The position numbers and the translations under genes are program-made. The notes beneath the pieces were generated by a model. That model worked only from the letters and a program-made list of their open reading frames with translations, did no database searches and was not told the DNA's origin. Below, piece by piece: positions 1 through 64,000 of a stretch of DNA of 64,000 nucleotides. The stretch is from Kaistella jeonii (lineage in GTDB: Bacteria; Bacteroidota; Bacteroidia; Flavobacteriales; Weeksellaceae), in assembly GCF_000812865.1 (NCBI RefSeq), contig NZ_JSYL01000003.1, positions 1 to 64,000 of the forward strand, read 5' to 3'. How positions within the stretch are numbered: the first letter of the stretch is position 1; each line of letters starts with the position of its first letter.

Positions 1-81
1 CTTATTTTGAACCTTAATTTCTTGGCTCGAAATAAAATCCTGGAAATAATTTTTAAAAGCAATAACTTTTCTTACTTTCAT
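1..81 (-). CDS. RelE/ParE-family toxin, N-terminal part only (runs off the left edge)
   Basis: Only 27 codons are visible, starting at the ATG whose complement lies at 79-81; the frame is open to the window edge. The protein begins MKVRKVIAFKNYF and continues with a QDF...KVQNK segment. This matches the N-terminus I know from Bacteroidota type II toxin-antitoxin RelE/ParE (Gp49-like) toxins, which are ribosome-dependent mRNA interferases or gyrase inhibitors. The assignment rests on this short stretch. A TACCTTTG promoter element sits only 4 nt before the ATG. The gene lies just beyond an attC-like site, so it may be the next cassette of the array; toxin-antitoxin pairs are common cassette cargo in chromosomal integrons. 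The antitoxin would be outside the window. Confidence 0.55.
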   Translation of the reverse strand, partial: MKVRKVIAFKNYFQDFISSQEIKVQNK

Positions 82-85
82 TTCA

Positions 86-93
86 CAAAGGTA
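86..93 (-). promoter_or_regulatory. -7 element TACCTTTG of the partial toxin gene
   Basis: An exact match to the Bacteroidota TAnnTTTG -7 element lies on the minus strand, 4 nt upstream of the ATG at 81. Transcription would begin at or near the A of the start codon, giving a leaderless mRNA. No -33 TTG is found at the usual distance. Confidence 0.4.
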
Positions 94-161
94 ATTTAAA
101 AGTTACAATTTGACAGGTTTTATTTTAATGTTTCTTTCGGGGAAAAGTTGTCATAGCATAT

Positions 162-294
162 CCTACAACGTTTTGCGTATTGGCGATGGTGCGGCTAAAA
201 ATACAAACTTTTTCTATTATAAATTAATCTTCGGAAAATCTGAAATCTTTAAACTTGCGATTCCCCCGCACTATTGCCAATACGATGTTAGCAG
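162..294 (-). repeat. attC-like imperfect palindrome (long cassette recombination site)
   Basis: Two 19-nt arms, 176-194 (CGTATTGGCGATGGTGCGG) and 266-284 (CCGCACTATTGCCAATACG), pair at 17 of 19 positions, and the other two are G-T compatible. They enclose a 71-nt loop. Outside the arms lie short unpaired spacers (6 nt and 2 nt) and the outer boxes CCTACAAC (162-169) and GTTAGCAG (287-294). This R''-L''-loop-L'-R' layout is that of long integron attC sites. The outer boxes pair poorly with each other, but the 287-294 box is exactly complementary to the start of the lipoprotein unit at 1035-1042, as expected when R' belongs to the next cassette. A transposon end or a plain structured repeat remains possible. 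Confidence 0.6.
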
Positions 295-1042
295 AAGTTT
301 TTTTATTTTTGAATTACGCTTTGTGAGGGCTTAATTTCTGTCTGATCAGAGCTTTTTATCAATTTAACATTGGGCTCTACATACATTGTTTTTATATTTT
401 TGTTATTTGAAATATTGAGTTCCTTAATAGCTGTACCATAGAAATAGAGTTGGTAAACCTTAGGATTGTTTGAAATGTTTACTTTAGTTAAGTTTTTACA
501 GCCATCAAGATTCAAACTTTCAAGATTTATATATTCACTTGCATCAAAACTTATAAAATTGTTGTCACCCAAATATAGTAGTTGAATTTGATTATTTAAT
601 TTTATATCGTTTAAATTTGACATTGCTCCATATAAGGTTTTAAGATTTTTTATTTTTGATAAATCAATTTCTTTTGAATTTTGATTTTGACTAATTCCCA
701 AAACTTCCAATTTTTCTAATTTATTGAGTGGAGAAAAATCGCTAATATAATTTCGATTGAGAATTAGTTCTTTTAAATTTTTAAAATCTTCTATTCCCAA
801 TATATTTGTAATATTCTTTTGTGTTAGATCTAGTTTCGTAACATTTAGTAATTCATTTTCTTCGAAATATCCATTTTTATTTAAGTCAACTTTATTATCA
901 TAAAGAGCATCTGTGAAATTTTGGTCCAGATATATTTTTTTGTGAGGTTGACAATTAAATAATAAAAAATTAATAGTTAATAAAAATAAAATTAGTTTTG
1001 ATTTCATTTTGAAAAGTGTGTTTGTATAAAATTTCTGCTAAC
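169..1042 (-). mobile_element. Candidate integron-like gene cassette carrying the LRR lipoprotein
   Basis: Read on the minus strand, the unit starts with GTTAGCAGAAATTTT (1042 down to 1028), carries one gene in the same orientation, and ends with the attC-like site whose first box is CTGCTAAC (294 down to 287) and whose last box is GTTGTAGG (169 down to 162). If the unit were excised as a circle by G/TT cleavage, GTTAGCAG and CTGCTAAC would pair perfectly across the folded site, which is the signature of a cassette. No target-site duplication flanks the inverted ends and there is no transposase inside, which argues against a transposon. The status is inferred from structure alone. Confidence 0.55.
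303..1007 (-). CDS. EF-hand/leucine-rich-repeat lipoprotein
   Basis: A 234-residue secreted lipoprotein: basic start, hydrophobic stretch and lipobox LLFNC with Cys about residue 19. An EF-hand-like calcium loop DLNKNGYFEENE follows (about residues 42-53), then about six leucine-rich repeats (patterns such as NLKELILNRN and KLEVLGISQN). This order is typical of flavobacterial LRR proteins; the function is probably surface binding, and the ligand is unknown. Relatives are often longer and may carry a T9SS sorting domain, which is absent here. The gene is visibly more AT-rich than the housekeeping genes to its right. It lies alone between two folded repeat sites and follows the recombinase on the same strand, suggesting acquisition as a mobile cassette. 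Confidence 0.8.
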   Translation of the reverse strand: MKSKLILFLLTINFLLFNCQPHKKIYLDQNFTDALYDNKVDLNKNGYFEENELLNVTKLDLTQKNITNILGIEDFKNLKELILNRNYISDFSPLNKLEKLEVLGISQNQNSKEIDLSKIKNLKTLYGAMSNLNDIKLNNQIQLLYLGDNNFISFDASEYINLESLNLDGCKNLTKVNISNNPKVYQLYFYGTAIKELNISNNKNIKTMYVEPNVKLIKSSDQTEIKPSQSVIQK

Positions 1043-1052
1043 TTGTATATAT

Positions 1053-1113
1053 GTCTTACATCGTCAGACAAATACAACGTATTTGGTAGGGATTTGTCTG
1101 ATAGACGTAAGAC
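1053..1113. repeat. 61-bp near-perfect palindrome beside the recombinase gene (attC/attI-like)
   Basis: The outer arms GTCTTAC (1053-1059) and GTAAGAC (1107-1113) are perfectly complementary, as are the inner arms TCAGACAAAT (1064-1073) and ATTTGTCTGA (1092-1101). Unpaired spacers of 4 and 5 nt separate them and the central loop is 18 nt. The outer boxes match the integron R''/R' consensus (RYYYAAC/GTTRRRY) at 6 of 7 positions each. The palindrome starts 33 bp past the stop of the recombinase gene and ends 11 bp before the GTTAGCAG cassette boundary. It could be an attI-like recombination or binding site, or a short attC. No T-run follows either arm, so it is not an ordinary terminator. Confidence 0.6.
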
Positions 1114-1146
1114 TTATTTCTAATCACTAATATATCTATTTTTTCT

Positions 1147-2190
1147 TTATAAATCGTCAAATGGACTTTTTATGTGTTGTAAACTATTTGTACTTACGTG
1201 TGTATAAATTTCCGTAGTTCTGCTGCTGTTATGTCCTAATAACTCTTGGATATATCGCAAATCAGTTCCGCTTTCTAATAAATGGGTGGCGTAACTATGC
1301 CGCAGCCAATGCAAGGTAACCGGCTTTTTGATTTTGGCTTTTCGTAACGCTTGTTTTAATACCGCTTGAAGACTTTTTGCAGAATAAATAGTACCTGCTT
1401 CCTGACCTTCAAAGAGGTAAGTTTTTGGTTTGTAAAGCTGATAATAGATCCTCAATAAATCTAAAATTTTTGGGGATAAAGGCGTAATTCTGTCCTTCTT
1501 TCCTTTTGCTTGTTTAATGAGAACAATATTTCTTTTAGAATCAATGTCCATTGGTTTTAATTGGATTAATTCATTGCAACGCAGACCGCAACTATAGATT
1601 AAAGAAAGCATGGTTTTGTGTTTTACATTGGCATGTGCATCCAGAATATTCTTTACTTCGTCTTTACTCAAAACGTTTGGAAGCACTTTGTTTTTCTTCG
1701 GTCGGTCTATTTTATCAACGTTAATATTTGTATTACGTATAGTCCTAAAATATAATTTTATGGCACTTGTTATTTGATTTTGATAGGAAGCAGAAAAATT
1801 ATTTTTTAGAATATGATCATTATTAAAATCCAGTACATCAGTGTTTGTTAGTTCAGAAATAGATTTATTTCGGAAATAAACAAAAAATAATTTTAAGGAT
1901 TCAGAATACGTTTTGATTGTGTTGCTACTATATCTTTTTGCAGAAAGCCACCGAATAAATTGTTGGAGATGTTCTTCGCCTTCTCTCGAAGGAAGAGTAT
2001 CTTCCCGTTGAATAATATTAAAACGTTCCCTGTTTTCAAAAGTATCCGGAATATGCCACAGCTTTTTTTGCGCACTCCACCGCGCATCACTAATCAGTTT
2101 TATTCTTCGGATGAGATCTTCATCCTTCCCGAATTCTACAGCAATTCTTTCTAAATTATGGTGTTTGATTAATTTTGCTTTCCAAATCAT
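1147..2190 (-). CDS. Tyrosine recombinase/integrase (XerC/D-like)
   Basis: A 347-residue site-specific recombinase with the full catalytic set: R204 (GLRCNEL), K229 (AKGKKDR), H294 and R297 (HWLRHSYATH), H320 (LLGH) and nucleophile Y329 (IYTHVS). An N-terminal extension (residues 1-60, with RWSAQKKLWHIPD) precedes a SAM-like core-binding domain (about 70-155). The K-to-H spacing is 65 residues, near XerD (72) and far from IntI1 (106), so the insertion diagnostic of integron integrases is absent. The C-terminal IKSPFDDL does resemble the IntI tail RSPLDxL. The gene is co-oriented with the adjacent candidate cassettes and is the likely enzyme acting on the folded sites beside it; this is inference. 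Confidence 0.9.
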   Translation of the reverse strand: MIWKAKLIKHHNLERIAVEFGKDEDLIRRIKLISDARWSAQKKLWHIPDTFENRERFNIIQREDTLPSREGEEHLQQFIRWLSAKRYSSNTIKTYSESLKLFFVYFRNKSISELTNTDVLDFNNDHILKNNFSASYQNQITSAIKLYFRTIRNTNINVDKIDRPKKNKVLPNVLSKDEVKNILDAHANVKHKTMLSLIYSCGLRCNELIQLKPMDIDSKRNIVLIKQAKGKKDRITPLSPKILDLLRIYYQLYKPKTYLFEGQEAGTIYSAKSLQAVLKQALRKAKIKKPVTLHWLRHSYATHLLESGTDLRYIQELLGHNSSRTTEIYTHVSTNSLQHIKSPFDDL

Positions 2191-2562
2191 AGCATGCTGA
2201 TTTTGAGGGATAAAGATAACTAAATTAGAGACACAAACATTCTAAAAGTATTTTACTGGAAATGTTATTGGTTGCTTTTTTTTCGTAATGCATTTTTTTT
2301 TAGGAGAAGAATTCGTGGCTTAATCAATTTACACTCTAAGAGCTTCTTTAAATTAAAAAAAATTAAACACATTAGTCACCTAAGAAATGACTTCTAATTG
2401 TAATGATTTAGAGCACATGAGTTAAATAAATCTTTGATTTTTAACTTTTGTGTACTTTCATTCACAGTATTTTTACTTAAAACTAATGTCAATAATGTGC
2501 TTAAAAATATTTAAAAAAACTCTAAAAGTAAAATTTCAATAGAACAAAATATCCGAAATTTT
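2191..2562. other. AT-rich intergenic region upstream of the integrase
   Basis: No convincing gene or RNA is seen. On the minus strand, TATCTTTA about 20 nt upstream of the integrase ATG matches 7 of 8 positions of the -7 promoter element, but no well-spaced -33 box accompanies it. The region is the junction between the accessory left end and the housekeeping chromosome. Confidence 0.4.
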
Positions 2563-2673
2563 AGCCCCGATCGAAATGAAAATCCTTTTTTGTCTCGGCT
2601 TTAGACGAGATAAAAAAGATTGTAATACAGAGCGGGATCATTTTTTGGAAGACAAAATAACCTCGTTGCTCCT
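2563..2673 (+). repeat. Dispersed palindromic repeat, copy A
   Basis: It begins AGCCCCGATCGAAATG, then has a hairpin ATCCTTTTTTGTCTCG (2582-2597) paired with CGAGATAAAAAAGAT, then AGAGCGGGATC and the tail GTTGCTCCT (2665-2673). The same ordered boxes recur at 12.9, 25.9, 39.6, 47.8 and 48.6 kb. It is intergenic, downstream of gdhA. Confidence 0.75.
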
Positions 2674-2715
2674 CAATATAGAAGTTCCTTTATTTCCTAC
2701 ACTTTGTCCCAAAAT

Positions 2716-2743
2716 AAAAAGCACTGAAAAATCAATGCTTTTT
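2716..2743. terminator. Hairpin with flanking A and T runs
   Basis: AAAAAGCACTGA and TCAATGCTTTTT pair around AAAA with one mismatch. It could serve as a weak bidirectional terminator beyond repeat copy A. Confidence 0.4.
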
Positions 2744-2792
2744 ATCCTTTCACTTTACTTTTTTCCCCTTAATCCGGGACAGGTTTTATGAT

Positions 2793-2830
2793 AAAAAAAG
2801 TCCGGGAGATTTTCCCAGACTTTTTATTTT
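2793..2830 (-). terminator. Rho-independent terminator of gdhA
   Basis: On the minus strand AAAAAGTCTGGGA pairs with TCCCGGACTTTTTTT around a 4-nt loop, with one mismatch and a run of seven T. It lies immediately after the gdhA stop codon. Confidence 0.8.
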
Positions 2831-4188
2831 TAAACGACTCCTTGAGCCAACATTGCTTCTGCTACTTTTACGAAGCCCGCGATGTTTGCACCTTTCACGT
2901 AATTTACATAACCGTCTTCTTCTTTTCCGTAGTCTCTACACGCTTTGTGAATGCCGATCATAATTTCTTTTAGTCGTGCATCAACTTCTTCTGAGGACCA
3001 GTTTAAACGAATTGAATTCTGTGTCATTTCTAATCCAGAAGTTGCAACTCCACCAGCATTTGAGGCTTTTCCGGGAGAGAACAAAACTTTGCTGTCTAAG
3101 AAATAATTAATAGCATCTAAAGTTGAAGGCATATTTGCAGCTTCAGTTACACAGATCACGCCGTTCTCAACTAATTTCTGAGCATCCTCCAGGAATAATT
3201 CATTTTGCGTTGCAGCAGGAATTGCTACGTCACATTTCACATTCCATGGTCTTTCTCCAGCGTGGAATTCTGCTGTTGGATATTTTTTTACATAATCTTC
3301 AGCTCTGTTATTTCCAGAAGCACGAAGTTCTAATAAATAATCTATTTTTTCACCGGTAATTCCGTCTTTATCGTAGATATAACCATCTGGACCAGAAATA
3401 GTGATGGCTTTACCGCCCAGTTCTTCTACTTTTTTTACTACACCCCAAGCAACATTTCCAAATCCTGAAACAGATACGGTTTTCCCTTTAAAGGTTTCAC
3501 CGATTGTTTTCAACATTTGTTCTGCGAAATAAACAACACCGTAACCTGTAGCTTCAGGTCTGATCAATGAACCTCCGTAAGCCAAACCTTTTCCGGTTAG
3601 TACTCCTGTAAATTCGTTGCGTATTCTTTTATATTGTCCGAATAAATAACCAATTTCTCTCGCTCCAACTCCGATATCTCCTGCTGGAACATCAGTTTCT
3701 GGACCAATATGTTTGCATAATTCTGTCATGAAAGCCTGGCAAAAACGCATTACTTCCATATCAGATTTTCCTTGAGGATCGAAATCTGAACCACCTTTTC
3801 CACCACCCATTGGTAATGTTGTCAAAGAGTTTTTGAAAGTTTGCTCAAAAGCCAAAAATTTAAGAACGGATAAATTTACCGTCGGATGAAAACGAATTCC
3901 ACCTTTGTAAGGACCGATCGCAGAGTTCATCTGAATTCTAAAACCTCTGTTGACCTGAATTTCGCCTTTGTCATCAACCCAGGATACTCGAAAAATAATA
4001 GTTCTTTCCGGTTCTGCCATTCTTTCCAAAAGCTTCATGCCATTGTATTTTGGCTTGTTTGCAATAAAAGGAATTACAGTAACTGCAACTTCTTTTACAG
4101 CCTGAAGAAATTCTGGCTCATTGGGATTTTTAGCTTCGATTTTAGCGATGAATTCTTCAATCTTTTGCTCTACATTATAGTGTTCCAT
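2830..4188 (-). CDS. gdhA: NADP-specific glutamate dehydrogenase
   Basis: Cytosolic enzyme that aminates 2-oxoglutarate with ammonium and NADPH to give glutamate. The protein from the chosen start has 452 residues, normal for the hexameric bacterial family. Visible hallmarks are the substrate-site PMGGGKGGSDFDP, the PAGDIGVGAREIG segment and the Rossmann nucleotide motif SGFGNVAWG. The open frame extends 31 codons further upstream to 4281, but those codons encode no family-like sequence and contain the promoter, so the ATG at 4188 (MEHYNVEQK) is the real start. It is transcribed alone, with its own promoter and terminator. Confidence 0.96.
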   Translation of the reverse strand: MEHYNVEQKIEEFIAKIEAKNPNEPEFLQAVKEVAVTVIPFIANKPKYNGMKLLERMAEPERTIIFRVSWVDDKGEIQVNRGFRIQMNSAIGPYKGGIRFHPTVNLSVLKFLAFEQTFKNSLTTLPMGGGKGGSDFDPQGKSDMEVMRFCQAFMTELCKHIGPETDVPAGDIGVGAREIGYLFGQYKRIRNEFTGVLTGKGLAYGGSLIRPEATGYGVVYFAEQMLKTIGETFKGKTVSVSGFGNVAWGVVKKVEELGGKAITISGPDGYIYDKDGITGEKIDYLLELRASGNNRAEDYVKKYPTAEFHAGERPWNVKCDVAIPAATQNELFLEDAQKLVENGVICVTEAANMPSTLDAINYFLDSKVLFSPGKASNAGGVATSGLEMTQNSIRLNWSSEEVDARLKEIMIGIHKACRDYGKEEDGYVNYVKGANIAGFVKVAEAMLAQGVV

Positions 4189-4211
4189 AAAATGGTAATT
4201 ATTATTGTTAA

Positions 4212-4241
4212 CAAATTTAATTGTTTTTTCAAAACTTACAA
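4212..4241 (-). promoter_or_regulatory. Promoter of gdhA (TTG-N19-TAAATTTG)
   Basis: On the minus strand TTG (4241-4239) is followed after exactly 19 nt by TAAATTTG (4219-4212), a full match to the Bacteroidota sigma-A consensus. It supports the ATG at 4188 and rules out the longer frame. Confidence 0.75.
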
Positions 4242-4374
4242 GTAAAAATTTGCAATTTGATAAAATATTAATAAAATTCAACTTTATTTTTATTAAATCG
4301 ATAATTTTACCACTTATTGTGTTGATTATTGAATGTTAAGTTAATATTACTAGATTTTTAAAAATGAATAAATA

Positions 4375-5484
4375 CTAAATCGCAAGATATTGTCTTCCCG
4401 AAAGTGCTTTGATGTATCCCGAAATTTCCAATTGTAGCAAATCTGGCAATATTTTATAAGTAGCAATTTCTATTTGTTCCGACAACTCATCCAAAGAAAT
4501 AGGCTTGTTTTTATCAATTGCGTTTAAGATATTTTGTTGCATCTCCGAAAGTTGAATTCGTATTTCGGATCGTGGAAAAAGTTCGCCCGTTTTTTCTTTA
4601 TCCCCGTGAAAACCAAGTTGTTCCCCCAAAGCTGAAATCGTAGAAATAATTGCCGCTTTATTTTGAAATATCAACTGGTTGCAGCCTTGACTGTATTTAT
4701 CTGAAATTCTTCCAGGTAAAGCAAAAACTTCCCGATTATAATTGAGGGCAAAAGTTGCAGTACTGATGGAGCCGCCACCAAAAGCAGTTTCCACCACAAT
4801 AGTTGCAGGAGACAAACCTGCAATAACACGATTTCTCTGAATAAAATTTTCGCGATCAGGCTTTTGGGAAGAATTAAATTCTGAAAAGAGGACTCCATTT
4901 TCTTCCAGGATTTTCTCTGATAATTTTTTATTTTTTGAAGGATAAAGGGTGTGAAATCCATGAGCTAGAACCGCAACAGTGGGGATTTGATTAGCTACCG
5001 AAACTTGGTGAGCTTCAGTATCAACACCTAAAGCCAAGCCACTTACGGTGATTATATTTTTGTTCTTCACCTCTTCTAAAAAATCATGAATGAAATGTTT
5101 TCCGTAGGAAGTAATATTTCTTGTTCCGACTAAACTGAGCGGTTTTAAAGAAGCATCATAGATTCCTTTTTGATAGAGAATTGCAGGTGCATCTTCGCAT
5201 TCGTTTAAAAGTGTAGGCAAATCATTTTGATGACGAAGATTAATTTTGATGTTATTTTTCTCGCAAAATTTTAATTCTTTCTCAGCAAAATCTAAATGGT
5301 CGGGATTACCAATTTCGAGGGAAATTTTTTTGCCAATTCCGTAAATGTTTTTTAAACCTGATTTTGAAAGATCCCAAACTTCTTTTGCAGAACCAACTTC
5401 ACCAACAAGTTTACGGAAAATAATATCGCCGATCAAAGGGCAATGTCGAAGAGCAACAGAATAAAGCGTTTCTTCCGAAAACAT
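4375..5484 (-). CDS. dprA: DNA-processing protein DprA (Smf)
   Basis: Cytosolic single-strand DNA-binding protein that loads RecA on incoming DNA during natural transformation. The 369-residue protein has the N-terminal helical region, the Rossmann-like DprA core with SLVGTRN at about residue 117 and SGLALGVDTEAH at about 147 (the SGxAxGxDxxAH motif), GSISTATFAL, and a C-terminal winged-helix domain (about 310-369). It lies 32 bp downstream of the rhomboid gene on the same strand and may be co-transcribed. A ComM-type ATPase gene is 2.8 kb away, so two transformation-related genes are close. Confidence 0.95.
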   Translation of the reverse strand: MFSEETLYSVALRHCPLIGDIIFRKLVGEVGSAKEVWDLSKSGLKNIYGIGKKISLEIGNPDHLDFAEKELKFCEKNNIKINLRHQNDLPTLLNECEDAPAILYQKGIYDASLKPLSLVGTRNITSYGKHFIHDFLEEVKNKNIITVSGLALGVDTEAHQVSVANQIPTVAVLAHGFHTLYPSKNKKLSEKILEENGVLFSEFNSSQKPDRENFIQRNRVIAGLSPATIVVETAFGGGSISTATFALNYNREVFALPGRISDKYSQGCNQLIFQNKAAIISTISALGEQLGFHGDKEKTGELFPRSEIRIQLSEMQQNILNAIDKNKPISLDELSEQIEIATYKILPDLLQLEISGYIKALSGRQYLAI

Positions 5485-5516
5485 GGTTAATTTTTATCAA
5501 ATTTATAGAAAATTAA

Positions 5517-6284
5517 TCATTTCTTGCGAATTTCATCTAAATGATCCCACAAATCTTCTTTTTTTCGGTACGGAAGCTCTAGGAAATCATCAGGATGGTT
5601 TTCTTTATATTCCTGCCACAATTTATCATCCTTTTCACTGTAATAATTAGGGAATTCCCAGATAAAGCGAATATTTTTCTCTCCATTTTTTCGAAAAACG
5701 AAAGCGATAATTATTCCCACGACTGCGCCAGAAAGATGAGATTGCCAGGAAATTCTGCTGGGTTCCGGGAGATGAGAAAACAATTCCTCGGGTACCACGC
5801 CCCAAATTAAACTTCCATAATATAATGCTACGACAAGAGACACCGTAAGCAGTTTCATATTCCACCGGAAAACGCCACTGAAAAAAAGGAAAAATGCCAA
5901 AGTATAAACAATTCCACTTGCACCAATAATGCAAACATGGTTAATATCGCCGGTAAAAATATCAATAGGCGGAAGAAGCCACACCAAAAACGCCGAAACA
6001 AACCACCCCAGAAAAAATACTTTTTTACCGATAAAGGGATAAAACTGAAAAAGTAGAAAAATTAGAACGAAAATAGGAACGGAATTTCCGAAGATATGTT
6101 CAAGACTACCATGAAGAAAAGGAGAAAAAAAGATGCCCTTTAATCCAGAAGGATTTAGCGGAATAATTGCTCCACTGCAACCTTCAAACCAACCGAGATG
6201 CTGCAGAAGAAATCCGATCCACATGGCCGAAACCATTGCTGCTGCGTATAATACTGCTTTAAAACTGAGGGATTCCTTAAACAT
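5517..6284 (-). CDS. Rhomboid-family intramembrane serine protease
   Basis: A 255-residue inner-membrane protein with about six membrane helices. The catalytic serine lies in GASG (about residues 121-124) and the catalytic histidine in SHLSGAVVG (about residue 183); the HGSLEHIFGN segment earlier is also typical of the family. A charged cytoplasmic tail of about 55 residues follows the last helix. Rhomboids cut transmembrane helices of other membrane proteins; the substrate here is unknown. It is divergent from the DUF3078 gene and 32 bp upstream of dprA. Confidence 0.92.
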   Translation of the reverse strand: MFKESLSFKAVLYAAAMVSAMWIGFLLQHLGWFEGCSGAIIPLNPSGLKGIFFSPFLHGSLEHIFGNSVPIFVLIFLLFQFYPFIGKKVFFLGWFVSAFLVWLLPPIDIFTGDINHVCIIGASGIVYTLAFFLFFSGVFRWNMKLLTVSLVVALYYGSLIWGVVPEELFSHLPEPSRISWQSHLSGAVVGIIIAFVFRKNGEKNIRFIWEFPNYYSEKDDKLWQEYKENHPDDFLELPYRKKEDLWDHLDEIRKK

Positions 6285-6419
6285 AAATACAATTTTGTCA
6301 AAACTGTTGCCAAAAAAATTAATAAGTAAATATGGCTATAACTTTTTAATTGAAGTTAAGAATTCAGACAAAAAGTTCTAATTGTTTGCATTTAATTTTA
6401 GAGATTTCAGGGTTTATCA

Positions 6420-6427
6420 TAACTTTG
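6420..6427 (+). promoter_or_regulatory. -7 element TAACTTTG of the DUF3078 gene
   Basis: An exact TAnnTTTG element ends 6 nt before the ATG at 6434, so the mRNA would have a leader of only a few bases. It lies inside the longer open frame starting at 6350, which argues that the true start is 6434. Confidence 0.5.
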
Positions 6428-6433
6428 CACACT

Positions 6434-7546
6434 ATGAGAAAGTTTTTTTTAATCGCTATTTTATTAATTACTTCGGGAAAGTTTTTAACGCAAATTTGTA
6501 CAAACACTTTAAAAGAAATCGATTCTATTTCTCAGAAAAGGTGGGATTCTGTTGCGTTGGATCTTGACAGTTTGGCGAATCCAAAGTTGGTGAACTTTGA
6601 CATCCATTTTAAAGATACCATCGTTATTCGCGATAAAATAGTCATGGCAGATCTTACGGAAAGCATTCCCATTACGCCTTACAACATTATGAAGTTGACC
6701 ACCGCAAAAAGATGGTTCTATTTCGGACAAAATAATTTTGTTTTTAATCAGTCCTCGTTCTCTAACTGGAATTCTGGTGGAAATAATAATATTGGCATCA
6801 TTGGAAAAATAAACTATAATTTTAGTTATAAAAACGGCAAGCATTTTCTGGATAACACGCTTCAGCTTGGGTACGGTTTTGTAGCCTCACAAGGAGAACA
6901 ATCCAGAAAAACCGAAGATTACATTAACCTCATGACGAATTATGGTTATGATATCGGGAAGAATTTTTACCTCTCCACAGGTTTTCAGTTTTTATCGCAG
7001 TTTTCTCCCGGTTATAATTTTTCCACAACACCGAATCCGACTTTTGAAGACCGTATCTCCCGTTTTATGGCACCAGGATATTTGAACGCAGGTTTAGGTA
7101 TATCATATAATCCGAATGAAAACTTTCAGGTGATTTTCAGACCGATCAATGGTAAGTTTACTTTTGTGCTCGATCCTTATCTGCAAAAAGAAGGTAAATA
7201 TGGGTTGGAACATGATGGGCAAAGTGTTCGTGCAGAGTTAGGTGCTTTGGTGAATATTCTCTACCGAATTAATATTTATAAGGACATTAATCTGGTGAAT
7301 CGGATCAACTTTTTCAGCAGTTATACAAACCAACCTCTAAATGTTGATGTTTCCTATAATGGAACACTGAACTTCCGATTCAATAAATTTATTTCTACCG
7401 TCGTAAGTTTAGATCTGCTTTACGATCATGATCAAATCGAGAAACTTCAATTGAAGCAAACGTTGGGAATTGGCTTTTCCTACAATTTTGGTTATGAAAA
7501 CAGGGAGAAGAATAAAAAGTTGATAAAACCTTTTATCACGAATTAA
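6434..7546 (+). CDS. DUF3078 outer-membrane beta-barrel protein
   Basis: About 370 residues with an N-terminal signal peptide (MRKFFLIAILLITSG). The NQSSFSNWNSGG segment and the following alternating, aromatic-rich strands are typical of the DUF3078 family of Bacteroidota outer-membrane barrels. The function is not known. The chosen ATG follows a promoter element and starts the signal peptide; the frame continues upstream to 6350 without signal-like sequence. It is transcribed divergently from the rhomboid gene. Confidence 0.85.
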   Translation: MRKFFLIAILLITSGKFLTQICTNTLKEIDSISQKRWDSVALDLDSLANPKLVNFDIHFKDTIVIRDKIVMADLTESIPITPYNIMKLTTAKRWFYFGQNNFVFNQSSFSNWNSGGNNNIGIIGKINYNFSYKNGKHFLDNTLQLGYGFVASQGEQSRKTEDYINLMTNYGYDIGKNFYLSTGFQFLSQFSPGYNFSTTPNPTFEDRISRFMAPGYLNAGLGISYNPNENFQVIFRPINGKFTFVLDPYLQKEGKYGLEHDGQSVRAELGALVNILYRINIYKDINLVNRINFFSSYTNQPLNVDVSYNGTLNFRFNKFISTVVSLDLLYDHDQIEKLQLKQTLGIGFSYNFGYENREKNKKLIKPFITN

Positions 7547-7638
7547 TGGGAGGTAGCGAAGATTTAAAAGTTGTTTTTCTTAATTCTTAAAAATAGGTGG
7601 CACGTGAATTGAGACTTTGTTTATCATAACTTAATATT

Positions 7639-8115
7639 ATGAAAAAGTTTTTTTTATCAGCAATTATTTTAGGTGCCTTCTCTTTTGGATATTCACAATC
7701 AACGTATTATAATGATTATTCGAACAGTGTAAACACGATGAACTGGGAATCGGTTGCCTCAAGTTTGGTTCTGAACGCCACCCAGAAACAGCAGTTAACG
7801 AATTTGAACAACCAGTATCCAACCTACGACTCCTGGAATGCGAAATATGCAAATCAGCCGGAAAAATGGTCGAGTGATCGGTACAGTTCGATGCAGAGGA
7901 TTTTGGGTAATGATAAATACACAAAATTCAAAAATAAATATTACAAAGGCCAAAATCCTGTAGCCGTTTACAATAAAAACAAGCATCACGATTCGAGAAA
8001 AAAACATATGGAGCATAAATCCAAACACAGAAACGAATCTTACAAAGCGAGAGATTACGAAAAAAGTAAAAAACGTGGAGACGGAAGTCACCTTTGGGTG
8101 AAAGGTCACAGATAA
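7639..8115 (+). CDS. Secreted small protein with basic His/Lys-rich tail, function unknown
   Basis: 158 residues with a clear signal peptide (MKKFFLSAIILGAFSFGYSQ). The central part (about 45-105: LNATQKQQLTNLNNQYPTYD, then WNAKY...QPEKW) looks helical and is followed by a very basic tail of about 50 residues with HHDSRKKHMEHKSKHR. I do not recognise a named family. It may bind metal, nucleic acid or an acidic surface polymer, but nothing proves this. It is a single gene with a strong terminator. Confidence 0.8.
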   Translation: MKKFFLSAIILGAFSFGYSQSTYYNDYSNSVNTMNWESVASSLVLNATQKQQLTNLNNQYPTYDSWNAKYANQPEKWSSDRYSSMQRILGNDKYTKFKNKYYKGQNPVAVYNKNKHHDSRKKHMEHKSKHRNESYKARDYEKSKKRGDGSHLWVKGHR

Positions 8116-8142
8116 TTTAAATCTCCGTTTCAAATAATTATA

Positions 8143-8180
8143 AAAAAACCGACTCAGGATAAAACTTGAGTCGGTTTTTT
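8143..8180 (+). terminator. Rho-independent terminator after the secreted basic protein
   Basis: AAAAAACCGACTCA (8143-8156) pairs with TGAGTCGGTTTTTT (8167-8180). The A-run on the left lets it work in both directions, also insulating the end of comM. Confidence 0.88.
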
Positions 8181-8269
8181 ATATTTGCTTTAACTTTAGC
8201 ACATTCCAAATTGGAATAGCGGAATCAGTTTTCAGAAGAAAATATGACTTCACCGAACAATTTCAGTGA

Positions 8270-9805
8270 TTAGACACTCCAGAATTCGCGGTCGAGACTT
8301 CGGTATTGAATGGCTTCTGAAATATGAGAGGAATTGAGCGTTTCCGTGAGTTCCAGATCTGCAATCGTACGAGAAACTTTCAGAATTCGATCATAAGCCC
8401 GCGCCGAAAGATTCAATTTTTCCATGGCAATTTTGATGAGATTTTTTGAAGTTTCATCGAGCTCACAAAATTTTTCAATTTCTTTCGGACCCATTTGAGC
8501 GTTGTAGTGAATTTCTGTGTCCTTATATCTTTCGGTTTGAATTTCGCGTGCTTTCAAAACCCGGTTTCTTATTCCATCGCTTGTTTCCCCTTTTCTTTTG
8601 TCGGCAAGTTGTTCGAATTCTACTTTCTGAACTTCGATATGAATATCAATCCGATCCAGAAGCGGGCCTGAAAGTTTGTTCATATACCGCTGCATTTCAA
8701 ACTGAGAAGAAGTATTGTTAGGATCATCCGGAAAATAACCACTCGGACTTGGATTCATGCTTGCGACCAGCATAAAACTCGCTGGATAATTCACTGTGAA
8801 TTTTGCGCGGGAAATGGTGACTTCGCGATCCTCTAATGGTTGGCGCATGACTTCTAAAACCGTTCTTTTAAATTCGGGCATTTCATCTAAAAACAAAACG
8901 CCGTTGTGCGCCAGGGAAATTTCTCCTGGTTGCGGATAACTTCCTCCGCCGACGAGTGCAACGTCAGAAATCGTGTGATGTGGACTGCGAAAGGGTCGAA
9001 CCGTCATCAACGAAGTTTCCGTTCCAATTTTCCCCGCGACGGAATGAATCTTGGTCGTTTCTAAAGCTTCTTTCATCGTTAATGGCGGCAAAATACTTGG
9101 GAGTCTTTTCGCAAGCATGGTTTTTCCGCTTCCGGGAGGTCCGATCAAAATAATATTATGTCCTCCTGCAGCAGCAACTTCCATGGCGCGTTTCGCGGTT
9201 TCCTGTCCTTTAACTTCAGAAAAATCGAAAGGGAAAAAGTTTATTTTGTCTTGAAATTCTTTTCTAGTATCTAAAATAGTCCTTTCCAAAGGAATATCTT
9301 CATTAAAAAAATCGATAACCTCTTTTATATTTTCGATGCCGTAGACTTCGAGTTGATCTACGATCGCTGCTTCCCGAATATTTTGTTTTGGTAAGATAAT
9401 TCCTTTGAAACCTTCTTCTCTGGCTTTGATGGCGATGGGTAAAACTCCTTTGATGGGCAATAAACCGCCATCTAAGGACAATTCTCCCATAATGATGTAT
9501 TCACCGATATGTTCAGCTTTTATCTGATCAGAAGCCGCTAAAATACCCAAAGCGATACTAAGGTCATAAGCAGAACCTTCTTTGCGCAGATCTGCAGGAG
9601 CCATGTTGATGGTAATTTTTTTGCCCGGGATTTTGAAACCTACATTTTTGAGCGCGGCAGAAATTCGGTAACTGCTTTCCTTAATGGCATTGTCTGGTAA
9701 ACCGACCAAATGATAGCCAACGCCGGAAGTATCCACATTTACCTCAATCGTAATTGTTTGTGCTGAAACTCCAAAAATGGCACTTCCATAAACTTTTACT
9801 AACAT
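8270..9805 (-). CDS. comM: YifB/ComM-family Mg-chelatase-like AAA+ ATPase
   Basis: 511 residues with an N-terminal Lon-like S5 domain (residues 1-170), a Mg-chelatase AAA+ core with Walker A GPPGSGKT (about 221-228) and Walker B VLFLDE, and a C-terminal Mg-chelatase helical domain. ComM is a hexameric helicase that promotes branch migration of incoming DNA during natural transformation; the equivalent role here is inferred from family membership. It is on the same strand as dprA but not in the same operon. Length and motifs are complete. Confidence 0.93.
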   Translation of the reverse strand: MLVKVYGSAIFGVSAQTITIEVNVDTSGVGYHLVGLPDNAIKESSYRISAALKNVGFKIPGKKITINMAPADLRKEGSAYDLSIALGILAASDQIKAEHIGEYIIMGELSLDGGLLPIKGVLPIAIKAREEGFKGIILPKQNIREAAIVDQLEVYGIENIKEVIDFFNEDIPLERTILDTRKEFQDKINFFPFDFSEVKGQETAKRAMEVAAAGGHNIILIGPPGSGKTMLAKRLPSILPPLTMKEALETTKIHSVAGKIGTETSLMTVRPFRSPHHTISDVALVGGGSYPQPGEISLAHNGVLFLDEMPEFKRTVLEVMRQPLEDREVTISRAKFTVNYPASFMLVASMNPSPSGYFPDDPNNTSSQFEMQRYMNKLSGPLLDRIDIHIEVQKVEFEQLADKRKGETSDGIRNRVLKAREIQTERYKDTEIHYNAQMGPKEIEKFCELDETSKNLIKIAMEKLNLSARAYDRILKVSRTIADLELTETLNSSHISEAIQYRSLDREFWSV

Positions 9806-9857
9806 AATCTGTGTTTAATGAATAAAAGTAGGGAAATTTGGCGGATTGATAGAAAAT

Positions 9858-10532
9858 TTATTTGAGTTGATCAGTTCTGTCATCAAAGATCCACATCAGT
9901 ACTGGTTTTGAAGCTTTTTGCAGCATCGGGTCAACTACTTTAAAACTTGCATTAGAAATCGTGGGACAGCCCCAACCTTCGGGAGTGCCATTGGGAAAAA
10001 CCTCTTCATCAGAAACAGCTTCCCAGGAATGAAAAACGATATATCTTTTTAGTGCATTACTATTTGATTCCTCCAGACCATGCATCAAATATTTAATGTT
10101 GATACCCCACTCACTGTAGGCTCTAGCTCCAATTTTGTATTTTCCGAGGGAAGAACGGTGACTGTCTTCTACATTGCTGAAAGTCGGATTGTCTTTTGTG
10201 GTAGAAGTGCTCCATTCATTATCTCCACAACCGTGACCTACTAAGAAACGATGGGTTATTTCATTTTTTTTAAAATCCCAGATGAGGAATCTCTTTTTTC
10301 CGGAGTGAATTTCCATATCAATCAGAATGCAGAAATCCTCATTCATTTTATTTTTTTTACAGAATTCTAAAGCTTCGGTCGCTTTTACGGCATAAGTTTT
10401 TACCGGTGTTTTCGATAATGGAGCATTCACTTTACTGGACTTTTTAATTGAGTTTTCCTTCGTTTTATTGCAACTCAATGTCAATATAAAAAAGGAGAAG
10501 ATGCAAATTATGGAGAGAATTTTACAGAGCAT
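9858..10532 (-). CDS. Murein L,D-transpeptidase catalytic-domain lipoprotein
   Basis: From the ATG at 10532 the protein has 224 residues and begins with a lipoprotein signal ending LTLSC. The C-terminal domain carries the family motifs GHGCGDNE, RYIVFHSW and GWGCPTIS; the GCP cysteine is the expected nucleophile. This is the YkuD_2-type family, which may remodel peptidoglycan crosslinks in the periplasm. An upstream ATG at 10580 would add 16 residues before the signal peptide and is less likely. A paralogue lies at 33743-34504. It lies 53 bp downstream of nothing on its strand and starts its own transcript. Confidence 0.85.
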   Translation of the reverse strand: MLCKILSIICIFSFFILTLSCNKTKENSIKKSSKVNAPLSKTPVKTYAVKATEALEFCKKNKMNEDFCILIDMEIHSGKKRFLIWDFKKNEITHRFLVGHGCGDNEWSTSTTKDNPTFSNVEDSHRSSLGKYKIGARAYSEWGINIKYLMHGLEESNSNALKRYIVFHSWEAVSDEEVFPNGTPEGWGCPTISNASFKVVDPMLQKASKPVLMWIFDDRTDQLK

Positions 10533-10733
10533 AAAGCATTGAATTTGGAATTGAAAATATATGAAATTTTCACAGATCATTTTTTGTAATTTATATTGAA
10601 TTTCATTTGGTAAACACCATTTTGTTTGAATAATTATATTTTAGGTCTGACTATTGCGTACCTATTACTGACTTCAGTGAATTAAACAAAATTCAGTCGA
10701 AATTAAAAATACATAAAATTTAAAACCTTTAAA

Positions 10734-11405
10734 ATGAAATTTAATATCATCATAAATAGTGCTTCAACCATCGAAGAAATCAAAAATTACTGGAAAAATG
10801 AAGATTATACCAACCTGTTAGAATTGTTTAACTTCCCAGATGCAAATACCATTAAACCTGAAAGTTTTGGAGAAATGCTCTTTATGGCAATCACCGATTT
10901 TGAACCCAACGAAGCCGCGAAAATATTGCTGACTTATAAATTATCAGCGTTTTTAAATGAGGGGCAGATCGACCAAATGTCCAACGATATGTTACTGGAT
11001 AAAATTTCTGAGGAGTACCCGGAGATCGAACTCCATTATGATCTGTTTAATATTAACCAATTGTTATTTAAAGCCTACAATGGGAAATTTCCCAATGCGA
11101 AAGCAACAATCGTTAATTTTACAATGATCGCTGCCGATAAATTTGATGGAGAAATAACAAAAGAAATAGTTTTAAAATCGCTCGATCGCGGAATTTCCGA
11201 CAGCAATATTATTAAAAGATTATTTTCAGAGCAGATGTCTACAGATCTTCATTTTGAAGAAGCTGAAAATATTTTATGGAAATTAGAGGAGACTAAAGAT
11301 AATGAGTTTACCCTAATTACTTCAGAATACTGGTTAAATAAAGACGAAATTATCGGAGCAGAATTTGAAGGAGAATGTTTGCTGGCAGAAAGTACTGAAG
11401 GATAA
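10734..11405 (+). CDS. Hypothetical cytosolic acidic protein
   Basis: 223 residues, no signal peptide and no membrane segment. It is acidic and predicted mainly helical (for example IEEIKNYWKN and EEAENILWKLEET). I do not recognise the family. The middle part resembles helical-repeat proteins only loosely. It has its own terminator just before the convergent tRNA-Val gene. Confidence 0.75.
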   Translation: MKFNIIINSASTIEEIKNYWKNEDYTNLLELFNFPDANTIKPESFGEMLFMAITDFEPNEAAKILLTYKLSAFLNEGQIDQMSNDMLLDKISEEYPEIELHYDLFNINQLLFKAYNGKFPNAKATIVNFTMIAADKFDGEITKEIVLKSLDRGISDSNIIKRLFSEQMSTDLHFEEAENILWKLEETKDNEFTLITSEYWLNKDEIIGAEFEGECLLAESTEG

Positions 11406-11440
11406 GATTGCAACTTAAATTTAAAAAAAGACACAAAAAA

Positions 11441-11466
11441 AACTCCTCAATTTCTTGAGGAGTTTT
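11441..11466. terminator. Bidirectional terminator between the hypothetical gene and tRNA-Val
   Basis: ACTCCTCAA (11442-11450) and TTGAGGAGT (11455-11463) form a perfect 9-bp stem around TTTC. On the minus strand it is followed by a run of eight T, so it ends the tRNA transcript; on the plus strand it is followed by a short T-run. Confidence 0.88.
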
Positions 11467-11469
11467 GGG

Positions 11470-11544
11470 TGGGCCCTGAGGGATTCGAACCCCCGACCCT
11501 CTGGGTGTAAACCAGATGCTCTGAACCAACTGAGCTAAGAGCCC
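11470..11544 (-). tRNA. tRNA-Val (anticodon TAC)
   Basis: The minus strand gives a full cloverleaf starting GGGCTCTTAGCTCAG. The anticodon stem TCTGG/CCAGA encloses TTTACAC, with anticodon TAC reading GTA valine codons, and the T arm has GGTTCGAATCC. The acceptor GGGCTCT pairs with AGGGCCC with one G-T wobble; the discriminator is A and CCA is not encoded. It lies downstream of folC. Confidence 0.96.
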
Positions 11545-11596
11545 GATACCGTATTTGATTTCTCAAATTTTGGTTCGGCAAATGTACAAAAATTTT

Positions 11597-12835
11597 CTAC
11601 TTCTCCAAATTTTTTTCTAAAAATTCTCCCACTACAAAGTTGCTGCCACCAATAAAAATCATTTCGGTATTTTTAACATTCTGTTTTGCAGAAAGATAAG
11701 CCTCCTGAACTTTATCAAAAATTTTATAATTTATTTTCGATTTTTTTAATAATTCTTCATAATCTCGAGGGTGACGACCACGATTGTTATTAGGTTTGGT
11801 AAAATAGTAGGTGGAATCGGAGGGAAGGATCTGTAAAACTTCATCAATTTTTTTATCATTCACAAAGCCCAAGATAATATGTTTGAACTTTGGGATTGAA
11901 TTCAGTTGTGCAAAAACTTCTTTTAAACCTGCCTGATTATGCGCTGTATCACAAATTGTTAGGGGCTCAGATGAAAATTCAAACCAGCGGCCAATGAAAT
12001 TGGTATTTTTTTGAACTTTTAAAAGGCCTTCCTCGATATCTTGAGTAGAAATCTCAATTCCGATAGTTTGCAATTGCTGGATGATTGCCAGGACCACTTT
12101 AATATTCTTTTTCTGATAATTTCCTTTTAGATCTGAACTTAAGGTTGTTTGAAGGGCAGTTGCATCAATAAATGTTGAATGCATCACGATTGCCTTTTCT
12201 TTAAAAATATTTTTGACAATTTCATTCTCATCACCTGAAATTATGGGCACATTTTGCTTGATGATCCCTGCTTTTTCTCCTGCAATTTCTTCGATGGTGT
12301 TTCCCAATAGATCCTGGTGATCAAGAGCGATATTGGTTATTGCCGAAACGAGCGGAGTAATGATATTGGTGGAATCTAATCTGCCACCTAAACCGACTTC
12401 TATGATGGCATAATCAACTTTCTTTTGGTAGAAGTATTCGAAGGCCATGATGGTCGTAAATTCGAAGAAAGAAGGCGTAATTTCTTTGGGGAGTTTTTTT
12501 AGCTTTTGAATGAATTGATAAACAAATTCTTTATCGCAATTAATACCGTTTATTTTTATTCTTTCTGTAAAGTCGATAAGATGAGGTGAATTGTACAATC
12601 CAACTTTGTAACCCGCTTCCTGTAAAACGGACGCAAGCATATTACTGGTAGAACCTTTGCCGTTGGTTCCGCCGATATGGATGGTTTTTAAATGATCTTG
12701 CGGATTACCGAAAAGCGCACAGAGTTTGATGATATTTTCGAGTCCAGGTTTGTAGGCTTGTGCTCCATCATTTTGGTAATTTGGAATTTGACTAAAAAGC
12801 CATTCTACTTCTTCTTGGTATTCCTGATTGGTCAT
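11597..12835 (-). CDS. folC: Bifunctional folylpolyglutamate synthase/dihydrofolate synthase
   Basis: 412-residue Mur-ligase-like cytosolic enzyme that joins glutamate to dihydropteroate and adds further glutamates to folates, using ATP. Visible motifs are the P-loop HIGGTNGKGSTSNML near residue 52, the YAIIEVGLGGRLDSTNI segment, ITNIALDH, and the C-terminal domain with CDTAHNQAG. Length is normal for the family. It lies on the same strand as exbB-exbD-tonB, but repeat copy B separates them. Confidence 0.94.
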   Translation of the reverse strand: MTNQEYQEEVEWLFSQIPNYQNDGAQAYKPGLENIIKLCALFGNPQDHLKTIHIGGTNGKGSTSNMLASVLQEAGYKVGLYNSPHLIDFTERIKINGINCDKEFVYQFIQKLKKLPKEITPSFFEFTTIMAFEYFYQKKVDYAIIEVGLGGRLDSTNIITPLVSAITNIALDHQDLLGNTIEEIAGEKAGIIKQNVPIISGDENEIVKNIFKEKAIVMHSTFIDATALQTTLSSDLKGNYQKKNIKVVLAIIQQLQTIGIEISTQDIEEGLLKVQKNTNFIGRWFEFSSEPLTICDTAHNQAGLKEVFAQLNSIPKFKHIILGFVNDKKIDEVLQILPSDSTYYFTKPNNNRGRHPRDYEELLKKSKINYKIFDKVQEAYLSAKQNVKNTEMIFIGGSNFVVGEFLEKNLEK

Positions 12836-12913
12836 GGTGCAAAATTCTCAAAAGTTTTTGAGATAGAGAAAAAATTGAGTTGTTAATTTTAATCTGGAGA
12901 AGAAACGAAAACT

Positions 12914-13009
12914 GCGCCCCTGATTGACCGGCCTGTTTGAGCTCTTTTTATACTTTTTTCTCAGAAAAATTATAAAAAAGCGAGTAGTGAAAGCAGGAAA
13001 TGTGCGCCC
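12914..13009 (+). repeat. Dispersed palindromic repeat, copy B (divergent)
   Basis: The boxes CCCCTGATTGACCGG and GCGAGTAGTGAAAGCAGGAA flank an A/T-rich hairpin CTCTTTTTATA...TATAAAAAAGCGAG. The order and wording match the other copies. It is bounded by direct repeats of TGCGCCC (12913-12919 and 13003-13009), which could be a target duplication or chance. It lies between tonB and folC. Confidence 0.6.
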
Positions 13010-13026
13010 AAATACAAGTGATCAAT

Positions 13027-13905
13027 TTAGAAAGTGATCTGGTAAACGCCTGTTGATGAGGTGTTTGCTTTCTCCGCTTTTACATATCTTTTTACCCACG
13101 CCACCGAATTTGTAGCCACACAGGCATCGGAAACGCCACCCAAACGACGGGCTGAAATGACATTTCCGGCTTTATCGACGGTGTAAGAAATACTGATCGT
13201 GCCGCTCGCAGAACAATTGTGGGTAGGTTGCGCGCCGCCACGCCCCATTGTTCCCGGAATAAAGCCAATTAATTTTCGGTCAACACCAATTTTGCTGTCA
13301 CCATTACTGTCGCCGCCAAGAGGATCTCCAGCGTTTCCAGTGGTGCCATTTTTTCCCTGACTTCCTGCTTTTGTGCCTCTTCCTTTGATCAAATTGCCGA
13401 TCGCTGCAGTTCCTTTTCCGTCGCCGTTTCCTGTTTTTGAATTGGGAGTGGTAGCTTTCGCAGCTGTAGTTTTAGAAGGAGTTGATTTAGCAGGAGTTGC
13501 TTTTGTAGCTGTTTTTGTCGTTTTCGATATCTTTTCTACTTTGGGTGCAGAAACCTTGGTATTGGTTCCGGTTATAATTTTTTCTTTTACTACAGGTTTC
13601 GCGGGTTCTACTTTAGGTTCAGGTTGGGTTTCCGGTATTGCTTCTAGAACGGTTTCCGGAACTACGGTTTCTGTATTTGCAGCCAAACTTCCTTCCTGAT
13701 TTGCCGGTTCTTCTAACTGAGCACCGTTTTTCTCATCGCCAAAATTGATAAGCATTGTGGTAATTTGCTCTGGCTTTTCTGTAATCTTCGTGAATTTATA
13801 ATAGAAAATTCCTAAAAAAATCAGCAGCGAAACGAGGAAAGTAAAAAATGCACTTTTCCTTCTGTCCTTTTCCTGATTTTTTTTATGTTGAATTGTATAA
13901 TCCAT
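13027..13905 (-). CDS. TonB-like energy transducer
   Basis: 292 residues: a short cytoplasmic start, one N-terminal membrane helix (FFTFLVSLLIFLGIFYY, about residues 20-36), a long Pro/Lys/Thr-rich periplasmic spacer, a Gly-rich segment, and a C-terminal domain with ISISYTVDKAGNV and a final GVYQITF, as in TonB/TolA C-terminal domains. It passes energy from the ExbB-ExbD motor to outer-membrane receptors or, if TolA-like, supports envelope constriction. It follows exbD by 42 bp in an exbB-exbD-tonB order. Confidence 0.85.
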   Translation of the reverse strand: MDYTIQHKKNQEKDRRKSAFFTFLVSLLIFLGIFYYKFTKITEKPEQITTMLINFGDEKNGAQLEEPANQEGSLAANTETVVPETVLEAIPETQPEPKVEPAKPVVKEKIITGTNTKVSAPKVEKISKTTKTATKATPAKSTPSKTTAAKATTPNSKTGNGDGKGTAAIGNLIKGRGTKAGSQGKNGTTGNAGDPLGGDSNGDSKIGVDRKLIGFIPGTMGRGGAQPTHNCSASGTISISYTVDKAGNVISARRLGGVSDACVATNSVAWVKRYVKAEKANTSSTGVYQITF

Positions 13906-13947
13906 ATTGTTCTTAAAATCCTTTGTCTGAAGAATTAAAGCAAAATT

Positions 13948-14349
13948 TTAATTGTCTTCCTGAGTTGTCGCAATGGCTAAATTAAAATGGTGCGTTTCTG
14001 CAATTCCCATTACAAAAACCACGTCTTTGTGCTTGGAGTTTCCATCTGCGCGAATAGTAAAAGAAGGGTTTGCCTCTCCTTTTAAAGCATTCACCAATTG
14101 ATTTTCGAGTTGTTCTTTTGGGATCTCCTTATCGTTTACAAAATATTTGCCATCTTCTTTAATCGTCACTGTTGAGGGATCCTGAACACTCGGATTTGTA
14201 GCATCTGCTTTAGGAAGTTTTACATCAATGGCACTTTGACTGATGGCGGAACTGGTGATCATGAAAAAGATCAATAACAGAAAAATAATATCTGTCATCG
14301 ATGCCATACTGAACTCGGCGTTAACTCTGTTTCTGCGTTTTAATTCCAT
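13948..14349 (-). CDS. exbD: Biopolymer transporter ExbD/TolR
   Basis: 133 residues with one N-terminal membrane helix (about 15-35) beginning right after FSMASMTDIIFLL; the Asp in this segment is the conserved proton-carrying residue of ExbD/TolR. The periplasmic domain with FTIRADGN follows. Its start codon overlaps the exbB stop by one base (TAATG arrangement), so the two are translationally coupled. With ExbB it forms the proton-driven inner-membrane motor. Confidence 0.93.
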   Translation of the reverse strand: MELKRRNRVNAEFSMASMTDIIFLLLIFFMITSSAISQSAIDVKLPKADATNPSVQDPSTVTIKEDGKYFVNDKEIPKEQLENQLVNALKGEANPSFTIRADGNSKHKDVVFVMGIAETHHFNLAIATTQEDN

Positions 14350-15029
14350 TACAAAGGTTTATTTAAGGCATCCAAAAATTCATTCACGTGGGTTTGAATT
14401 TTCAAAACCAAACGATCCACATTCGTTACTAAAATGTTATAGAAAAAATAGGCTGGAATACCGATGAACAAACCAACTGCTGTTGTTGCCATTGCCGTAT
14501 AAATTCCGGAAGCTAACAATTTTGGACTTACTGCACCGGTTACGTTTGAGATTTCAAAGAACGCCATGATCATTCCGACTACTGTTCCTAAAAATCCTAA
14601 CATTGGTGCTGCTCCGGAAGCTGAAGCTAAAATGTTCAGATTCTTCTCCAGTTTCGAAACTTCAAGTTGTCCCTGATTTTGCATCGCGTTGGAAATGTCG
14701 GAAATGGGTCTTCCAATTCTCGCCAAACCTTTCTCGATCATTCTGGCTTCAGGGGAATCAATTGTTTTGCAATAATCTACTGCGGTTTGTATTTTTCCTT
14801 CCTGTACAAAATCTTTTATATTCTCCAGAAAATTTGGAGTGGCTTTGGAAGCTCTTTTAATAAAGAAATATCTTTCTAAAAAGATATAAAGGGCTAAAAT
14901 TCCTAAAAGAAAAATAGCGATCATAATTATATTTCCGACAATTCCGCCGCTGAAAAGAATTTCCCAAAGAGAGAATACATGTTTTTCGGTTGTCGTGGTA
15001 ATAACTGAAGTTGGTGTTTGTAAAAACAT
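14349..15029 (-). CDS. exbB: MotA/TolQ/ExbB proton channel protein
   Basis: 226 residues with three membrane segments (about 28-52, 125-148 and 170-195) and the family signature LGFLGTVVGMIMAF followed by ATTAVGLFIGIPAYFFYN. It forms the channel part of the motor with ExbD. It is the first gene of the exbB-exbD-tonB operon. Confidence 0.93.
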   Translation of the reverse strand: MFLQTPTSVITTTTEKHVFSLWEILFSGGIVGNIIMIAIFLLGILALYIFLERYFFIKRASKATPNFLENIKDFVQEGKIQTAVDYCKTIDSPEARMIEKGLARIGRPISDISNAMQNQGQLEVSKLEKNLNILASASGAAPMLGFLGTVVGMIMAFFEISNVTGAVSPKLLASGIYTAMATTAVGLFIGIPAYFFYNILVTNVDRLVLKIQTHVNEFLDALNKPL

Positions 15030-15122
15030 TTTTTAGTTTTTGATATTAAAATTGAACGGCAAAATTACCTTAATAGTATAAATTTTAAGGTAATTCTCGA
15101 ATTTGCAATAAATTTTGGGAAC

Positions 15123-15584
15123 TTAATCTTCTTCTACTTCAATGACGTCGGGTTTGAAATGACATTTCATTTTAAAAGGAATGGGTTCACCAGAACCCGT
15201 ATAGAAATCATCGATAGTCCCTTTCCAAAGAAGTTGAAGTTCATTTTCTGAATTTCTATCAAAAGAAAGTTCACTTTCATAAAGATAAGCATCTTCATCA
15301 TCGAAAAGATCTACTTCGGTGTAGTTGTCCTCAGAAGTATCGGTTATTTTAATATTTTTTCCGACGAGTTCCTCTTCTTCAATGGGGAACTCAATAATAT
15401 TCAATGACAGTTGAGGGAAATTGTATTGTAAAGAATCATCATCAACATGGTCTAAAGAATCATCAGTAATGATTTCAACTTCTAGAAAATGTTCTTTGTT
15501 GCTGTAAACCGCTTTGCAGTAAGAGCTTTTGATGTGATATTTAAGGGTTTCTTCAGGGTGGTAGATTTTTAAAATCCCTTTCAT
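15123..15584 (-). CDS. Hypothetical acidic protein
   Basis: 153 residues, strongly acidic with many Asp/Glu (for example SLDHVDDDSLQY and VDLFDDEDAYLYE), no signal peptide and no membrane segment. I recognise no functional family. A textbook promoter precedes it and exbB starts 93 bp downstream on the same strand, so it could be the first gene of that transcript. Confidence 0.8.
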   Translation of the reverse strand: MKGILKIYHPEETLKYHIKSSYCKAVYSNKEHFLEVEIITDDSLDHVDDDSLQYNFPQLSLNIIEFPIEEEELVGKNIKITDTSEDNYTEVDLFDDEDAYLYESELSFDRNSENELQLLWKGTIDDFYTGSGEPIPFKMKCHFKPDVIEVEED

Positions 15585-15628
15585 TTTTTAAGAAAAATAG
15601 TTAAGTAATTTGTTTTGAACTGGTTCAA

Positions 15629-15658
15629 CAAAGATAAAAAATTGATTGATTGCGCAAA
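15629..15658 (-). promoter_or_regulatory. Promoter TTTG-N18-TATCTTTG
   Basis: On the minus strand TTTG (15658-15655), an 18-nt spacer and TATCTTTG (15636-15629) give a full match to the Bacteroidota consensus, 45 nt before the acidic hypothetical gene. Confidence 0.7.
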
Positions 15659-15796
15659 GTGTTTTGCTATATTTTTAAAGAAGTAAAGCTAAAAAACATA
15701 CAATCGATAATGTTTCCAAATAATCTGCGTTTGGAATCTAATTAAGATGGAAACTTTAAACAAAATAATTTAAATTAGCTTACTCAAAATTTACGC

Positions 15797-17590
15797 ATGA
15801 AAAACCTATTTTTTAAAACTCTTTTTGGATTCCTGATGATGGCAAGTGTGCTTTCCTGCAAAAAATCAGATTCGCCGATTACCAAAGTAACTCCTGTTGA
15901 TCTTGATTCTATTGCTGCTAATTATTACGAGCAGTATTTAAAATTATATCCACTCGAAGCAACGGCTCAAGGTGATTTAAGATACAATGATCAATTGCCG
16001 ATTAATATCGATAAGGATTTTATATCGGGCGAGATTACCTTTTATAATACGGTTCAAAATCAATTAAAAAAAGTAGATTATAAATCATTAAATGATAATG
16101 ATAAAACGGTTTATGATGTTCTTGATTATACTTTAAAAGATAAAATTGAACGATACGCTTATCATCCTGAATATATTCCTTTTACGCAATTTAACGGACT
16201 TCCTCTTGATTTTCCTCTTCTTGGAAGTGGACAAGGAAATCAACCCTTCAAAACTGAAAAAGATTACAGCGACTGGCTGAAAAGAACTGAAAATTTTCCA
16301 GCCTGGATGGATGCCGCCATTGAAAACTTTAAAGAAGGAATTGCAAATCAATATGTTTTACCTAAAAAATTGGTTGCGAAAATGGTTGTACAAATGAAAT
16401 CAGACGAAATTACAACCTCTGATTTCAGTAAAAATATATTTTACGGACCTATCAATAATTTTCCGAAAAACTTCACCGCTGCGCAAAAAGAAAAGTTTAC
16501 GAAAGAATATAAGGAGATGATCACTAAAATCATTATTCCATCTTATACAAAAATGGGTGTCTTTTTAGAAACTGAATATTTGCCAAAAGCAAGAACTACT
16601 GATGGACTTAATGGTTTGCCAAAAGGAAACGAGATCTACGCTTATTACGCAAAAAGCTGGACTACAACTACAAAAACTCCGAAAGAAATCAATGAAATTG
16701 GTTTAGCGCAAGTTGCAATGCTTCGCGCCGAAATGGAAAAGGTTAAACAACAACTGGGTTTCAGCGGTTCGTTGGAGCAATTCTTAAACCACCTGAAATC
16801 AGATCCCAAAGCGATGCCTTACAAAACTGATAAAGAAGTAATAGGCGCTTTTAATGGAGTTTTAACACAGATTACGCCAAAACTAAAAACAATGTTCAGT
16901 GTGTTTCCGAAGACGCCTTTTGAAATTCGCCAAACCGAAAAGTTTAGAGAAAACACGGCAAGTGCGGAATATATGCCCGGAACTCCAGACGGAAAAAGAC
17001 CAGGAATATTTTACATTCCACTTCCAGATCCTACCAAATTTAACGTGACTTCCGGAATGGAATCCCTCTTCTTGCACGAAGCAATTCCCGGTCATCACTA
17101 CCAGATTTCTCTTCAACAGGAAAACACAAAACTTCCGAAATTTATGCGTTTTGGCTGGTTCGGAGCTTATGGTGAAGGTTGGGCACATTATTGCGAAACG
17201 CTCGGTCCGGAGTTGGGACTGTACACCGATCCTTATCAAAAAATGGGTTATCTGAGCGATCAAATGTTGCGTGCAGTTCGCCTTGTTGTAGATACAGGTC
17301 TGCACACTGGAAAGATGAACAGAGAAGAAGCGATCGCCTACTTTTTAAAGAACATTTCTTATGATGAACAGGGCGCAACCGCGGAAGTAGAAAGATATAT
17401 GGCGACTCCAGGTCAAGCCCTTTCTTATAAAATTGGTGCACTAAAGATCAGGGAACTAAGAGATTTATATCAAAAAGATCTCGGAGCAAAATTCAATCTC
17501 GCCAAGTTTCACGATGAAATTTTAAACCAGGGTTGCCTTCCTTTAGATGTATTAGATCGCAAAATGGAAAACTGGGCAAAAAGACAGTAA
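15797..17590 (+). CDS. DUF885 peptidase-like lipoprotein
   Basis: 597 residues with a lipoprotein signal (lipobox VLSC, Cys about 21). The DUF885 domain fills the rest, with the metal-binding-like motif HEAIPGHHYQ (about 427-436) and downstream GEGWAHYCE, which resemble zincin metallopeptidase active-site segments. Members are thought to be envelope metallopeptidases; the substrate is not known. It is a single gene closed by a terminator. Confidence 0.88.
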   Translation: MKNLFFKTLFGFLMMASVLSCKKSDSPITKVTPVDLDSIAANYYEQYLKLYPLEATAQGDLRYNDQLPINIDKDFISGEITFYNTVQNQLKKVDYKSLNDNDKTVYDVLDYTLKDKIERYAYHPEYIPFTQFNGLPLDFPLLGSGQGNQPFKTEKDYSDWLKRTENFPAWMDAAIENFKEGIANQYVLPKKLVAKMVVQMKSDEITTSDFSKNIFYGPINNFPKNFTAAQKEKFTKEYKEMITKIIIPSYTKMGVFLETEYLPKARTTDGLNGLPKGNEIYAYYAKSWTTTTKTPKEINEIGLAQVAMLRAEMEKVKQQLGFSGSLEQFLNHLKSDPKAMPYKTDKEVIGAFNGVLTQITPKLKTMFSVFPKTPFEIRQTEKFRENTASAEYMPGTPDGKRPGIFYIPLPDPTKFNVTSGMESLFLHEAIPGHHYQISLQQENTKLPKFMRFGWFGAYGEGWAHYCETLGPELGLYTDPYQKMGYLSDQMLRAVRLVVDTGLHTGKMNREEAIAYFLKNISYDEQGATAEVERYMATPGQALSYKIGALKIRELRDLYQKDLGAKFNLAKFHDEILNQGCLPLDVLDRKMENWAKRQ

Positions 17591-17614
17591 TTATTTTAAA
17601 AAATAGTAGAAGCA

Positions 17615-17647
17615 GATCCGTTGAGTTACTCAGCGGATTTTTTTTTG
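17615..17647 (+). terminator. Rho-independent terminator of the DUF885 gene
   Basis: GATCCGTTGAG (17615-17625) pairs with CTCAGCGGATT (17629-17639) around TTA, followed by a run of T. Confidence 0.88.
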
Positions 17648-17740
17648 AACTTCACAGAATTTTGCTTTACAATCGACAATTATTTTACTTCTAAATTTTT
17701 ATATTTATGAATGTTAATATTTGTGACAAATGCTAAATGT

Positions 17741-17774
17741 TTTGTTAAAAAATTAAAAAAATTAAGTATTTTTA
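17741..17774 (+). promoter_or_regulatory. Probable promoter of the histidine kinase gene
   Basis: TTTG (17741-17744), a 22-nt spacer and TATTTTTA (17767-17774; 7 of 8 consensus positions) lie 25 nt before the ATG. Confidence 0.4.
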
Positions 17775-17798
17775 CTCTTCCAAAAAAAACACTGGTAG

Positions 17799-20048
17799 AT
17801 GCACGAAAATGGATTGCTTTCTCTTTTTCAAAATAAAGAAAACGTACTGGAAAATGTTTTGCAAAAAACACCTTTTGGTTTTTCGCTGATCAACGAAGAT
17901 TATGTTTTCGAATTCGCAAATGAAGCCTGGCTGAAAATTGTTCAGAAGGAAAAACATGATGTTTTGGGAAGACGAATTTTTGATATTTTTCCGGAAACTG
18001 AAGAATATTTACTTTCTATTTTTGACAATGTAAAAAATACCAAAGAACCTTTTTACGCACCTGAACAAAATATCAAACTGCAGAGAGAAGGCTTGCTTCA
18101 AGATGTTTTTTTCAATTTTGTTTATCAACCGATTTATAGCGAAACCGGCGAATTGCAGTATTTTGCATCGGTTGTTATCGAAGTTACAGATTTGGTTACG
18201 ACCAGAAATAAAATTAAAAATGACGAAGAACGGCTTCGTCTCGCCACCGAAAGTTCACATACCGCAACTTGGGATCTCAATCTGAAAACCCTTGATATCA
18301 TTCATTCTCCTTATTTATCAAAAATTTTTGGCTACATAAAAGGTGAGCAAATTTCTCATGAAAAAATGCGTCAACATCTTTCAGATGATGATCGTATCAA
18401 TATCGTAGAAAAAGCTTTCGATGAAGCTTTGAAAACGGGAGTCTATCAATATGAAGCCCGGCTCATTGACAAAAGTGGAAATGAGAAATGGATCTCGACT
18501 AACGGTAAAGTTTTTTTCGACTATGAAGGAGAACCGAGCAGAATGGTGGGCGTTATGCAGGACATTACGCAGAGAAAAACCAGTGAGATCCTTTTACAGC
18601 AAAGCCATCATCAACTCAATACTGCAATGGATGCAAGTAAATTGGGCAGGTTTGATATGGATTTTGAAACTCAAAAGAAATATAATTTTTCGCATCGTTT
18701 TTTAGAAATTCTGGGATATGATTTCCGAACAGAAACTATATGTTCGGAAGTTTTTGAAAAACACATTCACAAAAACTTCGTTAAACAGAGACTGGATGCG
18801 TTAGAAGAGGCAAAGGAGACCGGAGATCTTTTTTATCAAACGAAGGTTGTTCTTCGGGACGGAACTGAAAAATGGATTGAGATCTATGGAAGACTTCTGG
18901 AACCGATCGATGGGCGCAAAGCTTATGTTTCAGGAACCATTCGCGATATTACTGAAAATAAAAATTACGAAAAAAATATAAAGGACAGCGAGAAAAAATA
19001 CCGCTTTTTAGCAGATGCAATACCGCAAATTGTTTGGATCGGGGAAAAAGATGGACAACTCACTTATTTTAATAAAGCCACCATGGATTATTCGGGTAAG
19101 GATTATAATGAATTTCTTGAAGGAGATGGCTGGCTTAAAATTGTGCATCCCGATGAACAGCAGGAAAACAGACGTCTTTGGGCTAAAAGTATCCGAAGCA
19201 AAAAACCTTTCTTTTTTGAGCACCGATTTCGGAACAAAGATGGTCACTATCGCTGGTTTTTGAGTCGTGCTTTTCCGGAATTGGATGAGTCTGGAGAAAT
19301 AAAAAAATGGGTCGGAACGAGTACAGACATCGATGACATGAAGCGACAGGAAAAACAGAAGAATGATTTCATCAAAATGGCGAATCATGAACTGAAAACT
19401 CCGGTCACCACCATAAAAGGCTATGTGCAGTTGCTCAAAAAAATGCGTGGAGATTCTGACGATAAATTTTTGGTTAATTCTTTAAATACTATTGAAAATC
19501 AGGTCAATAAACTTAATATTTTGATTGGCGATCTTTTGGATATTTCCCGTATGGAAACAGGAAATTTACCTTTAAATAAGAAAAAATTTTCTCTCGTAGG
19601 TTTGGTGACGGAAACAATCGAGGATATTAAAGCTTCCGAACAAAGTCATCAAATAAATTTTGAACTGAAACATCCTTCAGATATTGAAGTTTACGCGGAT
19701 AAAGACCGAATCACACAGGTTTTAAATAATCTTTTGACCAATGCCATTAAATATTCTCCGTCCTCGAAAGTCGTCAATGTAGAGCTTTCTGTCGACGAAG
19801 ATTATGCTGTTGTTTCGGTAGAAGATTTCGGAATTGGAATGGATAAAGAGGAATTAAACAAAATTTTCGAACGTTTTTACCGGGTTTCTGGTGATGATGA
19901 AGAAACATTTCCCGGCTTCGGAATTGGTCTCTTTATCGTAAAAGATATTCTGGAAAGACACGATGGAAAAATTAGAGTAGAAAGCATAAAAGACGAAGGA
20001 AGCAAATTCTGTTTCTTCCTACCCTTAGAAAAAAAACTAATAAACTAA
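17799..20048 (+). CDS. Multi-PAS sensor histidine kinase
   Basis: 749 residues with no membrane segment, so probably a cytosolic sensor. Four PAS domains are visible (about 15-125, 145-260, 268-385, 395-512), three of them ending in typical PAC segments (GVMQDITQRK, GTIRDITENK, GTSTDIDDMK). A HisKA domain follows with the phosphorylated histidine in NHELKTP (about 530), then a HATPase with NNLLTNAIKYSP, EDFGIGM and FGIGLFIV. The signal is unknown. The receiver gene begins 15 bp downstream and is the likely partner. Confidence 0.93.
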   Translation: MHENGLLSLFQNKENVLENVLQKTPFGFSLINEDYVFEFANEAWLKIVQKEKHDVLGRRIFDIFPETEEYLLSIFDNVKNTKEPFYAPEQNIKLQREGLLQDVFFNFVYQPIYSETGELQYFASVVIEVTDLVTTRNKIKNDEERLRLATESSHTATWDLNLKTLDIIHSPYLSKIFGYIKGEQISHEKMRQHLSDDDRINIVEKAFDEALKTGVYQYEARLIDKSGNEKWISTNGKVFFDYEGEPSRMVGVMQDITQRKTSEILLQQSHHQLNTAMDASKLGRFDMDFETQKKYNFSHRFLEILGYDFRTETICSEVFEKHIHKNFVKQRLDALEEAKETGDLFYQTKVVLRDGTEKWIEIYGRLLEPIDGRKAYVSGTIRDITENKNYEKNIKDSEKKYRFLADAIPQIVWIGEKDGQLTYFNKATMDYSGKDYNEFLEGDGWLKIVHPDEQQENRRLWAKSIRSKKPFFFEHRFRNKDGHYRWFLSRAFPELDESGEIKKWVGTSTDIDDMKRQEKQKNDFIKMANHELKTPVTTIKGYVQLLKKMRGDSDDKFLVNSLNTIENQVNKLNILIGDLLDISRMETGNLPLNKKKFSLVGLVTETIEDIKASEQSHQINFELKHPSDIEVYADKDRITQVLNNLLTNAIKYSPSSKVVNVELSVDEDYAVVSVEDFGIGMDKEELNKIFERFYRVSGDDEETFPGFGIGLFIVKDILERHDGKIRVESIKDEGSKFCFFLPLEKKLIN

Positions 20049-20063
20049 AAACTAAATATAATT

Positions 20064-20417
20064 ATGGAAATCTTGGTGGTAGATGATAATAAGGACATTT
20101 GTCAGCTTATCGAAAATATTCTTCTTTCAGAAGGTTACGATGTAGAATCATGTTTTAACCCATTGCAGTTCAGCAGTATTATTAAAGATCATAAACCGAA
20201 GCTGATCATTACCGATTTGCTCATGTCGGGTTACGATGGACGAACTTTAACAAAGGAAATTAAGGGAAATGCCGAGACAGAAAGCATCAAAATTATGATG
20301 ATGTCTGCACATCCTGATGCAAAAAAACTGAGTGAAAAAGCTGGTGTCGATGATTTTTTAACCAAACCTTTTGAAATTGATGATCTGGTGAGTAAAGTAG
20401 AATTTCTGTTGAAATAA
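20064..20417 (+). CDS. Single-domain response regulator
   Basis: 117 residues, only a receiver domain. The acidic pocket D7-D8, the phosphorylation site D51 (IITDLLMSGYDG), S81 and K101 (LTKPF) are all present. No output domain is attached, so it acts by protein contact or phosphotransfer. It lies 15 bp after the kinase gene, surely in the same operon. Confidence 0.93.
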   Translation: MEILVVDDNKDICQLIENILLSEGYDVESCFNPLQFSSIIKDHKPKLIITDLLMSGYDGRTLTKEIKGNAETESIKIMMMSAHPDAKKLSEKAGVDDFLTKPFEIDDLVSKVEFLLK

Positions 20418-20471
20418 TTGAATTTTCACTCCTTTTAAATCGCAATTCATAGCGTTTTATTTCTTTTTTTA

Positions 20472-21092
20472 TCAGTCAACAAACAGCATTTTCTGCAAAA
20501 ACTCTCTCTCTTTATTCCCTCTCGCAGGAGAATATTCTCTGCCATAAAAAATAATTTGCAAGTGTAATTTGTTCCAGGTTTCTCGCGGAAAAAGTTTCTT
20601 CGCATCATTTTCAGTTTCGACCACATTTTTTCCGGAAGTTAATTTCCATTGCGTCATCAACCGATGAATGTGAGTGTCAACGGGGAAAGCAGGAACACCA
20701 AAAGCCTGACTCATCACCACGGAAGCAGTTTTGTGACCAACTCCGGGAAGATTTTCGAGTTCTTCAAAAGTCTGTGGCACAATTCCATCATGTCTTTCTA
20801 CCAGAAGTTCTGCCATTCTTTTTAGATTCTTCGCTTTCGTATTGGCAAGACCAATTTCTTTGATTAAAAATTTAATTTCCTCGACTTCTAGATCCTTCAT
20901 TGTAAATGGATTACCTGCAACTTCAAAAAGTTTTGGCGAAATCTGATTTACTTTTTTATCGGTCGTTTGCGCCGAAAGTGCAACAGCAACCAGAAGTGTA
21001 AATGGATCATGATGATCAAGCGGAATCGGAACTTCAGGATATAATTTTTCCAGTTCGGTCATTACAATTTTTGCTCTTTGCTTTTTTGTCAT
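20472..21092 (-). CDS. nth: Endonuclease III, form without the iron-sulfur cluster
   Basis: DNA glycosylase/AP lyase that removes oxidised pyrimidines in base excision repair. It has the helix-hairpin-helix LPGVGHKTAS with the catalytic lysine and the catalytic aspartate in FPVDTHIHR. From the ATG at 21092 there are 206 residues. Odd: the C-terminal four-cysteine cluster loop (C-x6-C-x2-C-x5-C in E. coli) is absent, and the protein contains no cysteine at all. The frame extends to a TTG at 21113, which I reject. It is divergent from bcp with only 32 bp between the starts. Confidence 0.92.
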   Translation of the reverse strand: MTKKQRAKIVMTELEKLYPEVPIPLDHHDPFTLLVAVALSAQTTDKKVNQISPKLFEVAGNPFTMKDLEVEEIKFLIKEIGLANTKAKNLKRMAELLVERHDGIVPQTFEELENLPGVGHKTASVVMSQAFGVPAFPVDTHIHRLMTQWKLTSGKNVVETENDAKKLFPRETWNKLHLQIIFYGREYSPARGNKEREFLQKMLFVD

Positions 21093-21108
21093 TTTAAAGT
21101 TAAATTTG
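21077..21108 (+). promoter_or_regulatory. Probable promoter of bcp, overlapping the nth start
   Basis: TTTG (21077-21080), a 20-nt spacer and TAAATTTG (21101-21108) fit the consensus; the -33 box lies inside the nth coding sequence. Confidence 0.5.
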
Positions 21109-21124
21109 AACAAAATTAAACATT

Positions 21125-21577
21125 ATGTTGAAAGTAGGCGATAAATTACCAGAATTGGAAAGTGTGAATCAAGACGGAGAAACCGTAAAGTCAACTGATT
21201 TTTCAGGAAACAAATTGATTATTTTCTTTTATCCAAGAGCAAATACACCTGGTTGTACTGCAGAAGCATGCGACTTAAACGACAATATTTCAATTCTTAA
21301 AAAAGAAGGCTATCAATTGCTGGGAGTTTCCGCTGATTCAGTAACGGCACAAAAGAAATTTCATGAAAAATTTGGCTTTCAATATCCTTTAATTGCTGAT
21401 GAAAACAAAGATATTATTGAAAAATTTGGAGTTTGGCAACTGAAAAAATTCATGGGAAAAGAATTCATGGGAATTGTGCGAACAACTTTTATTTTTGATG
21501 AAAACGGAATTTGTATTCGCGTAATCGATAAAGTAAAAACCAAAGAAGCTGCGAAACAGATTTTAGAAAATTCCTAA
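21125..21577 (+). CDS. bcp: Thioredoxin-dependent peroxiredoxin (Bcp type)
   Basis: 150-residue cytosolic peroxidase that reduces hydrogen and organic peroxides with thioredoxin. The peroxidatic cysteine is in NTPGCTAEACDL; the second Cys five residues later is the resolving cysteine of atypical two-Cys Bcp proteins. FFYPRANTPGC and IVRTTFIFDENG are typical. It is divergent from nth; both protect against oxidative damage. Confidence 0.94.
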   Translation: MLKVGDKLPELESVNQDGETVKSTDFSGNKLIIFFYPRANTPGCTAEACDLNDNISILKKEGYQLLGVSADSVTAQKKFHEKFGFQYPLIADENKDIIEKFGVWQLKKFMGKEFMGIVRTTFIFDENGICIRVIDKVKTKEAAKQILENS

Positions 21578-21590
21578 AAAACAAAAATTA

Positions 21591-21643
21591 AAATGCCACG
21601 AATTCATGAATAATTTGGTTCGTGCATTCGTGGCATTTTTTTA
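21591..21643 (+). terminator. Long-stem terminator of bcp
   Basis: The 20-nt arms 21591-21610 and 21619-21638 match at 18 positions (AAATGCCACGAAT...ATTCGTGGCATTT) around an 8-nt loop, followed by T. The stem is unusually long for a terminator, and the left A-run makes it bidirectional. Confidence 0.8.
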
Positions 21644-21678
21644 TAGAAATTAATTTTACTTCTTTGAAGTTTTCTTAT

Positions 21679-22899
21679 TTATGATAGCATCTTCTGGGCT
21701 TTTTTCACACCTTCTGCCAGAATATCAATTTCTTCAAAAGTGTTGTAAACCGCAAAACTTGCGCGAACCGTTCCGGCGATATTGAAAAATTCCATAATGG
21801 GTTGAGTGCAATGATGACCAGTTCTCACAGCGATCCCGAGTTTATCCAGAATCATTCCGACATCAGAAGCGATCCCAACTCCTTCGAGATTGAAAGAAAC
21901 AACGCCAGTTCTGTTGGCTTTTTCACCATAAATTTTAAGACCGTCAATTTCTAATAATTTTTTCTGTGCATAATCAAGCAAAGCACTTTCGTGAGATTGA
22001 ATATCCTTCTGACCTATTTTTTCCATGAAATCGATCGCTGCTCCTAAAGCGATATTTCCACCCACATTTGGAGTTCCGGCTTCAAATTTAAAAGGCAGAT
22101 CTGCATAAGTTGTTTTTTCAAAAGAACACGTTGTGATCATTTCTCCACCACCGTGAAAAGGCTGAATTTTTCTCAAAATTTCTTCCTTGCCATAAAGAAT
22201 TCCCGTTCCCATCGGAGCGTAGATTTTATGTCCCGAAAACACAAAGAAATCGCAATCCATTTTCTGCACATCAATTTTAAAATGGGGCACAGATTGAGCG
22301 CCATCAATCACAATCATAGCGTTTGAATTCGCTCTGGTTTTTGCGATAATTTCTTCTATTGGATTAATAACACCTAAAGCGTTTGAAACCTGATTAACAG
22401 AAACGATCTTTGTTTTTTCACTTAAATTTTTATCAAGAAAATCGAGTTGAAGAATTCCGTTTACATCCATCGGAATTACTTTCAGTTTTGCGCCGGTTCT
22501 TTCACAAAGCATTTGCCAGGGAACAATATTCGAATGATGCTCTAAATATGAAATAATGATTTCGTCATCTTTCTTAATCAAATTCGTGATTGCATAAGCA
22601 ATGAGGTTAATTCCTTCCGTTGTTCCTTTCGTAAAAATAACTTCGAAATCATTTTTCGCATTAATGAATTTTTGAATTTTTCGTCGGGAAACTTCCATTT
22701 CCTCAGTCGCTAACTGACTCAAAGTGTGGATTCCACGATGAACATTCGCGTTGATTTCAGAATAATATTTTTCCCAACTCTTCAGCACGGAAATAGGTTT
22801 TTGAGAAGTTGCGGCGTTATCGAGGTAAACCAAATCCTTACCGTTTACTTTTTGAGAAAGAATAGGAAATTGGCTGCGAATATTTTGAATGTCGAACAT
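21679..22899 (-). CDS. sufS: SufS-type cysteine desulfurase
   Basis: 406-residue PLP enzyme that takes sulfur from cysteine for iron-sulfur cluster assembly. The PLP lysine is in FSGHKIYAPMGTG and the active cysteine in RTGHHCTQPIM; VYLDNAATSQKP and HHSNIVPWQ are typical of class II (SufS) enzymes. It stands alone, 13 kb from sufABCD, and no sufE/sufU is visible beside it. Confidence 0.95.
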   Translation of the reverse strand: MFDIQNIRSQFPILSQKVNGKDLVYLDNAATSQKPISVLKSWEKYYSEINANVHRGIHTLSQLATEEMEVSRRKIQKFINAKNDFEVIFTKGTTEGINLIAYAITNLIKKDDEIIISYLEHHSNIVPWQMLCERTGAKLKVIPMDVNGILQLDFLDKNLSEKTKIVSVNQVSNALGVINPIEEIIAKTRANSNAMIVIDGAQSVPHFKIDVQKMDCDFFVFSGHKIYAPMGTGILYGKEEILRKIQPFHGGGEMITTCSFEKTTYADLPFKFEAGTPNVGGNIALGAAIDFMEKIGQKDIQSHESALLDYAQKKLLEIDGLKIYGEKANRTGVVSFNLEGVGIASDVGMILDKLGIAVRTGHHCTQPIMEFFNIAGTVRASFAVYNTFEEIDILAEGVKKAQKMLS

Positions 22900-23011
22900 G
22901 TTTCTTATTTAGAATCCTTCAAATTTACGGAATTTTAAATTGAATAATCCACATCAAAAAACTTTTAGTAATATAGAAGAAGACTATTAAATAACAGCGG
23001 TTTGTCGCTCT

Positions 23012-24151
23012 TTAATTAAAATTTTTCACCACTTCATCTACGTAGAGCGCGACTTGTTTCGGACGGTGCTTCTCATCGAAAGTTTCCCTTTTATCCATTC
23101 CTGTGCGTACGATGATTATTTGTTTTTCTGGAATGATGATGATATATTGTCCATAAATTCCCCGGAAATAATAATGCTTGATCGGGGAATCGTTATTGAT
23201 CCAGAGACCCATTCCATAAGCTTCGTTTGACAATTTGGTTGGTGTTCGCATCGCTTCTATAAAATTTGAATTAAGGATTTGCTTACCATCAAATTTACCG
23301 TCATTCAAAAAGAGCTGGCCGAGTTTCGCAAAATCTCTTGAACTGGAATTGAGACAGCAAAACGTTTTTTCCATACCGAAATCATCGGTATTCCACTCTG
23401 CGTTTTGTTCCATTCCAAGCGGTTGCCATAAATTTTCAGAGGCATATTCCGCTATCGTTTTATTGATTGATTTTCTCAAGGCAAAACCCAAAAGCTGCGT
23501 TGCACCTGATTGATATTCGAACTTTGTTCCGGGTTGATCTTTAAATCCACGCAGAAGAACTGATTCTTCCAAGGATTTGCCGTAATAGGCTTTCGCATTG
23601 GGAAGAAAAGGATTGTTATAATCTTCATTCCAGTTTAATCCGGCTTCCATTTCTGCTAAATTATTGAGCGTTAAATATTTTCCGAATTGTACGTTATTAT
23701 AATTTTGAAAAAAAGCAGCGAATTTCTCATCAAAGCCTTTGATTTTTTTCTGTTCAATCGCTTTCCCCACAAGCATTACGGTCACGGCTTTTGCCATCGA
23801 AAAAGAATTGGTCTTTGAGGTTTGATTAAAGCCGTCCCAATATTCCTCATGCAAGAGTTTTCCGTTTTTTATAACTAAAAAGGAAGCCGTTTTTGATTTC
23901 TTCAAATCTTCAACTAAAGCTTTCGGCAAAGCATTTTTATTATAAGCAGAATCTTTTTTCCAGGGAATAGATTGTCCTTTTGCAACGGTGTGTGAGGGAA
24001 AATAAGTTCCATCATTAATGTTGGAGCCCGTCTCTCCGCGCAAATAAGTTTCGCGAATTCCTTTGAACAAATAACTGTAGCCAAACGTATAAGAAAGTGC
24101 TATTAACGCAGCAGAAACTACTAAGGTTCCTTTCAGAAATTTTCTAAACAT
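23012..24151 (-). CDS. Serine hydrolase of the beta-lactamase/class C family
   Basis: From the ATG at 24151 there are 379 residues with an N-terminal membrane anchor or signal (LVVSAALIALSYTFGYSYLF). The SxxK motif is in SFSMAKAV; the YxS-type motif lies in FEYQSGATQ. Such proteins are penicillin-binding-protein-like esterases or peptidases; beta-lactam resistance is not implied. The frame extends to a TTG at 24169, but that overlaps the promoter element. Confidence 0.87.
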   Translation of the reverse strand: MFRKFLKGTLVVSAALIALSYTFGYSYLFKGIRETYLRGETGSNINDGTYFPSHTVAKGQSIPWKKDSAYNKNALPKALVEDLKKSKTASFLVIKNGKLLHEEYWDGFNQTSKTNSFSMAKAVTVMLVGKAIEQKKIKGFDEKFAAFFQNYNNVQFGKYLTLNNLAEMEAGLNWNEDYNNPFLPNAKAYYGKSLEESVLLRGFKDQPGTKFEYQSGATQLLGFALRKSINKTIAEYASENLWQPLGMEQNAEWNTDDFGMEKTFCCLNSSSRDFAKLGQLFLNDGKFDGKQILNSNFIEAMRTPTKLSNEAYGMGLWINNDSPIKHYYFRGIYGQYIIIIPEKQIIIVRTGMDKRETFDEKHRPKQVALYVDEVVKNFN

Positions 24152-24166
24152 TTCAAATCTTTGAAA

Positions 24167-24174
24167 CAAATTTA
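24167..24174 (-). promoter_or_regulatory. -7 element TAAATTTG of the serine hydrolase gene
   Basis: An exact TAnnTTTG match on the minus strand, 15 nt before the ATG at 24151. No good -33 box is seen. Confidence 0.4.
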
Positions 24175-24202
24175 ATCATATTAATGGTAATGTCTAGAAA
24201 GA

Positions 24203-24232
24203 AAAAAGTTCCAGATTTCTCCGGAACTTTTT
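24203..24232 (-). terminator. Terminator of glyS
   Basis: AAAAAGTTCC (24203-24212) pairs with GGAACTTTTT (24223-24232) around a 10-nt loop; T-run on the minus strand. It lies just after the glyS stop codon. Confidence 0.82.
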
Positions 24233-24254
24233 ATTAATAATATTTTTTAAAATC

Positions 24255-25796
24255 TTAAATCTTAGAAAGTAAGTTTCTGAAATTCGTTTTCTCGTCGATA
24301 ATTCTGCGCAGATCTGCAACAGCAACTCTTTCCTGTTTCATCGTATCTCTGTCTCTTAAAGTTACCGTATTGTCGGTTAAAGAATCGTGGTCGATCGTAA
24401 TACAGAAAGGTGTTCCGATCGCATCCTGACGTCTGTACCGTTTTCCGATCGCATCTTTTTCTTCGTAGAATAAATTGAAATCATATTTCAAATCATTAAA
24501 AATAGTTTGAGCATATTCCGCCAAACCATCTTTTTTCATTAAAGGTAAAATTGCAGCTTTATATGGAGCTAAAGCTGGCGGAAGCGAAAGCACTGTTCGT
24601 TCTGAACCGTCTTCTAAAACTTCGTCTTTCAAACAGTTTGAGAAAATCGCGAGGAACAAACGGTCTAAACCAACCGAAGTTTCAACAACATAAGGAACGT
24701 AGTTTTCATTTCTTTCAGCATCGAAATACTGTAATTTTCTTCCTGAATGTTTTTCATGAGCACTTAAATCAAAATCGGTTCGGGAGTGGATTCCTTCCAG
24801 TTCTTTAAATCCAAAAGGAAATTTAAATTCAATATCGGAAGCTGCATTTGCGTAATGCGCCAATTTTTCGTGATCATGGAACTTATAATTTTCAGAGCCT
24901 AAACCTAAAGCCAAATGCCAGTTCAAACGTTTCTCTTTCCAGGTTTCATAGAAACCTAATTCAGTTCCCGGAGGTACAAAATATTGCATTTCCATCTGTT
25001 CAAATTCCCGCATTCTGAAAATAAACTGTCTCGCAACGATCTCATTCCGAAAGGCTTTTCCGATCTGAGCAATTCCAAAAGGTAATTTCTGACGGGAAGT
25101 TTTCTGAACATTTAAAAAGTTCACGAATATTCCCTGTGCAGTTTCCGGTCTTAAATATAAATCGGTAGCAGAATCTGCAGAAGCGCCTAATTTCGTTCCG
25201 AACATCAAGTTGAATTGACGAACATCCGTCCAGTTTTTAGAACCCGTATCTGGATCGGCAATTTCTAATTCTTCAATTAATGCTTTCACATCGCCAAGAT
25301 CTTCTTTTTCAAGAGATTGCGCCATTCTGGAAAGAATCGTTTTCTGTTTTTCTCTATATTCTAAAACGCGTGGATTTGTAGATTCAAATTCTTTTTTATC
25401 GAAAGCTTCACCAAATCTTTTGGCAGCTTTCTCAATTTCTTTATCCGCTTTATCTTCTAATTTTGCGCAGTAATCTTCAATTAAAACATCTGCTCTGAAC
25501 CGTTTTTTCGAATCTTTATTATCGATCAAAGGATCATTAAAAGCATCGACGTGGCCGGAAGCTTTCCAGATCGTTGGATGCATGAAAATCGCAGTGTCAA
25601 TTCCCACAATGTTATCATTGAGCTGCACCATTGCTTTCCACCAATATTGTTTAATATTGTTTTTCAGTTCCGCTCCATTTTGTCCATAATCGTAAATCGC
25701 CGAAAGACCGTCATAAATTTCACTCGAAGGAAAAATAAAACCATATTCTTTTGCGTGCGAAATTATTTTTTTGAAAACATCTTCCTGTTTAGCCAT
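24255..25796 (-). CDS. glyS: Glycine--tRNA ligase, homodimeric type
   Basis: 513-residue class II aminoacyl-tRNA synthetase that charges tRNA-Gly. Visible motifs include LRPETAQGIFVNF, GIAQIGKAFRNEI, FRMREFEQMEMQYF and the motif 3 region VETSVGLDRLFLA. A C-terminal anticodon-binding domain follows (about 400-513). The single-chain length matches the alpha-2 type and not the two-subunit GlyQ/GlyS type. Confidence 0.96.
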   Translation of the reverse strand: MAKQEDVFKKIISHAKEYGFIFPSSEIYDGLSAIYDYGQNGAELKNNIKQYWWKAMVQLNDNIVGIDTAIFMHPTIWKASGHVDAFNDPLIDNKDSKKRFRADVLIEDYCAKLEDKADKEIEKAAKRFGEAFDKKEFESTNPRVLEYREKQKTILSRMAQSLEKEDLGDVKALIEELEIADPDTGSKNWTDVRQFNLMFGTKLGASADSATDLYLRPETAQGIFVNFLNVQKTSRQKLPFGIAQIGKAFRNEIVARQFIFRMREFEQMEMQYFVPPGTELGFYETWKEKRLNWHLALGLGSENYKFHDHEKLAHYANAASDIEFKFPFGFKELEGIHSRTDFDLSAHEKHSGRKLQYFDAERNENYVPYVVETSVGLDRLFLAIFSNCLKDEVLEDGSERTVLSLPPALAPYKAAILPLMKKDGLAEYAQTIFNDLKYDFNLFYEEKDAIGKRYRRQDAIGTPFCITIDHDSLTDNTVTLRDRDTMKQERVAVADLRRIIDEKTNFRNLLSKI

Positions 25797-25813
25797 CTTT
25801 TTTAGAATTTGTG

Positions 25814-25821
25814 CAAAAATA
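25814..25821 (-). promoter_or_regulatory. -7 element TATTTTTG of glyS
   Basis: An exact TAnnTTTG match on the minus strand, 17 nt before the ATG. The -33 region lacks a clear TTG. Confidence 0.45.
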
Positions 25822-25842
25822 GGGAATTTTATTCTATTTTTT

Positions 25843-25920
25843 GGGAGCCGGAAACCTGCTTTACGCTATATCTTTTGCTCCGTTCCAACTGTGCAAAAGG
25901 ATGTCGCTTCACTCAGGGCT
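25843..25920 (-). repeat. Dispersed palindromic repeat, copy C
   Basis: On the minus strand it reads AGCCCTGAGTGAAGCGACAT, then hairpin CCTTTTGC paired with GCAAAAG, then ATATAGCGTAAAGCAGG and GGCTCCC. It matches copy F closely. It lies between glyS and the following hypothetical gene. Confidence 0.75.
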
Positions 25921-25973
25921 ATTTTAGATTCGGAGTTAAATGAAAGGTTTATTTATATTCATAAAAAATCTCT

Positions 25974-26468
25974 TTAAAAATTATAACTCAAAGCCAAACC
26001 ATTACCCGAATTTTCAATTTTAAAATAAGGTTTAAAAGAAGTGGTTTCTCCATTCTCGATTCGAATTGCCTGATCCACTTTTTTCTTACCAGCGGCCGAA
26101 AGAGGAATTGCGATTACGATTAATCCAGCACCCGCACCTATTAATATCCAAGCATCGTTATTATCAGGTTTAATAGTGTATGGATTTCCGAAAATGTCAT
26201 AAGCTGTTCTCGTTTTTCCATGAGCAATAAGTTGAGCAATCCCAAATCCGAGAGATATTCCGCCACCAAACCCTAAAATACTGGCTATCGTGTTATTGGA
26301 TCTGGCCTTTTTCATATTTTCAAGCGCTTCTGACTTTTGGAAAACCTGCTCATATTGATACATTTTATAAGTCTTACCATCTTTTATTAATTTATTACCA
26401 GATAAGGCAACTTGGGAAAATAAACTTTGAAAGCAAAGCATTCCACCTAAAAGTAGAATTTTATTCAT
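25974..26468 (-). CDS. Hypothetical secreted/membrane protein
   Basis: 164 residues with a signal peptide (MNKILLLGGMLCFQSLFSQ). Two hydrophobic Gly/Ala-rich segments follow, about 68-85 (LGFGGGISLGFGIAQL) and 112-130 (LIGAGAGLIVIAIPLSAAG), the second ending in a KKK stretch. Proteins with this double Gly-rich helix pair are common in Bacteroidota, function unknown. It is divergent from pyrD. Confidence 0.75.
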   Translation of the reverse strand: MNKILLLGGMLCFQSLFSQVALSGNKLIKDGKTYKMYQYEQVFQKSEALENMKKARSNNTIASILGFGGGISLGFGIAQLIAHGKTRTAYDIFGNPYTIKPDNNDAWILIGAGAGLIVIAIPLSAAGKKKVDQAIRIENGETTSFKPYFKIENSGNGLALSYNF

Positions 26469-26547
26469 AATATCTTTTTTTGCTAAAATATCAAAATTAT
26501 TTGAACCTGATCGTTTTTTTCAACCTTCATAAAATATTTGAATTTCT

Positions 26548-26555
26548 TATATTTG
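26548..26555 (+). promoter_or_regulatory. -7 element TATATTTG of pyrD
   Basis: An exact TAnnTTTG match 15 nt before the ATG at 26571, inside the longer open frame; it supports the shorter start. Confidence 0.45.
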
Positions 26556-26570
26556 TCAAACTCTTTTTTC

Positions 26571-27581
26571 ATGTACAAATCCTTTATTCGTCCAATACTT
26601 TTCAAATTTGATCCTGAAGAAGTTCATTATTTTACTTTTTCTATTTTAAAGAAATTCCCTTTTCTTGCAAAAATTTTTCTGCCAAAACCAATTGAAGATA
26701 AAAGACTGGAAAGAGAAGTTTTCGGTTTAAAGTTTAAAAATCCGGTTGGTTTAGCAGCAGGATTTGATAAAGACGCTAAAATGTTTAATGAACTTTCAGA
26801 CCTTGGATTTGGCTTTGTAGAAATAGGAACTTTGACACCGAAAGCACAGGAAGGAAATCCTAAAAAACGATTGTTTCGTTTAAAAGATAATTCTGCAATC
26901 ATCAACCGAATGGGTTTTAATAATGGTGGAGTAGATGCGGCGGTAGAACGATTGAAGAAGAATAAAAACGTCTTGATCGGTGGAAATATTGGTAAAAATA
27001 AGATTACTCCAAATGAAGAAGCGGTTAATGATTATATCATTTGTCTCGAGAAATTATTTCCAGTTGTCGATTATTTTGTAGTGAATGTAAGTTCGCCGAA
27101 TACGCCGAATCTGCGTGAACTTCAAGACAAAGAACCTTTAACAAAATTGCTCGGAACTTTGCAGCAATTAAATTTAACGAAGAAAAATCCAAAGCCAATT
27201 CTTCTCAAAATTGCGCCAGACTTAAGTGATAGTCAACTTTTAGATATTATTGATATAATAAAAGAAACCCAAATTGCGGGCGTAATTGCAACGAACACCA
27301 CGCTTTCACGGGAAAATTTAAGTTCAGAAAATAAAGAAGAAACAGGCGGACTTTCCGGGAAACCTTTAACAAAAAGATCCACAGAAGTTATTCGATTTCT
27401 ATCCGAAAAAAGCGGAAAAGCGTTTCCAATTATCGGCGTTGGTGGAATTCATTCGGCGGAAGATGCTTTAGAAAAACTCGAAGCTGGAGCCAGTTTAGTG
27501 CAATTGTATACCGGATTTATTTACGAAGGACCGGAATTGATTCGGGAGATTAATAAAAAGATTTTGGAGAAAGGTTTGTAA
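26571..27581 (+). CDS. pyrD: Quinone-dependent dihydroorotate dehydrogenase
   Basis: FMN enzyme of pyrimidine synthesis that oxidises dihydroorotate to orotate and reduces membrane quinone. From the chosen ATG there are 336 residues: the N-terminal membrane-associating helices ([20 protein letters not shown]) of class 2 enzymes, then the barrel with [21 protein letters not shown], the catalytic-loop [18 protein letters not shown] and [11 protein letters not shown]. The 11 codons upstream of this ATG contain the promoter. It converges with the DUF445 gene at a 6-bp gap. Confidence 0.95.
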
Positions 27582-27587
27582 CAGTTT

Positions 27588-28832
27588 CTAAATGAAAAAA
27601 TTTGCCACTGTATAAATTACCAATCCGACCAAACCGCCCACAATTGTTCCATTCACACGGATAAACTGCAGATCTTTTCCGACTTCGAGTTCCAGTTTTT
27701 CGCTCAGCTGTTTTCCTTCCCAGTTTCCGACGGTAGAACTGATCAATGCTCCAAATTGATGCGTATTTTTTAAAATATATTTGTAGGCAGTTACCCGAAT
27801 CCAATGGTCGATCTTATTCTGAAATTTCTCGTCGGTTTTTAAATTTTGAGAAAGTTCCGCAAGATTTCTTTGGATGTAATTTTTTAAAGTAGAATTTTGT
27901 TCTTCTAATTCTTTCGTTAAAGATTTCTTGATAGAATTCCAGATGTCTGTGGAGTATTGATTAATTTTTTCTTCTTTCAAAAAATCGTTTTTAATGTCTC
28001 TGAATTCTTCAACCCATTTTTCCTCCGTTTTAATTTCTGTAGAAAAAGAATAGAGTTTCTCAGTGATCTCATTTCTTAAAGGATGGTCTTCATCCAACTC
28101 AACTTCTTCAAAATATTTAGACAGACCTTTCGTGATCTTATCAGCGATACCGTCATCTACAAACTTTGGAACCAAAAAATAACTTTCTTTTTTAACTCTG
28201 TTTTTAACCATTTCCTGGTTATTTAAAACATAATCCTTGATCTGTTTGGAAAGATTGGTGATGAATCTTTGATGGTCTTTTTTATCGAGAATATATTCAA
28301 TTCCGTTTCCGATAATTTCGTTAATTTTCAAATCATTAGACATTTCTTTTGCCTTTTTACCAATGAAATTTACCACTTCGGTATCATCGAGTTTATTTAA
28401 AATGTCTAAAATAATTGTGGAAACCTCTTTCATTAAATTTTCCTGATTCCGTTCTTTCGAAAGCCAGTCTCCCACGAAATTTGAGATCTTAATTTTCTGA
28501 ATATAAGGTCGAATATTTTGTGGCGACAAGAAATTCTCAACCACAAAATTTCCCAGATTATCCCCAATTCGTTCCTTGCTGTTTTCAATTAAATTCGTGT
28601 GTGGGATTTTTATTCCGAGTGGATAATTGAAAAGGGCAGTCACCGCAAACCAGTCTGCTAAAGCTCCGACCATCGCAGCTTCCGAAAAAGCCCGGATATA
28701 ACCGATCCAGTGCGCATGATTTTTCTTTTCCAAAATCGTCATGACTACAAATAGAATTGCCATCAAAACAAAAAGTCCTGTGGCAAACATTTTATAATTC
28801 CGTAGTTGTCGTTTTTTCTGTTCGTCGTTCAT
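27588..28832 (-). CDS. DUF445 (YjiN-like) membrane protein
   Basis: 414 residues with an N-terminal helix (about 15-32), the family segment IRAFSEAAMVGALADWFAVTALF, PHTNLIENSKERIGDNLGNFV, a long charged helical middle, and a C-terminal membrane helix (VGGLVGLVIYTVANFFI). The DUF445 function is not established. It stands alone and ends 6 bp from the convergent pyrD stop. Confidence 0.88.
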   Translation of the reverse strand: MNDEQKKRQLRNYKMFATGLFVLMAILFVVMTILEKKNHAHWIGYIRAFSEAAMVGALADWFAVTALFNYPLGIKIPHTNLIENSKERIGDNLGNFVVENFLSPQNIRPYIQKIKISNFVGDWLSKERNQENLMKEVSTIILDILNKLDDTEVVNFIGKKAKEMSNDLKINEIIGNGIEYILDKKDHQRFITNLSKQIKDYVLNNQEMVKNRVKKESYFLVPKFVDDGIADKITKGLSKYFEEVELDEDHPLRNEITEKLYSFSTEIKTEEKWVEEFRDIKNDFLKEEKINQYSTDIWNSIKKSLTKELEEQNSTLKNYIQRNLAELSQNLKTDEKFQNKIDHWIRVTAYKYILKNTHQFGALISSTVGNWEGKQLSEKLELEVGKDLQFIRVNGTIVGGLVGLVIYTVANFFI

Positions 28833-29036
28833 TCAGCCAAATTAGTGAATTTTAAATTTTTTCAGGAGGTAACATCTGATTTATTTGTTTTTCGCTTTAA
28901 TAAAAGAGAAATTTACTTCATTCATGGCAAACCTTTTGTACTCAAAAATCGTATTTTATTTGGTATCACTTACTCTTTTAAATTAAGAAACATTGATTTA
29001 AAAGATTTTTAGTAATTCAAATTAAAATATAAAATA

Positions 29037-29603
29037 ATGTCAACATTTATGAAACCACTAGTCTTTCTACTATTCTGTATCTCTATGCAGATGTGTTCAC
29101 AAGTTAAACAACCGCAAAAATCGAACTCAACCGAAAAATCAAAGTCAATGGAAAATTCAACTTCAAAAAACAATCCATATTATTCCAGAACAGACCATAC
29201 GAAACTAAACGTTCCTAATTCTGAATGGAAAAAAATTCTAAGTCCAGAAGTTTATGCAGTTTCACGTGAAGCTGAAACTGAAAGACCGGGAACGGGAAAA
29301 TATAATAATTTCGACGCGTTGGGTGAATATTACTGCGCAGTTTGCGGAAATCATCTTTTCCGTTCAGACTCAAAATTTTCATCAACTTGCGGATGGCCAA
29401 GTTTTTTTGAAGCCGAGAAAGACGGAGTTATTTATAAAAGAGATTCCACTTACGGAATGGAAAGAACTGAAGTCCTTTGCAAACGTTGTGATTCACATTT
29501 AGGCCACGTTTTCAATGATGGTCCGCCGCCAACAGGAACACGTTTCTGTATGAATTCTGTCAGCTTAGATTTTGTGGCAGATAGTAAAACAGCTGCGAAA
29601 TAA
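29037..29603 (+). CDS. msrB: Peptide-methionine (R)-S-oxide reductase MsrB, lipoprotein form
   Basis: Reduces methionine R-sulfoxide in proteins. 188 residues: lipoprotein-type signal with Cys in MQMCS, a linker, then the MsrB domain with zinc ligands CAVCGNH and CKRCDSH, the CGWPSFF segment, and the catalytic cysteine in RFCMNSVSLDF (about residue 171). The signal indicates an envelope location, unlike the cytosolic E. coli enzyme. A second ATG at 29049 (MKPLVFLLF) is an equally good start. Confidence 0.93.
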   Translation: MSTFMKPLVFLLFCISMQMCSQVKQPQKSNSTEKSKSMENSTSKNNPYYSRTDHTKLNVPNSEWKKILSPEVYAVSREAETERPGTGKYNNFDALGEYYCAVCGNHLFRSDSKFSSTCGWPSFFEAEKDGVIYKRDSTYGMERTEVLCKRCDSHLGHVFNDGPPPTGTRFCMNSVSLDFVADSKTAAK

Positions 29604-29622
29604 CAATCGCCTTCAAAATAAT

Positions 29623-29659
29623 ATTGCTCAACGACGGATTTTCTTTGAGCAATTTTTAT
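29623..29659 (+). terminator. Terminator of msrB
   Basis: ATTGCTCAA (29623-29631) pairs with TTGAGCAAT (29645-29653), then T-run. Confidence 0.8.
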
Positions 29660-29698
29660 TTGGATTGGTGAAAATTGTCTACAATTAATTCTTAGATC

Positions 29699-29881
29699 AT
29701 GTTAGAACATTTTTATACCTGTCCCTACTGTTGGGAAGAAATTTCCGCCTTGTTGGATCCCTCCGTTTCTAATCAAACGTACATAGAAGACTGCGAAGTT
29801 TGCTGCAATCCTATAGAATTGCAGGTAAGTTTTGAAGGTGAAGAGCTGGTTGGATTTGAAGCGCGGGATATTGAGCAATAA
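29699..29881 (+). CDS. CPXCG-motif cysteine-rich small protein
   Basis: 60 residues: a CPYC pair near the start and CEVCCNP about 25 residues later form a probable zinc ribbon; the C-terminus is acidic (EGEELVGFEARDI). This matches the CPxCG cysteine-rich family of small cytosolic proteins of unknown role. It has its own terminator. Confidence 0.85.
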   Translation: MLEHFYTCPYCWEEISALLDPSVSNQTYIEDCEVCCNPIELQVSFEGEELVGFEARDIEQ

Positions 29882-29901
29882 ATTTTTAGAGATTTAAAAA
29901 C

Positions 29902-29933
29902 AAAAAATGCAGCCATTTACGCTGCATTTTTTT
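29902..29933. terminator. Bidirectional terminator between the CPXCG gene and the HRC-repeat lipoprotein
   Basis: AATGCAGC pairs with GCTGCATT around a 7-nt loop, with A-run on the left and T-run on the right, between convergent genes. Confidence 0.88.
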
Positions 29934-29954
29934 ATGTTTAAAATTTAAAAATAT

Positions 29955-30458
29955 TTATGTCAAAGGTGCACCAACCTGTAAGTCACATCGGTGATGAGGT
30001 GCGCCATGTGCTGGATTTAATGCAGGTTTCGGACCTGTTGCCTGCGGTTCAGAAACTGGTGTAGCAACCGGACCAGACATTGATGGTGAAATTGGATTTG
30101 TATTAAAATTGGTATTACCAGTTTGCATTTGCGGTGAAGCAACTTGTGGCGCAGCATTTTGTTGAGGCGCACTGTCAATAGGTGCTCCCACAGGAATTTC
30201 GCAGCGGTGATAAGGTTGTCCGTGTTCAGGATTCAAAGCCGGTTTTTCTCTGGGAGTATTTGCTGCAACTGCATTCGCAGGAACTTGTGCAACTAATTCT
30301 GCGTTTTGATCGATGACATTTGCCGAAGCAGTTGCTGTACCATTTGCAGAATCAGTTTTCGGTGCGGTTATTTCTGAATTTTCTTTTGAAGTTGATTCTT
30401 TTTTATCGCACGAGTAAACAAGTGCCGCACTTGCTATTATTAACGGAAGTATTTTCAT
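29955..30458 (-). CDS. Lipoprotein with two NPxHGxPxHRC repeats
   Basis: 167 residues with a lipoprotein signal (lipobox VYSC). Two copies of a 22-residue unit, KPALNPxHGxPxHRCxxxVGAP, lie at about 80-101 and at the extreme C-terminus, separated by a Pro/Gln/Asn-rich linker. Each unit has two His and one Cys, a possible metal-binding site. It lies 32 bp downstream of the HMA-TonB receptor gene on the same strand, which supports a metal-handling role; I know of no proven function. Confidence 0.8.
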   Translation of the reverse strand: MKILPLIIASAALVYSCDKKESTSKENSEITAPKTDSANGTATASANVIDQNAELVAQVPANAVAANTPREKPALNPEHGQPYHRCEIPVGAPIDSAPQQNAAPQVASPQMQTGNTNFNTNPISPSMSGPVATPVSEPQATGPKPALNPAHGAPHHRCDLQVGAPLT

Positions 30459-30490
30459 AATTTCTATTTTTTCAAAAGTAAGGATTTTTA

Positions 30491-33157
30491 TTAAAACTTA
30501 AAATCAAGACCGAAATATACATTTGCGCCCATAATTGGTGCGTAAACCATTCCTGCATCAAAGTAATTTCCGAAAGGATTCTGTGGATCGATAATAGGAT
30601 TGTTCTGCGTGTAACCTGTCAAATTTTCACCACCCACATAAGCACGAATGTTTTTATTAAAGTTTCTGGCAATCTGCGCATTAAGAGTGGTGTAGCTTTT
30701 AGAGAATTCCGGTAATCTGTATTCTGCAGGATTAGAATTAAGGTTTGGAAGTTTCTGTTTTCCAATTAATTGAAGCGTAGAATCAAAACTCCAGAATGCT
30801 CCTTTTTCTGTTTTTTCTGTAGAATAGGAAGCATTGAAAAATCCTCTGTTTTTAGCCATAAATGGAATTTCTCTCTTCCCACCGATGAAATCTGCTTGAA
30901 CATCGTAATATTTATAAGCTAATCTAACTTCTAAATTTTTTAAAGGAATCAGATCAAGTTGCGTTTGAAAACTATTGGCAAAAGATTTTCCATTAAGGTT
31001 ATAAAAAACCAATTTCTGTGGCGAAACATCCAAATCTGTCAAAACTTGATTTTGGAAATCTGTTCTAAAAAAATCTGCAACTAAGCTTGCTTTTCGATTA
31101 AATAATTTGAATTCCTGTTGAAGACTTGCGCCGTAATTCCAGGCAATCTCTGGTTTTAAATCATAAATTTTCCCGCCGTTTCCTAAAATCTCAATTTGTC
31201 GGTTTGATCCGAAATATTGCTGACTTTCCGCAAAAATATTCGCAGTTCTAAAACCTCTTCCTGCAGAAAGCCGAAGAATTGTTTTAGGAGTTAGATCATA
31301 TTTAAAGTTGACTCGCGGTGTAAATTGTGTTCCTGCTAAATTGTGAAAATCGGTTCGAACTCCTGCTACCAAAGTGTATTTCACTCCTGTCAAAGTATAT
31401 TCGAAAAATACTCCGGGAACGGTTTCTGTTCTTTTATAATTTTGAGTCAGATAATCTTCGTCATATTGATCATATAAAAAACTCGCTCCAGTTTTGAATT
31501 TATTATTCGTATTTCCAATAATACTTTCAAAAATTAAATTAGAGTAGAACGTATTTTGATTCCCAAAATAATTCCGCTGACCAAAAAAACTATCCTGTTG
31601 ATGTGTCGTAAACTGGTTCATCCACCCAATACTTTGGTAAGGTTTGCCTTTGAAAATATAGCCGGTTTTATTCCAGATCTCAAATCGGGAAAGATTGATC
31701 CCAACTCCGTAAGCATTTTGTTGTGACCGGTCAATTTTTTTATCAAAAGCAGTTTGTCCGCCAAAACGCTCGTCTTTTACAAAACTAATTCCGAAATGCG
31801 AACCCAACCCGGAGTGCTCTAAATCATTGTAATTCAAGAGATAAGCTGCGTTGATTTGATTTCCAATTGGCTGATCTAAAAATCCATCATGATTAGCGTC
31901 TTTTTTTTCTAAAGTGGCGTTTCCATGCAGTAAAACCGATTGATTCCAATGTTCGTTGAGTTGCGAGGTAGAAGTAATATTGGTTTCTACTCTTCCATTG
32001 ATGTCTGCAAAAACATTCAGTGAAGTTTCTGGTTTATCTTGAAGTTTTAAAAGTTCAGTATTGATTTGTCCCGTAATGCTTTCATACCCATTAACAACAG
32101 TGCTTCCTCCTTTGGTTAATTGAATTCCGCCAATCCATCTTCCAGGGATTAAATTCAATCCGTAAGGCGCAGCTAAACCACGAATGGAGGGTAATAATTC
32201 TTTCGTTAGAGACGTATATTTTTGATCTAATCCAAGCATTTTTAGCTGCTTCGTTCCTGTTACCGCATTTGTAAAGGAAACATCGACCGTTGCGTTGGTT
32301 TCAAAGCTTTCGGATAAATTACAACATGCGGCTTTCAATAATTCTTTGCTGTTGATATTGAAGGTAAGACCGGTTTCTTTTCTGTTCAACGCAGTTGCGT
32401 CGGCTAATTTGGTCACTTTAACTTCTTCAATTGATTTATTAACATGATCTGCATGATCTTCAATTTCAGTTTTGGCTTCCGGATTTTCATCGTCATGAAC
32501 CAAGGAACTCTTTACGCCGAAAGGTAATGTTCGGTCATAAAGACAACAATCGGGAAGGTTTTTATAGACATCATCTTTCGCCAGAAATTTCTCGTTATCA
32601 TGACCAACTTCTGCAATTTTTTTCAAAATTTGGTCTGCTGAAGTTTTCGAAGGGTCAAAATTAAGAGTCACTATCTGAGTTTGTGGATCCCAAATTGAGG
32701 AATCGGCGCCTGCCGTTGAAGCAGCCTTTTCAATTCTTGCTTTACATGAACTGCAATTTCCGCGAACGAAATACTGATTTTCTTTTTTAATAGGTTGTTC
32801 TAAAATATCATTTTTCAGGAGAGAAGGTTCTCTTTTGTAATGACAACAGCTTGGAAGTTTTTCGTAAACATCATCTGTTGCGGTGTATTTTTCGTTATCG
32901 TGACCAACTTCGGCAATGTTTTTTAATATTTGGTCTGCTGAAATTTTTGCAGGATCAAATTCCAGATCGAGTTTTTGAGAATCAACATTCCAAACTGCGG
33001 TCGTTGCGCCTGATTTTTTAGCGGAGGTTTCGATCCTTTCTTTACAAATCGCACATTCGCCTTTCACAAGGAAAGTAGATTTTGTGATGGATTGCGAAAA
33101 TAGAAAGGACGTAATTAGAAAAGAAAAAAGTACAAGACTTTTAAATAAAATTTTCAT
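30491..33157 (-). CDS. TonB-dependent receptor with two N-terminal HMA domains
   Basis: 888 residues from the ATG at 33157. After the signal peptide (ending FLFSQ) come two heavy-metal-associated domains of about 100 residues each, with metal sites GECAICKE and GNCSSCKA, both followed by VGHDNEK and a LPxCCxY segment. A plug domain follows with AACCNLSESFETN, then a 22-strand-type barrel ending MGANVYFGLDFKF. TonB receptors import ligands across the outer membrane; the HMA duplication points to a metal such as copper, which is inferred. The frame continues to a TTG at 33193, which I reject. Confidence 0.9.
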   Translation of the reverse strand: MKILFKSLVLFSFLITSFLFSQSITKSTFLVKGECAICKERIETSAKKSGATTAVWNVDSQKLDLEFDPAKISADQILKNIAEVGHDNEKYTATDDVYEKLPSCCHYKREPSLLKNDILEQPIKKENQYFVRGNCSSCKARIEKAASTAGADSSIWDPQTQIVTLNFDPSKTSADQILKKIAEVGHDNEKFLAKDDVYKNLPDCCLYDRTLPFGVKSSLVHDDENPEAKTEIEDHADHVNKSIEEVKVTKLADATALNRKETGLTFNINSKELLKAACCNLSESFETNATVDVSFTNAVTGTKQLKMLGLDQKYTSLTKELLPSIRGLAAPYGLNLIPGRWIGGIQLTKGGSTVVNGYESITGQINTELLKLQDKPETSLNVFADINGRVETNITSTSQLNEHWNQSVLLHGNATLEKKDANHDGFLDQPIGNQINAAYLLNYNDLEHSGLGSHFGISFVKDERFGGQTAFDKKIDRSQQNAYGVGINLSRFEIWNKTGYIFKGKPYQSIGWMNQFTTHQQDSFFGQRNYFGNQNTFYSNLIFESIIGNTNNKFKTGASFLYDQYDEDYLTQNYKRTETVPGVFFEYTLTGVKYTLVAGVRTDFHNLAGTQFTPRVNFKYDLTPKTILRLSAGRGFRTANIFAESQQYFGSNRQIEILGNGGKIYDLKPEIAWNYGASLQQEFKLFNRKASLVADFFRTDFQNQVLTDLDVSPQKLVFYNLNGKSFANSFQTQLDLIPLKNLEVRLAYKYYDVQADFIGGKREIPFMAKNRGFFNASYSTEKTEKGAFWSFDSTLQLIGKQKLPNLNSNPAEYRLPEFSKSYTTLNAQIARNFNKNIRAYVGGENLTGYTQNNPIIDPQNPFGNYFDAGMVYAPIMGANVYFGLDFKF

Positions 33158-33224
33158 TTTTAAATTAAGTTTAATGACAGTAAGTGTTTCCAAAAGAACA
33201 TTCTTTTGGCTGTTATTTAAGGTA

Positions 33225-33599
33225 TTAAACTAATTTTGGCGGTTGCCAGATGTTTTGAAAAGAAGAAGAGAAATAAAAATTTCTGTACTCAAAACTTAGT
33301 TTTTGTGAGTAAAAACGCTGAGTAAGAAAAGTTTTTGATTCTGGAGAAATAAAATTAATTACAAAATGAACTGAGCAGGAATGACATTGCGTACAGTCAT
33401 CACCACAGTTATTTTTTTCAGACTTACTTTTTGAATTTTCTGAATGACAAGTTTTTGTTTTATCAGTTTTGCAGCAATCGTCTTTCGTTGATTTCTGGTC
33501 GCAACATTCCACTTTACTTTGAGCAAAAATCATCTGTTTGGGAAGAATAAAAATACTCAATCCCAAAACAATAAAAAATATTTTCAAAGTTCTTGACAT
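33225..33599 (-). CDS. Small secreted Cys-rich protein (HYC_CC_PP-like)
   Basis: 124 residues with a signal peptide (FIVLGLSIFILPKQMIFAQ). A Cys-rich middle part has ECCDQ, DDCCKTD, CHSENS and CTQCHSCSVHF, and the C-terminus has WQPPK. The layout resembles the Bacteroidota HYC_CC_PP family found beside metal-related TonB receptors. It is 67 bp upstream of the HMA-TonB receptor, same strand, and probably the first gene of the metal operon. The metal bound is unknown. Confidence 0.78.
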   Translation of the reverse strand: MSRTLKIFFIVLGLSIFILPKQMIFAQSKVECCDQKSTKDDCCKTDKTKTCHSENSKSKSEKNNCGDDCTQCHSCSVHFVINFISPESKTFLTQRFYSQKLSFEYRNFYFSSSFQNIWQPPKLV

Positions 33600-33682
33600 G
33601 CTTTTGCAAAATTAATAAATATAAATTGAATAACAGCACTGTGTTAAATCTTCTTAAATTTAGTTAAAAAATATCGATTCAA

Positions 33683-33712
33683 TTGCTTGATAGCTAATTA
33701 ATTGTATTTTTG
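33683..33712 (+). promoter_or_regulatory. Promoter TTG-N19-TATTTTTG of the L,D-transpeptidase gene
   Basis: TTG (33683-33685), exactly 19 nt, then TATTTTTG (33705-33712): a full consensus match 30 nt before the ATG. Confidence 0.72.
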
Positions 33713-33742
33713 CAAAGTCAAAATCATTTAACATAATATAGA

Positions 33743-34504
33743 ATGAAGAAAGTCCTTTTAACATTAATTTCTGTTTTTTTAGTTTCAACTTCCTTTTACA
33801 GCCTTGATTCAAAAACTATTAATACAGAAACTCATCTAAAAGTTGAACCCGCAAAATCAATCTCAAATACAGAAAAAAAATCCTCCGCAGAAATTGCAAC
33901 GGAAATTTATACTTCTCTCGGTTTCGAAAATATCAATATATTAAATCAAGAAGTCTTTCTAAAAGCCTTTCGTGGTTTTGAAAATCTAAAAAAAGCGGGG
34001 AAATTAAATGAAGATTCTCATTTATTGACCATTTGTGATTTCTCAATTTCATCAACTGCGAAAAGACTTTGGGTGATTGACCTCGATCAAAAGAAAATCC
34101 TTTTTAATTCTCTGGTTGCGCACGGAAAAAATACAGGTGAAGAATTTGCGCAAAAATTTTCAAATACTGAAAGTTCTTATCAAACAAGTCTTGGTTTTTA
34201 TATTACAGAAAGCACTTATAACGGAAATAATGGGTATTCATTGAAATTATCGGGAATGGATTCCGGATATAACGATGCCGCTTTACAACGCGCAATTGTA
34301 ATGCACGGTGCAGATTATGTAAGTGACGACTTTATCAAAACACAACATAGAATTGGTCGAAGTTGGGGTTGTCCTGCAGTTCCCAGAGCTTTAGCAGAAC
34401 CAATTATCAATACTATTAAAGGAAAGAATTGTCTTTTTATTTACTATCCAGACGATCAATACCTGTCGAGCTCGAAATGGTTGAAGGCAGACGAAAATAT
34501 TTAA
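33743..34504 (+). CDS. Murein L,D-transpeptidase catalytic-domain protein
   Basis: 253 residues with a signal peptide (KVLLTLISVFLVSTSFYS). The catalytic domain has VAHGKNTGEEFA, LGFYITESTY, RAIVMHGADYV and the nucleophile motif SWGCPAVPRA. It belongs to the same YkuD_2-type family as the lipoprotein at 9858-10532, but this one has no lipobox. Expected role is peptidoglycan crosslink editing in the periplasm. Confidence 0.88.
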   Translation: MKKVLLTLISVFLVSTSFYSLDSKTINTETHLKVEPAKSISNTEKKSSAEIATEIYTSLGFENINILNQEVFLKAFRGFENLKKAGKLNEDSHLLTICDFSISSTAKRLWVIDLDQKKILFNSLVAHGKNTGEEFAQKFSNTESSYQTSLGFYITESTYNGNNGYSLKLSGMDSGYNDAALQRAIVMHGADYVSDDFIKTQHRIGRSWGCPAVPRALAEPIINTIKGKNCLFIYYPDDQYLSSSKWLKADENI

Positions 34505-34507
34505 TAT

Positions 34508-34545
34508 AAAAATCCCGGTTAACAATTGCTAACCGGGATTTTTTA
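34508..34545. terminator. Bidirectional terminator between the L,D-transpeptidase and GLPGLI genes
   Basis: AATCCCGGTTA (34511-34521) pairs perfectly with TAACCGGGATT (34530-34540) around an 8-nt loop, T-run after, A-run before. Confidence 0.9.
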
Positions 34546-34549
34546 TGAT

Positions 34550-35365
34550 TTATTTCAGTTCTATCGGATTGTTATTTTTCTTTGCTTCGTCTTTCAAGCG
34601 GTCTTCTATTTGTTTTCTTTGATTGGGATCTGTAGTTCTTGTCGGTCCAAATCCTCTGCCGGAGGTCATTGAAGCCTGCATAAAAGAAACCGGATCTTTT
34701 TTAAATAAAGCATTTTGCTTCTCAAAATCTTTTCTTTTAACTTTTACCAAATTACCGGATTGGGTGAAAGTCTGCATTTCCGGTATTTTTTTAGTTTCTT
34801 TCAAATCAAAGGAATAGTCGTTTTTGGAATCTTCTACTTTTATAATCAATCCCGGAAGTCCCGAAAATTTGTAAGGTCCGTCCTGAAAAGGAATTTCTGT
34901 CGTAAACCACGCGTACCAAGTTCTACCTGCAAAATATGTTTCTGCTTTCTGGGTTTTATATTCTCCGATTTTTGCGGTTTCAGGAAGAATTTTCCACTCC
35001 ATTGGTCGGTCTTCTTCGTAAGAATACTGGTCTCTTGCAATCCTTGTGTTATAGGTTTTTACTCCTGTTTTGCCATCTTTTTCAATAGTGAAATCGATAT
35101 AAGAACGTAAATTTTGCATTTGACTTCTATCAAAATTAAAACTTCCGGTTTGGCGAGCTCTTCCAAAAATTGAATCCCTTTTAACCCGCTTTTCACCGTA
35201 GAAGATTGATTTTTCTGGGTTAATATCCAGGTAAGCAATTTCAGTTTTCACATCGTTTCGGTTCGTTGAATCCAGTTTCATTGAAACTTGATATATGAAA
35301 CGCGTCGCTTGTGAAAATAATATTTGAGAAAAGATCCCTAAGAATAAAATTCCTATTTTTTTCAT
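34550..35365 (-). CDS. GLPGLI family protein
   Basis: 271 residues with a signal peptide (MKKIGILFLGIFSQILFSQ). The name-giving motif SGLPGLIIKVED lies at about residue 168, with AWFTTEIPFQDGPYKF before it. The GLPGLI family is abundant in Bacteroidota, secreted or outer-membrane associated, function unknown. A transcript of its own, convergent with the L,D-transpeptidase gene. Confidence 0.92.
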   Translation of the reverse strand: MKKIGILFLGIFSQILFSQATRFIYQVSMKLDSTNRNDVKTEIAYLDINPEKSIFYGEKRVKRDSIFGRARQTGSFNFDRSQMQNLRSYIDFTIEKDGKTGVKTYNTRIARDQYSYEEDRPMEWKILPETAKIGEYKTQKAETYFAGRTWYAWFTTEIPFQDGPYKFSGLPGLIIKVEDSKNDYSFDLKETKKIPEMQTFTQSGNLVKVKRKDFEKQNALFKKDPVSFMQASMTSGRGFGPTRTTDPNQRKQIEDRLKDEAKKNNNPIELK

Positions 35366-35453
35366 AAAAGTTGATTTGAGATTTTGATTATTAATTGAGA
35401 AAAAAGTTAAAATCTTCGTCTATAAAGCAGATAGATAAATATACGGCTACAAA

Positions 35454-35484
35454 TTTGATTTTCATTATATTATTAGTAATTTTG
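35454..35484 (+). promoter_or_regulatory. Promoter of the suf operon (TTTG-N19-TAATTTTG)
   Basis: TTTG (35454-35457), 19 nt, TAATTTTG (35477-35484): full consensus match, 28 nt before the first suf gene. Confidence 0.75.
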
Positions 35485-35512
35485 CAATCTAAATTCATTC
35501 TAAATAAAAACA

Positions 35513-35842
35513 ATGATAAAAGTAAGCGATCATGCAAAAGAAAAAGCCATTCAGTTAATGACTGAAGACGGCTTCAAACCTTTTGAAGATTATATAAGAG
35601 TCGGCGTTAAAAGCGGCGGTTGTTCCGGTTTGGAATATATTCTGAAATTTGATAATGAAAAAACAGAGTCAGATCAGGTTTTTGAAGATAATGGTATAAA
35701 GATCATTATTGATAAAAAATCAATACTTTATTTAGCTGGGACAATATTAGAATTTTCCGGAGGATTGAATGGGAAAGGTTTTGTGTTCAATAATCCGAAT
35801 GCAAACAGAACTTGCGGTTGCGGGGAAAGTTTCTCATTATAA
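35513..35842 (+). CDS. sufA: Iron-sulfur assembly carrier SufA/HesB/IscA type
   Basis: 109-residue A-type carrier. Its three cluster-binding cysteines are in GGCSGLEY and the C-terminal TCGCGESF. It receives clusters from the SufBCD scaffold and passes them to target enzymes. First gene of the suf cluster, 30 bp before sufB. Confidence 0.93.
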   Translation: MIKVSDHAKEKAIQLMTEDGFKPFEDYIRVGVKSGGCSGLEYILKFDNEKTESDQVFEDNGIKIIIDKKSILYLAGTILEFSGGLNGKGFVFNNPNANRTCGCGESFSL

Positions 35843-35872
35843 TCGAAGGTTTAATGCTCAAAATTTAAATTT

Positions 35873-37330
35873 ATGGCAACTGTTACAAAATATACTGAAG
35901 ACGATTTAAGAGTAGATCTAGAAAATCAAAAATACGAATACGGTTTTACGACAGATATCGAGTATGAGGATTTTCCCATCGGTTTGTCTGAAGAAATTGT
36001 GCGAATGATTTCTGCAAAAAAAGAAGAACCGGAATGGATGACGGAGTGGCGTTTGGAATCGTACAGAATCTGGTTGAAAATGGAAGAACCAAATTGGGCG
36101 AATGTTTCTTATGAAAAGCCAGATTTCCAAGCAATTCAATATTATTCAGCACCAAAAGTAAAGCCGGAATTAGCAAGTTTAGATGAAGTTGATCCTGAAT
36201 TATTGAAAACATTTGCGAAACTGGGTATTAACATTGAAGAGCAAAAAAGACTTTCAGGAGTTGCAATGGATATTGTGATTGATTCGGTTTCTGTAAAAAC
36301 GACCTTCCAAAAAACATTAAAAGAAAAAGGAATTATTTTCTGTGCGATCTCTGAAGCAATCAGAGATTATCCGGAATTGGTTCGTAAATATATCGGTAAA
36401 GTCGTTCCTAGAGGAGATAACTATTACGCAGCTTTAAACTCAGCAGTATTTTCCGACGGTAGTTTCTGCTATATTCCAAAAAGCATTAAATGTCCAATGG
36501 AACTTTCAACTTACTTTAGAATTAACCAATCAGGAAGCGGACAGTTTGAAAGAACTTTACTCATCGCGGATGAAGGAAGTTACGTTTCCTACCTCGAAGG
36601 TTGTACTGCACCTGCAAGAGATGAAAATCAATTGCACGCCGCTGTAGTAGAATTATTTGCGATGGATGATGCTGAAATTAAATATTCAACCGTACAAAAC
36701 TGGTATCCTGGAGATTCAGAAGGGAAGGGTGGCGTTTTCAATTTCGTAACGAAACGCGGAATTTGTGAGAAAAACGCAAAAATATCCTGGACGCAAGTTG
36801 AAACGGGTTCTGCTGTAACATGGAAATATCCATCTTGTATATTGAAAGGTGATAACTCAGTTGGGGAATTTTATTCCATCGCGGTTACCAATCATCATCA
36901 ATATGCTGATACAGGAACCAAGATGATCCACATCGGGAAGAATACCAAATCAACGATCATTTCTAAAGGAATCTCTGCCGGAAAATCAAACAATTCGTAT
37001 AGAGGATTAGTGAAAATGATGCCTTCCGCAAAAGGAGCGCGTAACTTTTCACAATGTGATTCCTTATTAATGGGTAATGAATGTGGTGCGCATACTTTCC
37101 CTTATATCGAAGTTAAAAACACGAGCGCACAACTCGAGCACGAAGCGACCACTTCAAAAATCGGTGAGGATCAGATCTTCTATTGTAACCAACGGGGAAT
37201 CAGTACAGAAAAAGCGATTGCATTAATTGTAAACGGTTTTGGAAAAGAAGTATTGAATAAATTACCCATGGAATTTGCAATTGAAGCACAGAAATTATTA
37301 GAAATATCTTTGGAAGGAAGTGTAGGATAA
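35873..37330 (+). CDS. sufB: Fe-S cluster assembly protein SufB
   Basis: 485 residues, normal for SufB. Typical segments include [52 protein letters not shown] and, near the end, [11 protein letters not shown]. It is the scaffold subunit of the SufBC2D complex on which Fe-S clusters are built. A 128-bp gap with no visible feature separates it from sufC. Confidence 0.96.
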
Positions 37331-37458
37331 ATTTAGTTAGTTCAATTCGAACATCAATTTTCATAACGCACTTTATTTAAAGAATTTATATATCATAACA
37401 GAAAAAAAACACGAAGTAATTAACTTAAACATTATTATCTAATTACCTCATTCACATT

Positions 37459-38202
37459 ATGTTAAAAATTAACAACTTACACGCAAGAATCCAGGACGGA
37501 GCAGAAATCTTAAAGGGTATCAATCTACAAATAAATCCGGGTGAAGTTCACGCCATCATGGGACCAAACGGAGCAGGAAAATCAACCCTCGCTTCAGTCG
37601 TTGCCGGAAAAGAAGAATACGAAGTAACCGAAGGTGAAATCCTTTTTGAAGGAAATAATATCATCGAAGATGCTCCGGAAGAAAGAGCTCACAAAGGAAT
37701 TTTCATGTCTTTTCAATATCCCGTAGAAATTCCAGGAGTTACTGTAACCAATTTCATCAAAGCAGCCATTAACGAAAACCGAAAAGCAAAAGGTTTGGAA
37801 AATATGTCGGCAAAAGAAATGTTGGCTTTAGTAAAAGAGAATTCAGAAAAACTTAGTATTAAAAGAGATTTCTTAAACCGTTCACTCAACCAAGGATTTT
37901 CTGGTGGGGAGAAAAAACGAAATGAGATCTTTCAAATGATGATGTTGAATCCCAAGTTGGCCATCCTTGATGAAACCGATTCAGGACTTGATATCGATGC
38001 TTTAAGAATCGTTGCAGATGGCGTAAATTCTTTTAGAAATGAAGGAAACGCAGTTTTGTTAATCACTCATTATCAAAGACTTTTAGATTATATCGAGCCA
38101 GATTTCGTACATGTTTTAGCCGACGGGAAAATCATCAAAACCGGTGATAAATCGCTTGCTTTAGAATTGGAAGATAAAGGATACGATTGGCTTTTGAATT
38201 AA
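37459..38202 (+). CDS. sufC: Fe-S cluster assembly ATPase SufC
   Basis: 247-residue ABC-type ATPase with Walker A GPNGAGKST, signature FSGGEKKRNE and Walker B LAILDETDSGLD, the last being specific for SufC. It drives the SufBC2D scaffold. 57 bp upstream of sufD. Confidence 0.96.
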   Translation: MLKINNLHARIQDGAEILKGINLQINPGEVHAIMGPNGAGKSTLASVVAGKEEYEVTEGEILFEGNNIIEDAPEERAHKGIFMSFQYPVEIPGVTVTNFIKAAINENRKAKGLENMSAKEMLALVKENSEKLSIKRDFLNRSLNQGFSGGEKKRNEIFQMMMLNPKLAILDETDSGLDIDALRIVADGVNSFRNEGNAVLLITHYQRLLDYIEPDFVHVLADGKIIKTGDKSLALELEDKGYDWLLN

Positions 38203-38259
38203 TTTGGAATTTGTAAACCTCAAATTTCCTTTTAAAATGTCGAATTTCAAATCAATACA

Positions 38260-39579
38260 ATGGCTCTATTAGAAAATATACAAAATAATCACGCGGCTTT
38301 TTTAGATACGCTTCAACATCGTTTTCTTGATGAAAATCGAAATGCTGCCTTGAAAAAGTTCTTTCATTTTGGCTTTCCAACTAAAAAAGACGAGGAATAT
38401 AAATACACGAACTTAAGAGAAATCACCGAGAAGAATTATAATTTCTTCCCGAAAGAAGCGCATACAATTTCCAAAGAACAAATTGCTGAATTGCACTTAG
38501 GCGAAGAAAACTTCGACTGGATTGTTTTTATTAATGGCCAATTGCACAAAGAATTATCAAAAATTTCTATTGAAAATGTAGAACTACTTTCGTTTAATTA
38601 TGCTTTAAATGATCCAAAACATAAAGATATTTTTGACAATTATTTTAATTCGATTGCTGATCAAAATTTAGCATTTACGAATTTAAATACCGCATATTGC
38701 AAAATGGGATTTTTCTTAAAAGTTCCAAAGAATGTCGTGATTCAAAAACCAATTCACGTCTTCTATATCTCTCAAAATCAAGACGAAAACACGTTTTACA
38801 ATACCCGTAATTTATTGATTGCAGAATCAGGTTCTAAAATTGAAGTGATTGAAAGTCATCATAATTTTGATGATACTTTTGTCTTCACAAATTCTGTAAC
38901 AGAGATTTTCACCTATCAAAATGCAAAAGCAGATTGGCATAAATTACAGAATGACAGCAACACTTCTTACATGATGGACCACACTTTTGCGAAACAGGAA
39001 CGCGATAGTTTAACCACTGTAAACACTTTTACTTTCGGTGGGAAATTGGTCAGAAATAATTTAGATTTTATTCACAACGGAGAAAATATCAACTCTTTTA
39101 TGAACGGAATAACAATTATCGACGATGATCAATTGGTCGATCATCACACTGCAGTTCACCATAAGACGCCGCATTGCGAGAGTTACCAGAATTACAAAGG
39201 AATCTACAAAGGCAAATCTCACGGGGTTTTCAACGGTAAAGTTTTCGTAGATAAAATAGCTCAGAAAACCAATGCTTATCAACAAAACAACAATATTTTG
39301 CTGGATGAAGGTGCGACGATTGACAGCAAACCACAACTTGAAATCTTTGCAGATGATGTGAAATGTTCTCATGGTTGTACAGTTGGTCAACTCAATGAAG
39401 ACGCACTTTTTTACCTTCGTGCACGTGGAATTTCCAAGAATGAAGCACAAGCAATGTTATTGTTTGCCTTCGCAAATGACGCTATGCAAAATATCGATAT
39501 CGAACCACTTAGAGTTAAAATCTCAAAACTTTTGGCAGAAAAGTTAGAGGTAGATATGTCGTTTGAAGATATTTTTTAG
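38260..39579 (+). CDS. sufD: Fe-S cluster assembly protein SufD
   Basis: 439 residues with the SufB/SufD beta-helix core: GSKIEVIESHH, GESYQNYKGIY-like segment, VFNGKVFVDKIAQKTNAYQ and CSHGCTVGQLNEDALFYLRARG. Partner of SufB in the scaffold complex. Last gene of the operon; repeat copy D begins at the stop codon, followed by a terminator. Confidence 0.95.
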   Translation: MALLENIQNNHAAFLDTLQHRFLDENRNAALKKFFHFGFPTKKDEEYKYTNLREITEKNYNFFPKEAHTISKEQIAELHLGEENFDWIVFINGQLHKELSKISIENVELLSFNYALNDPKHKDIFDNYFNSIADQNLAFTNLNTAYCKMGFFLKVPKNVVIQKPIHVFYISQNQDENTFYNTRNLLIAESGSKIEVIESHHNFDDTFVFTNSVTEIFTYQNAKADWHKLQNDSNTSYMMDHTFAKQERDSLTTVNTFTFGGKLVRNNLDFIHNGENINSFMNGITIIDDDQLVDHHTAVHHKTPHCESYQNYKGIYKGKSHGVFNGKVFVDKIAQKTNAYQQNNNILLDEGATIDSKPQLEIFADDVKCSHGCTVGQLNEDALFYLRARGISKNEAQAMLLFAFANDAMQNIDIEPLRVKISKLLAEKLEVDMSFEDIF

Positions 39580-39674
39580 GGCGACTTTTCCATCCTCCAC
39601 TCCCGCTTTTTTTATTATTGTCTTCGACTTCGCTCAGCCAACAATAAAAAAGAGCTCCGTTCAGGCTGGGTCGC
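39579..39674 (-). repeat. Dispersed palindromic repeat, copy D
   Basis: On the minus strand AGCCTGAACGGAGCTC leads into a hairpin TTTTTTATTGTTGG paired with CAATAATAAAAAAA, then GCGGGAGTGGAGGATGG. An outer stem GTCGC/GCGAC closes it. The loop TGAGCGAAGTCGAAGA differs from the other copies. It begins at the sufD stop codon, so it is transcribed in the suf 3' UTR. Confidence 0.6.
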
Positions 39675-39723
39675 AATATTTAGATAAAATAAAGTTTGTT
39701 TATTAAAACAAAACCATCAATAG

Positions 39724-39748
39724 AAACGGGCTTTAGCCCGTTTTTTTT
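39724..39748 (+). terminator. Terminator of the suf operon
   Basis: AAACGGGC (39724-39731) pairs perfectly with GCCCGTTT (39736-39743) around TTTA, then a run of T. A second hairpin with the same GGCTTTAGCC core, TTGGC/GCCAA, follows at 39763-39776. Confidence 0.85.
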
Positions 39749-39913
39749 ATTTGAAACAACGATTGGCTTTAGCCAAAACTTATTTAAGCCTTTGCTAAGT
39801 GAAACGCCTTTGTGCCCGTAATTTGTGAAGAGTTTGTTTGAGATTACTTTGAGTTTTTGCGTGAAAAGAAGGATTTCAACTATAACAGCACTAAAAACTC
39901 ATATCTTTAAAAT
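39749..39913. other. Intergenic remainder between sufD and the zincin-like gene
   Basis: It holds the second GGCTTTAGCC hairpin (39763-39776) and, at 39902-39909, TATCTTTA, a 7-of-8 match to the -7 element just before the next ATG. Nothing else is seen. Confidence 0.4.
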
Positions 39914-40420
39914 ATGAATTTAGAACACATCAAAGATCATATTAATGCTTATAAAGAACACGACCAAATATTTGATGCTGCAAACTTTCTCATCGATTCT
40001 TTTGGACTTGAAAGTGAAAACTTCGCTGGATTCGGTTTTCGTCCAGAATTAGAACCCAACAAAATGTTACTCACAACAGAAGGAGAACTTGGTGAAAAAC
40101 AGATGGTCATGATTCCAAAAAATCTTTTTGATTTTGATCTGAATTTAGTCGTAAACATGGTTGCTCACGAAATGTTACATGTTCGACAGAAAGCGCCAGA
40201 GCCATTGATAGAAGATAAGAACGAACGAGAATTTCAGGCGTATTGCGAAATGCTTTTCCATAAAGAATTCCCGCTTGTTCCCGATGTTTCTGATTTTCAT
40301 AAAAAATTCTTCGCAGAAAAAGCTTTGGAATACTATAAGAGAATGGGTGAACATTCAAAACTTCAATATAAATATGGAGAGCAGAAATTGGAATTAGAGA
40401 ATTTTATCGCCGCCATTTAA
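39914..40420 (+). CDS. Putative zincin-like protein with HExxH motif
   Basis: 168 residues, no signal peptide. The motif VAHEMLHVRQ (H85, E86, H89) fits a zinc metallopeptidase site, and the downstream NEREFQAYCEMLF could supply the third ligand as in minigluzincins. No family name is recognised. It stands alone with a possible leaderless start. Confidence 0.75.
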   Translation: MNLEHIKDHINAYKEHDQIFDAANFLIDSFGLESENFAGFGFRPELEPNKMLLTTEGELGEKQMVMIPKNLFDFDLNLVVNMVAHEMLHVRQKAPEPLIEDKNEREFQAYCEMLFHKEFPLVPDVSDFHKKFFAEKALEYYKRMGEHSKLQYKYGEQKLELENFIAAI

Positions 40421-40619
40421 ATGATATAATTTCTCTTTTCTTTGAAAAAGCTTTACAAAAAATATAATTTGATCTTGTAAACTGTTTGTAAAGCATTTTT
40501 AAGTCGCTGTATTTCAAAATGTTATATTTTACTAAGCTTTTACATGTGTTTTTCAAACAGAAGTTTTTAATCTGGGATAATTTTACCTCATCGAAAATTA
40601 ACCAATTAAAATCAGCAAA

Positions 40620-41558
40620 ATGAAAAATCTTATTTTATCAATCGTAACCGTTTTAAGCTTAGTTGCATGTAAAAAACAAGAAGGGGTTTCCACTACTGGA
40701 GAATCGAGTTCCTCTATTACAAAGGGAGATTCCTTATCCATGAATAATTCCGCGGGGTTTGACAGTACTCAGAATTCCACGAGAAAAAATAGCGATTCTC
40801 TAAATTCTCTAGCAAAGGATACTTCAGTCGCAAAAATTCAAAAATTAAATAACGAGAAAAAACTGCTTACAGAAAAGGTCGCAAAAGAAATGGATTCTTC
40901 TACAAGATCTGCCATTATTTCTGAAATAAAGATTACGCAAAAGAAAATTGATTCCGTACGAAATAATGTGGTGTTAAATAGGAAAAAACAGATAACCGCA
41001 CCAAAAATTGTTCGGGAAAGGAAAATCATTTACCTGGAAAAGTCAACTCGAAAAGAGGTGGTTATTACCCCAAAAATAACTAAAAAAGGTGCTTTGGAAA
41101 TAGAAGTCGAAGATATGGAAACTGCGCAGTTTGCTACTAAAGAGCAAGTATTTAAATATAATGGAATTGTAAAAAGCGAACAAATTTCAAGCGATAAGGA
41201 TCAGCAATTCGATTTTCTAAAAATAAGTGTACCCCTCGACAAATCGGAATATCTGATTAAAGATCTAGAAAATAATGTAGGAAAAATAATCTCTAGAAAT
41301 ATTCAAATTAATGGGGAAGAATACTCTAAAAATTCAGTTTGCCATTTGGAGATCACACTCGTTAAAAATTCTAAAGATGCTATCATTTCCGCTATTCCAA
41401 AAACATTCGGAGGAAGAACTCTAGGCGCCGTCGGAACTGGATGGAATGTTATTCAGGAAATATTTCTCTTTATTTTACCCTTTTGGCCAGTTTTATTAAT
41501 CGGGGGCGGAATTTATTTTTACTTTAAAAAAAAGAAAACAGCAGAAGCTAATCAATAA
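40620..41558 (+). CDS. DUF4349-like lipoprotein with C-terminal membrane helix
   Basis: 312 residues: lipoprotein signal (lipobox LVAC), a Ser/Thr/Asn-rich low-complexity stretch, a coiled coil (about 75-120), the DUF4349-like domain (about 155-255: GALEIEVEDMETA, YNGIVKSEQIS, LKISVPLDKSEYLI), then a membrane helix (IFLFILPFWPVLLIGGGIYFYF) with a KKKK tail. Having both a lipid anchor and a C-terminal helix is typical of the family. Function unknown. Confidence 0.83.
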   Translation: MKNLILSIVTVLSLVACKKQEGVSTTGESSSSITKGDSLSMNNSAGFDSTQNSTRKNSDSLNSLAKDTSVAKIQKLNNEKKLLTEKVAKEMDSSTRSAIISEIKITQKKIDSVRNNVVLNRKKQITAPKIVRERKIIYLEKSTRKEVVITPKITKKGALEIEVEDMETAQFATKEQVFKYNGIVKSEQISSDKDQQFDFLKISVPLDKSEYLIKDLENNVGKIISRNIQINGEEYSKNSVCHLEITLVKNSKDAIISAIPKTFGGRTLGAVGTGWNVIQEIFLFILPFWPVLLIGGGIYFYFKKKKTAEANQ

Positions 41559-41568
41559 TTGATAACGA

Positions 41569-41602
41569 AAAAGGAAACCTGAATGGGTTTCCTTTTATTT
41601 TT
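41569..41602. terminator. Bidirectional terminator between the DUF4349 and scpA genes
   Basis: AAAAGGAAACC (41569-41579) pairs with GGTTTCCTTTT around a short loop, between convergent genes. Confidence 0.85.
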
Positions 41603-43722
41603 TAGTTGATGAGCATTTTTTCTAAAATTTCACACGCAGATTTAGGTAAATTCGTTCCAGGTCCAAAAATAAAATCAGCACCATTTTGATAAAGAAATTC
41701 ATAATCCTGCTTTGGAATTACTCCACCGACAACAATAGTAATATCTTCTGCGCCGAGTTTTTTTAATTCTGCTACAACTTCCGGAACGAGATATTTGTGT
41801 CCAGCTGCTAAAGAAGAAACGCCTAAAATGTGTATGTCATTTTCTACGGCTTGTTTCGCAACTTCTTCCGGCGTCTGGAATAACGGCGCAACATCGACAT
41901 CAAATCCCATATCGGCAAAAGCGGTTGCAACTACTTTTGCGCCACGATCATGACCATCTTGTCCCATTTTCACGACCATAATTCTTGGTCTTCTTCCTTC
42001 ATGCTCTTCAAACTTTTCAGTTAAAGCAAGTGCTTTCGGAAAATATTCATTCTTGCTTGCATTCATGGCATAAACTCCTTGTATGGTTCTGATATTCGCT
42101 TTATACCGTCCGAAACTTTCTTCCATTGCATCGCTCATTTCACCGAGTGTAACTCTTCTTCGAGCTGCTTCGATACAAATTTCTAGAAGATTCCCTTCTC
42201 CTGTTTTTGCAGATTCTTTTAATTTTTCTAAAATCTCTTCAACCTCTTTTGGATTTCTATCTGTTTTTATTTGATGTAATCTTTCGATTTGTTTTCGTCG
42301 AACTTCAGAATTATCGATATCTAAAATATCCAATTCCATTTGTTTCTGAGTGGATTGGAAGGAATTAACGCCAATAATAAATTCTTCGCCACTGTCGATT
42401 TTTGCTTGCTTTTTTGCCGCAGCTTCTTCGATTCTCATTTTTGGAATTCCGGCTTCGATTGCTTTGGTCATTCCACCTTCTTTTTCCACTTCATCAATGA
42501 ATTTCATGGCCTCATCAATCATTTGTTGAGTCAGACTTTCCACCAAATGACTTCCTCCCATCGGATCTACAACATCGCAAATTCCACTTTCTTGCTGTAA
42601 AATAATTTGGGTATTTCTTGCAATTTTCGCGGAATAATCTGTTGGTAAAGCAATCGCTTCATCCAAAGCATTCGTGTGTAAAGATTGCGTTCCACCTAAA
42701 GCTGAAGATAATGCTTCAATCGTGGTTCTGGTGATATTATTAAAAGGTTCCTGTTCCGTTAAACTCCAGCCTGAAGTTTGAGAGTGTGTTCTTAAAGCTA
42801 AAGATTTTGGATTTTGTGGATCAAATGGTGTTAAGAGATTTGCCCAAATATATCTTGCGGCTCTTAGTTTTGCAATTTCCATAAAATGGTTCATTCCGAT
42901 TGCCCAGAAAAATGATAGGCGTGGTGCGAAATCATCGATCTTCATCCCCGCTTTCATTCCTGTTCTTACATATTCTAAACCATCTGCTAAAGTATAGGCC
43001 ATTTCTAAAACTGGTGTCGCTCCAGCTTCCTGCATATGATAACCGGAAATTGAAATCGAATTAAATTTCGGAATATTTTTGGAAGCATATTCGAAAATAT
43101 CGGCAATAATTTTCATGGAAGGAGTCGGCGGATAAATGTAGGTATTCCGAACCATGAATTCTTTTAGAATATCATTTTGAATTGTGCCTGAAAGCTTATC
43201 CTGTGAAACGCCTTGCTCTTCTGCAGCTACGATATAAAAAGCTAAGACTGGTAAAACCGCTCCGTTCATGGTCATAGAAACTGAGATTTCATCCAAGGGA
43301 ATCTCATTAAATAGAATCTTCATGTCTTCCACGGAATCAATTGCAACGCCGGCTTTTCCAACGTCTCCTTCAACTCGTGGATGATCGGAATCGTAACCGC
43401 GGTGTGTTGCCAAATCAAAGGCAACAGACAAACCTTTTTGTCCGGCTGCTAAATTTCTTCTGTAAAATGCATTGGATTCTTCTGCAGTAGAAAATCCCGC
43501 GTATTGACGAATTGTCCAGGGTTTTTGAACATACATTGTAGAATACGGTCCACGCAAGTACGGCGCAATTCCTGCAGCATAGTGTTTTTCTGTTAGAACT
43601 TTTGAATCATTTTCAGTGTAGGAAGATTTCATTTCCAAACCATCTTTTTCGAAAAAGTAGGGAAGTGTTGGTTCCGATTTAAGGGAAAAATCAGGATTTT
43701 GGTTGAGGATTTTTTGGCGCAT
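41602..43722 (-). CDS. scpA: Methylmalonyl-CoA mutase, large (catalytic) subunit
   Basis: 706-residue adenosylcobalamin enzyme interconverting succinyl-CoA and methylmalonyl-CoA in propionate metabolism. It has the barrel motifs [29 protein letters not shown] and [12 protein letters not shown] and the cobalamin-binding site [11 protein letters not shown] (DxHxxG), with later GVSSLAAGH and VVGGVIP. Odd: the small subunit gene (mutA), usually just upstream, is not here; the upstream neighbour is a decayed lipoprotein gene. Confidence 0.95.
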
Positions 43723-43815
43723 TATACTTTAGTTGTAGAAAGTAAAGTTACGTTTTTTCGGCAATTTTTTTGTAGATAGAAAAAGGGTCTTTGAAAATCG
43801 CAATCGATTACCTGC

Positions 43816-44265
43816 TTACTTTTTTTCGTAAAAGTTTTCTTTTAAGATTTTTTCACCATTAACAAAGCTCTGTTCTGTGATTTTGAATTTTTTAGTGCTC
43901 AATTTTATTACTGTTTCACTTTTGCTCATGTCATCTTCAAGGTAGGTGAGATTTCCGCTAGCAAAGCTAAGACCGTTGGTTTTTACAACATGAGATTCAT
44001 AGTTTTTGCCTGTTGCGAAGTATTTTAGAAGATTGTATTTAACGTTGTTTTTGAAGATTTCCCAATAAGACTTTCCCGAGCATTGCATATCCAAGTTAGT
44101 TATACCATCTTTATTTTACAATGTCTTCTTTGCATTAAACCAATTGCCCTGCAATTGTTGTATGTTCTCAAATGAAATGGTTTGCTGCATTGGTTTTTTA
44201 ATTTTTTGGGAATTACATTGCGCACATAATTGAAAGGCGAGAATTAAGAGCAAATTTTTTATCAT
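43816..44265 (-). pseudogene. Lipoprotein gene interrupted by an in-frame TAA
   Basis: From the ATG at 44265 the frame encodes a lipoprotein-like start (MIKNLLLILAFQLCAQC) and reaches LQGNWFNAKKTL before a single TAA at 44118-44116 (codon 50). The same frame then continues without a break for 100 codons (GITNLDMQCSGKSYWEIF...) to a stop at 43816. The two halves fit one secreted protein of about 148 residues, so this is most likely a nonsense mutation or a base error. Family not identified; the start resembles lipocalin-like lipoproteins only loosely. The TTG at 44094 that would open the second half alone is not a likely start. Confidence 0.7.
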
Positions 44266-44312
44266 TATTTTTATTTATAGTATTAAAGAATTTATCAGTA
44301 CAACACTGGAAA

Positions 44313-44344
44313 TAAAAAAAGGGTAATCTAAAAATAGATTACCC
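44313..44344 (-). terminator. Terminator of the M43 protease gene
   Basis: GGGTAATCTA (44321-44330) pairs perfectly with TAGATTACCC (44335-44344) around AAAA; the minus strand continues with seven T. Confidence 0.9.
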
Positions 44345-44373
44345 AATTTAAATAATTAAATGATCACTTGTGT

Positions 44374-46206
44374 TTATTTAATAATCAATTTTTCTGTAGT
44401 TACACTAGACCCTGTATTAACTTTTACAATATAATTTCCTTTTGAAAGTTTAGAATTTACATTTAAAATGCTATTGTTGGCTGTTCCTGTTGTTTGATAA
44501 ACAACTCTTCCTGACATATCCAAGATTGCAATTTTTACCAGTTCTTTGGAAGCATTGGCAAATTTTATACTGAATACGCCATCTCTTGCAGGATTGGAAA
44601 AAATTGAAATACTTTTCAGTGACTTATTAATGTTTTCCGTCTCCAATGCTTCATTTAAAATTGTAACCATATAGTCTTCTATCTGACCATTTTGAATATC
44701 AGATTGACAAGATGTGTAAGAAATATCTCCAGCAACTACCCGCATTCTTAACGGAGTGTCCAATATTACATTCGTGGACGGAATGATAAAAGTTTCTACT
44801 GATTGCACACCTGGTAATAATTCAAGATTAGAAATTACTTTTTCATTGTTTTCATTAAAAGCACCATCGTTATTATAGTCGATGTAAACATTGAATACAT
44901 TTGGATTGGAAGCGCAAGCTAATGTGATTGTTTGTGGATTTTGATTTACTACCAAATTTGTTGCATATTTTGTGTTGCTGCAAATTAATGCCGCATAGTC
45001 ATAATAAGTTTTATTAAAATTAGATTCAAGACTTCCATTTGAGACATTTTTGATAGTTCCAATTTTTACCAGGGTTGGTCCGTAATTGTAATTCCCTAGT
45101 TGCGTATTGATCTCATTGGGGAAACATATTGCGGGAATTAAAGCAGGGTAACTTCCAGAAGGTGAAGTTGCACCAAGAGAAGTAGTGAGACCACCTCGAT
45201 ATTGTAAGAACAGCGCTAATCCTCTATTTTTTTGTCCTTGCGTAAACAATCTGTTAGAATCTGTGTAGTTCATCACATTATATTGAACATTGTTATAACC
45301 TGCAGCATCACAAGGATTTGGTTCGCCATTCCCAGGTAAAGTAGTAACTCTCGCAAAACTTTTGCTTGCAGGTGTATCGCAAACACGATCATTATCCGTT
45401 TCACAACCACCTGAAGAAACCGTTGGACAACTTGTATTAGAGCCTGTTTTAAATGTATGTTCTAATCCTAGAGAGTGACCAAATTCATGAGCAAAAGTTG
45501 TTGGATGCGTTGTTTCAATTACTACAGAAGCTTTCATAAAAGTATCATAAGTAGCATCTTGATTTGTAGGGAAACTTGCAAAACCTTGCAAACCATTTAC
45601 TTCTGTAATAGGATAAGAGTCAAAAGTATTTACGATATAAACATTGTAATAGGATTGAGCATCCCATCTTGATAAAGATCTTACTTGATTTGCTGAAACT
45701 CCATCTTCATTGGCGCGATTTAATCCATGCGCAGAATATTGAGGATAAGTTGCAGTCACATTGATTTGATTGATTCCTGTAGTTAAACCACAGAGAGGTG
45801 ATCTTTTTGCTAAAACTAATTTAAAAGGAATCACCACGTTTCCTTGTGCAACAGTGTACCATTCGCCACCATAAGTTGTGTTGTAGAATTTATTGACATC
45901 ATCAATCCATTTGATTACTTCTGCATCAGTTCTTAAAGGTGCAGTACCATCATTCATTAAATGAACAACGATGGGAATTTCATAGATGGTTTCCGATTTT
46001 CCTGATTCAGTTCCATGACCATTCTCTCTTAGGAATTTTTGGATATTGAGTCCTAAAAGTTTCGCCTCGGCTTGCAATCTTGCTTCTTTAATTTCTGGGA
46101 TTATTTCTTCTAAATGCGCCTGATTTTGCTCAAATCCACAAAAATCTTGAGCATTTGTAAATAAGAATGTAAGGAAGAAGTAAAGAACGAAGTATAATTT
46201 ATTCAT
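44374..46206 (-). CDS. Secreted M43 (pappalysin-like) zinc metalloprotease with T9SS sorting domain
   Basis: 610 residues: signal peptide (LYFVLYFFLTFLFTNAQ), propeptide, M43 catalytic domain with HEFGHSLGLEH (about 237-247) and the Met-turn NVMNYTD, a GEVED-type domain (VYIDYNNDGAFNENNEKV...GQIEDYMVTI), and a C-terminal type A sorting domain (IFSNPARDGVFSI...GNYIVKV) that directs export by the T9SS and surface anchoring. Likely degrades extracellular protein. A single transcription unit. Confidence 0.93.
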   Translation of the reverse strand: MNKLYFVLYFFLTFLFTNAQDFCGFEQNQAHLEEIIPEIKEARLQAEAKLLGLNIQKFLRENGHGTESGKSETIYEIPIVVHLMNDGTAPLRTDAEVIKWIDDVNKFYNTTYGGEWYTVAQGNVVIPFKLVLAKRSPLCGLTTGINQINVTATYPQYSAHGLNRANEDGVSANQVRSLSRWDAQSYYNVYIVNTFDSYPITEVNGLQGFASFPTNQDATYDTFMKASVVIETTHPTTFAHEFGHSLGLEHTFKTGSNTSCPTVSSGGCETDNDRVCDTPASKSFARVTTLPGNGEPNPCDAAGYNNVQYNVMNYTDSNRLFTQGQKNRGLALFLQYRGGLTTSLGATSPSGSYPALIPAICFPNEINTQLGNYNYGPTLVKIGTIKNVSNGSLESNFNKTYYDYAALICSNTKYATNLVVNQNPQTITLACASNPNVFNVYIDYNNDGAFNENNEKVISNLELLPGVQSVETFIIPSTNVILDTPLRMRVVAGDISYTSCQSDIQNGQIEDYMVTILNEALETENINKSLKSISIFSNPARDGVFSIKFANASKELVKIAILDMSGRVVYQTTGTANNSILNVNSKLSKGNYIVKVNTGSSVTTEKLIIK

Positions 46207-46541
46207 TTATTTTAATTTTAAATTGGGTGTAAACATAAAGATTTATTAGGTATGATACAATCGGCTCTAAATTTCAGAGATAAAAAAAACGGAAATTTTC
46301 ATCTCCTTTTTATAATTTTATCACTTGTTTTTTCTTGTTAAATGAGATTTAAAACTGATACAAAATAATTAATTGGGTTTAGCAATACAATAGGGACTAA
46401 CCCCTAATTTAAGTTTTTTATTAGGTAGTAAATATCTCCTTTCTGCGTATTAATATGGAAAACGGTCTCTTAACAAAACAAATGGAATCATTTGATTAGC
46501 AGAAAAAATTTAGCAAAAAAATTAGAGCTTTTTAAAATAAT
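46207..46541. other. AT-rich intergenic region between prfA and the M43 protease gene
   Basis: No gene, RNA or clear hairpin was found. No full consensus promoter for the protease gene is visible on the minus strand. Confidence 0.4.
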
Positions 46542-47627
46542 TTAATAATTATCTTCTTCACCTTTCATTTTCTCTGCATTTTCTGCCATAATTACGGCAT
46601 CGATCATTTCCTGTAAATCACCGTTCATATAAGCATCAAGATTGTACATAGATTTATTTACACGGTGATCGGTAACTCTTCCTTGCGGATAATTGTAAGT
46701 TTTGATTTTCGCAGAACGGTCACCGGTTGAAACCATCGATTTTCTTTGTGCTGCGATATCTCCAACTGATTTTTGAACTTCTATATCGTATAATTTTGTT
46801 CGAAGCATTTCCATTGCTAATTCCCGGTTGGCCAACTGAGAACGAGCCTGTTGACAAACAACTACCATTCCGGAAGGTTTGTGCGTTAACTGCACTTTTG
46901 TTTCTACTTTATTTACGTTTTGTCCACCCGCACCTCCGGATCGGGAAGTTTGCATTTCGATGTCGGCTGGATTTAATTCAAAATCGATTTCTTCGGCTTC
47001 CGGAAGAACTGCGATCGTAATTGCAGAAGTGTGAACTCTACCTTGAGATTCAGTTTCAGGAACACGTTGTACACGATGAACTCCGGATTCAAACTTCATG
47101 ATTCCATAAACGCCGTCGCCTTCTATTTTTAAAATGAGTTCTTTATAACCTTTTGAAGCTTCGTTTGCATCGGTGATCTCGTGTTTCCAGCCTTTTGTTT
47201 TGAAGTACATTGCATAAGCTCTGTAAACATCTTCCACAAAGATTGCAGCTTCATCGCCACCTGTTCCGGCGCGAAGTTCAACAATCACATTTTTATCATC
47301 GGTAGGATCTTTTGGGATCAATAAAACTTTCAGCTGTTCTTCAAATGCCGGGATTTTATCCATGGCTTCGTATTTTTCAGCTTTTGCCATCTCTACAAAT
47401 TCTTTATCAGAACCGTCTGCAATAATTTCGTCGGATTCTTCGATCGTCGTTAAAGCCTGTTTGTATTGATCAAAAACATCAACAATTTTTTTTAAATCGC
47501 TGTATTCTTTGTTGAGTACTGAATATTTTTTCTGATCAGAAATGATATCGGGCTGAATAATTAAGTCTGCTACTTCGTTGTAGCGTTGTTTTATGGCTTC
47601 GAGTTTGGGTATAAGGGACTTTGACAT
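46542..47627 (-). CDS. prfA: Peptide chain release factor 1
   Basis: 361-residue RF1 reading UAA and UAG stop codons. The GGQ motif ([15 protein letters not shown], about 234-240) triggers peptide release. The family segment is [18 protein letters not shown]. Length and domain order are normal, and [14 protein letters not shown] is typical. Starts its own transcript. Confidence 0.95.
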
Positions 47628-47647
47628 TTCTGATTTTTTGTAGTGTG

Positions 47648-47655
47648 CAAAGATA
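47648..47655 (-). promoter_or_regulatory. -7 element TATCTTTG of prfA
   Basis: An exact consensus match on the minus strand, 20 nt before the ATG; no clear -33 TTG. Confidence 0.45.
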
Positions 47656-47775
47656 GTGAAAAGTTGGAAGATTGAAGTTGGGAGCGGAAAGTTGGATATT
47701 AAATAAAATATCGATTTCTTAATTTTATTTTTTTAAGCTTTTAAAACTTTCCGGAGAAGAAATGAACTTTATTTT

Positions 47776-47877
47776 AGCCCGGATCGAAACGGCATCCTTT
47801 TACGGAACGAAGTGGAGGAAAAGATAGAGTGGAGAGCCGGTACGATTTTTTAAAGAGGCGAAAATTGTGTTGCTCCT
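47776..47877 (+). repeat. Dispersed palindromic repeat, copy E
   Basis: AGCCCGGATCGAAACGGCAT, hairpin CCTTTTACGG...GGAAAAGAT, then AGAGTGGAGAGCCGG and the tail GTTGCTCCT (47869-47877). It lies between prfA and the His-tailed membrane protein gene and has the same orientation as copy F. Confidence 0.75.
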
Positions 47878-47880
47878 CGA

Positions 47881-47915
47881 AAAAAAATCAGTTCCTAAAA
47901 ATTTAGAAACTGATT
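47881..47915 (-). terminator. Terminator of the His-tailed membrane protein gene
   Basis: ATCAGTTCCTAAA pairs with TTTAGAAACTGAT with one mismatch; the minus strand continues with a run of eight T. It directly follows repeat copy E. Confidence 0.75.
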
Positions 47916-47979
47916 ATATATATGATTTTGCTTTGCGATTGCTTTTCCCGGAATTAAAGTGAGAAAGCAATGACATCAA

Positions 47980-48267
47980 CTAGTGATGACCGTGATTATC
48001 ATGGCTGTGAAGAAATGGACCAGAACCTTTTGGATCGCTGAAAAGAAGTTCAACGCCTTCTTGTTCGGTCATTATTTTTCTTCTTACCTCTTCTGGATCG
48101 AAAGGTTTAGTTTTGCCGAAATATTCCATTAGTCCTGAAGTTAACCAAATTGGAATGATATACATAAAAAACATAAAAATACACCAAAATCCTATTAAGA
48201 ACATGATTACGAAGAAAACAGTCCAAAGAAATTGGTAGAAAGGCCAGAATGATGATAACAATACCAT
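47980..48267 (-). CDS. Small membrane protein with His-rich tail
   Basis: 95 residues. Two adjoining hydrophobic segments (about 5-22 and 24-46: FLWTVFFVIMFLIGFW and IFMFFMYIIPIWL), a charged part (FDPEEVRRKIMTEQEGVELLF) and a C-terminus ending FLHSHDNHGHH. The His cluster could bind metal. No family recognised. On the minus strand TATTTTTG at 48284-48291 is a likely -7 element. Confidence 0.75.
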   Translation of the reverse strand: MVLLSSFWPFYQFLWTVFFVIMFLIGFWCIFMFFMYIIPIWLTSGLMEYFGKTKPFDPEEVRRKIMTEQEGVELLFSDPKGSGPFLHSHDNHGHH

Positions 48268-48291
48268 TGTAATAGATTTTAGGCAAAAATA

Positions 48292-48591
48292 GGATAAATT
48301 TTAATGGGTACAAAGTATTTGCGGAGGATTTTTGCAATTTAAATTCATTATAAACTTTTCTAACTTTGAAACGATCAGAAAATCAGAACATTTAATCATA
48401 AGTTAGTTTGAAATTGCGGATCATTGAACCTGAATTCCTCAGATATTTTATGAGTTGGTTTTGCCGCTTTGGTCTATTTTTTACTTGAAATTATTTAAAG
48501 ATAGGGATATAATTGTACTGTTGAAAGGAATTGTTTAATTTTATAGCTTAGAAATTTAATTTTTTTGAAAGAAGATCGAAACTTAATTAAT
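48292..48591. other. Intergenic region upstream of repeat copy F and fumC
   Basis: A TAACTTTG element at 48361-48368 on the plus strand could start a fumC transcript that reads through repeat copy F, but its -33 spacing is poor. No gene was seen. Confidence 0.35.
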
Positions 48592-48693
48592 AGCCCCGAT
48601 TGACGCGACATCCTTTTGCGAAATGGAATGGAGCAAAAGATAAAGTGGAAAGCGGGACTGAACTTGGAGCTCAGCGCAAATCTGGTTGCTCCT
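48592..48693 (+). repeat. Dispersed palindromic repeat, copy F, abutting fumC
   Basis: AGCCCCGATTGACGCGACAT, hairpin CCTTTTGC paired with GCAAAAG, then ATAAAGTGGAAAGCGGGACT and the tail GTTGCTCCT (48685-48693). It ends 15 bp before the fumC ATG, so it must carry the promoter or sit in the 5' UTR. Confidence 0.78.
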
Positions 48694-48708
48694 AAATAAA
48701 ATAGAACA

Positions 48709-50091
48709 ATGAATTACAGAACAGAAAAAGACACGATGGGCGATGTGCAGGTTCCTGCAGACAAATTTTGGGGCGCACAAACCGAACGTTCCCGTAATAA
48801 TTTTAAAATTGGTCCGGAAGCTTCAATGCCGCACGAAATTATTGAGGCATTTGCTTATTTGAAAAAAGCTGCCGCTTTTACCAATGCGGAATTGGGTGTA
48901 CTTTCCACTGAAAAACGTGATATGATTGCGCAAGTTTGTGATGAAATTTTAGAAGGAAAGCTGAATGATCAATTTCCTTTGGTAATTTGGCAAACCGGTT
49001 CTGGAACCCAATCGAACATGAATATGAATGAGGTGATCTCTAATAAAGCACACGTAAATAATGGTGGAATTTTAGGGGAGAAATCTGAAATTCATCCGAA
49101 CGATGATGTTAATAAATCCCAAAGTTCAAACGATACTTTCCCAACTGCGATGCATATTGCAGCCTACAAAAAAGTAGTTGAAAATACTTTGCCTTCGGTA
49201 GAAAAATTAAGAAATACGCTTCACGAAAAAGCAGAAAGTTTTAAATCTGTCGTAAAAATCGGAAGAACGCATTTAATGGATGCAACTCCTTTAACTTTGG
49301 GTCAGGAATTTTCTGGTTATGTGGCGCAATTAGATTACGCGATGAAAGCAATTACCAATACCTTCGAGCATTTGCAGGAAATTGCATTGGGTGGAACTGC
49401 GGTCGGAACTGGTTTAAATACACCAAAAGGTTACGATGTTTTGGTCGCAAAATATATTTCAGAATTCACAGGACTTCCATTTGAAACTGCGCCGAATAAG
49501 TTTGAAGCTTTGGCTGCACACGACGCGATTGTTGAAAGTCATGGTGCGTTGAAACAATTAGCGGTTTCTCTTTATAAAATTGCTCAGGATATTCGTTTTC
49601 TTGCTTCCGGACCTCGTTCTGGAATTGGAGAAATTCATATTCCTGAAAATGAACCGGGTTCTTCAATTATGCCTGGTAAAGTTAATCCGACACAGAATGA
49701 AGCATTAACAATGGTTTGTGCGCAAGTTTTAGGAAATGACGTTGCAATTTCTTTTTCCGGAACGCAAGGGAATTTTGAACTCAATGTTTTTAAACCGGTG
49801 ATGGCTTATAATTTCTTACAATCTGCGCAATTGTTAGGCGATGCTTGTGTTTCCTTTAATGATCATTGTGCTGTAGGAATTGAACCAAATGAACCGAGAA
49901 TTAAAGAATTGGTTGATAAATCATTAATGTTGGTAACTGCTTTGAATACACACATTGGCTACGAAAATGCAGCAAAAATTGCAAAAACCGCTCATAAAAA
50001 TGGAACGACTTTAAAAGAAGAAGCCGTGAATCTGGGACTTCTGACTGCGGAACAATTTGATGAGTGGGTGAAGCCGGAGGAAATGGTTTAG
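48709..50091 (+). CDS. fumC: Fumarate hydratase, class II
   Basis: 460-residue TCA-cycle enzyme converting fumarate to malate without an iron-sulfur cluster. Visible motifs are [33 protein letters not shown] and the signature [16 protein letters not shown]. Length is normal for the homotetrameric family. It is preceded directly by repeat copy F. Confidence 0.96.
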
Positions 50092-50138
50092 GACAGACAA
50101 AAAGATGAGAGACTGATTGATGATAGACTTTTAAATGC

Positions 50139-50166
50139 AAAAACTCTGGAGAATTTCCAGAGTTTT
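50139..50166. terminator. Bidirectional terminator between fumC and the barrel protein gene
   Basis: AAAAACTCTGGA (50139-50150) pairs perfectly with TCCAGAGTTTTT (50155-50166) around a 4-nt loop, between convergent genes. Confidence 0.9.
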
Positions 50167-50193
50167 TCGTTGATATGAAGTGTTGTGAAAAAT

Positions 50194-51231
50194 TTATAAT
50201 CCAAGAGCTAAACCAATTACCAATGCTTTGTCGTTTTTATAATTACCTTTTTCAAAAAAATTACTGAAATCTTTTTTAACAAATAAACTCAAACCATTAT
50301 AGGAAAAAGTGAGTTGACCACCATAAATAAAAGGATTTACCTGATAATTTTCTCTGTTTCTAAAACTTTCACCATCTCCACGAACAATATTATTAGTAGA
50401 CATTTTTATGCCTCCATAAATATTTGCGGCCACCCGAAATCCGCGGGAGTAATTTCTGTACTGGATATCCATTCCAACATTTTTCATTTTAGAAAAATTA
50501 TACTGAAACCCAATTGGAACTATTATGTATCCTGTTCTCAATTTGTTTTTGTCAATATTTCCTACATAATCTGAAACATAAACATTTGAATTTGAATCTT
50601 TTGTAAAATATTTATTATTATCCAAACGAACTGTTCTCCAGGAAAATCCAATTCCGGAAATAAATCCCCACGGACTTGTTCGGCTGAATTGGTAATTGTA
50701 TTTCAAACCGAATTCCAGATTGCTGTTGTACCCGATATTTTTATCCAGATTATTATCCGGTAAATCATTGGTCAACATCATAATTCCATAAGAAAAATAG
50801 CCAGTCAATTCGTTTGTTGCCCGAAATTTTTTCAGGAGTTTCGTTTTCAATTCCTCATCAGAAGTAACATCAGAATTCAACAATGAATATCTTACCTGCT
50901 TTTGAATCACCGCATCTAAATCAAATCCTAAAGCCTCAATTCTTTGATCAATTTTTGCAGAATAACGATCGGCAATCATAGCTTTTTGTTTATCGAATTC
51001 GTTTTTATCTAAATTTCTGGTGGACAGATCTTGAAGTTCGGTTTCCATCATTTTTTTTTCTTCCTGAATAAGCAGATTTATTTTCGCAGCATATTCTTCA
51101 ACTTTCTCTTTAACAATCGGACTAACCTCTGTATTTTCTTTAGAGTTAAGATTGATGGTCAGTCTTTTTTGTGCGAAGATGAAGGAAGTGAAAAGACATA
51201 GAACCCCCGTCATGATAATTTTATTGATCAT
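50194..51231 (-). CDS. Outer-membrane beta-barrel protein of the sigma/anti-sigma operon
   Basis: 345 residues with a signal peptide (KIIMTGVLCLFTSFIFAQ), a charged helical region (about 40-115, probable coiled coil) and a C-terminal barrel-like part (YGIMMLTND, FGLKYNYQFSRTSPWGF, FIYGGQLTFSYNGLSLFVKKDF). No named family recognised. It is the third gene after the sigma and anti-sigma genes, 31 bp after the latter, and may be the regulated envelope protein. Confidence 0.78.
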   Translation of the reverse strand: MINKIIMTGVLCLFTSFIFAQKRLTINLNSKENTEVSPIVKEKVEEYAAKINLLIQEEKKMMETELQDLSTRNLDKNEFDKQKAMIADRYSAKIDQRIEALGFDLDAVIQKQVRYSLLNSDVTSDEELKTKLLKKFRATNELTGYFSYGIMMLTNDLPDNNLDKNIGYNSNLEFGLKYNYQFSRTSPWGFISGIGFSWRTVRLDNNKYFTKDSNSNVYVSDYVGNIDKNKLRTGYIIVPIGFQYNFSKMKNVGMDIQYRNYSRGFRVAANIYGGIKMSTNNIVRGDGESFRNRENYQVNPFIYGGQLTFSYNGLSLFVKKDFSNFFEKGNYKNDKALVIGLALGL

Positions 51232-51262
51232 ATTTTTAATTTTTAAAGTTTAGAAGAATGGA

Positions 51263-51883
51263 TCATTTAGAATTCAGGTCAATGGTAGCAACGTTTCTTC
51301 CATCTTTTGAATTTTCGATAACTTCTTTATGTTCGACTGAAAATAAAAGGGTAGAAGCATCAACATATTTTTTTCTTTTTTTAGGAACATGCGTTGAATC
51401 TATCTTCGCAAGAATATTCTGATTAGAGCTCTGATCTTTATAGATTTCAGAAGTAATTTGTTTTTGAGTTCCCTTTGCTGGAGTTTCTAATTTTGCTACA
51501 ACAACTTCCAGTTTCGAAATTTCAATTTTTTGAGAAGGTTGAATTCTGGTATTTTTCGTAGCAACCAACTCCGTTTTTTGAGTTAAAATTGGAGAAATTT
51601 CTTTTTCAACATTCTTGTCTAATTTAATATTCTGCGGTTGAATTTCGGTTTTTACAATTTGAGGTTCAATAACTTCTTTTTTATTAAAGATTAAAACTAC
51701 ACTTAAAGTTGCCAGTAGAATGAAACAAGCAGCCACTAAAAACCAACTTACTTTTGACTTTGAAGTAGCCTGACGTGAAGTTTGATTTTCAATTTCAGTC
51801 CACAAATCTCTGGTTGGACTAACTTCGCGTTCATCGATTTGTTTCTTAATCTGCTGTTCAATATTATATTTCGGAGTATTCAT
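51263..51883 (-). CDS. Putative anti-sigma factor
   Basis: 206 residues: a cytosolic N-terminus (about 1-42), one membrane helix (SWFLVAACFILLATLSVVLIF, about 44-64) and a Lys/Gln-rich periplasmic part. Its start overlaps the end of the sigma-factor gene by 20 bp. Topology and coupling to an ECF sigma gene indicate an anti-sigma role; no zinc anti-sigma HxxxCxxC motif is seen, so this is inference. Confidence 0.75.
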   Translation of the reverse strand: MNTPKYNIEQQIKKQIDEREVSPTRDLWTEIENQTSRQATSKSKVSWFLVAACFILLATLSVVLIFNKKEVIEPQIVKTEIQPQNIKLDKNVEKEISPILTQKTELVATKNTRIQPSQKIEISKLEVVVAKLETPAKGTQKQITSEIYKDQSSNQNILAKIDSTHVPKKRKKYVDASTLLFSVEHKEVIENSKDGRNVATIDLNSK

Positions 51884-52430
51884 TTTTCAAGTTTTTTTGT
51901 TGCTGAAAGTAAATTTTTCTTAATTTCTCTTTTGCCCGAAACAATTGTGTTTTACTTACTGCTAAAGAGATGTCCAATGTTTCAGAAATTTCCTGATGCG
52001 AGCAACCTTCGATTACATAAAGGTTAAAAACCATTCGGTAAGCATCCGGAAGTTGGTCTAAAAGTTCCTGCGCATTAAAATCAAAGTCAGTGATTTCGTC
52101 ATGAAACTCTTCCAGAACTGCAGGATTAATGTCATCAATATAAAAAACCGTTTTGTGACTTTTAATAAAATTTAGACATTCATTCACCACGATTCTTCTG
52201 GCCCAACCTTCAAGATTTCCTTCACTGCGAAAAGTTTCGATACTTTTAAAAATCTTACAAAACGCTTTGATGACGCAATCTTCAGCCTGATAAATATCGC
52301 TGACATAACTTTTGCTCACACTTAAGAATCGCTTCACATTTTGTTCATAAAAGATTTTCTGTGCAGCCGGTTCCTGTTTTTTCAGGCGGCTCAACAGATC
52401 CTCTTTTTTATTATTGAACAAAATCTTCAT
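51864..52430 (-). CDS. RNA polymerase ECF sigma factor
   Basis: 188-residue sigma-70 family factor of the extracytoplasmic type. Region 2 has VKRFLSVSKSYVSDIYQAEDCVIKAF and GNLEGWARRIVVNECLNFIK; region 4 has LPDAYRMVFNLYVIEGCSHQEISETLDIS...VSKTQLFRAKEKL. It directs RNA polymerase to a dedicated promoter set and is probably held by the product of the overlapping downstream gene. Confidence 0.93.
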   Translation of the reverse strand: MKILFNNKKEDLLSRLKKQEPAAQKIFYEQNVKRFLSVSKSYVSDIYQAEDCVIKAFCKIFKSIETFRSEGNLEGWARRIVVNECLNFIKSHKTVFYIDDINPAVLEEFHDEITDFDFNAQELLDQLPDAYRMVFNLYVIEGCSHQEISETLDISLAVSKTQLFRAKEKLRKIYFQQQKNLKNEYSEI

Positions 52431-52527
52431 ACTTATTCTATTTCTACTTTAAAGACAACAAAATTTAGAAAAGGTTACAGATAAAAATATTTTTCTAATA
52501 TTTAAACTGTAAGTAATTGATAATGAA

Positions 52528-52564
52528 TAAAAAAAAATCCACTTTCTGCTTAAAGAAAATGGAT
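52528..52564 (-). terminator. Terminator of the ABC transporter operon
   Basis: ATCCACTTTCT (52537-52547) pairs with AGAAAATGGAT (52554-52564) with one mismatch; the minus strand continues with nine T. Confidence 0.8.
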
Positions 52565-52576
52565 AGTGAATGTGAA

Positions 52577-53290
52577 TTAGATTGAAACATCAACAGAAGT
52601 TGCGAAAAAATCTTCTAATTCCTGTAAAGTTTCTGGAGTCGTGATGATATCTTTCACCAATTCGCCTTTGTCGAGCAAAACGATTCTGTTGCTAACTTCT
52701 GTCGTGTGCGCTAAGTCGTGACTGGAAATTAGAAAAGTGACTTGTTCGTTTTTCGTCCAGTCTTTTATTAATTTCTTCAATTTAATTTGAGTTGAAGGAT
52801 CAAGGTTGGCAAAAGGTTCATCTAAGACAATTATTTCTGGAGTTCCGATTAAAGCGCCTACAATTCCGACTTTTTTTTGGTTTCCCTTTGATAGATCACG
52901 AATGTATTTTTTGGCGTTCAAAATTTCACCATTAAAAAAATCATGAAATTGTTTTAAGAATTCATCAACACTGGCTTTGTTTTGTCCGCGAAGTTCACCC
53001 AGAAAGTAGAAATATTCTTCCGGAGTCAAATAACCGATCAAAAAAGTATCATCAATAAAAGCGGAAACTTTCTTTTTCCAGTTTTCATTTTCGTTGACTT
53101 TATTTCCGTCGATTTCTATAAATCCTGTTGTAGGTTCTATTAAATCTAATAAAAGACTGAAAAGCGTAGTTTTTCCAGCACCGTTATTACCAACCAGACC
53201 AAAACTTTCCCCTTTTGGAATGACCAGGTTTTCGATGTGTAGAACTTTTTTGTTTCCGTAAACTTTAGATATATTTTGAATTGAAATCAT
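52577..53290 (-). CDS. ABC transporter ATP-binding protein
   Basis: 237 residues with Walker A GNNGAGKTT, signature LSKGNQKKVG, Walker B IIVLDEPFANLD and the switch histidine in ISSHDLAHT. Closest in style to drug or bacteriocin-type ABC-2 exporters. It lies 64 bp after the DUF5687 permease gene on the same strand, with which it forms one exporter; the substrate is unknown. Confidence 0.93.
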   Translation of the reverse strand: MISIQNISKVYGNKKVLHIENLVIPKGESFGLVGNNGAGKTTLFSLLLDLIEPTTGFIEIDGNKVNENENWKKKVSAFIDDTFLIGYLTPEEYFYFLGELRGQNKASVDEFLKQFHDFFNGEILNAKKYIRDLSKGNQKKVGIVGALIGTPEIIVLDEPFANLDPSTQIKLKKLIKDWTKNEQVTFLISSHDLAHTTEVSNRIVLLDKGELVKDIITTPETLQELEDFFATSVDVSI

Positions 53291-53354
53291 TTGTTAGGTT
53301 TTGAATGGTGGGTTTTAGGTGGCAGGAAATTAATTAGTAAAAATTTCTAAAAAA

Positions 53355-54818
53355 TTATACTTTTTTAAAGGCATCAAGTGTTGAATATTTCTGGTTTTTA
53401 TAAACTTTTACGATCACGTCAAAAATTTTGTCTCGCAGGGAAAAACCAATAATTCCCAAAATGGCTAAACTCCCAACTGCAGGATAAATTCCGAAGAAGT
53501 GTTTCATTATCGCAAAAACGCCCATCGGTAAAATCATTTGTGGAAGGAGAAGCAGCATGATTTTCATGTTAAAATTATTGCCACCACCGAAAGATTTACT
53601 TTTTGAGTTCAGATCAATTGGTTTTTTGTTGAAAGCTCCTGCTAAAAGCGTGATGTAGGAATTAACGCCTAAATTATACAAACCCGCAGCAAGAACCGTT
53701 AAATAAAACTCCCAACTAATGAGAAGATAAGCTGAAGCCAGAATGATCGAAACAGAAATTCCGATGATGATCAGCGACCATTTTCCTTTTAAATATTCTT
53801 TATACGGAACATTTTGTGTCATCATCAAAGGAAAATACGAACTGTCCCAACTGGGAACTCGCTGACCAAACATTAACATAAATCCACCAGTGACAAAAAT
53901 TCCCATAAAAACTCCCATAAAACTATTGTCGTATCCTTTAGAATAAGTCAGTAAACCATAAAATAGAAAGAAGAAGCTCATTGTTAAAGCCGATTTCGCC
54001 GCTTTACTTCTTTTCAAAAGGCGGATATCATTATTGATGAAAGTTCCCATTACACCGTAGCGATTTAAGAATACGATATTTTCAGTTTTTCCTTCTGTAA
54101 CTTTTAATTCTAATCCTTTATCGAGGTAAAAGTTTCTGTAAATTTCCTGATAAGCGACATATGCTGCTAAGATTGCCAGAATTACTGGAATAAGAAACAC
54201 TCCAAAATATTGATAAAAGCTATAGAAGATTTTCTGCGAATAGTGAGACAATTGGATGACTTTATAATATTCTAAAGCGCCAAAAATCGCCATAATTCCG
54301 AAGACGGTTATGACAACTGCATTTTTTCCGTTAAGTAAAATATTGAGGAAATTATTAAAATAGAAAACCGCTAAAATTCCAATGGTAAACATCAAGACAT
54401 GAATCACCGAAAATTCGCCATCAAAAATAAGAAGTCCGGCAAAAGGGAGAAGAAAAAGCAAATTTCCCCAGTTGAAAAAATTTACAAGAACTTTGACCAT
54501 GGTATAATTCACCAGTTTTTTTTTCGAAATTCCTAAAGTGAGAAAAGGTTTGATGTTTTGCGTCGGCATTTGTTGCATGAAATATCGAACCAGCAAATCA
54601 ATTGCCCAATAGTAAATAAAATACTTACAAAAAATAAGCACAGGATCAACATGCAATTTTTCCGTCGCGAAGAAATAAAGCAGAAATGGAAGAGCCAAAT
54701 AGGCAAAACTGAAATAAGCCATTCCGAAAAACATCAAAATTTTCATCCCAAGATTGGTTCCGAACTGCGGATTCCGTATGAAATTTTTGAATTCGAACTG
54801 GATGAGTCTTCGGTACAT
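53355..54818 (-). CDS. DUF5687 family ABC permease
   Basis: 487 residues with about 12 hydrophobic segments. The N-terminus (RLIQFEFKNFIRNPQF) is typical of ABC-2 permeases and DUF5687. First gene of the exporter operon; function inferred from the adjacent ATPase. Confidence 0.87.
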   Translation of the reverse strand: MYRRLIQFEFKNFIRNPQFGTNLGMKILMFFGMAYFSFAYLALPFLLYFFATEKLHVDPVLIFCKYFIYYWAIDLLVRYFMQQMPTQNIKPFLTLGISKKKLVNYTMVKVLVNFFNWGNLLFLLPFAGLLIFDGEFSVIHVLMFTIGILAVFYFNNFLNILLNGKNAVVITVFGIMAIFGALEYYKVIQLSHYSQKIFYSFYQYFGVFLIPVILAILAAYVAYQEIYRNFYLDKGLELKVTEGKTENIVFLNRYGVMGTFINNDIRLLKRSKAAKSALTMSFFFLFYGLLTYSKGYDNSFMGVFMGIFVTGGFMLMFGQRVPSWDSSYFPLMMTQNVPYKEYLKGKWSLIIIGISVSIILASAYLLISWEFYLTVLAAGLYNLGVNSYITLLAGAFNKKPIDLNSKSKSFGGGNNFNMKIMLLLLPQMILPMGVFAIMKHFFGIYPAVGSLAILGIIGFSLRDKIFDVIVKVYKNQKYSTLDAFKKV

Positions 54819-54868
54819 TTTCTTAGTTTTATGATAAGTCTAAAAATAAGAAAAATGTTACAGATAAA

Positions 54869-56518
54869 TTATTTCATCAGTTCTCTTGCCTGAGAAACTG
54901 CGGCATCAGTGATCTTGCTGCCAGAAAGCAACTGCGCGATTTCCTGTAATTTTTCGTCGTGATTCAAAAGAATGATCGTCGTTTGGGTTTTCCCGGAAAC
55001 TTCTCTTTTGATGACTTTGTAATTATTATTTCCTTTCGCCGCAACCTGTGCAAGATGGGTGATCACGATGAGTTGCATGTTTTCTGACATGTCTTTCATC
55101 ACATTTCCCATTTCTTCTGCGACTTTACCGGAAACTCCGGTGTCGATTTCATCCAGAATTAAAGTCGGAAGTTCTGCATTTTCTGCCATCAGTTTTTTAA
55201 TGGAAAGCATTACGCGGGATCGTTCACCACCTGAAATTGCAGTCTGGATCGGCTTTAGAGGAAAACCTGCATTTGCCTGAAATAATAATTGAATATTTTC
55301 TTTTCCGAAATTGTTATAGTTTTCAACTGCAGTTAACTGAACTTCGATTTTGGCTTTTTCTAAACCTAACTGATTCAGTAGTTTTTCTGTTTTTTTTATG
55401 AAATTTGGAATGGCTTTTTTTCGATTCTGAGATAATTCGTTTGAAACTTTTTCTAAACTTTGAGAAGAAGCTGCAATTTGCTTCTGAGTGCTCTCTATTA
55501 AAAACTCTAATTCTGCAAAACCAGTTTGTTCGTTCTGCATTTCATCGCGAATTGCCTTCAGTTCATCGACGGAATTTACTTTATGCTTCAGAAATAAAGT
55601 ATTAATTTTATTGAGTTTCGAAGACAGATCGAGCAAGGTTTCAGGATTTGTTTCCATATGTTCAGCTTCGTTTTGAAGGTCGAAAACGAGATCTTTCAAT
55701 TCAACAAAAGTTTCCTCAAATCTTTGATTTAACCTTGAAAATTCATGAGAAAGAGAAGCAACTTTTGATAATTTCGTTTTTACATCGAGCAATGAATCGA
55801 GAACGCCAATTTCTTCTGCATCCATTTTATTGAAGATCAAAGAAAGGTTTTCGATGATCGTCTCAGCGTTTTCATATTTGCTTAATTGATCCTGAACTTC
55901 TTCCAGATCAAATTCGTCCAGATTTGCGTCCAACAATTCCTCGAGCAAAAATACTTTGTAATCGTTTTCTTTATTGCCTTCAAGAAGCTGTTTTTTAAAA
56001 TTCTCTAGTTCTTTGATTAACCTTTTGTAAACTAAAAACTCTTGCTGATAACTTGTAATTAAGGTTTTGTTTTTCGAAAGTCCGTCGATCATTCGAAATT
56101 GATATTCCTCATCAAACAAATTGGAAGTTTCAAATTGGGAATGAATATCGATGAGCTTTTCAGAAAGTTTTTTCAATGTCTCCAAAGTAACAGGAACATC
56201 ATTGACAAAAGCGCGGGATTTACCGGTGGGTAGAATTTCTCTTCGGATAATCGTTTGATTCTCAAAGTCTAAGTCGTTTTCTTCAAAAAAAAATTTAAAC
56301 GTTTCATTTAAATTAAATTCAGCTTCAACGATACTTTTAGTTTCGGAACTTTGAGTTGATTTTACGTCTGCTCTTTCGCCCAAAATTAAACGCAGCGCAC
56401 CAAGAATAATTGATTTCCCAGCACCAGTTTCTCCCGTAATTACCTGTAAACCCTTGTTCAAAGTAATTTCGAGGGAATCAATAAGCGCAAAGTTTTGAAT
56501 GAAAATTCTTGAAAGCAT
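54869..56518 (-). CDS. recN: DNA repair protein RecN
   Basis: SMC-like ATPase acting at double-strand breaks. From the ATG at 56518 there are 549 residues: Walker A ITGETGAGKS (about 30), long coiled-coil arms, then ISGGERSRVML and Walker B LPTLILDEIDTGVSG. The frame extends to a TTG at 56533, rejected. Last gene of the bamD-rpoZ-coaBC-porD-recN cluster. Confidence 0.95.
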   Translation of the reverse strand: MLSRIFIQNFALIDSLEITLNKGLQVITGETGAGKSIILGALRLILGERADVKSTQSSETKSIVEAEFNLNETFKFFFEENDLDFENQTIIRREILPTGKSRAFVNDVPVTLETLKKLSEKLIDIHSQFETSNLFDEEYQFRMIDGLSKNKTLITSYQQEFLVYKRLIKELENFKKQLLEGNKENDYKVFLLEELLDANLDEFDLEEVQDQLSKYENAETIIENLSLIFNKMDAEEIGVLDSLLDVKTKLSKVASLSHEFSRLNQRFEETFVELKDLVFDLQNEAEHMETNPETLLDLSSKLNKINTLFLKHKVNSVDELKAIRDEMQNEQTGFAELEFLIESTQKQIAASSQSLEKVSNELSQNRKKAIPNFIKKTEKLLNQLGLEKAKIEVQLTAVENYNNFGKENIQLLFQANAGFPLKPIQTAISGGERSRVMLSIKKLMAENAELPTLILDEIDTGVSGKVAEEMGNVMKDMSENMQLIVITHLAQVAAKGNNNYKVIKREVSGKTQTTIILLNHDEKLQEIAQLLSGSKITDAAVSQARELMK

Positions 56519-56594
56519 ATTTTGAAAAATCAATTACGAAATTATCAGTTGAATTTCGGTTTGTAAATTTAAGACTTTAAAAGAGATTTCAATC

Positions 56595-57500
56595 TTATTT
56601 CCACTTATTCCATTTGCTGTCTATATCTTTTGGAGATAAAATAGTGAGCAGGGATTTAAGATCTGCCATATTAATATTGGCATTATTTCCAGTGTTAAAA
56701 ATATCGAAGATTTCTTGCTTTTTGGTGTCAATGAAAATATTCACCGGATAATTCATCTGAAAATTATTTTCGTACGCTTTCAATTGTAAAACTGCATCTG
56801 CAATAATCTTTTTCCCCGCTGATTGGTCCTGTTTTCCAAGATTATCTAAACCGGCACGATGATATGTGTAATAAAGGTTTCGAAGGGTGTTTTGTTCAGG
56901 CTTCAACATGTTATCGACTAAAGCTGCTCTGGTTTTTGGGCCTTCAATTAAAGACCATCCTTCGAAACTTTGATTTTGAGAATTATTTAAAATTTTCTGC
57001 GCTTTTTCGAACCAAGGTTGTCCACCTTTTACTTTGAAACTGTCGCCGTCGTAACCCAAAATAGTATAAACGTAAAAACTGATTACATCAATTAAATTTT
57101 TGCCGGAAAATTGTCTTTCATTAAAGACGAGATTTTCATTTTCGGTATAATCAAACGAAAATTTGGTATCGTTGAGGTTTAAAAGTGGCGTTTCATAAGT
57201 CGTATTGAAAACAGGTCGAACTGCCTGTACGACAATACTTGCTTTGAAATTACTGCTCCCAGATCTTTCTGCGATTACGATGGCGAAATTGCACTTGATC
57301 TTTTCTAAATTCTGCAGTTTTTTTCCGGTCCAGCTTGTATTGTTGATAAAATCTCTTAAATTTTTTTCTAAAGTTTTATAAACCTGTGTATTGCTTCCGC
57401 CAAGCTGTTGCGCGTTGACCTGAACATTTGCCAAAAGCTCCTGAGAGAAGCTTAATTGAAAGGTAAAAATAAGGAGGAATATTGTAAAAAGTTTCTTCAT
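56595..57500 (-). CDS. porD: Type IX secretion protein PorD (DUF4835)
   Basis: 301 residues with a signal peptide (LFTIFLLIFTFQLSFSQ). DUF4835 features include ELLANVQVNAQQLGGSNTQV, FINNTSWTGKKL and the LSFDYTEN-like middle part with DVISFYVYTILGYDGDSF. PorD is needed for T9SS function in Bacteroidota; this assignment is by family. It fits the presence of a T9SS substrate at 44374-46206. Confidence 0.87.
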   Translation of the reverse strand: MKKLFTIFLLIFTFQLSFSQELLANVQVNAQQLGGSNTQVYKTLEKNLRDFINNTSWTGKKLQNLEKIKCNFAIVIAERSGSSNFKASIVVQAVRPVFNTTYETPLLNLNDTKFSFDYTENENLVFNERQFSGKNLIDVISFYVYTILGYDGDSFKVKGGQPWFEKAQKILNNSQNQSFEGWSLIEGPKTRAALVDNMLKPEQNTLRNLYYTYHRAGLDNLGKQDQSAGKKIIADAVLQLKAYENNFQMNYPVNIFIDTKKQEIFDIFNTGNNANINMADLKSLLTILSPKDIDSKWNKWK

Positions 57501-57537
57501 GTTTGATGTAAAATTTGAAAACGGAAATTTAAGGATA

Positions 57538-58743
57538 TTATTTTGAAATCTGTTCTTCCACGAAATTTAAAATGTCTTTTGCGACGTCGTTTTTTGATTT
57601 CAAAGTAAATTCTTTCACTTCGGTTTTTGTAATAATTTTAATTTTATTGGTGTCGCTTTTAAATCCTGCTCCTTCATCGCGAAGAGAATTTAAAACAATC
57701 ATATCGAGATTCTTTTTCTCTAGTTTACCTTTTGCATTTTCCTCTTCATTTTGAGTTTCAAGTGCAAAACCTACCAGAAATTGATGGGTTTTTCTGTCGC
57801 CCATCGTTTTCAGAATATCCGGATTTTTTATGAGTTCAATTGTTAAAGAATCATCATTTTTTTTGATTTTCTCCTGGGAAATTTTTTTTGGAGCATAATC
57901 TGCAACCGCAGCACTCGCAATCGCAACATCGCAATTTTCGTAATGTTTGAAAACTTCGTCAAACATTTCTTTTGCAGAAGTAACACGGTGAACTTTTATA
58001 TTTTGATGATTGGTTGTCTGCGAACTTGGACCGGAAATTAGAATCACTTTTGCGCCACGATTAGCAGCAACTTCTGCTATCGAAAAACCCATTTTTCCAG
58101 AAGAATGATTTCCGATAAATCGCACAGGATCAATCGCTTCATAAGTTGGTCCAGCTGTAATCAACACTGTTTTTCCGACCCAGGTTTTTGATTTAGATTG
58201 TGAATTAAAAAAATCTTCTATTTTTTCGACGATGGTTTCTGGTTCTGCCATTCGACCTTTTCCGGATAATCCACTGGCTAATTCACCATTTTCTGCTGGA
58301 ATAATAAAATGTCCGAAATCTTCTGCCATTTCTAGATTCTGTCGTGTAGAAGGATGTTGATACATATCCAAATCCATCGCAGGAACAATAAACACGGGGC
58401 ATTTTGCCGACATATAAGTAGCAATAACCAAATTATCACAAATTCCATGAACCATTTTAGCCAGAGTATTTGCAGTGCAAGGAGCAACTAAAATCAAATC
58501 TGCCCAAAGTGCAAATTCCACATGATTATTCCAGGTTCCATTTTCAGAATAAAAATCGGAGAAAACAGGATTTTTAGAAAGCGTAGAAAGCGTTAGTTTC
58601 GAAACGAAATTTTCAGCTGAAGGTGTCATTAAAACTTGAACTTCCGCTCCTTTTTTAATAAGGTTTCGTACAAGGTAAGTGATTTTATACGCAGCAATAC
58701 CACCAGAAATACAGATGAGAATTTTTTTACCTTGAATGTTCAT
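57538..58743 (-). CDS. coaBC: Bifunctional phosphopantothenoylcysteine decarboxylase/phosphopantothenate-cysteine ligase
   Basis: 401-residue two-domain enzyme making 4'-phosphopantetheine for coenzyme A. The CoaC flavoprotein domain (1-175) has ISGGIAAYK, the catalytic NHVEFALWAD and PAMDLDMY; the CoaB domain (about 190-400) has ITAGPTYEAIDPVRFIGNHS and SAAVADYAP. Between rpoZ and porD in a conserved gene order. Confidence 0.95.
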   Translation of the reverse strand: MNIQGKKILICISGGIAAYKITYLVRNLIKKGAEVQVLMTPSAENFVSKLTLSTLSKNPVFSDFYSENGTWNNHVEFALWADLILVAPCTANTLAKMVHGICDNLVIATYMSAKCPVFIVPAMDLDMYQHPSTRQNLEMAEDFGHFIIPAENGELASGLSGKGRMAEPETIVEKIEDFFNSQSKSKTWVGKTVLITAGPTYEAIDPVRFIGNHSSGKMGFSIAEVAANRGAKVILISGPSSQTTNHQNIKVHRVTSAKEMFDEVFKHYENCDVAIASAAVADYAPKKISQEKIKKNDDSLTIELIKNPDILKTMGDRKTHQFLVGFALETQNEEENAKGKLEKKNLDMIVLNSLRDEGAGFKSDTNKIKIITKTEVKEFTLKSKNDVAKDILNFVEEQISK

Positions 58744-58838
58744 GTCAGTGACCGTTTATAGTTTAACGAATTTACTTAAAATTTTAGAAATAGAAATTTG
58801 GAAGAGTGAAATGATCGAAACTGTAGTTTTTAAATAAT

Positions 58839-58873
58839 AAAAGTCACAAAAGCATAAATCTTTTGTGACTTTT
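58839..58873. terminator. Terminator after rpoZ
   Basis: AAAAGTCACAAAAG (58839-58852) pairs perfectly with CTTTTGTGACTTTT (58860-58873) around a 7-nt loop. It lies between rpoZ and coaBC on the minus strand, so read-through or a separate coaBC promoter is needed. Confidence 0.85.
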
Positions 58874-58897
58874 ATTATATTTGGAAAAACCCAGAAG

Positions 58898-59221
58898 TTA
58901 GTTTCTTTCGTCGGTATTTCTAAAATAAATATCTCCATCTAACCATTCGCGAATTGCGATGGAAGTAGGTTTAGGAAGTTTTTCATAATGTTTAGAGATT
59001 TCAATCTGCTCTCTGTTTTCAAAAACTTCTTCTAGAGTAGAATTATGCACTGCAAATTCGTCTAATTTTGCATGAAGTTCTGTGCGAATTTCTGCATTGA
59101 TCTGCTCCGCTCTTTTCCCCATGATTACGATGGCTTCATAGATAGAGCCCACTTTTTCCTCGATTTTATCTTTGTCGTAAGTTATTGTACTTAATTCGGC
59201 TTTAGAATCTTTTACGCTCAT
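58898..59221 (-). CDS. rpoZ: DNA-directed RNA polymerase omega subunit (Rpb6-like)
   Basis: From the ATG at 59221 there are 107 residues. The segment SIYEAIVIMGKRAEQINAEI is the Bacteroidota form of the RpoZ/Rpb6 core helix that clamps the beta' subunit; LPKPTSIAIREWLDGDI ends the protein. The frame extends to 59254 through the promoter and is rejected there. 42 bp after bamD. Confidence 0.87.
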   Translation of the reverse strand: MSVKDSKAELSTITYDKDKIEEKVGSIYEAIVIMGKRAEQINAEIRTELHAKLDEFAVHNSTLEEVFENREQIEISKHYEKLPKPTSIAIREWLDGDIYFRNTDERN

Positions 59222-59251
59222 TTTCAGTGAATTATTAAATTGATAATTTTG

Positions 59252-59259
59252 CAAATATA
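59252..59259 (-). promoter_or_regulatory. -7 element TATATTTG of rpoZ
   Basis: An exact consensus match on the minus strand, 30 nt before the ATG and just after the bamD stop. No -33 TTG is seen. Confidence 0.4.
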
Positions 59260-59263
59260 CGGG

Positions 59264-60238
59264 TTATTTTTGGATTTGGAAAGTCGCAGCAGGAGAAGGA
59301 GTAGCAAGTGCTGCACTGTCTCTTTTGATCTGATCGCTGTTTTTTTCTGCGTTTTTCAAATCTTTCTCCGCATTTATTCTTACTTCTTCAACTTTCTGTT
59401 TATCCATAAGTTCTCTTCTTCGGTCTTCAACTCTTTTTTCTAACACCAAGAAATCTTCTTTTGCTTTTGATAATTTTAGTTTTAAATCTTCTGCAGTTTT
59501 TGCATTCTCAGTATTTGGCATTTCTCTTTCAACTTGCTTTGTAAAAGATAAAGCGTTTTCGATTCTATCTTTTTTCAAATCGTAAACAGAGTTTAAAGCC
59601 AGTTCATATCTTGATTTCAAGATGTAGTCATAAATTTTCGAACGAAGTTTGGTACTTGGGAAATCATCTAAAACATTTTCAAAAGCAACATTAGCAGCTT
59701 TGTAATCAGCTATTTTATAATATTGTTTCGCGTTTTCATACGCTTTGAATTCTAATTTGTAAGTCAATTCATCAATGAGTTCATTAATATTTTTTGACTT
59801 TTCCGAGTTCGGATAATTATTTAGGAAATTCTGAAGTTCGTTGATCGCCAAATCTGTGTTGGTCTGATCGAGATTGTAATCCATTGAACCTTCATAAAAA
59901 CATAAAGCAGACATATAAGACGCATCTTCCGCTCGCTTATCCTGTGGAAAAGTTACCGCGAAATTTTTGAATTGATGTCCCGCTAATTTATAATTTTTAT
60001 CGTAATAATTCGCATACGCAGAATTGTAAACGACGTTTGGCGCATCATCGGTTCCTGCGACCAAATTGGATAATCTTTCATAGAGAGCAAGTGCATCGCT
60101 CCACTTTTTCTTTTCGAATTTTTCGTTGGCAACTTTCAAGATAAAATCTTTATCTGCACTTTTCATCGCTAAGCCTTGCTGTCTGTTACACGCAGACATT
60201 GCGAAAAATGCAAGAAGTACTATCAAATGTTTTTTCAT
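59264..60238 (-). CDS. bamD: Outer-membrane protein assembly factor BamD
   Basis: 324-residue lipoprotein (lipobox MSAC, Cys about 17) of the BAM complex that inserts outer-membrane proteins. Five TPR-like repeats follow (for example WSDALALYERLS and YKLAGHQFKNFAVTFPQDKRAEDA, AINELQNFLNNYPNSE). The C-terminus is a charged coiled coil (about 245-305), longer than in E. coli BamD. First gene of the conserved cluster. Confidence 0.92.
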   Translation of the reverse strand: MKKHLIVLLAFFAMSACNRQQGLAMKSADKDFILKVANEKFEKKKWSDALALYERLSNLVAGTDDAPNVVYNSAYANYYDKNYKLAGHQFKNFAVTFPQDKRAEDASYMSALCFYEGSMDYNLDQTNTDLAINELQNFLNNYPNSEKSKNINELIDELTYKLEFKAYENAKQYYKIADYKAANVAFENVLDDFPSTKLRSKIYDYILKSRYELALNSVYDLKKDRIENALSFTKQVEREMPNTENAKTAEDLKLKLSKAKEDFLVLEKRVEDRRRELMDKQKVEEVRINAEKDLKNAEKNSDQIKRDSAALATPSPAATFQIQK

Positions 60239-60289
60239 AAATCTATTATAGCAGAAAATAATTTTAAATAATTTCTGCGGTTAAGTTTG

Positions 60290-60297
60290 CAAAAATA
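60290..60297 (-). promoter_or_regulatory. -7 element TATTTTTG of bamD
   Basis: An exact consensus match on the minus strand, 51 nt before the ATG; no well-spaced -33 box. Confidence 0.4.
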
Positions 60298-60385
60298 TCA
60301 TTTTTTTATCAATAGATTTTCTTTTATGATTATTTAACTAATATTTTAACGGTAAATATTCATAATTTTTAAAAAAAACAGCTTT

Positions 60386-61012
60386 TTAATAGGCTTGATA
60401 TCCAATTACGGAGAAAACCGTGATCAAAAGATTTGCCTGAATCTTTTTTTCAGCCTCTACTAAATAATTTTCTTCTTTACCCGAAACATACAATTCATAA
60501 AAATTTTTGTTGCGGATCACGAAAAGAGAAGATCCCACGATGAGTGTCAAAATATCTTCCGGTTTTGGGGTATTGGTGAAAACTCCAGAGGCAACCCCTT
60601 TTTTAATCACATCATCTATTTTAGTGGTAAAAGTCGTGTAAAATTCGAGCAGATCATCTTTTAAATGTTCCGTATGACGAAGTTCCTGAGTTACGAAACC
60701 ATGAAAGTAATTATATTTAAACAATTGATTTACTACATATTTCACCAGTTCTTTCATCTGCATTTCTGGTTTTCCTTCTTTTATAATTTCAGCAAATTCT
60801 GCAAAGCTTTCTCTCGTTTTCTGAACTCTGTATCGGTAGAGGTAAGACATCATTTTTTCCTTGGAGCCAAAGTAGTAAGAAATCATTGCAACATTAATCT
60901 TGGCTTCAGTAGAAATATCCCGGATTGAAGTTCCCTCAAAGCCTTTTTTTGCAATTAATTTCTCAGCCACATCCAAAATATGGATCTGTTTTTCTGAAAA
61001 TTTCTTCTTCAT
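60386..61012 (-). CDS. TetR family transcriptional regulator
   Basis: 208 residues: N-terminal helix-turn-helix (KKGFEGTSIRDISTEAKINVAMISYYFGSKEKM) and a C-terminal helical ligand domain. Ligand and targets are unknown. It is divergent from tatD, so it might control that operon or a distant one. Confidence 0.9.
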   Translation of the reverse strand: MKKKFSEKQIHILDVAEKLIAKKGFEGTSIRDISTEAKINVAMISYYFGSKEKMMSYLYRYRVQKTRESFAEFAEIIKEGKPEMQMKELVKYVVNQLFKYNYFHGFVTQELRHTEHLKDDLLEFYTTFTTKIDDVIKKGVASGVFTNTPKPEDILTLIVGSSLFVIRNKNFYELYVSGKEENYLVEAEKKIQANLLITVFSVIGYQAY

Positions 61013-61091
61013 GGTGTTTTATTTCGAGTAAAGTTAATGAAATTTTAACACAATTTATGTTACTATTTTATCACTTGTTTAGATTTTTCGG

Positions 61092-61099
61092 TATTTTTG
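61092..61099 (+). promoter_or_regulatory. -7 element TATTTTTG of the tatD operon
   Basis: An exact consensus match ending 3 nt before the ATG at 61103, which predicts a leaderless mRNA. The -33 spacing is poor. Confidence 0.4.
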
Positions 61100-61102
61100 A
61101 GA

Positions 61103-61732
61103 ATGCAATTTTTTGATTTTCACCACCACGATTTCAATAATGAATTCGGGATTTTTAATTTGAAATTTAAAGAAGAATTGCCCGAGAATTATTTTTCTGC
61201 GGGAATTCACCCCAATTCAATTTCGAATAATATGGAGGAACAATTTCTTTGGTTAAAAGAAATTTCTAAGTCAGAAAAGTGTGTTGCGATTGGAGAGTGT
61301 GGTTTAGATGGTTTGATCGAAGTTGAAGAAAAACTACAGGAAGTAGTTTTTGAAAGGCAGATTTTCCTGGCGAATGAAATTCAAAAACCTTTAATAATTC
61401 ATTGTGTTAGAAGATTCTCTCGCTTAATTCCTTTTAGGAAAATATCGAAAGTTCCCATTATCGTGCACGGTTTCAACAAAAGAAAAACAATTGGTGAAGA
61501 TCTGCTCAGAAATCAGTTTTATTTAAGTTTTGGAAAATCAGTTTTGTATAATGTAAATTTGCAGGAATTTTTAAGAGAATTTCCATTAGATAAATTGTTT
61601 CTGGAAACGGATTCAGCTGACTTTGAAATCGAAGAATTATACCGAAAAGTGGCTTCAATAAAAAATCTTGAATTAGAAGATTTACTTCAAATAGTGAAAG
61701 GAAATCTCCAAAACATACAAATTTCAATATAA
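61103..61732 (+). CDS. TatD-family metal-dependent hydrolase
   Basis: From the ATG at 61103 there are 209 residues, shorter than the usual 255-265. The metal ligands are visible: FHHHD near the start, IGECGLDG, IIHCVRR, IVHGF and ETDSAD. Family members are 3'-5' DNA exonucleases. The frame opens at a TTG at 61097, rejected. First gene of a tight operon with tcdA (2-bp gap) and rnpA. Confidence 0.9.
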   Translation: MQFFDFHHHDFNNEFGIFNLKFKEELPENYFSAGIHPNSISNNMEEQFLWLKEISKSEKCVAIGECGLDGLIEVEEKLQEVVFERQIFLANEIQKPLIIHCVRRFSRLIPFRKISKVPIIVHGFNKRKTIGEDLLRNQFYLSFGKSVLYNVNLQEFLREFPLDKLFLETDSADFEIEELYRKVASIKNLELEDLLQIVKGNLQNIQISI

Positions 61733-61734
61733 AA

Positions 61735-62463
61735 ATGCAGAAAAATTGGCTTGAAAGAACAGAACTTCTAATAAAAGGAAACGGCATTGAGAAACTTCAA
61801 AATGCAAATCTGCTCATCGTTGGCTTGGGTGGAGTTGGTTCTTTTGCGGCAGAATTTCTGGCAAGAGCGGGTGTAGGGAAAATGACGATCGTTGATGGTG
61901 ATATTGTAGATATTACGAATATCAACAGACAACTTCCTGCGCTTCATTCCACGATTGGAAAATCAAAAGTAGAAATTGTTGCAGAAAGGCTTTTAGACAT
62001 CAATCCAAAGTTAGAACTACTTAAAATCAACGAATTTCTTAACCCAGAAAAGATGGAAGAAGTTATTGATTCTCAGAAATTTAATTATATTTTAGACTGT
62101 ATTGATAGTGTTACGCCAAAGGTTACGTTGCTGCTAATGGCGAGAAGGCGAAAAATAAAAGTGGTAAGTTGTATGGGAGCCGGTGGAAAAGTCGATCCTG
62201 CGAAAGTGATGGTGCGAGATATCAGCAAAACTTACAATTGTTTTCTGGCAAAACAAGTTCGAAAACGACTGAAAAAAGAGAATATCGATAAAGGAATTCG
62301 CTGTGTTTTTTCCAACGAAATTCAAAGTGAAGAAAGTTTAGAAATGACTGATGGCGCGAATTATAAAAGATCTTTCTATGGAACGATCAGTTATATTCCG
62401 GCAATTTTCGGGCTTTACGCGGCTGCAGAAGTCATTAATTATATAATTGAAAAAGATGAGTGA
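61735..62463 (+). CDS. tcdA: tRNA threonylcarbamoyladenosine dehydratase
   Basis: 242-residue E1-like ThiF/MoeB-family enzyme that cyclises t6A37 of tRNA using ATP. It has the nucleotide site GLGGVGSFAAEFLARAGVG, DITNINRQLPA, the DCIDSVTPK segment and GAGGKVDPAKV. It has no zinc CxxC pairs, as in TcdA rather than MoeB. Its last 8 bp overlap rnpA. Confidence 0.92.
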   Translation: MQKNWLERTELLIKGNGIEKLQNANLLIVGLGGVGSFAAEFLARAGVGKMTIVDGDIVDITNINRQLPALHSTIGKSKVEIVAERLLDINPKLELLKINEFLNPEKMEEVIDSQKFNYILDCIDSVTPKVTLLLMARRRKIKVVSCMGAGGKVDPAKVMVRDISKTYNCFLAKQVRKRLKKENIDKGIRCVFSNEIQSEESLEMTDGANYKRSFYGTISYIPAIFGLYAAAEVINYIIEKDE

Positions 62464-62836
62464 TCTTAAACTTCCGAAGGAAGAAAAGTTGAAACATAAA
62501 AAAGATATTACTTTGCTTTTTGAAAAAGGCAAGTGGAAAACTTGTGACAATTTAAGAATTATCACTCTTAATTTAGATAAAAAACCACAGGAAGATTTCT
62601 CTTTTGACCGACAAAAAGTGGGAGTTTCAGTTTCTAAGAGGCATTTTAAAAAAGCAGTTCACCGCAATAGAATTAAAAGATTATTGCGTGAATGCTATCG
62701 TTTGAATAAAGAACTATTTGTTGAAAAGTTCGGAACAAATTCGATATCGATGCTTTTTTGGGTTTCTACTCAAAAGCCAGCTCATTTTAAAATTGTAGAA
62801 GAAAATTTTTTAAAATTGTGTGAATCAGTGAAATAA
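62456..62836 (+). CDS. rnpA: Ribonuclease P protein component
   Basis: 126 residues from the ATG at 62456, protein subunit of RNase P that matures tRNA 5' ends. The signature is VGVSVSKRHFKKAVHRNRIKRLLRECYR (quoted in part: KAVHRNRIKRLLRE). It overlaps tcdA by 8 bp and is not beside rpmH. Both partners act on tRNA. Confidence 0.92.
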   Translation: MSDLKLPKEEKLKHKKDITLLFEKGKWKTCDNLRIITLNLDKKPQEDFSFDRQKVGVSVSKRHFKKAVHRNRIKRLLRECYRLNKELFVEKFGTNSISMLFWVSTQKPAHFKIVEENFLKLCESVK

Positions 62837-62899
62837 AATTTCAGAATCAGATCACGGTTTTTGTAGATTTGGAAAACAATAATTTAAAACTTGTCACAA

Positions 62900-63547
62900 A
62901 TGTTAGATCACATTCCTTATTTACCTTATTTAATAAGCGCTTTTATCGGTATAGGATTAGCTGCAGCAACAGGTTTTAGAGTGTTCTTACCGATGTTTGC
63001 CGTAAGTTTGGCATCGCACATGGGCTGGATTCCACAAAACGAAAACTTTCAATGGTTGTCGGGTTTACCAACACTTATTACAACCGGAATTGCGATGATC
63101 GTTGAGATCTTGGCATATTATATTCCCTTTGTTGACCATCTTTTAGATACCATTTCGATTCCTTTGGCAACGGTTGCAGGTTCGGTAATGTTTGCAAGTC
63201 AATTTGCAGATATTGGAACATTTCCACAATGGGCTTTAGCATTAATTGCGGGCGGAGGAACAGCCGCGGCGATCAGTTCGGGATTTGCAGGAACTCGTGC
63301 CGCATCTACAGCGACAACAGGAGGTTTTGGAAATTCTGTCGTCGCAACCACTGAAACTGCAGGCGCCGGAATTATGTCATTTTTAGCACTAGCTGCACCC
63401 GTAATTGCTTTTATTGCTGCAATTATTTTGATAATCACGGTGTTTGTTTTAGGACGAAAACTTTGGAGAAAATTCAGGAATTTTAATTCTGATAGAAACG
63501 CCAAAACGATCCAGGTAGAATCGATCGATCGGAAACATTTAGAATAA
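62900..63547 (+). CDS. DUF4126 membrane protein
   Basis: 215 residues with about five hydrophobic Gly/Ala-rich segments; the start PYLISAFIGIGLAAATGFRVFLPMF-type region (GLAAATGFRVFLP) and the GFAGTRAASTATTGG stretch are typical of DUF4126. Function unknown. The ATG at 62900 is preceded by TAGATTTG (62864-62871), so it may have its own promoter. Confidence 0.87.
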   Translation: MLDHIPYLPYLISAFIGIGLAAATGFRVFLPMFAVSLASHMGWIPQNENFQWLSGLPTLITTGIAMIVEILAYYIPFVDHLLDTISIPLATVAGSVMFASQFADIGTFPQWALALIAGGGTAAAISSGFAGTRAASTATTGGFGNSVVATTETAGAGIMSFLALAAPVIAFIAAIILIITVFVLGRKLWRKFRNFNSDRNAKTIQVESIDRKHLE

Positions 63548-63549
63548 AC

Positions 63550-63579
63550 AAAAAACGCTCATTAACGAGCGTTTTTTTT
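63550..63579. terminator. Bidirectional terminator at the end of DUF4126
   Basis: AAAAAACGCTC (63550-63560) pairs with GAGCGTTTTTTTT (63567-63579) around ATTAAC, between convergent genes. Confidence 0.9.
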
Positions 63580-64000
63580 ATGGATTTTTTCGAAGTTCTT
63601 TGATCTCCTGAATTTTCTCTTTGAATAGATCTTCTTTGTGTGGATGTTTCGTCGCTAAAGTTTCGTACGCTTTAATTGCTTTTGCATAGAGTTTTTGATC
63701 TACGTAAAGATTGGCTAAAGTTTCCGTCATTAAATGTGAAATATTCGTTCCTTTTTCTTTCACGACAAAATCAGATTCTTCCTTCAGTTTAGAAATTTTC
63801 GGTTCTTTTTCAATGAATTTTTCAATGACTGTATTCTTAACTTCAACTTTAGAAATAACTGATTTTTCTTCGATAATTTCTTCTTCTCGGTCAATTTTCA
63901 ACCAGGTTTGCCACGTATTAATGAAATTGGTAACATTACTGCTTTCGGTGATCGGTTCCGTTTCTTCAACTTTCTGAATTGCTTCCTCCGCTTTTTCCAG
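63578..64000 (-). CDS. TPR-containing protein, C-terminal part (runs off the right edge)
   Basis: The minus-strand frame is open from the window end to the stop at 63578 (140 codons visible). The C-terminal segment LANLYVDQKLYAKAIKAYETLATKHP is one tetratricopeptide repeat; upstream is a Glu/Lys-rich part and NFINTWQTWLKI. The TTG at 63901 is an internal codon and not a start. Such proteins are common in Bacteroidota; function unknown. Confidence 0.8.
   Translation of the reverse strand: MEKAEEAIQKVEETEPITESSNVTNFINTWQTWLKIDREEEIIEEKSVISKVEVKNTVIEKFIEKEPKISKLKEESDFVVKEKGTNISHLMTETLANLYVDQKLYAKAIKAYETLATKHPHKEDLFKEKIQEIKELRKNP

Follow-up and report, generated by a model that had tools for sequence, protein, structure and literature searches.

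An integron-like cassette array beside a non-IntI tyrosine recombinase in Kaistella jeonii, with related arrays in Bacteroidota

Layout of the array end

The window, the whole 64,000-nucleotide stretch of Kaistella jeonii DNA that was analyzed, begins at a contig end and is one contig end of a large integron-like cassette array, namely the integrase end. A sequence-only reading had described a recombinase, a palindrome, a gene unit, a folded site and a toxin-like start here, and all were recovered where it placed them. The features, in the order of the minus strand, are:

1147..2190, minus: tyrosine recombinase (clade A array integrase), 347 aa; Pfam Phage_integrase, 1.2e-38
1043..1146, minus: attI-like site, from the recombinase stop codon to the first cassette; ends ...AGACATATATACAA right before GTT
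1053..1113: inverted repeat of 61 bp within the attI-like site, read by eye; best inner arms TCAGACAAAT / ATTTGTCTGA
287..1042, minus: cassette 1, from GTTAGCAG (1042-1035) to CTGCTAAC (294-287)
1007-303, minus: cassette 1 gene, leucine-rich-repeat protein (LRR_4, Pfam)
287..294, minus: R''-like box CTGCTAAC, complement of the cassette 1 start
167..289, minus: folded site (attC-like), AAC...GTT, 123 nt; from the covariance model, folding of both strands and covariation
275 and 272, minus: conserved A at both positions, facing C at 185 and 188 (T.G in the complementary strand)
162..169, minus: R'-like box GTTGTAGG, where the next cassette starts
1..169, minus: start of cassette 2, a HigBA-like toxin-antitoxin unit

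The 61-bp palindrome, previously listed as an element of its own, is present and belongs to the attI-like site. In cassette 1, CTGCTAAC is the exact reverse complement of GTTAGCAG, and the match runs to 10 nt. The toxin-like gene proposed at the window end is Gp49/HigB-like (PF05973, 3.8e-20), with its first 27 codons at 81-1 on the minus strand; on contig C2 the whole of cassette 2 is available (L027:11342-12081, minus), with this gene and its HTH partner both complete. The ends of contigs C3, C2 and C24 share an exact 170-bp overlap, and because the window begins at a contig end, its continuation into C2 rests on this overlap, which is common also to C24. Further folded sites were found, including the one predicted to start with CCTACAAC, which closes cassette 2 (L027:11272-11344, minus); a site with this start recurs on C24 (L025:6375-6447, plus). 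On contig C23 the cassette 1 start is found again, there behind a different site.

Structure of the folded sites

The window site combines an asymmetric spacer with a stem of 19-20 bp and a terminal part of about 70 nt. Covariance model R1 scores it at 121.8 bits, the site being part of the training set, and finds no other site within the window (next match E 0.14); in R751, a class 1 integron plasmid of which 50 kb were searched, it has no match at E<=1. With up to 3 mismatches allowed, a 20-base stem arm has a single match in the window, its own partner, where 0 would be expected by chance, and at the DNA level the complete site is matched 17 times in the genome. An Rfam search of 27 kb of array contigs returned only a Flavo-1 RNA and no model of the folded sites.

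Alignment and covariation indicate that structure is kept more than sequence. Among the own sites, 142 cells of the stem are changed on both sides, against 49 when shuffled and at most 30 when slid; for 146 distinct sites the numbers are 613 and 202, in an alignment that was fitted to the model and leans towards structure, and 18 of the 20 stem pairs show changes on both sides. Site length ranges from 73 to 124 nt, asymmetry of the spacer (1-2 nt vs 5 nt) holds in the aligned classes, and an unpaired central spacer and a variable terminal structure are found as in canonical attC.

Extrahelical bases in the bottom-strand stem are described as a feature of canonical attC (PMC2727003). None were found here: stem columns 5-24 and 98-117 pair with no gap in the 30 full-length sites of the 32 aligned, and the bottom-strand stems of all five folded sites, one of them a 73-nt site, lack bulges, one having a single 1x1 mismatch. 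Instead, two stem positions are unpaired by standard rules in 30/31 and 31/31 distinct own sites, and carry A.C in 134/146 and 145/146 distinct sites overall. By folding energy the bottom strand is not always favored: one of the five (L024:6684-6806) is more stable as the top strand.

These data also bear on the possibility that cassettes move by these sites as double-stranded DNA, with the enzyme using one R-L core and the palindrome acting as a paired binding site. Xer-type enzymes use double-stranded sites, the window recombinase is nearest to XerA/Xer-type enzymes (see below), and the attI-like site itself looks like a double-strand site with an inverted repeat. The double-sided changes at 18 of 20 stem pairs and the asymmetric spacer however argue against it, as do the two near-invariant A.C positions, considering that paired binding sites need no fixed imperfection, and we regard double-strand movement as unlikely, though deserving some weight.

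Cassette borders and cassette sharing

Units begin with GTT and finish in the reverse complement of their own start, congruent with the cassette array previously proposed from own-end complementarity. At least 8 nt of such complementarity were detected in 24 of 29 own cassettes (maximum 7 in 5000 permutations), in 120 of 149 cassettes of relatives (permutation maximum 17) and in 58 of 70 at further named loci (permutation maximum 11), the cassettes of the three sets being not all independent. The 29 own cassettes are each delimited by two sites; the LRR and HigBA units of the window stand outside this set and both match over 10 nt. Some of the failures (5/29, 29/149 and 12/70) probably derive from sites missed between two found ones.

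Cassettes occur in more than one species with edges at the borders. One of 911 bp is common to two species at 99.9% identity, with its edges at the predicted borders: upstream there is no match, and downstream only about the extent of its folded site (134 bp) matches. Such border-precise sharing suggests that cassettes move as units between species. Gene content varies as well, as genome G006 has other cassettes in the same gdh-dprA neighborhood, with one of its delimited cassettes common to both genomes. Contigs of the own assembly fork at a cassette border, an effect that repeated cassettes or mixed strains could produce instead.

The sites follow genes and fold, as would terminators or REP-like repeats without any role in recombination. 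Own-end complementarity, exact GTT borders and the one-sided placement relative to recombinases (below) speak against this, and cassette-precise sharing nearly excludes it unless the shared cassette is an artefact; we find this explanation barely credible.

The own genome gives 43 model matches. At least one such site is present in each of the 36 genomes of one genus that were examined, the own among them, and in 111 of 296 genomes of a phylum sample, many with a single match.

Identity of the recombinase

The recombinase had been described as XerD-like and not IntI-like; the latter holds, and by profile the nearest family is XerA_Arch rather than XerD. The protein reaches 220.9 bits with XerA_Arch (NF040815, cut-off 220), compared to 190.4 with XerD and 201 with the integron-integrase model (TIGR02249). 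Other XerA_Arch scores are 220.1 (L102), 208.7 (L109) and 208.2 (L099), and the closest solved relatives are 4a8e and 5hxy. With TIGR02249 (cut-off 265), two clade B proteins (197.9 and 200.2) and a further clade A protein (196.9) fall below the cut-off like the window protein, as compared to 507.5 for IntI1 of R751, and none of the 60 genomes of relatives exceeds it.

An additional IntI-specific domain around patch III is given as the defining feature of integron integrases (PMC9668308) and serves as a selection criterion for integrases in surveys (PMC9668308, PMC2426708). The window protein lacks this insert, its phmmer match to the IntI of 2a3v falling into two pieces that skip chain residues 180-246, and the insert is also absent in the 13 relatives listed of 29 aligned. 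In an unrooted tree of 40 rows, where 5 of the 6 IntI rows are IntI1-like and long Xer branches were flagged by the tool, a branch (100/99) sets off the six IntI rows, another (97/93) sets off clade A, and clade B also falls outside IntI. Most members of clades A and B carry about 70 extra N-terminal residues; the N-terminal 75 residues of the window protein returned only a sub-threshold DUF5710 match. Judged by profiles, insert and tree, the enzyme is something other than IntI and falls into clades apart from it.

An ordinary integron with a divergent IntI would match the geometry, the GTT/AAC triplets, the folded sites and the cassette genes, as well as the 201 bits obtained with the integron-integrase model; a plasmid copy is even annotated as 'site-specific tyrosine recombinase/integron integrase'. 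The missing insert, the lack of any relative above the cut-off among 60 genomes, the separate IntI group (100/99, unrooted) and the stem without bulged bases make this reading highly improbable. A plasmid search for IntI relatives yielded none recognizable as IntI among the 50 listed of 739 records.

Array geometry and attI-like sites

The sites occupy a strict position relative to the recombinases. In clade A, 78 of 79 sites lie downstream (3' side) on the same strand as the recombinase, and in clade B 115 of 116 lie upstream (5' side) on the opposite strand, in a divergent arrangement. Integrase and cassettes sharing one strand, as previously proposed, is thus correct for clade A and not as a general rule, as clade B is divergent in the same genus. 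At 80 named loci, seven of which repeat genomes counted earlier, 142 of 143 sites are on the 3' side and the same strand, three palindrome shadows left aside; no site was found at 6 of the 48 named loci that leave 2 kb of room or more. Opposite-strand partial matches were treated as such shadows and left out of the geometry, complementarity and attI counts, together with partial, weak or contig-end-cut matches (for example L124:2468, L130:12582, L131:19879, L132:4258, L154:11706, L163:13076 and L172:8222). The clade B locus L137 has no site in about 9 kb of room.

Two attI-like sites were recognized, one beside each of the two recombinase clades, and both stop at the start of the first cassette. 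A similar position (94-143 bp) and ending recur in 12 of the 18 clade A loci, counting the window, and an ATATTT-type ending in 18 of 24 clade B loci (endings counted by eye), with no conserved ending found in the remaining 6/18 and 6/24. Inverted repeats of differing sequence are present in several of the 12 loci and weak in L130 and L133.

It is conceivable that the sites are cassette-borne and mobilized by another enzyme, such as the chromosomal XerC/XerD or a recombinase encoded elsewhere, with the neighboring recombinase as a passenger. The sequence-only reading had named sites lacking a recombinase as evidence against its view. In 7 of 36 same-genus genomes sites are present while no recombinase reaches E<=1e-40, so some arrays have no close recombinase. 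With a laxer search, clade-B-like fragments were detected in 2 of these 7 genomes, and otherwise mostly weaker, Xer-level matches. Other recombinases also occur near sites. Clade C has sites at 4 of 8 loci (3 divergent, 1 codirectional), both type D loci have all 8 sites on the 3' side and the opposite strand, and C and D were left out of the claim. The TIGR02249 search of 60 genomes gave one whole-profile match, in G017 (147.5 bits, below the cut-off). This gene (C1:2142041, plus) and a folded site of the opposite strand (C1:2141755-2141877) are 164 bp apart and divergent. It could be a further array recombinase; we set it aside because the next reading frame, judged by eye, looks like an IS91-type transposase. 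A passenger role fits poorly with sites that keep strictly to one side and one strand of the recombinase in each of two different clades, and with attI-like sites that are clade-specific and end at the first cassette; we consider it very unlikely.

Proposed explanation and relation to known systems

We regard it as highly probable that the locus is a chromosomal integron-type platform with a non-IntI recombinase, an attI-like site and folded cassette sites. From its sequence, the array appears to work like an integron, although it does not qualify as one when IntI is the criterion. The DNA itself shows the anatomy, the borders, the covariation, the strict geometry and the cassette-precise sharing between species; the observation of the earlier reading is confirmed by them and its interpretation supported. 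In such a platform the recombinase and the attI-like site would serve a long row of cassettes, most of them with a single gene, and every cassette would close with a folded attC-like site. We infer that the neighboring recombinase is the catalyst, which would excise a cassette as a circle and insert it at attI or another site, with exchange in the GTT triplet, so that a cassette would retain the start box it came with, together with the end box that complements it. The enzyme probably acts on a single folded strand of the cassette site, and the choice of strand is probably signalled by the two fixed A.C positions (T.G in the opposite strand), which would replace the extrahelical bases of known attC sites.

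The canonical integron (class 1 of R751, Vibrio superintegron) shares the recombinase, attI-like site and one-strand array of mostly single-gene cassettes, the complementary cassette start and end, the AAC/GTT triplets, the asymmetric spacer and variable terminal part, the toxin-antitoxin cassettes and, for clade B, the recombinase divergent from the array. It differs in having the IntI-specific insert and extrahelical bases in place of two fixed A.C (T.G) positions, whereas here a single array contains stems of several sequence classes, the boxes are variable and measure about 10 nt, and clade A recombinases are codirectional with the array. Treponema integrons reportedly have an inverted integrase, codirectional with the cassettes as in clade A, but their recombinases are said to be IntI, unlike the present ones. 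Xer recombinases of the XerA_Arch type (NF040815; 4a8e, 5hxy), the closest profile and solved relatives, act at one chromosomal site, whereas the present recombinases lie beside cassette arrays and most clade A and B members have about 70 extra N-terminal residues. CALIN, clusters of attC sites without integrase (PMC9024848), resemble the genomes with sites and no recombinase at 1e-40, although the sites there are of the present type. For Bacteroidetes proper, the IntegronFinder 2.0 paper names one complete integron, in Salinibacter ruber, with only In0 elements known earlier (PMC9024848). No description of such arrays was found in the open-access papers searched, and related arrays across Bacteroidota look to have been overlooked.

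Beyond this locus, we lean towards a broader view, in which Bacteroidota and neighboring phyla own largely unrecorded integrons with at least two recombinase clades without the IntI domain, and strand choice is made by two fixed T.G (A.C) positions and not by bulges. The IntI domain and extrahelical bases would therefore be unneeded for integron function, and integrons would have arisen more than once or predate IntI. If true, current searches overlook a large pool of cassettes, and a natural contrast would make it possible to test how integrons originated and what determines strand choice.

Cassette units and their ends

The window covers C3:1-64000, and its position 1 is a contig end in this draft genome of 3.26 Mb and 35 contigs. 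The array beside the recombinase runs toward that end and comprises the following features, with a neighbouring RNA:

2559-2643, plus strand: Flavo-1 RNA (73 bits), located some 370 bp upstream of the recombinase
1147..2190, minus strand: recombinase of clade A (the window-type recombinases)
1053-1113: 61-bp palindrome, the inverted repeat of the attI-like site
287..1042, minus strand: LRR cassette, the first after the attI-like site, followed by the HigBA cassette

Each unit was read from the GTT of one folded site to the AAC of the next, and its start was compared with the reverse complement of its end, scoring matches of at least 8 nt. The sequence-only reading had proposed that a unit's start is complementary to its own end box. 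Indeed, 24/29 cassettes of this genome show such a match (5000 permutations: mean 1.7, maximum 7), as do 120/149 from relatives (mean 6.5, maximum 17) and 58/70 at further named loci, those counted earlier excluded (mean 2.9, maximum 11). The two halves of the same linear site share an 8-nt match in just 18/245. The commonest letters are GTTRNNNGNNA at starts and GTTRNNNGNNG at ends (reverse-complemented); as the two differ at the last letter, the match typically ends at position 11, where A would face C. Such start/end complementarity is the signature of an integron.

Using the window site as a DNA query gave 17 matches, on contigs C2, C3, C4, C7, C11, C23, C24 and C29. An ad hoc scan, in which every palindrome reappears on the opposite strand at lower quality, placed about one site per gene on C2, C23, C24 and C29, on a single strand per array. 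A covariance model (R1) built from 32 sites of this genome returned 43 matches there, with 44 candidates scored; 39 of the 43 were placed individually, two being one site on the overlapping C24 and C29. The median unit is 737.5 bp (all 178 cassettes compared, own and relatives).

Lone sites at C4:177907, C7:215453 and C11:30003 (114-123 bits, R1) are distant from the arrays and resemble isolated attC insertions. One array mixes several stem sequence classes, including a short 73-nt class (loci L024, L025 and L027); arrays of a single integron are usually more uniform. In genome G029, a 778-bp cassette is tandemly duplicated at 99.7% identity (L149:5176-6848, minus strand).

Structure of the folded sites

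Among 31 distinct sites of this genome, 86.9% of cells are paired; shuffling gave 64.9%, and sliding the partners 39.8% or less. Changes on both sides occur in 14 stem pairs. The 146 distinct sites of this genome and relatives together gave 85.0% against 64.0% shuffled, and 18 stem pairs changed on both sides, in a model-fitted alignment. On the cassette strand, two stem positions depart from standard pairing in 30/31 and 31/31 own sites; across the 146 sites, A lies opposite C there in 134 and 145, giving T.G on the other strand. DNA folding of both strands of five sites indicated that the bottom strand keeps its stem across the A.C positions, at which the top strand is open; the bottom strand was more stable in four, the exception being L024:6684-6806, with the top strand more stable. 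The spacer is asymmetric: one side has 1-2 nt and the other 5 nt.

As described in PMC2727003, known attC sites have extrahelical bases, an unpaired central spacer and a variable terminal structure in common, and the first extrahelical base is absolutely conserved. The present sites share the unpaired central spacer and variable terminal structure, but lack extrahelical bases: no bulged stem base was found in 30 full-length own sites aligned. We infer a folded-strand route of recombination, and likewise a role for the A.C positions.

Arrangement of recombinases and sites

The clade A set holds 20 recombinases, 18 whole or nearly so and two fragments. Sites occur in 17/20 loci, 78/79 of them 3' of the recombinase on the same strand, and the three loci without sites have just 184-537 bp to the contig end. 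Clade B, another recombinase group, has sites in 24/26 loci, 115/116 lying 5' of the recombinase on the opposite strand; room in the two empty loci is 293 bp in one and about 9 kb in the other. The proposal that integrase and cassettes share one strand thus holds for clade A, but not for clade B. Among 80 named loci from a species genome collection, 44 have sites; these lie 3' of the recombinase in 142/143 cases and always share its strand. Hosts with sites include records labelled Flavobacterium, Pedobacter, Cyclobacterium, Belliella, Saprospiraceae, Ignavibacteria and Fibrobacter. Of the 36 loci lacking sites, 24 have less than 1 kb of room. No single geometry fits clade C, type D and one G017 recombinase near sites.

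The last, a different recombinase, is separated by 164 bp from a folded site to which it is divergent, the two together spanning G017:C1:2141755-2142922; it matches weakly over the whole integron-integrase profile (147.5 bits) and adjoins what resembles an IS91-type transposase. In the window's own genome, L175 (G000:C1:1-14000) carries a second recombinase of the same general kind (C1:3257-4128, minus strand), split in two pieces and divergent from two folded sites (4282-4405 and 4871-4994, plus strand), with a 73-nt site at 932-1004; it is probably a decayed platform.

A conserved CATATAAGTAA-like sequence ends immediately before the first cassette in 12/18 clade A loci (endings by eye), 94-143 bp from the recombinase. 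In clade B, a CGTATATTTGAGA-like sequence takes this place in 18/24 loci (endings by eye). Inverted repeats, differing in sequence by locus, are present within several clade A attI-like sites. Compared by eye, the arms look similar to the stretch immediately left of the crossover and seem to vary in step with it from species to species, the pattern expected of additional binding sites for a co-evolving recombinase.

A recombinase outside the IntI family

The window protein is a tyrosine recombinase whose nearest named relatives are from Kaistella species (76-81% identity). It had been called XerD-like, a label we replace, the best profile being XerA_Arch (220.9 bits). That it is not IntI-like is borne out: the integron-integrase model gives 201 bits, under the cut-off of 265 (IntI1 of R751, 507.5), and against Vibrio IntI (structure 2a3v) the protein aligns in two pieces, leaving out chain residues 180-246, where the IntI-specific part lies. 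IntI1 aligns across these residues without a break, and the part is absent in all 13 relatives viewed, out of 29 aligned. None in the 60 relatives' genomes searched exceeded the family cut-off.

A 40-row unrooted tree, limited by long Xer branches and a single IntI that is not IntI1-like, splits off three groups, each by a branch of its own: the 13 rows of clade A (97/93), clade B together with a single clade C row (100/100), and the 6 rows of IntI (100/99), which group with Xer rows (95/90) and not with clade A or B. An N-terminal segment (ARWS..KK.W) is common to most clade A and B proteins and was observed in neither the IntI nor the Xer rows. The N-terminal 75 residues (window 1966-2190), weakly matching DUF5710 below cut-off (E 0.016 and 0.0014), might substitute for the IntI insert.

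Sharing and spread of cassettes

Seven cassette pairs are common to different genomes over at least 80% of their length (80-100% identity). G012 and G039, which belong to different genera, have one 911-bp cassette in common at 99.9% identity, with no upstream match and a downstream match of only 134 bp, about the folded site; two more shared blocks have one edge each at a folded site. Gene content at this place differs in a relative; a lack of such variation would have refuted the sequence-only reading. In G006, the recombinase adjoins the same gdh and dprA genes (proteins 98.6% and 93.5% identical), and of its delimited cassettes one is common to the window's genome (95.5%), the flanking match ending with the folded sites.

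The window's own assembly forks at cassette borders; the length of eight other contig overlaps that were checked is 169-171 bp. Before the LRR cassette comes attI on C3 but a folded site on C23. The HigBA cassette is preceded by sites of C3 and C24, and one site on both C24 and C29 leads to different cassettes. Repeated cassettes or mixed strains could also produce such forks; since HigBA continues into a single C2 contig, the simplest reading is that the sequenced culture contained the array in mixed states.

Site matches (R1) occur in 55/80 relatives, among them all 36 same-genus genomes, own included, and, at least once, in 111/296 genomes of a phylum sample; the recombinase is matched at 1e-40 in 45/80 relatives. 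Seven same-genus genomes with sites have no recombinase at 1e-40; clade-B-like fragments occur in two of the seven, G008 and G005, the latter also having weaker recombinase frames next to sites on its contigs C10 and C35. A plasmid of Chryseobacterium sp. SNU WT5 carries a clade A copy (78.7% identity) followed by seven sites. Within this array, an annotated group II intron reverse transcriptase (L297:23765-25081) lies on the opposite strand between folded sites; group IIC introns target attC sites.

Relation to known integrons

Reviews count Bacteroidota among integron phyla (PMC9668308, PMC8618304). An archaeal study (PMC9668308) and a 2008 survey (PMC2426708) chose integrases by the IntI domain, and the present clades would therefore be missed. 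Our search of open papers found none describing such arrays. Taken together, anatomy, statistics and comparative evidence make an integron-type cassette system here nearly certain, very likely driven by the clade A recombinase. The system works like an integron, but its recombinase is not IntI and its sites lack extrahelical bases, and it is placed outside the IntI integrons.
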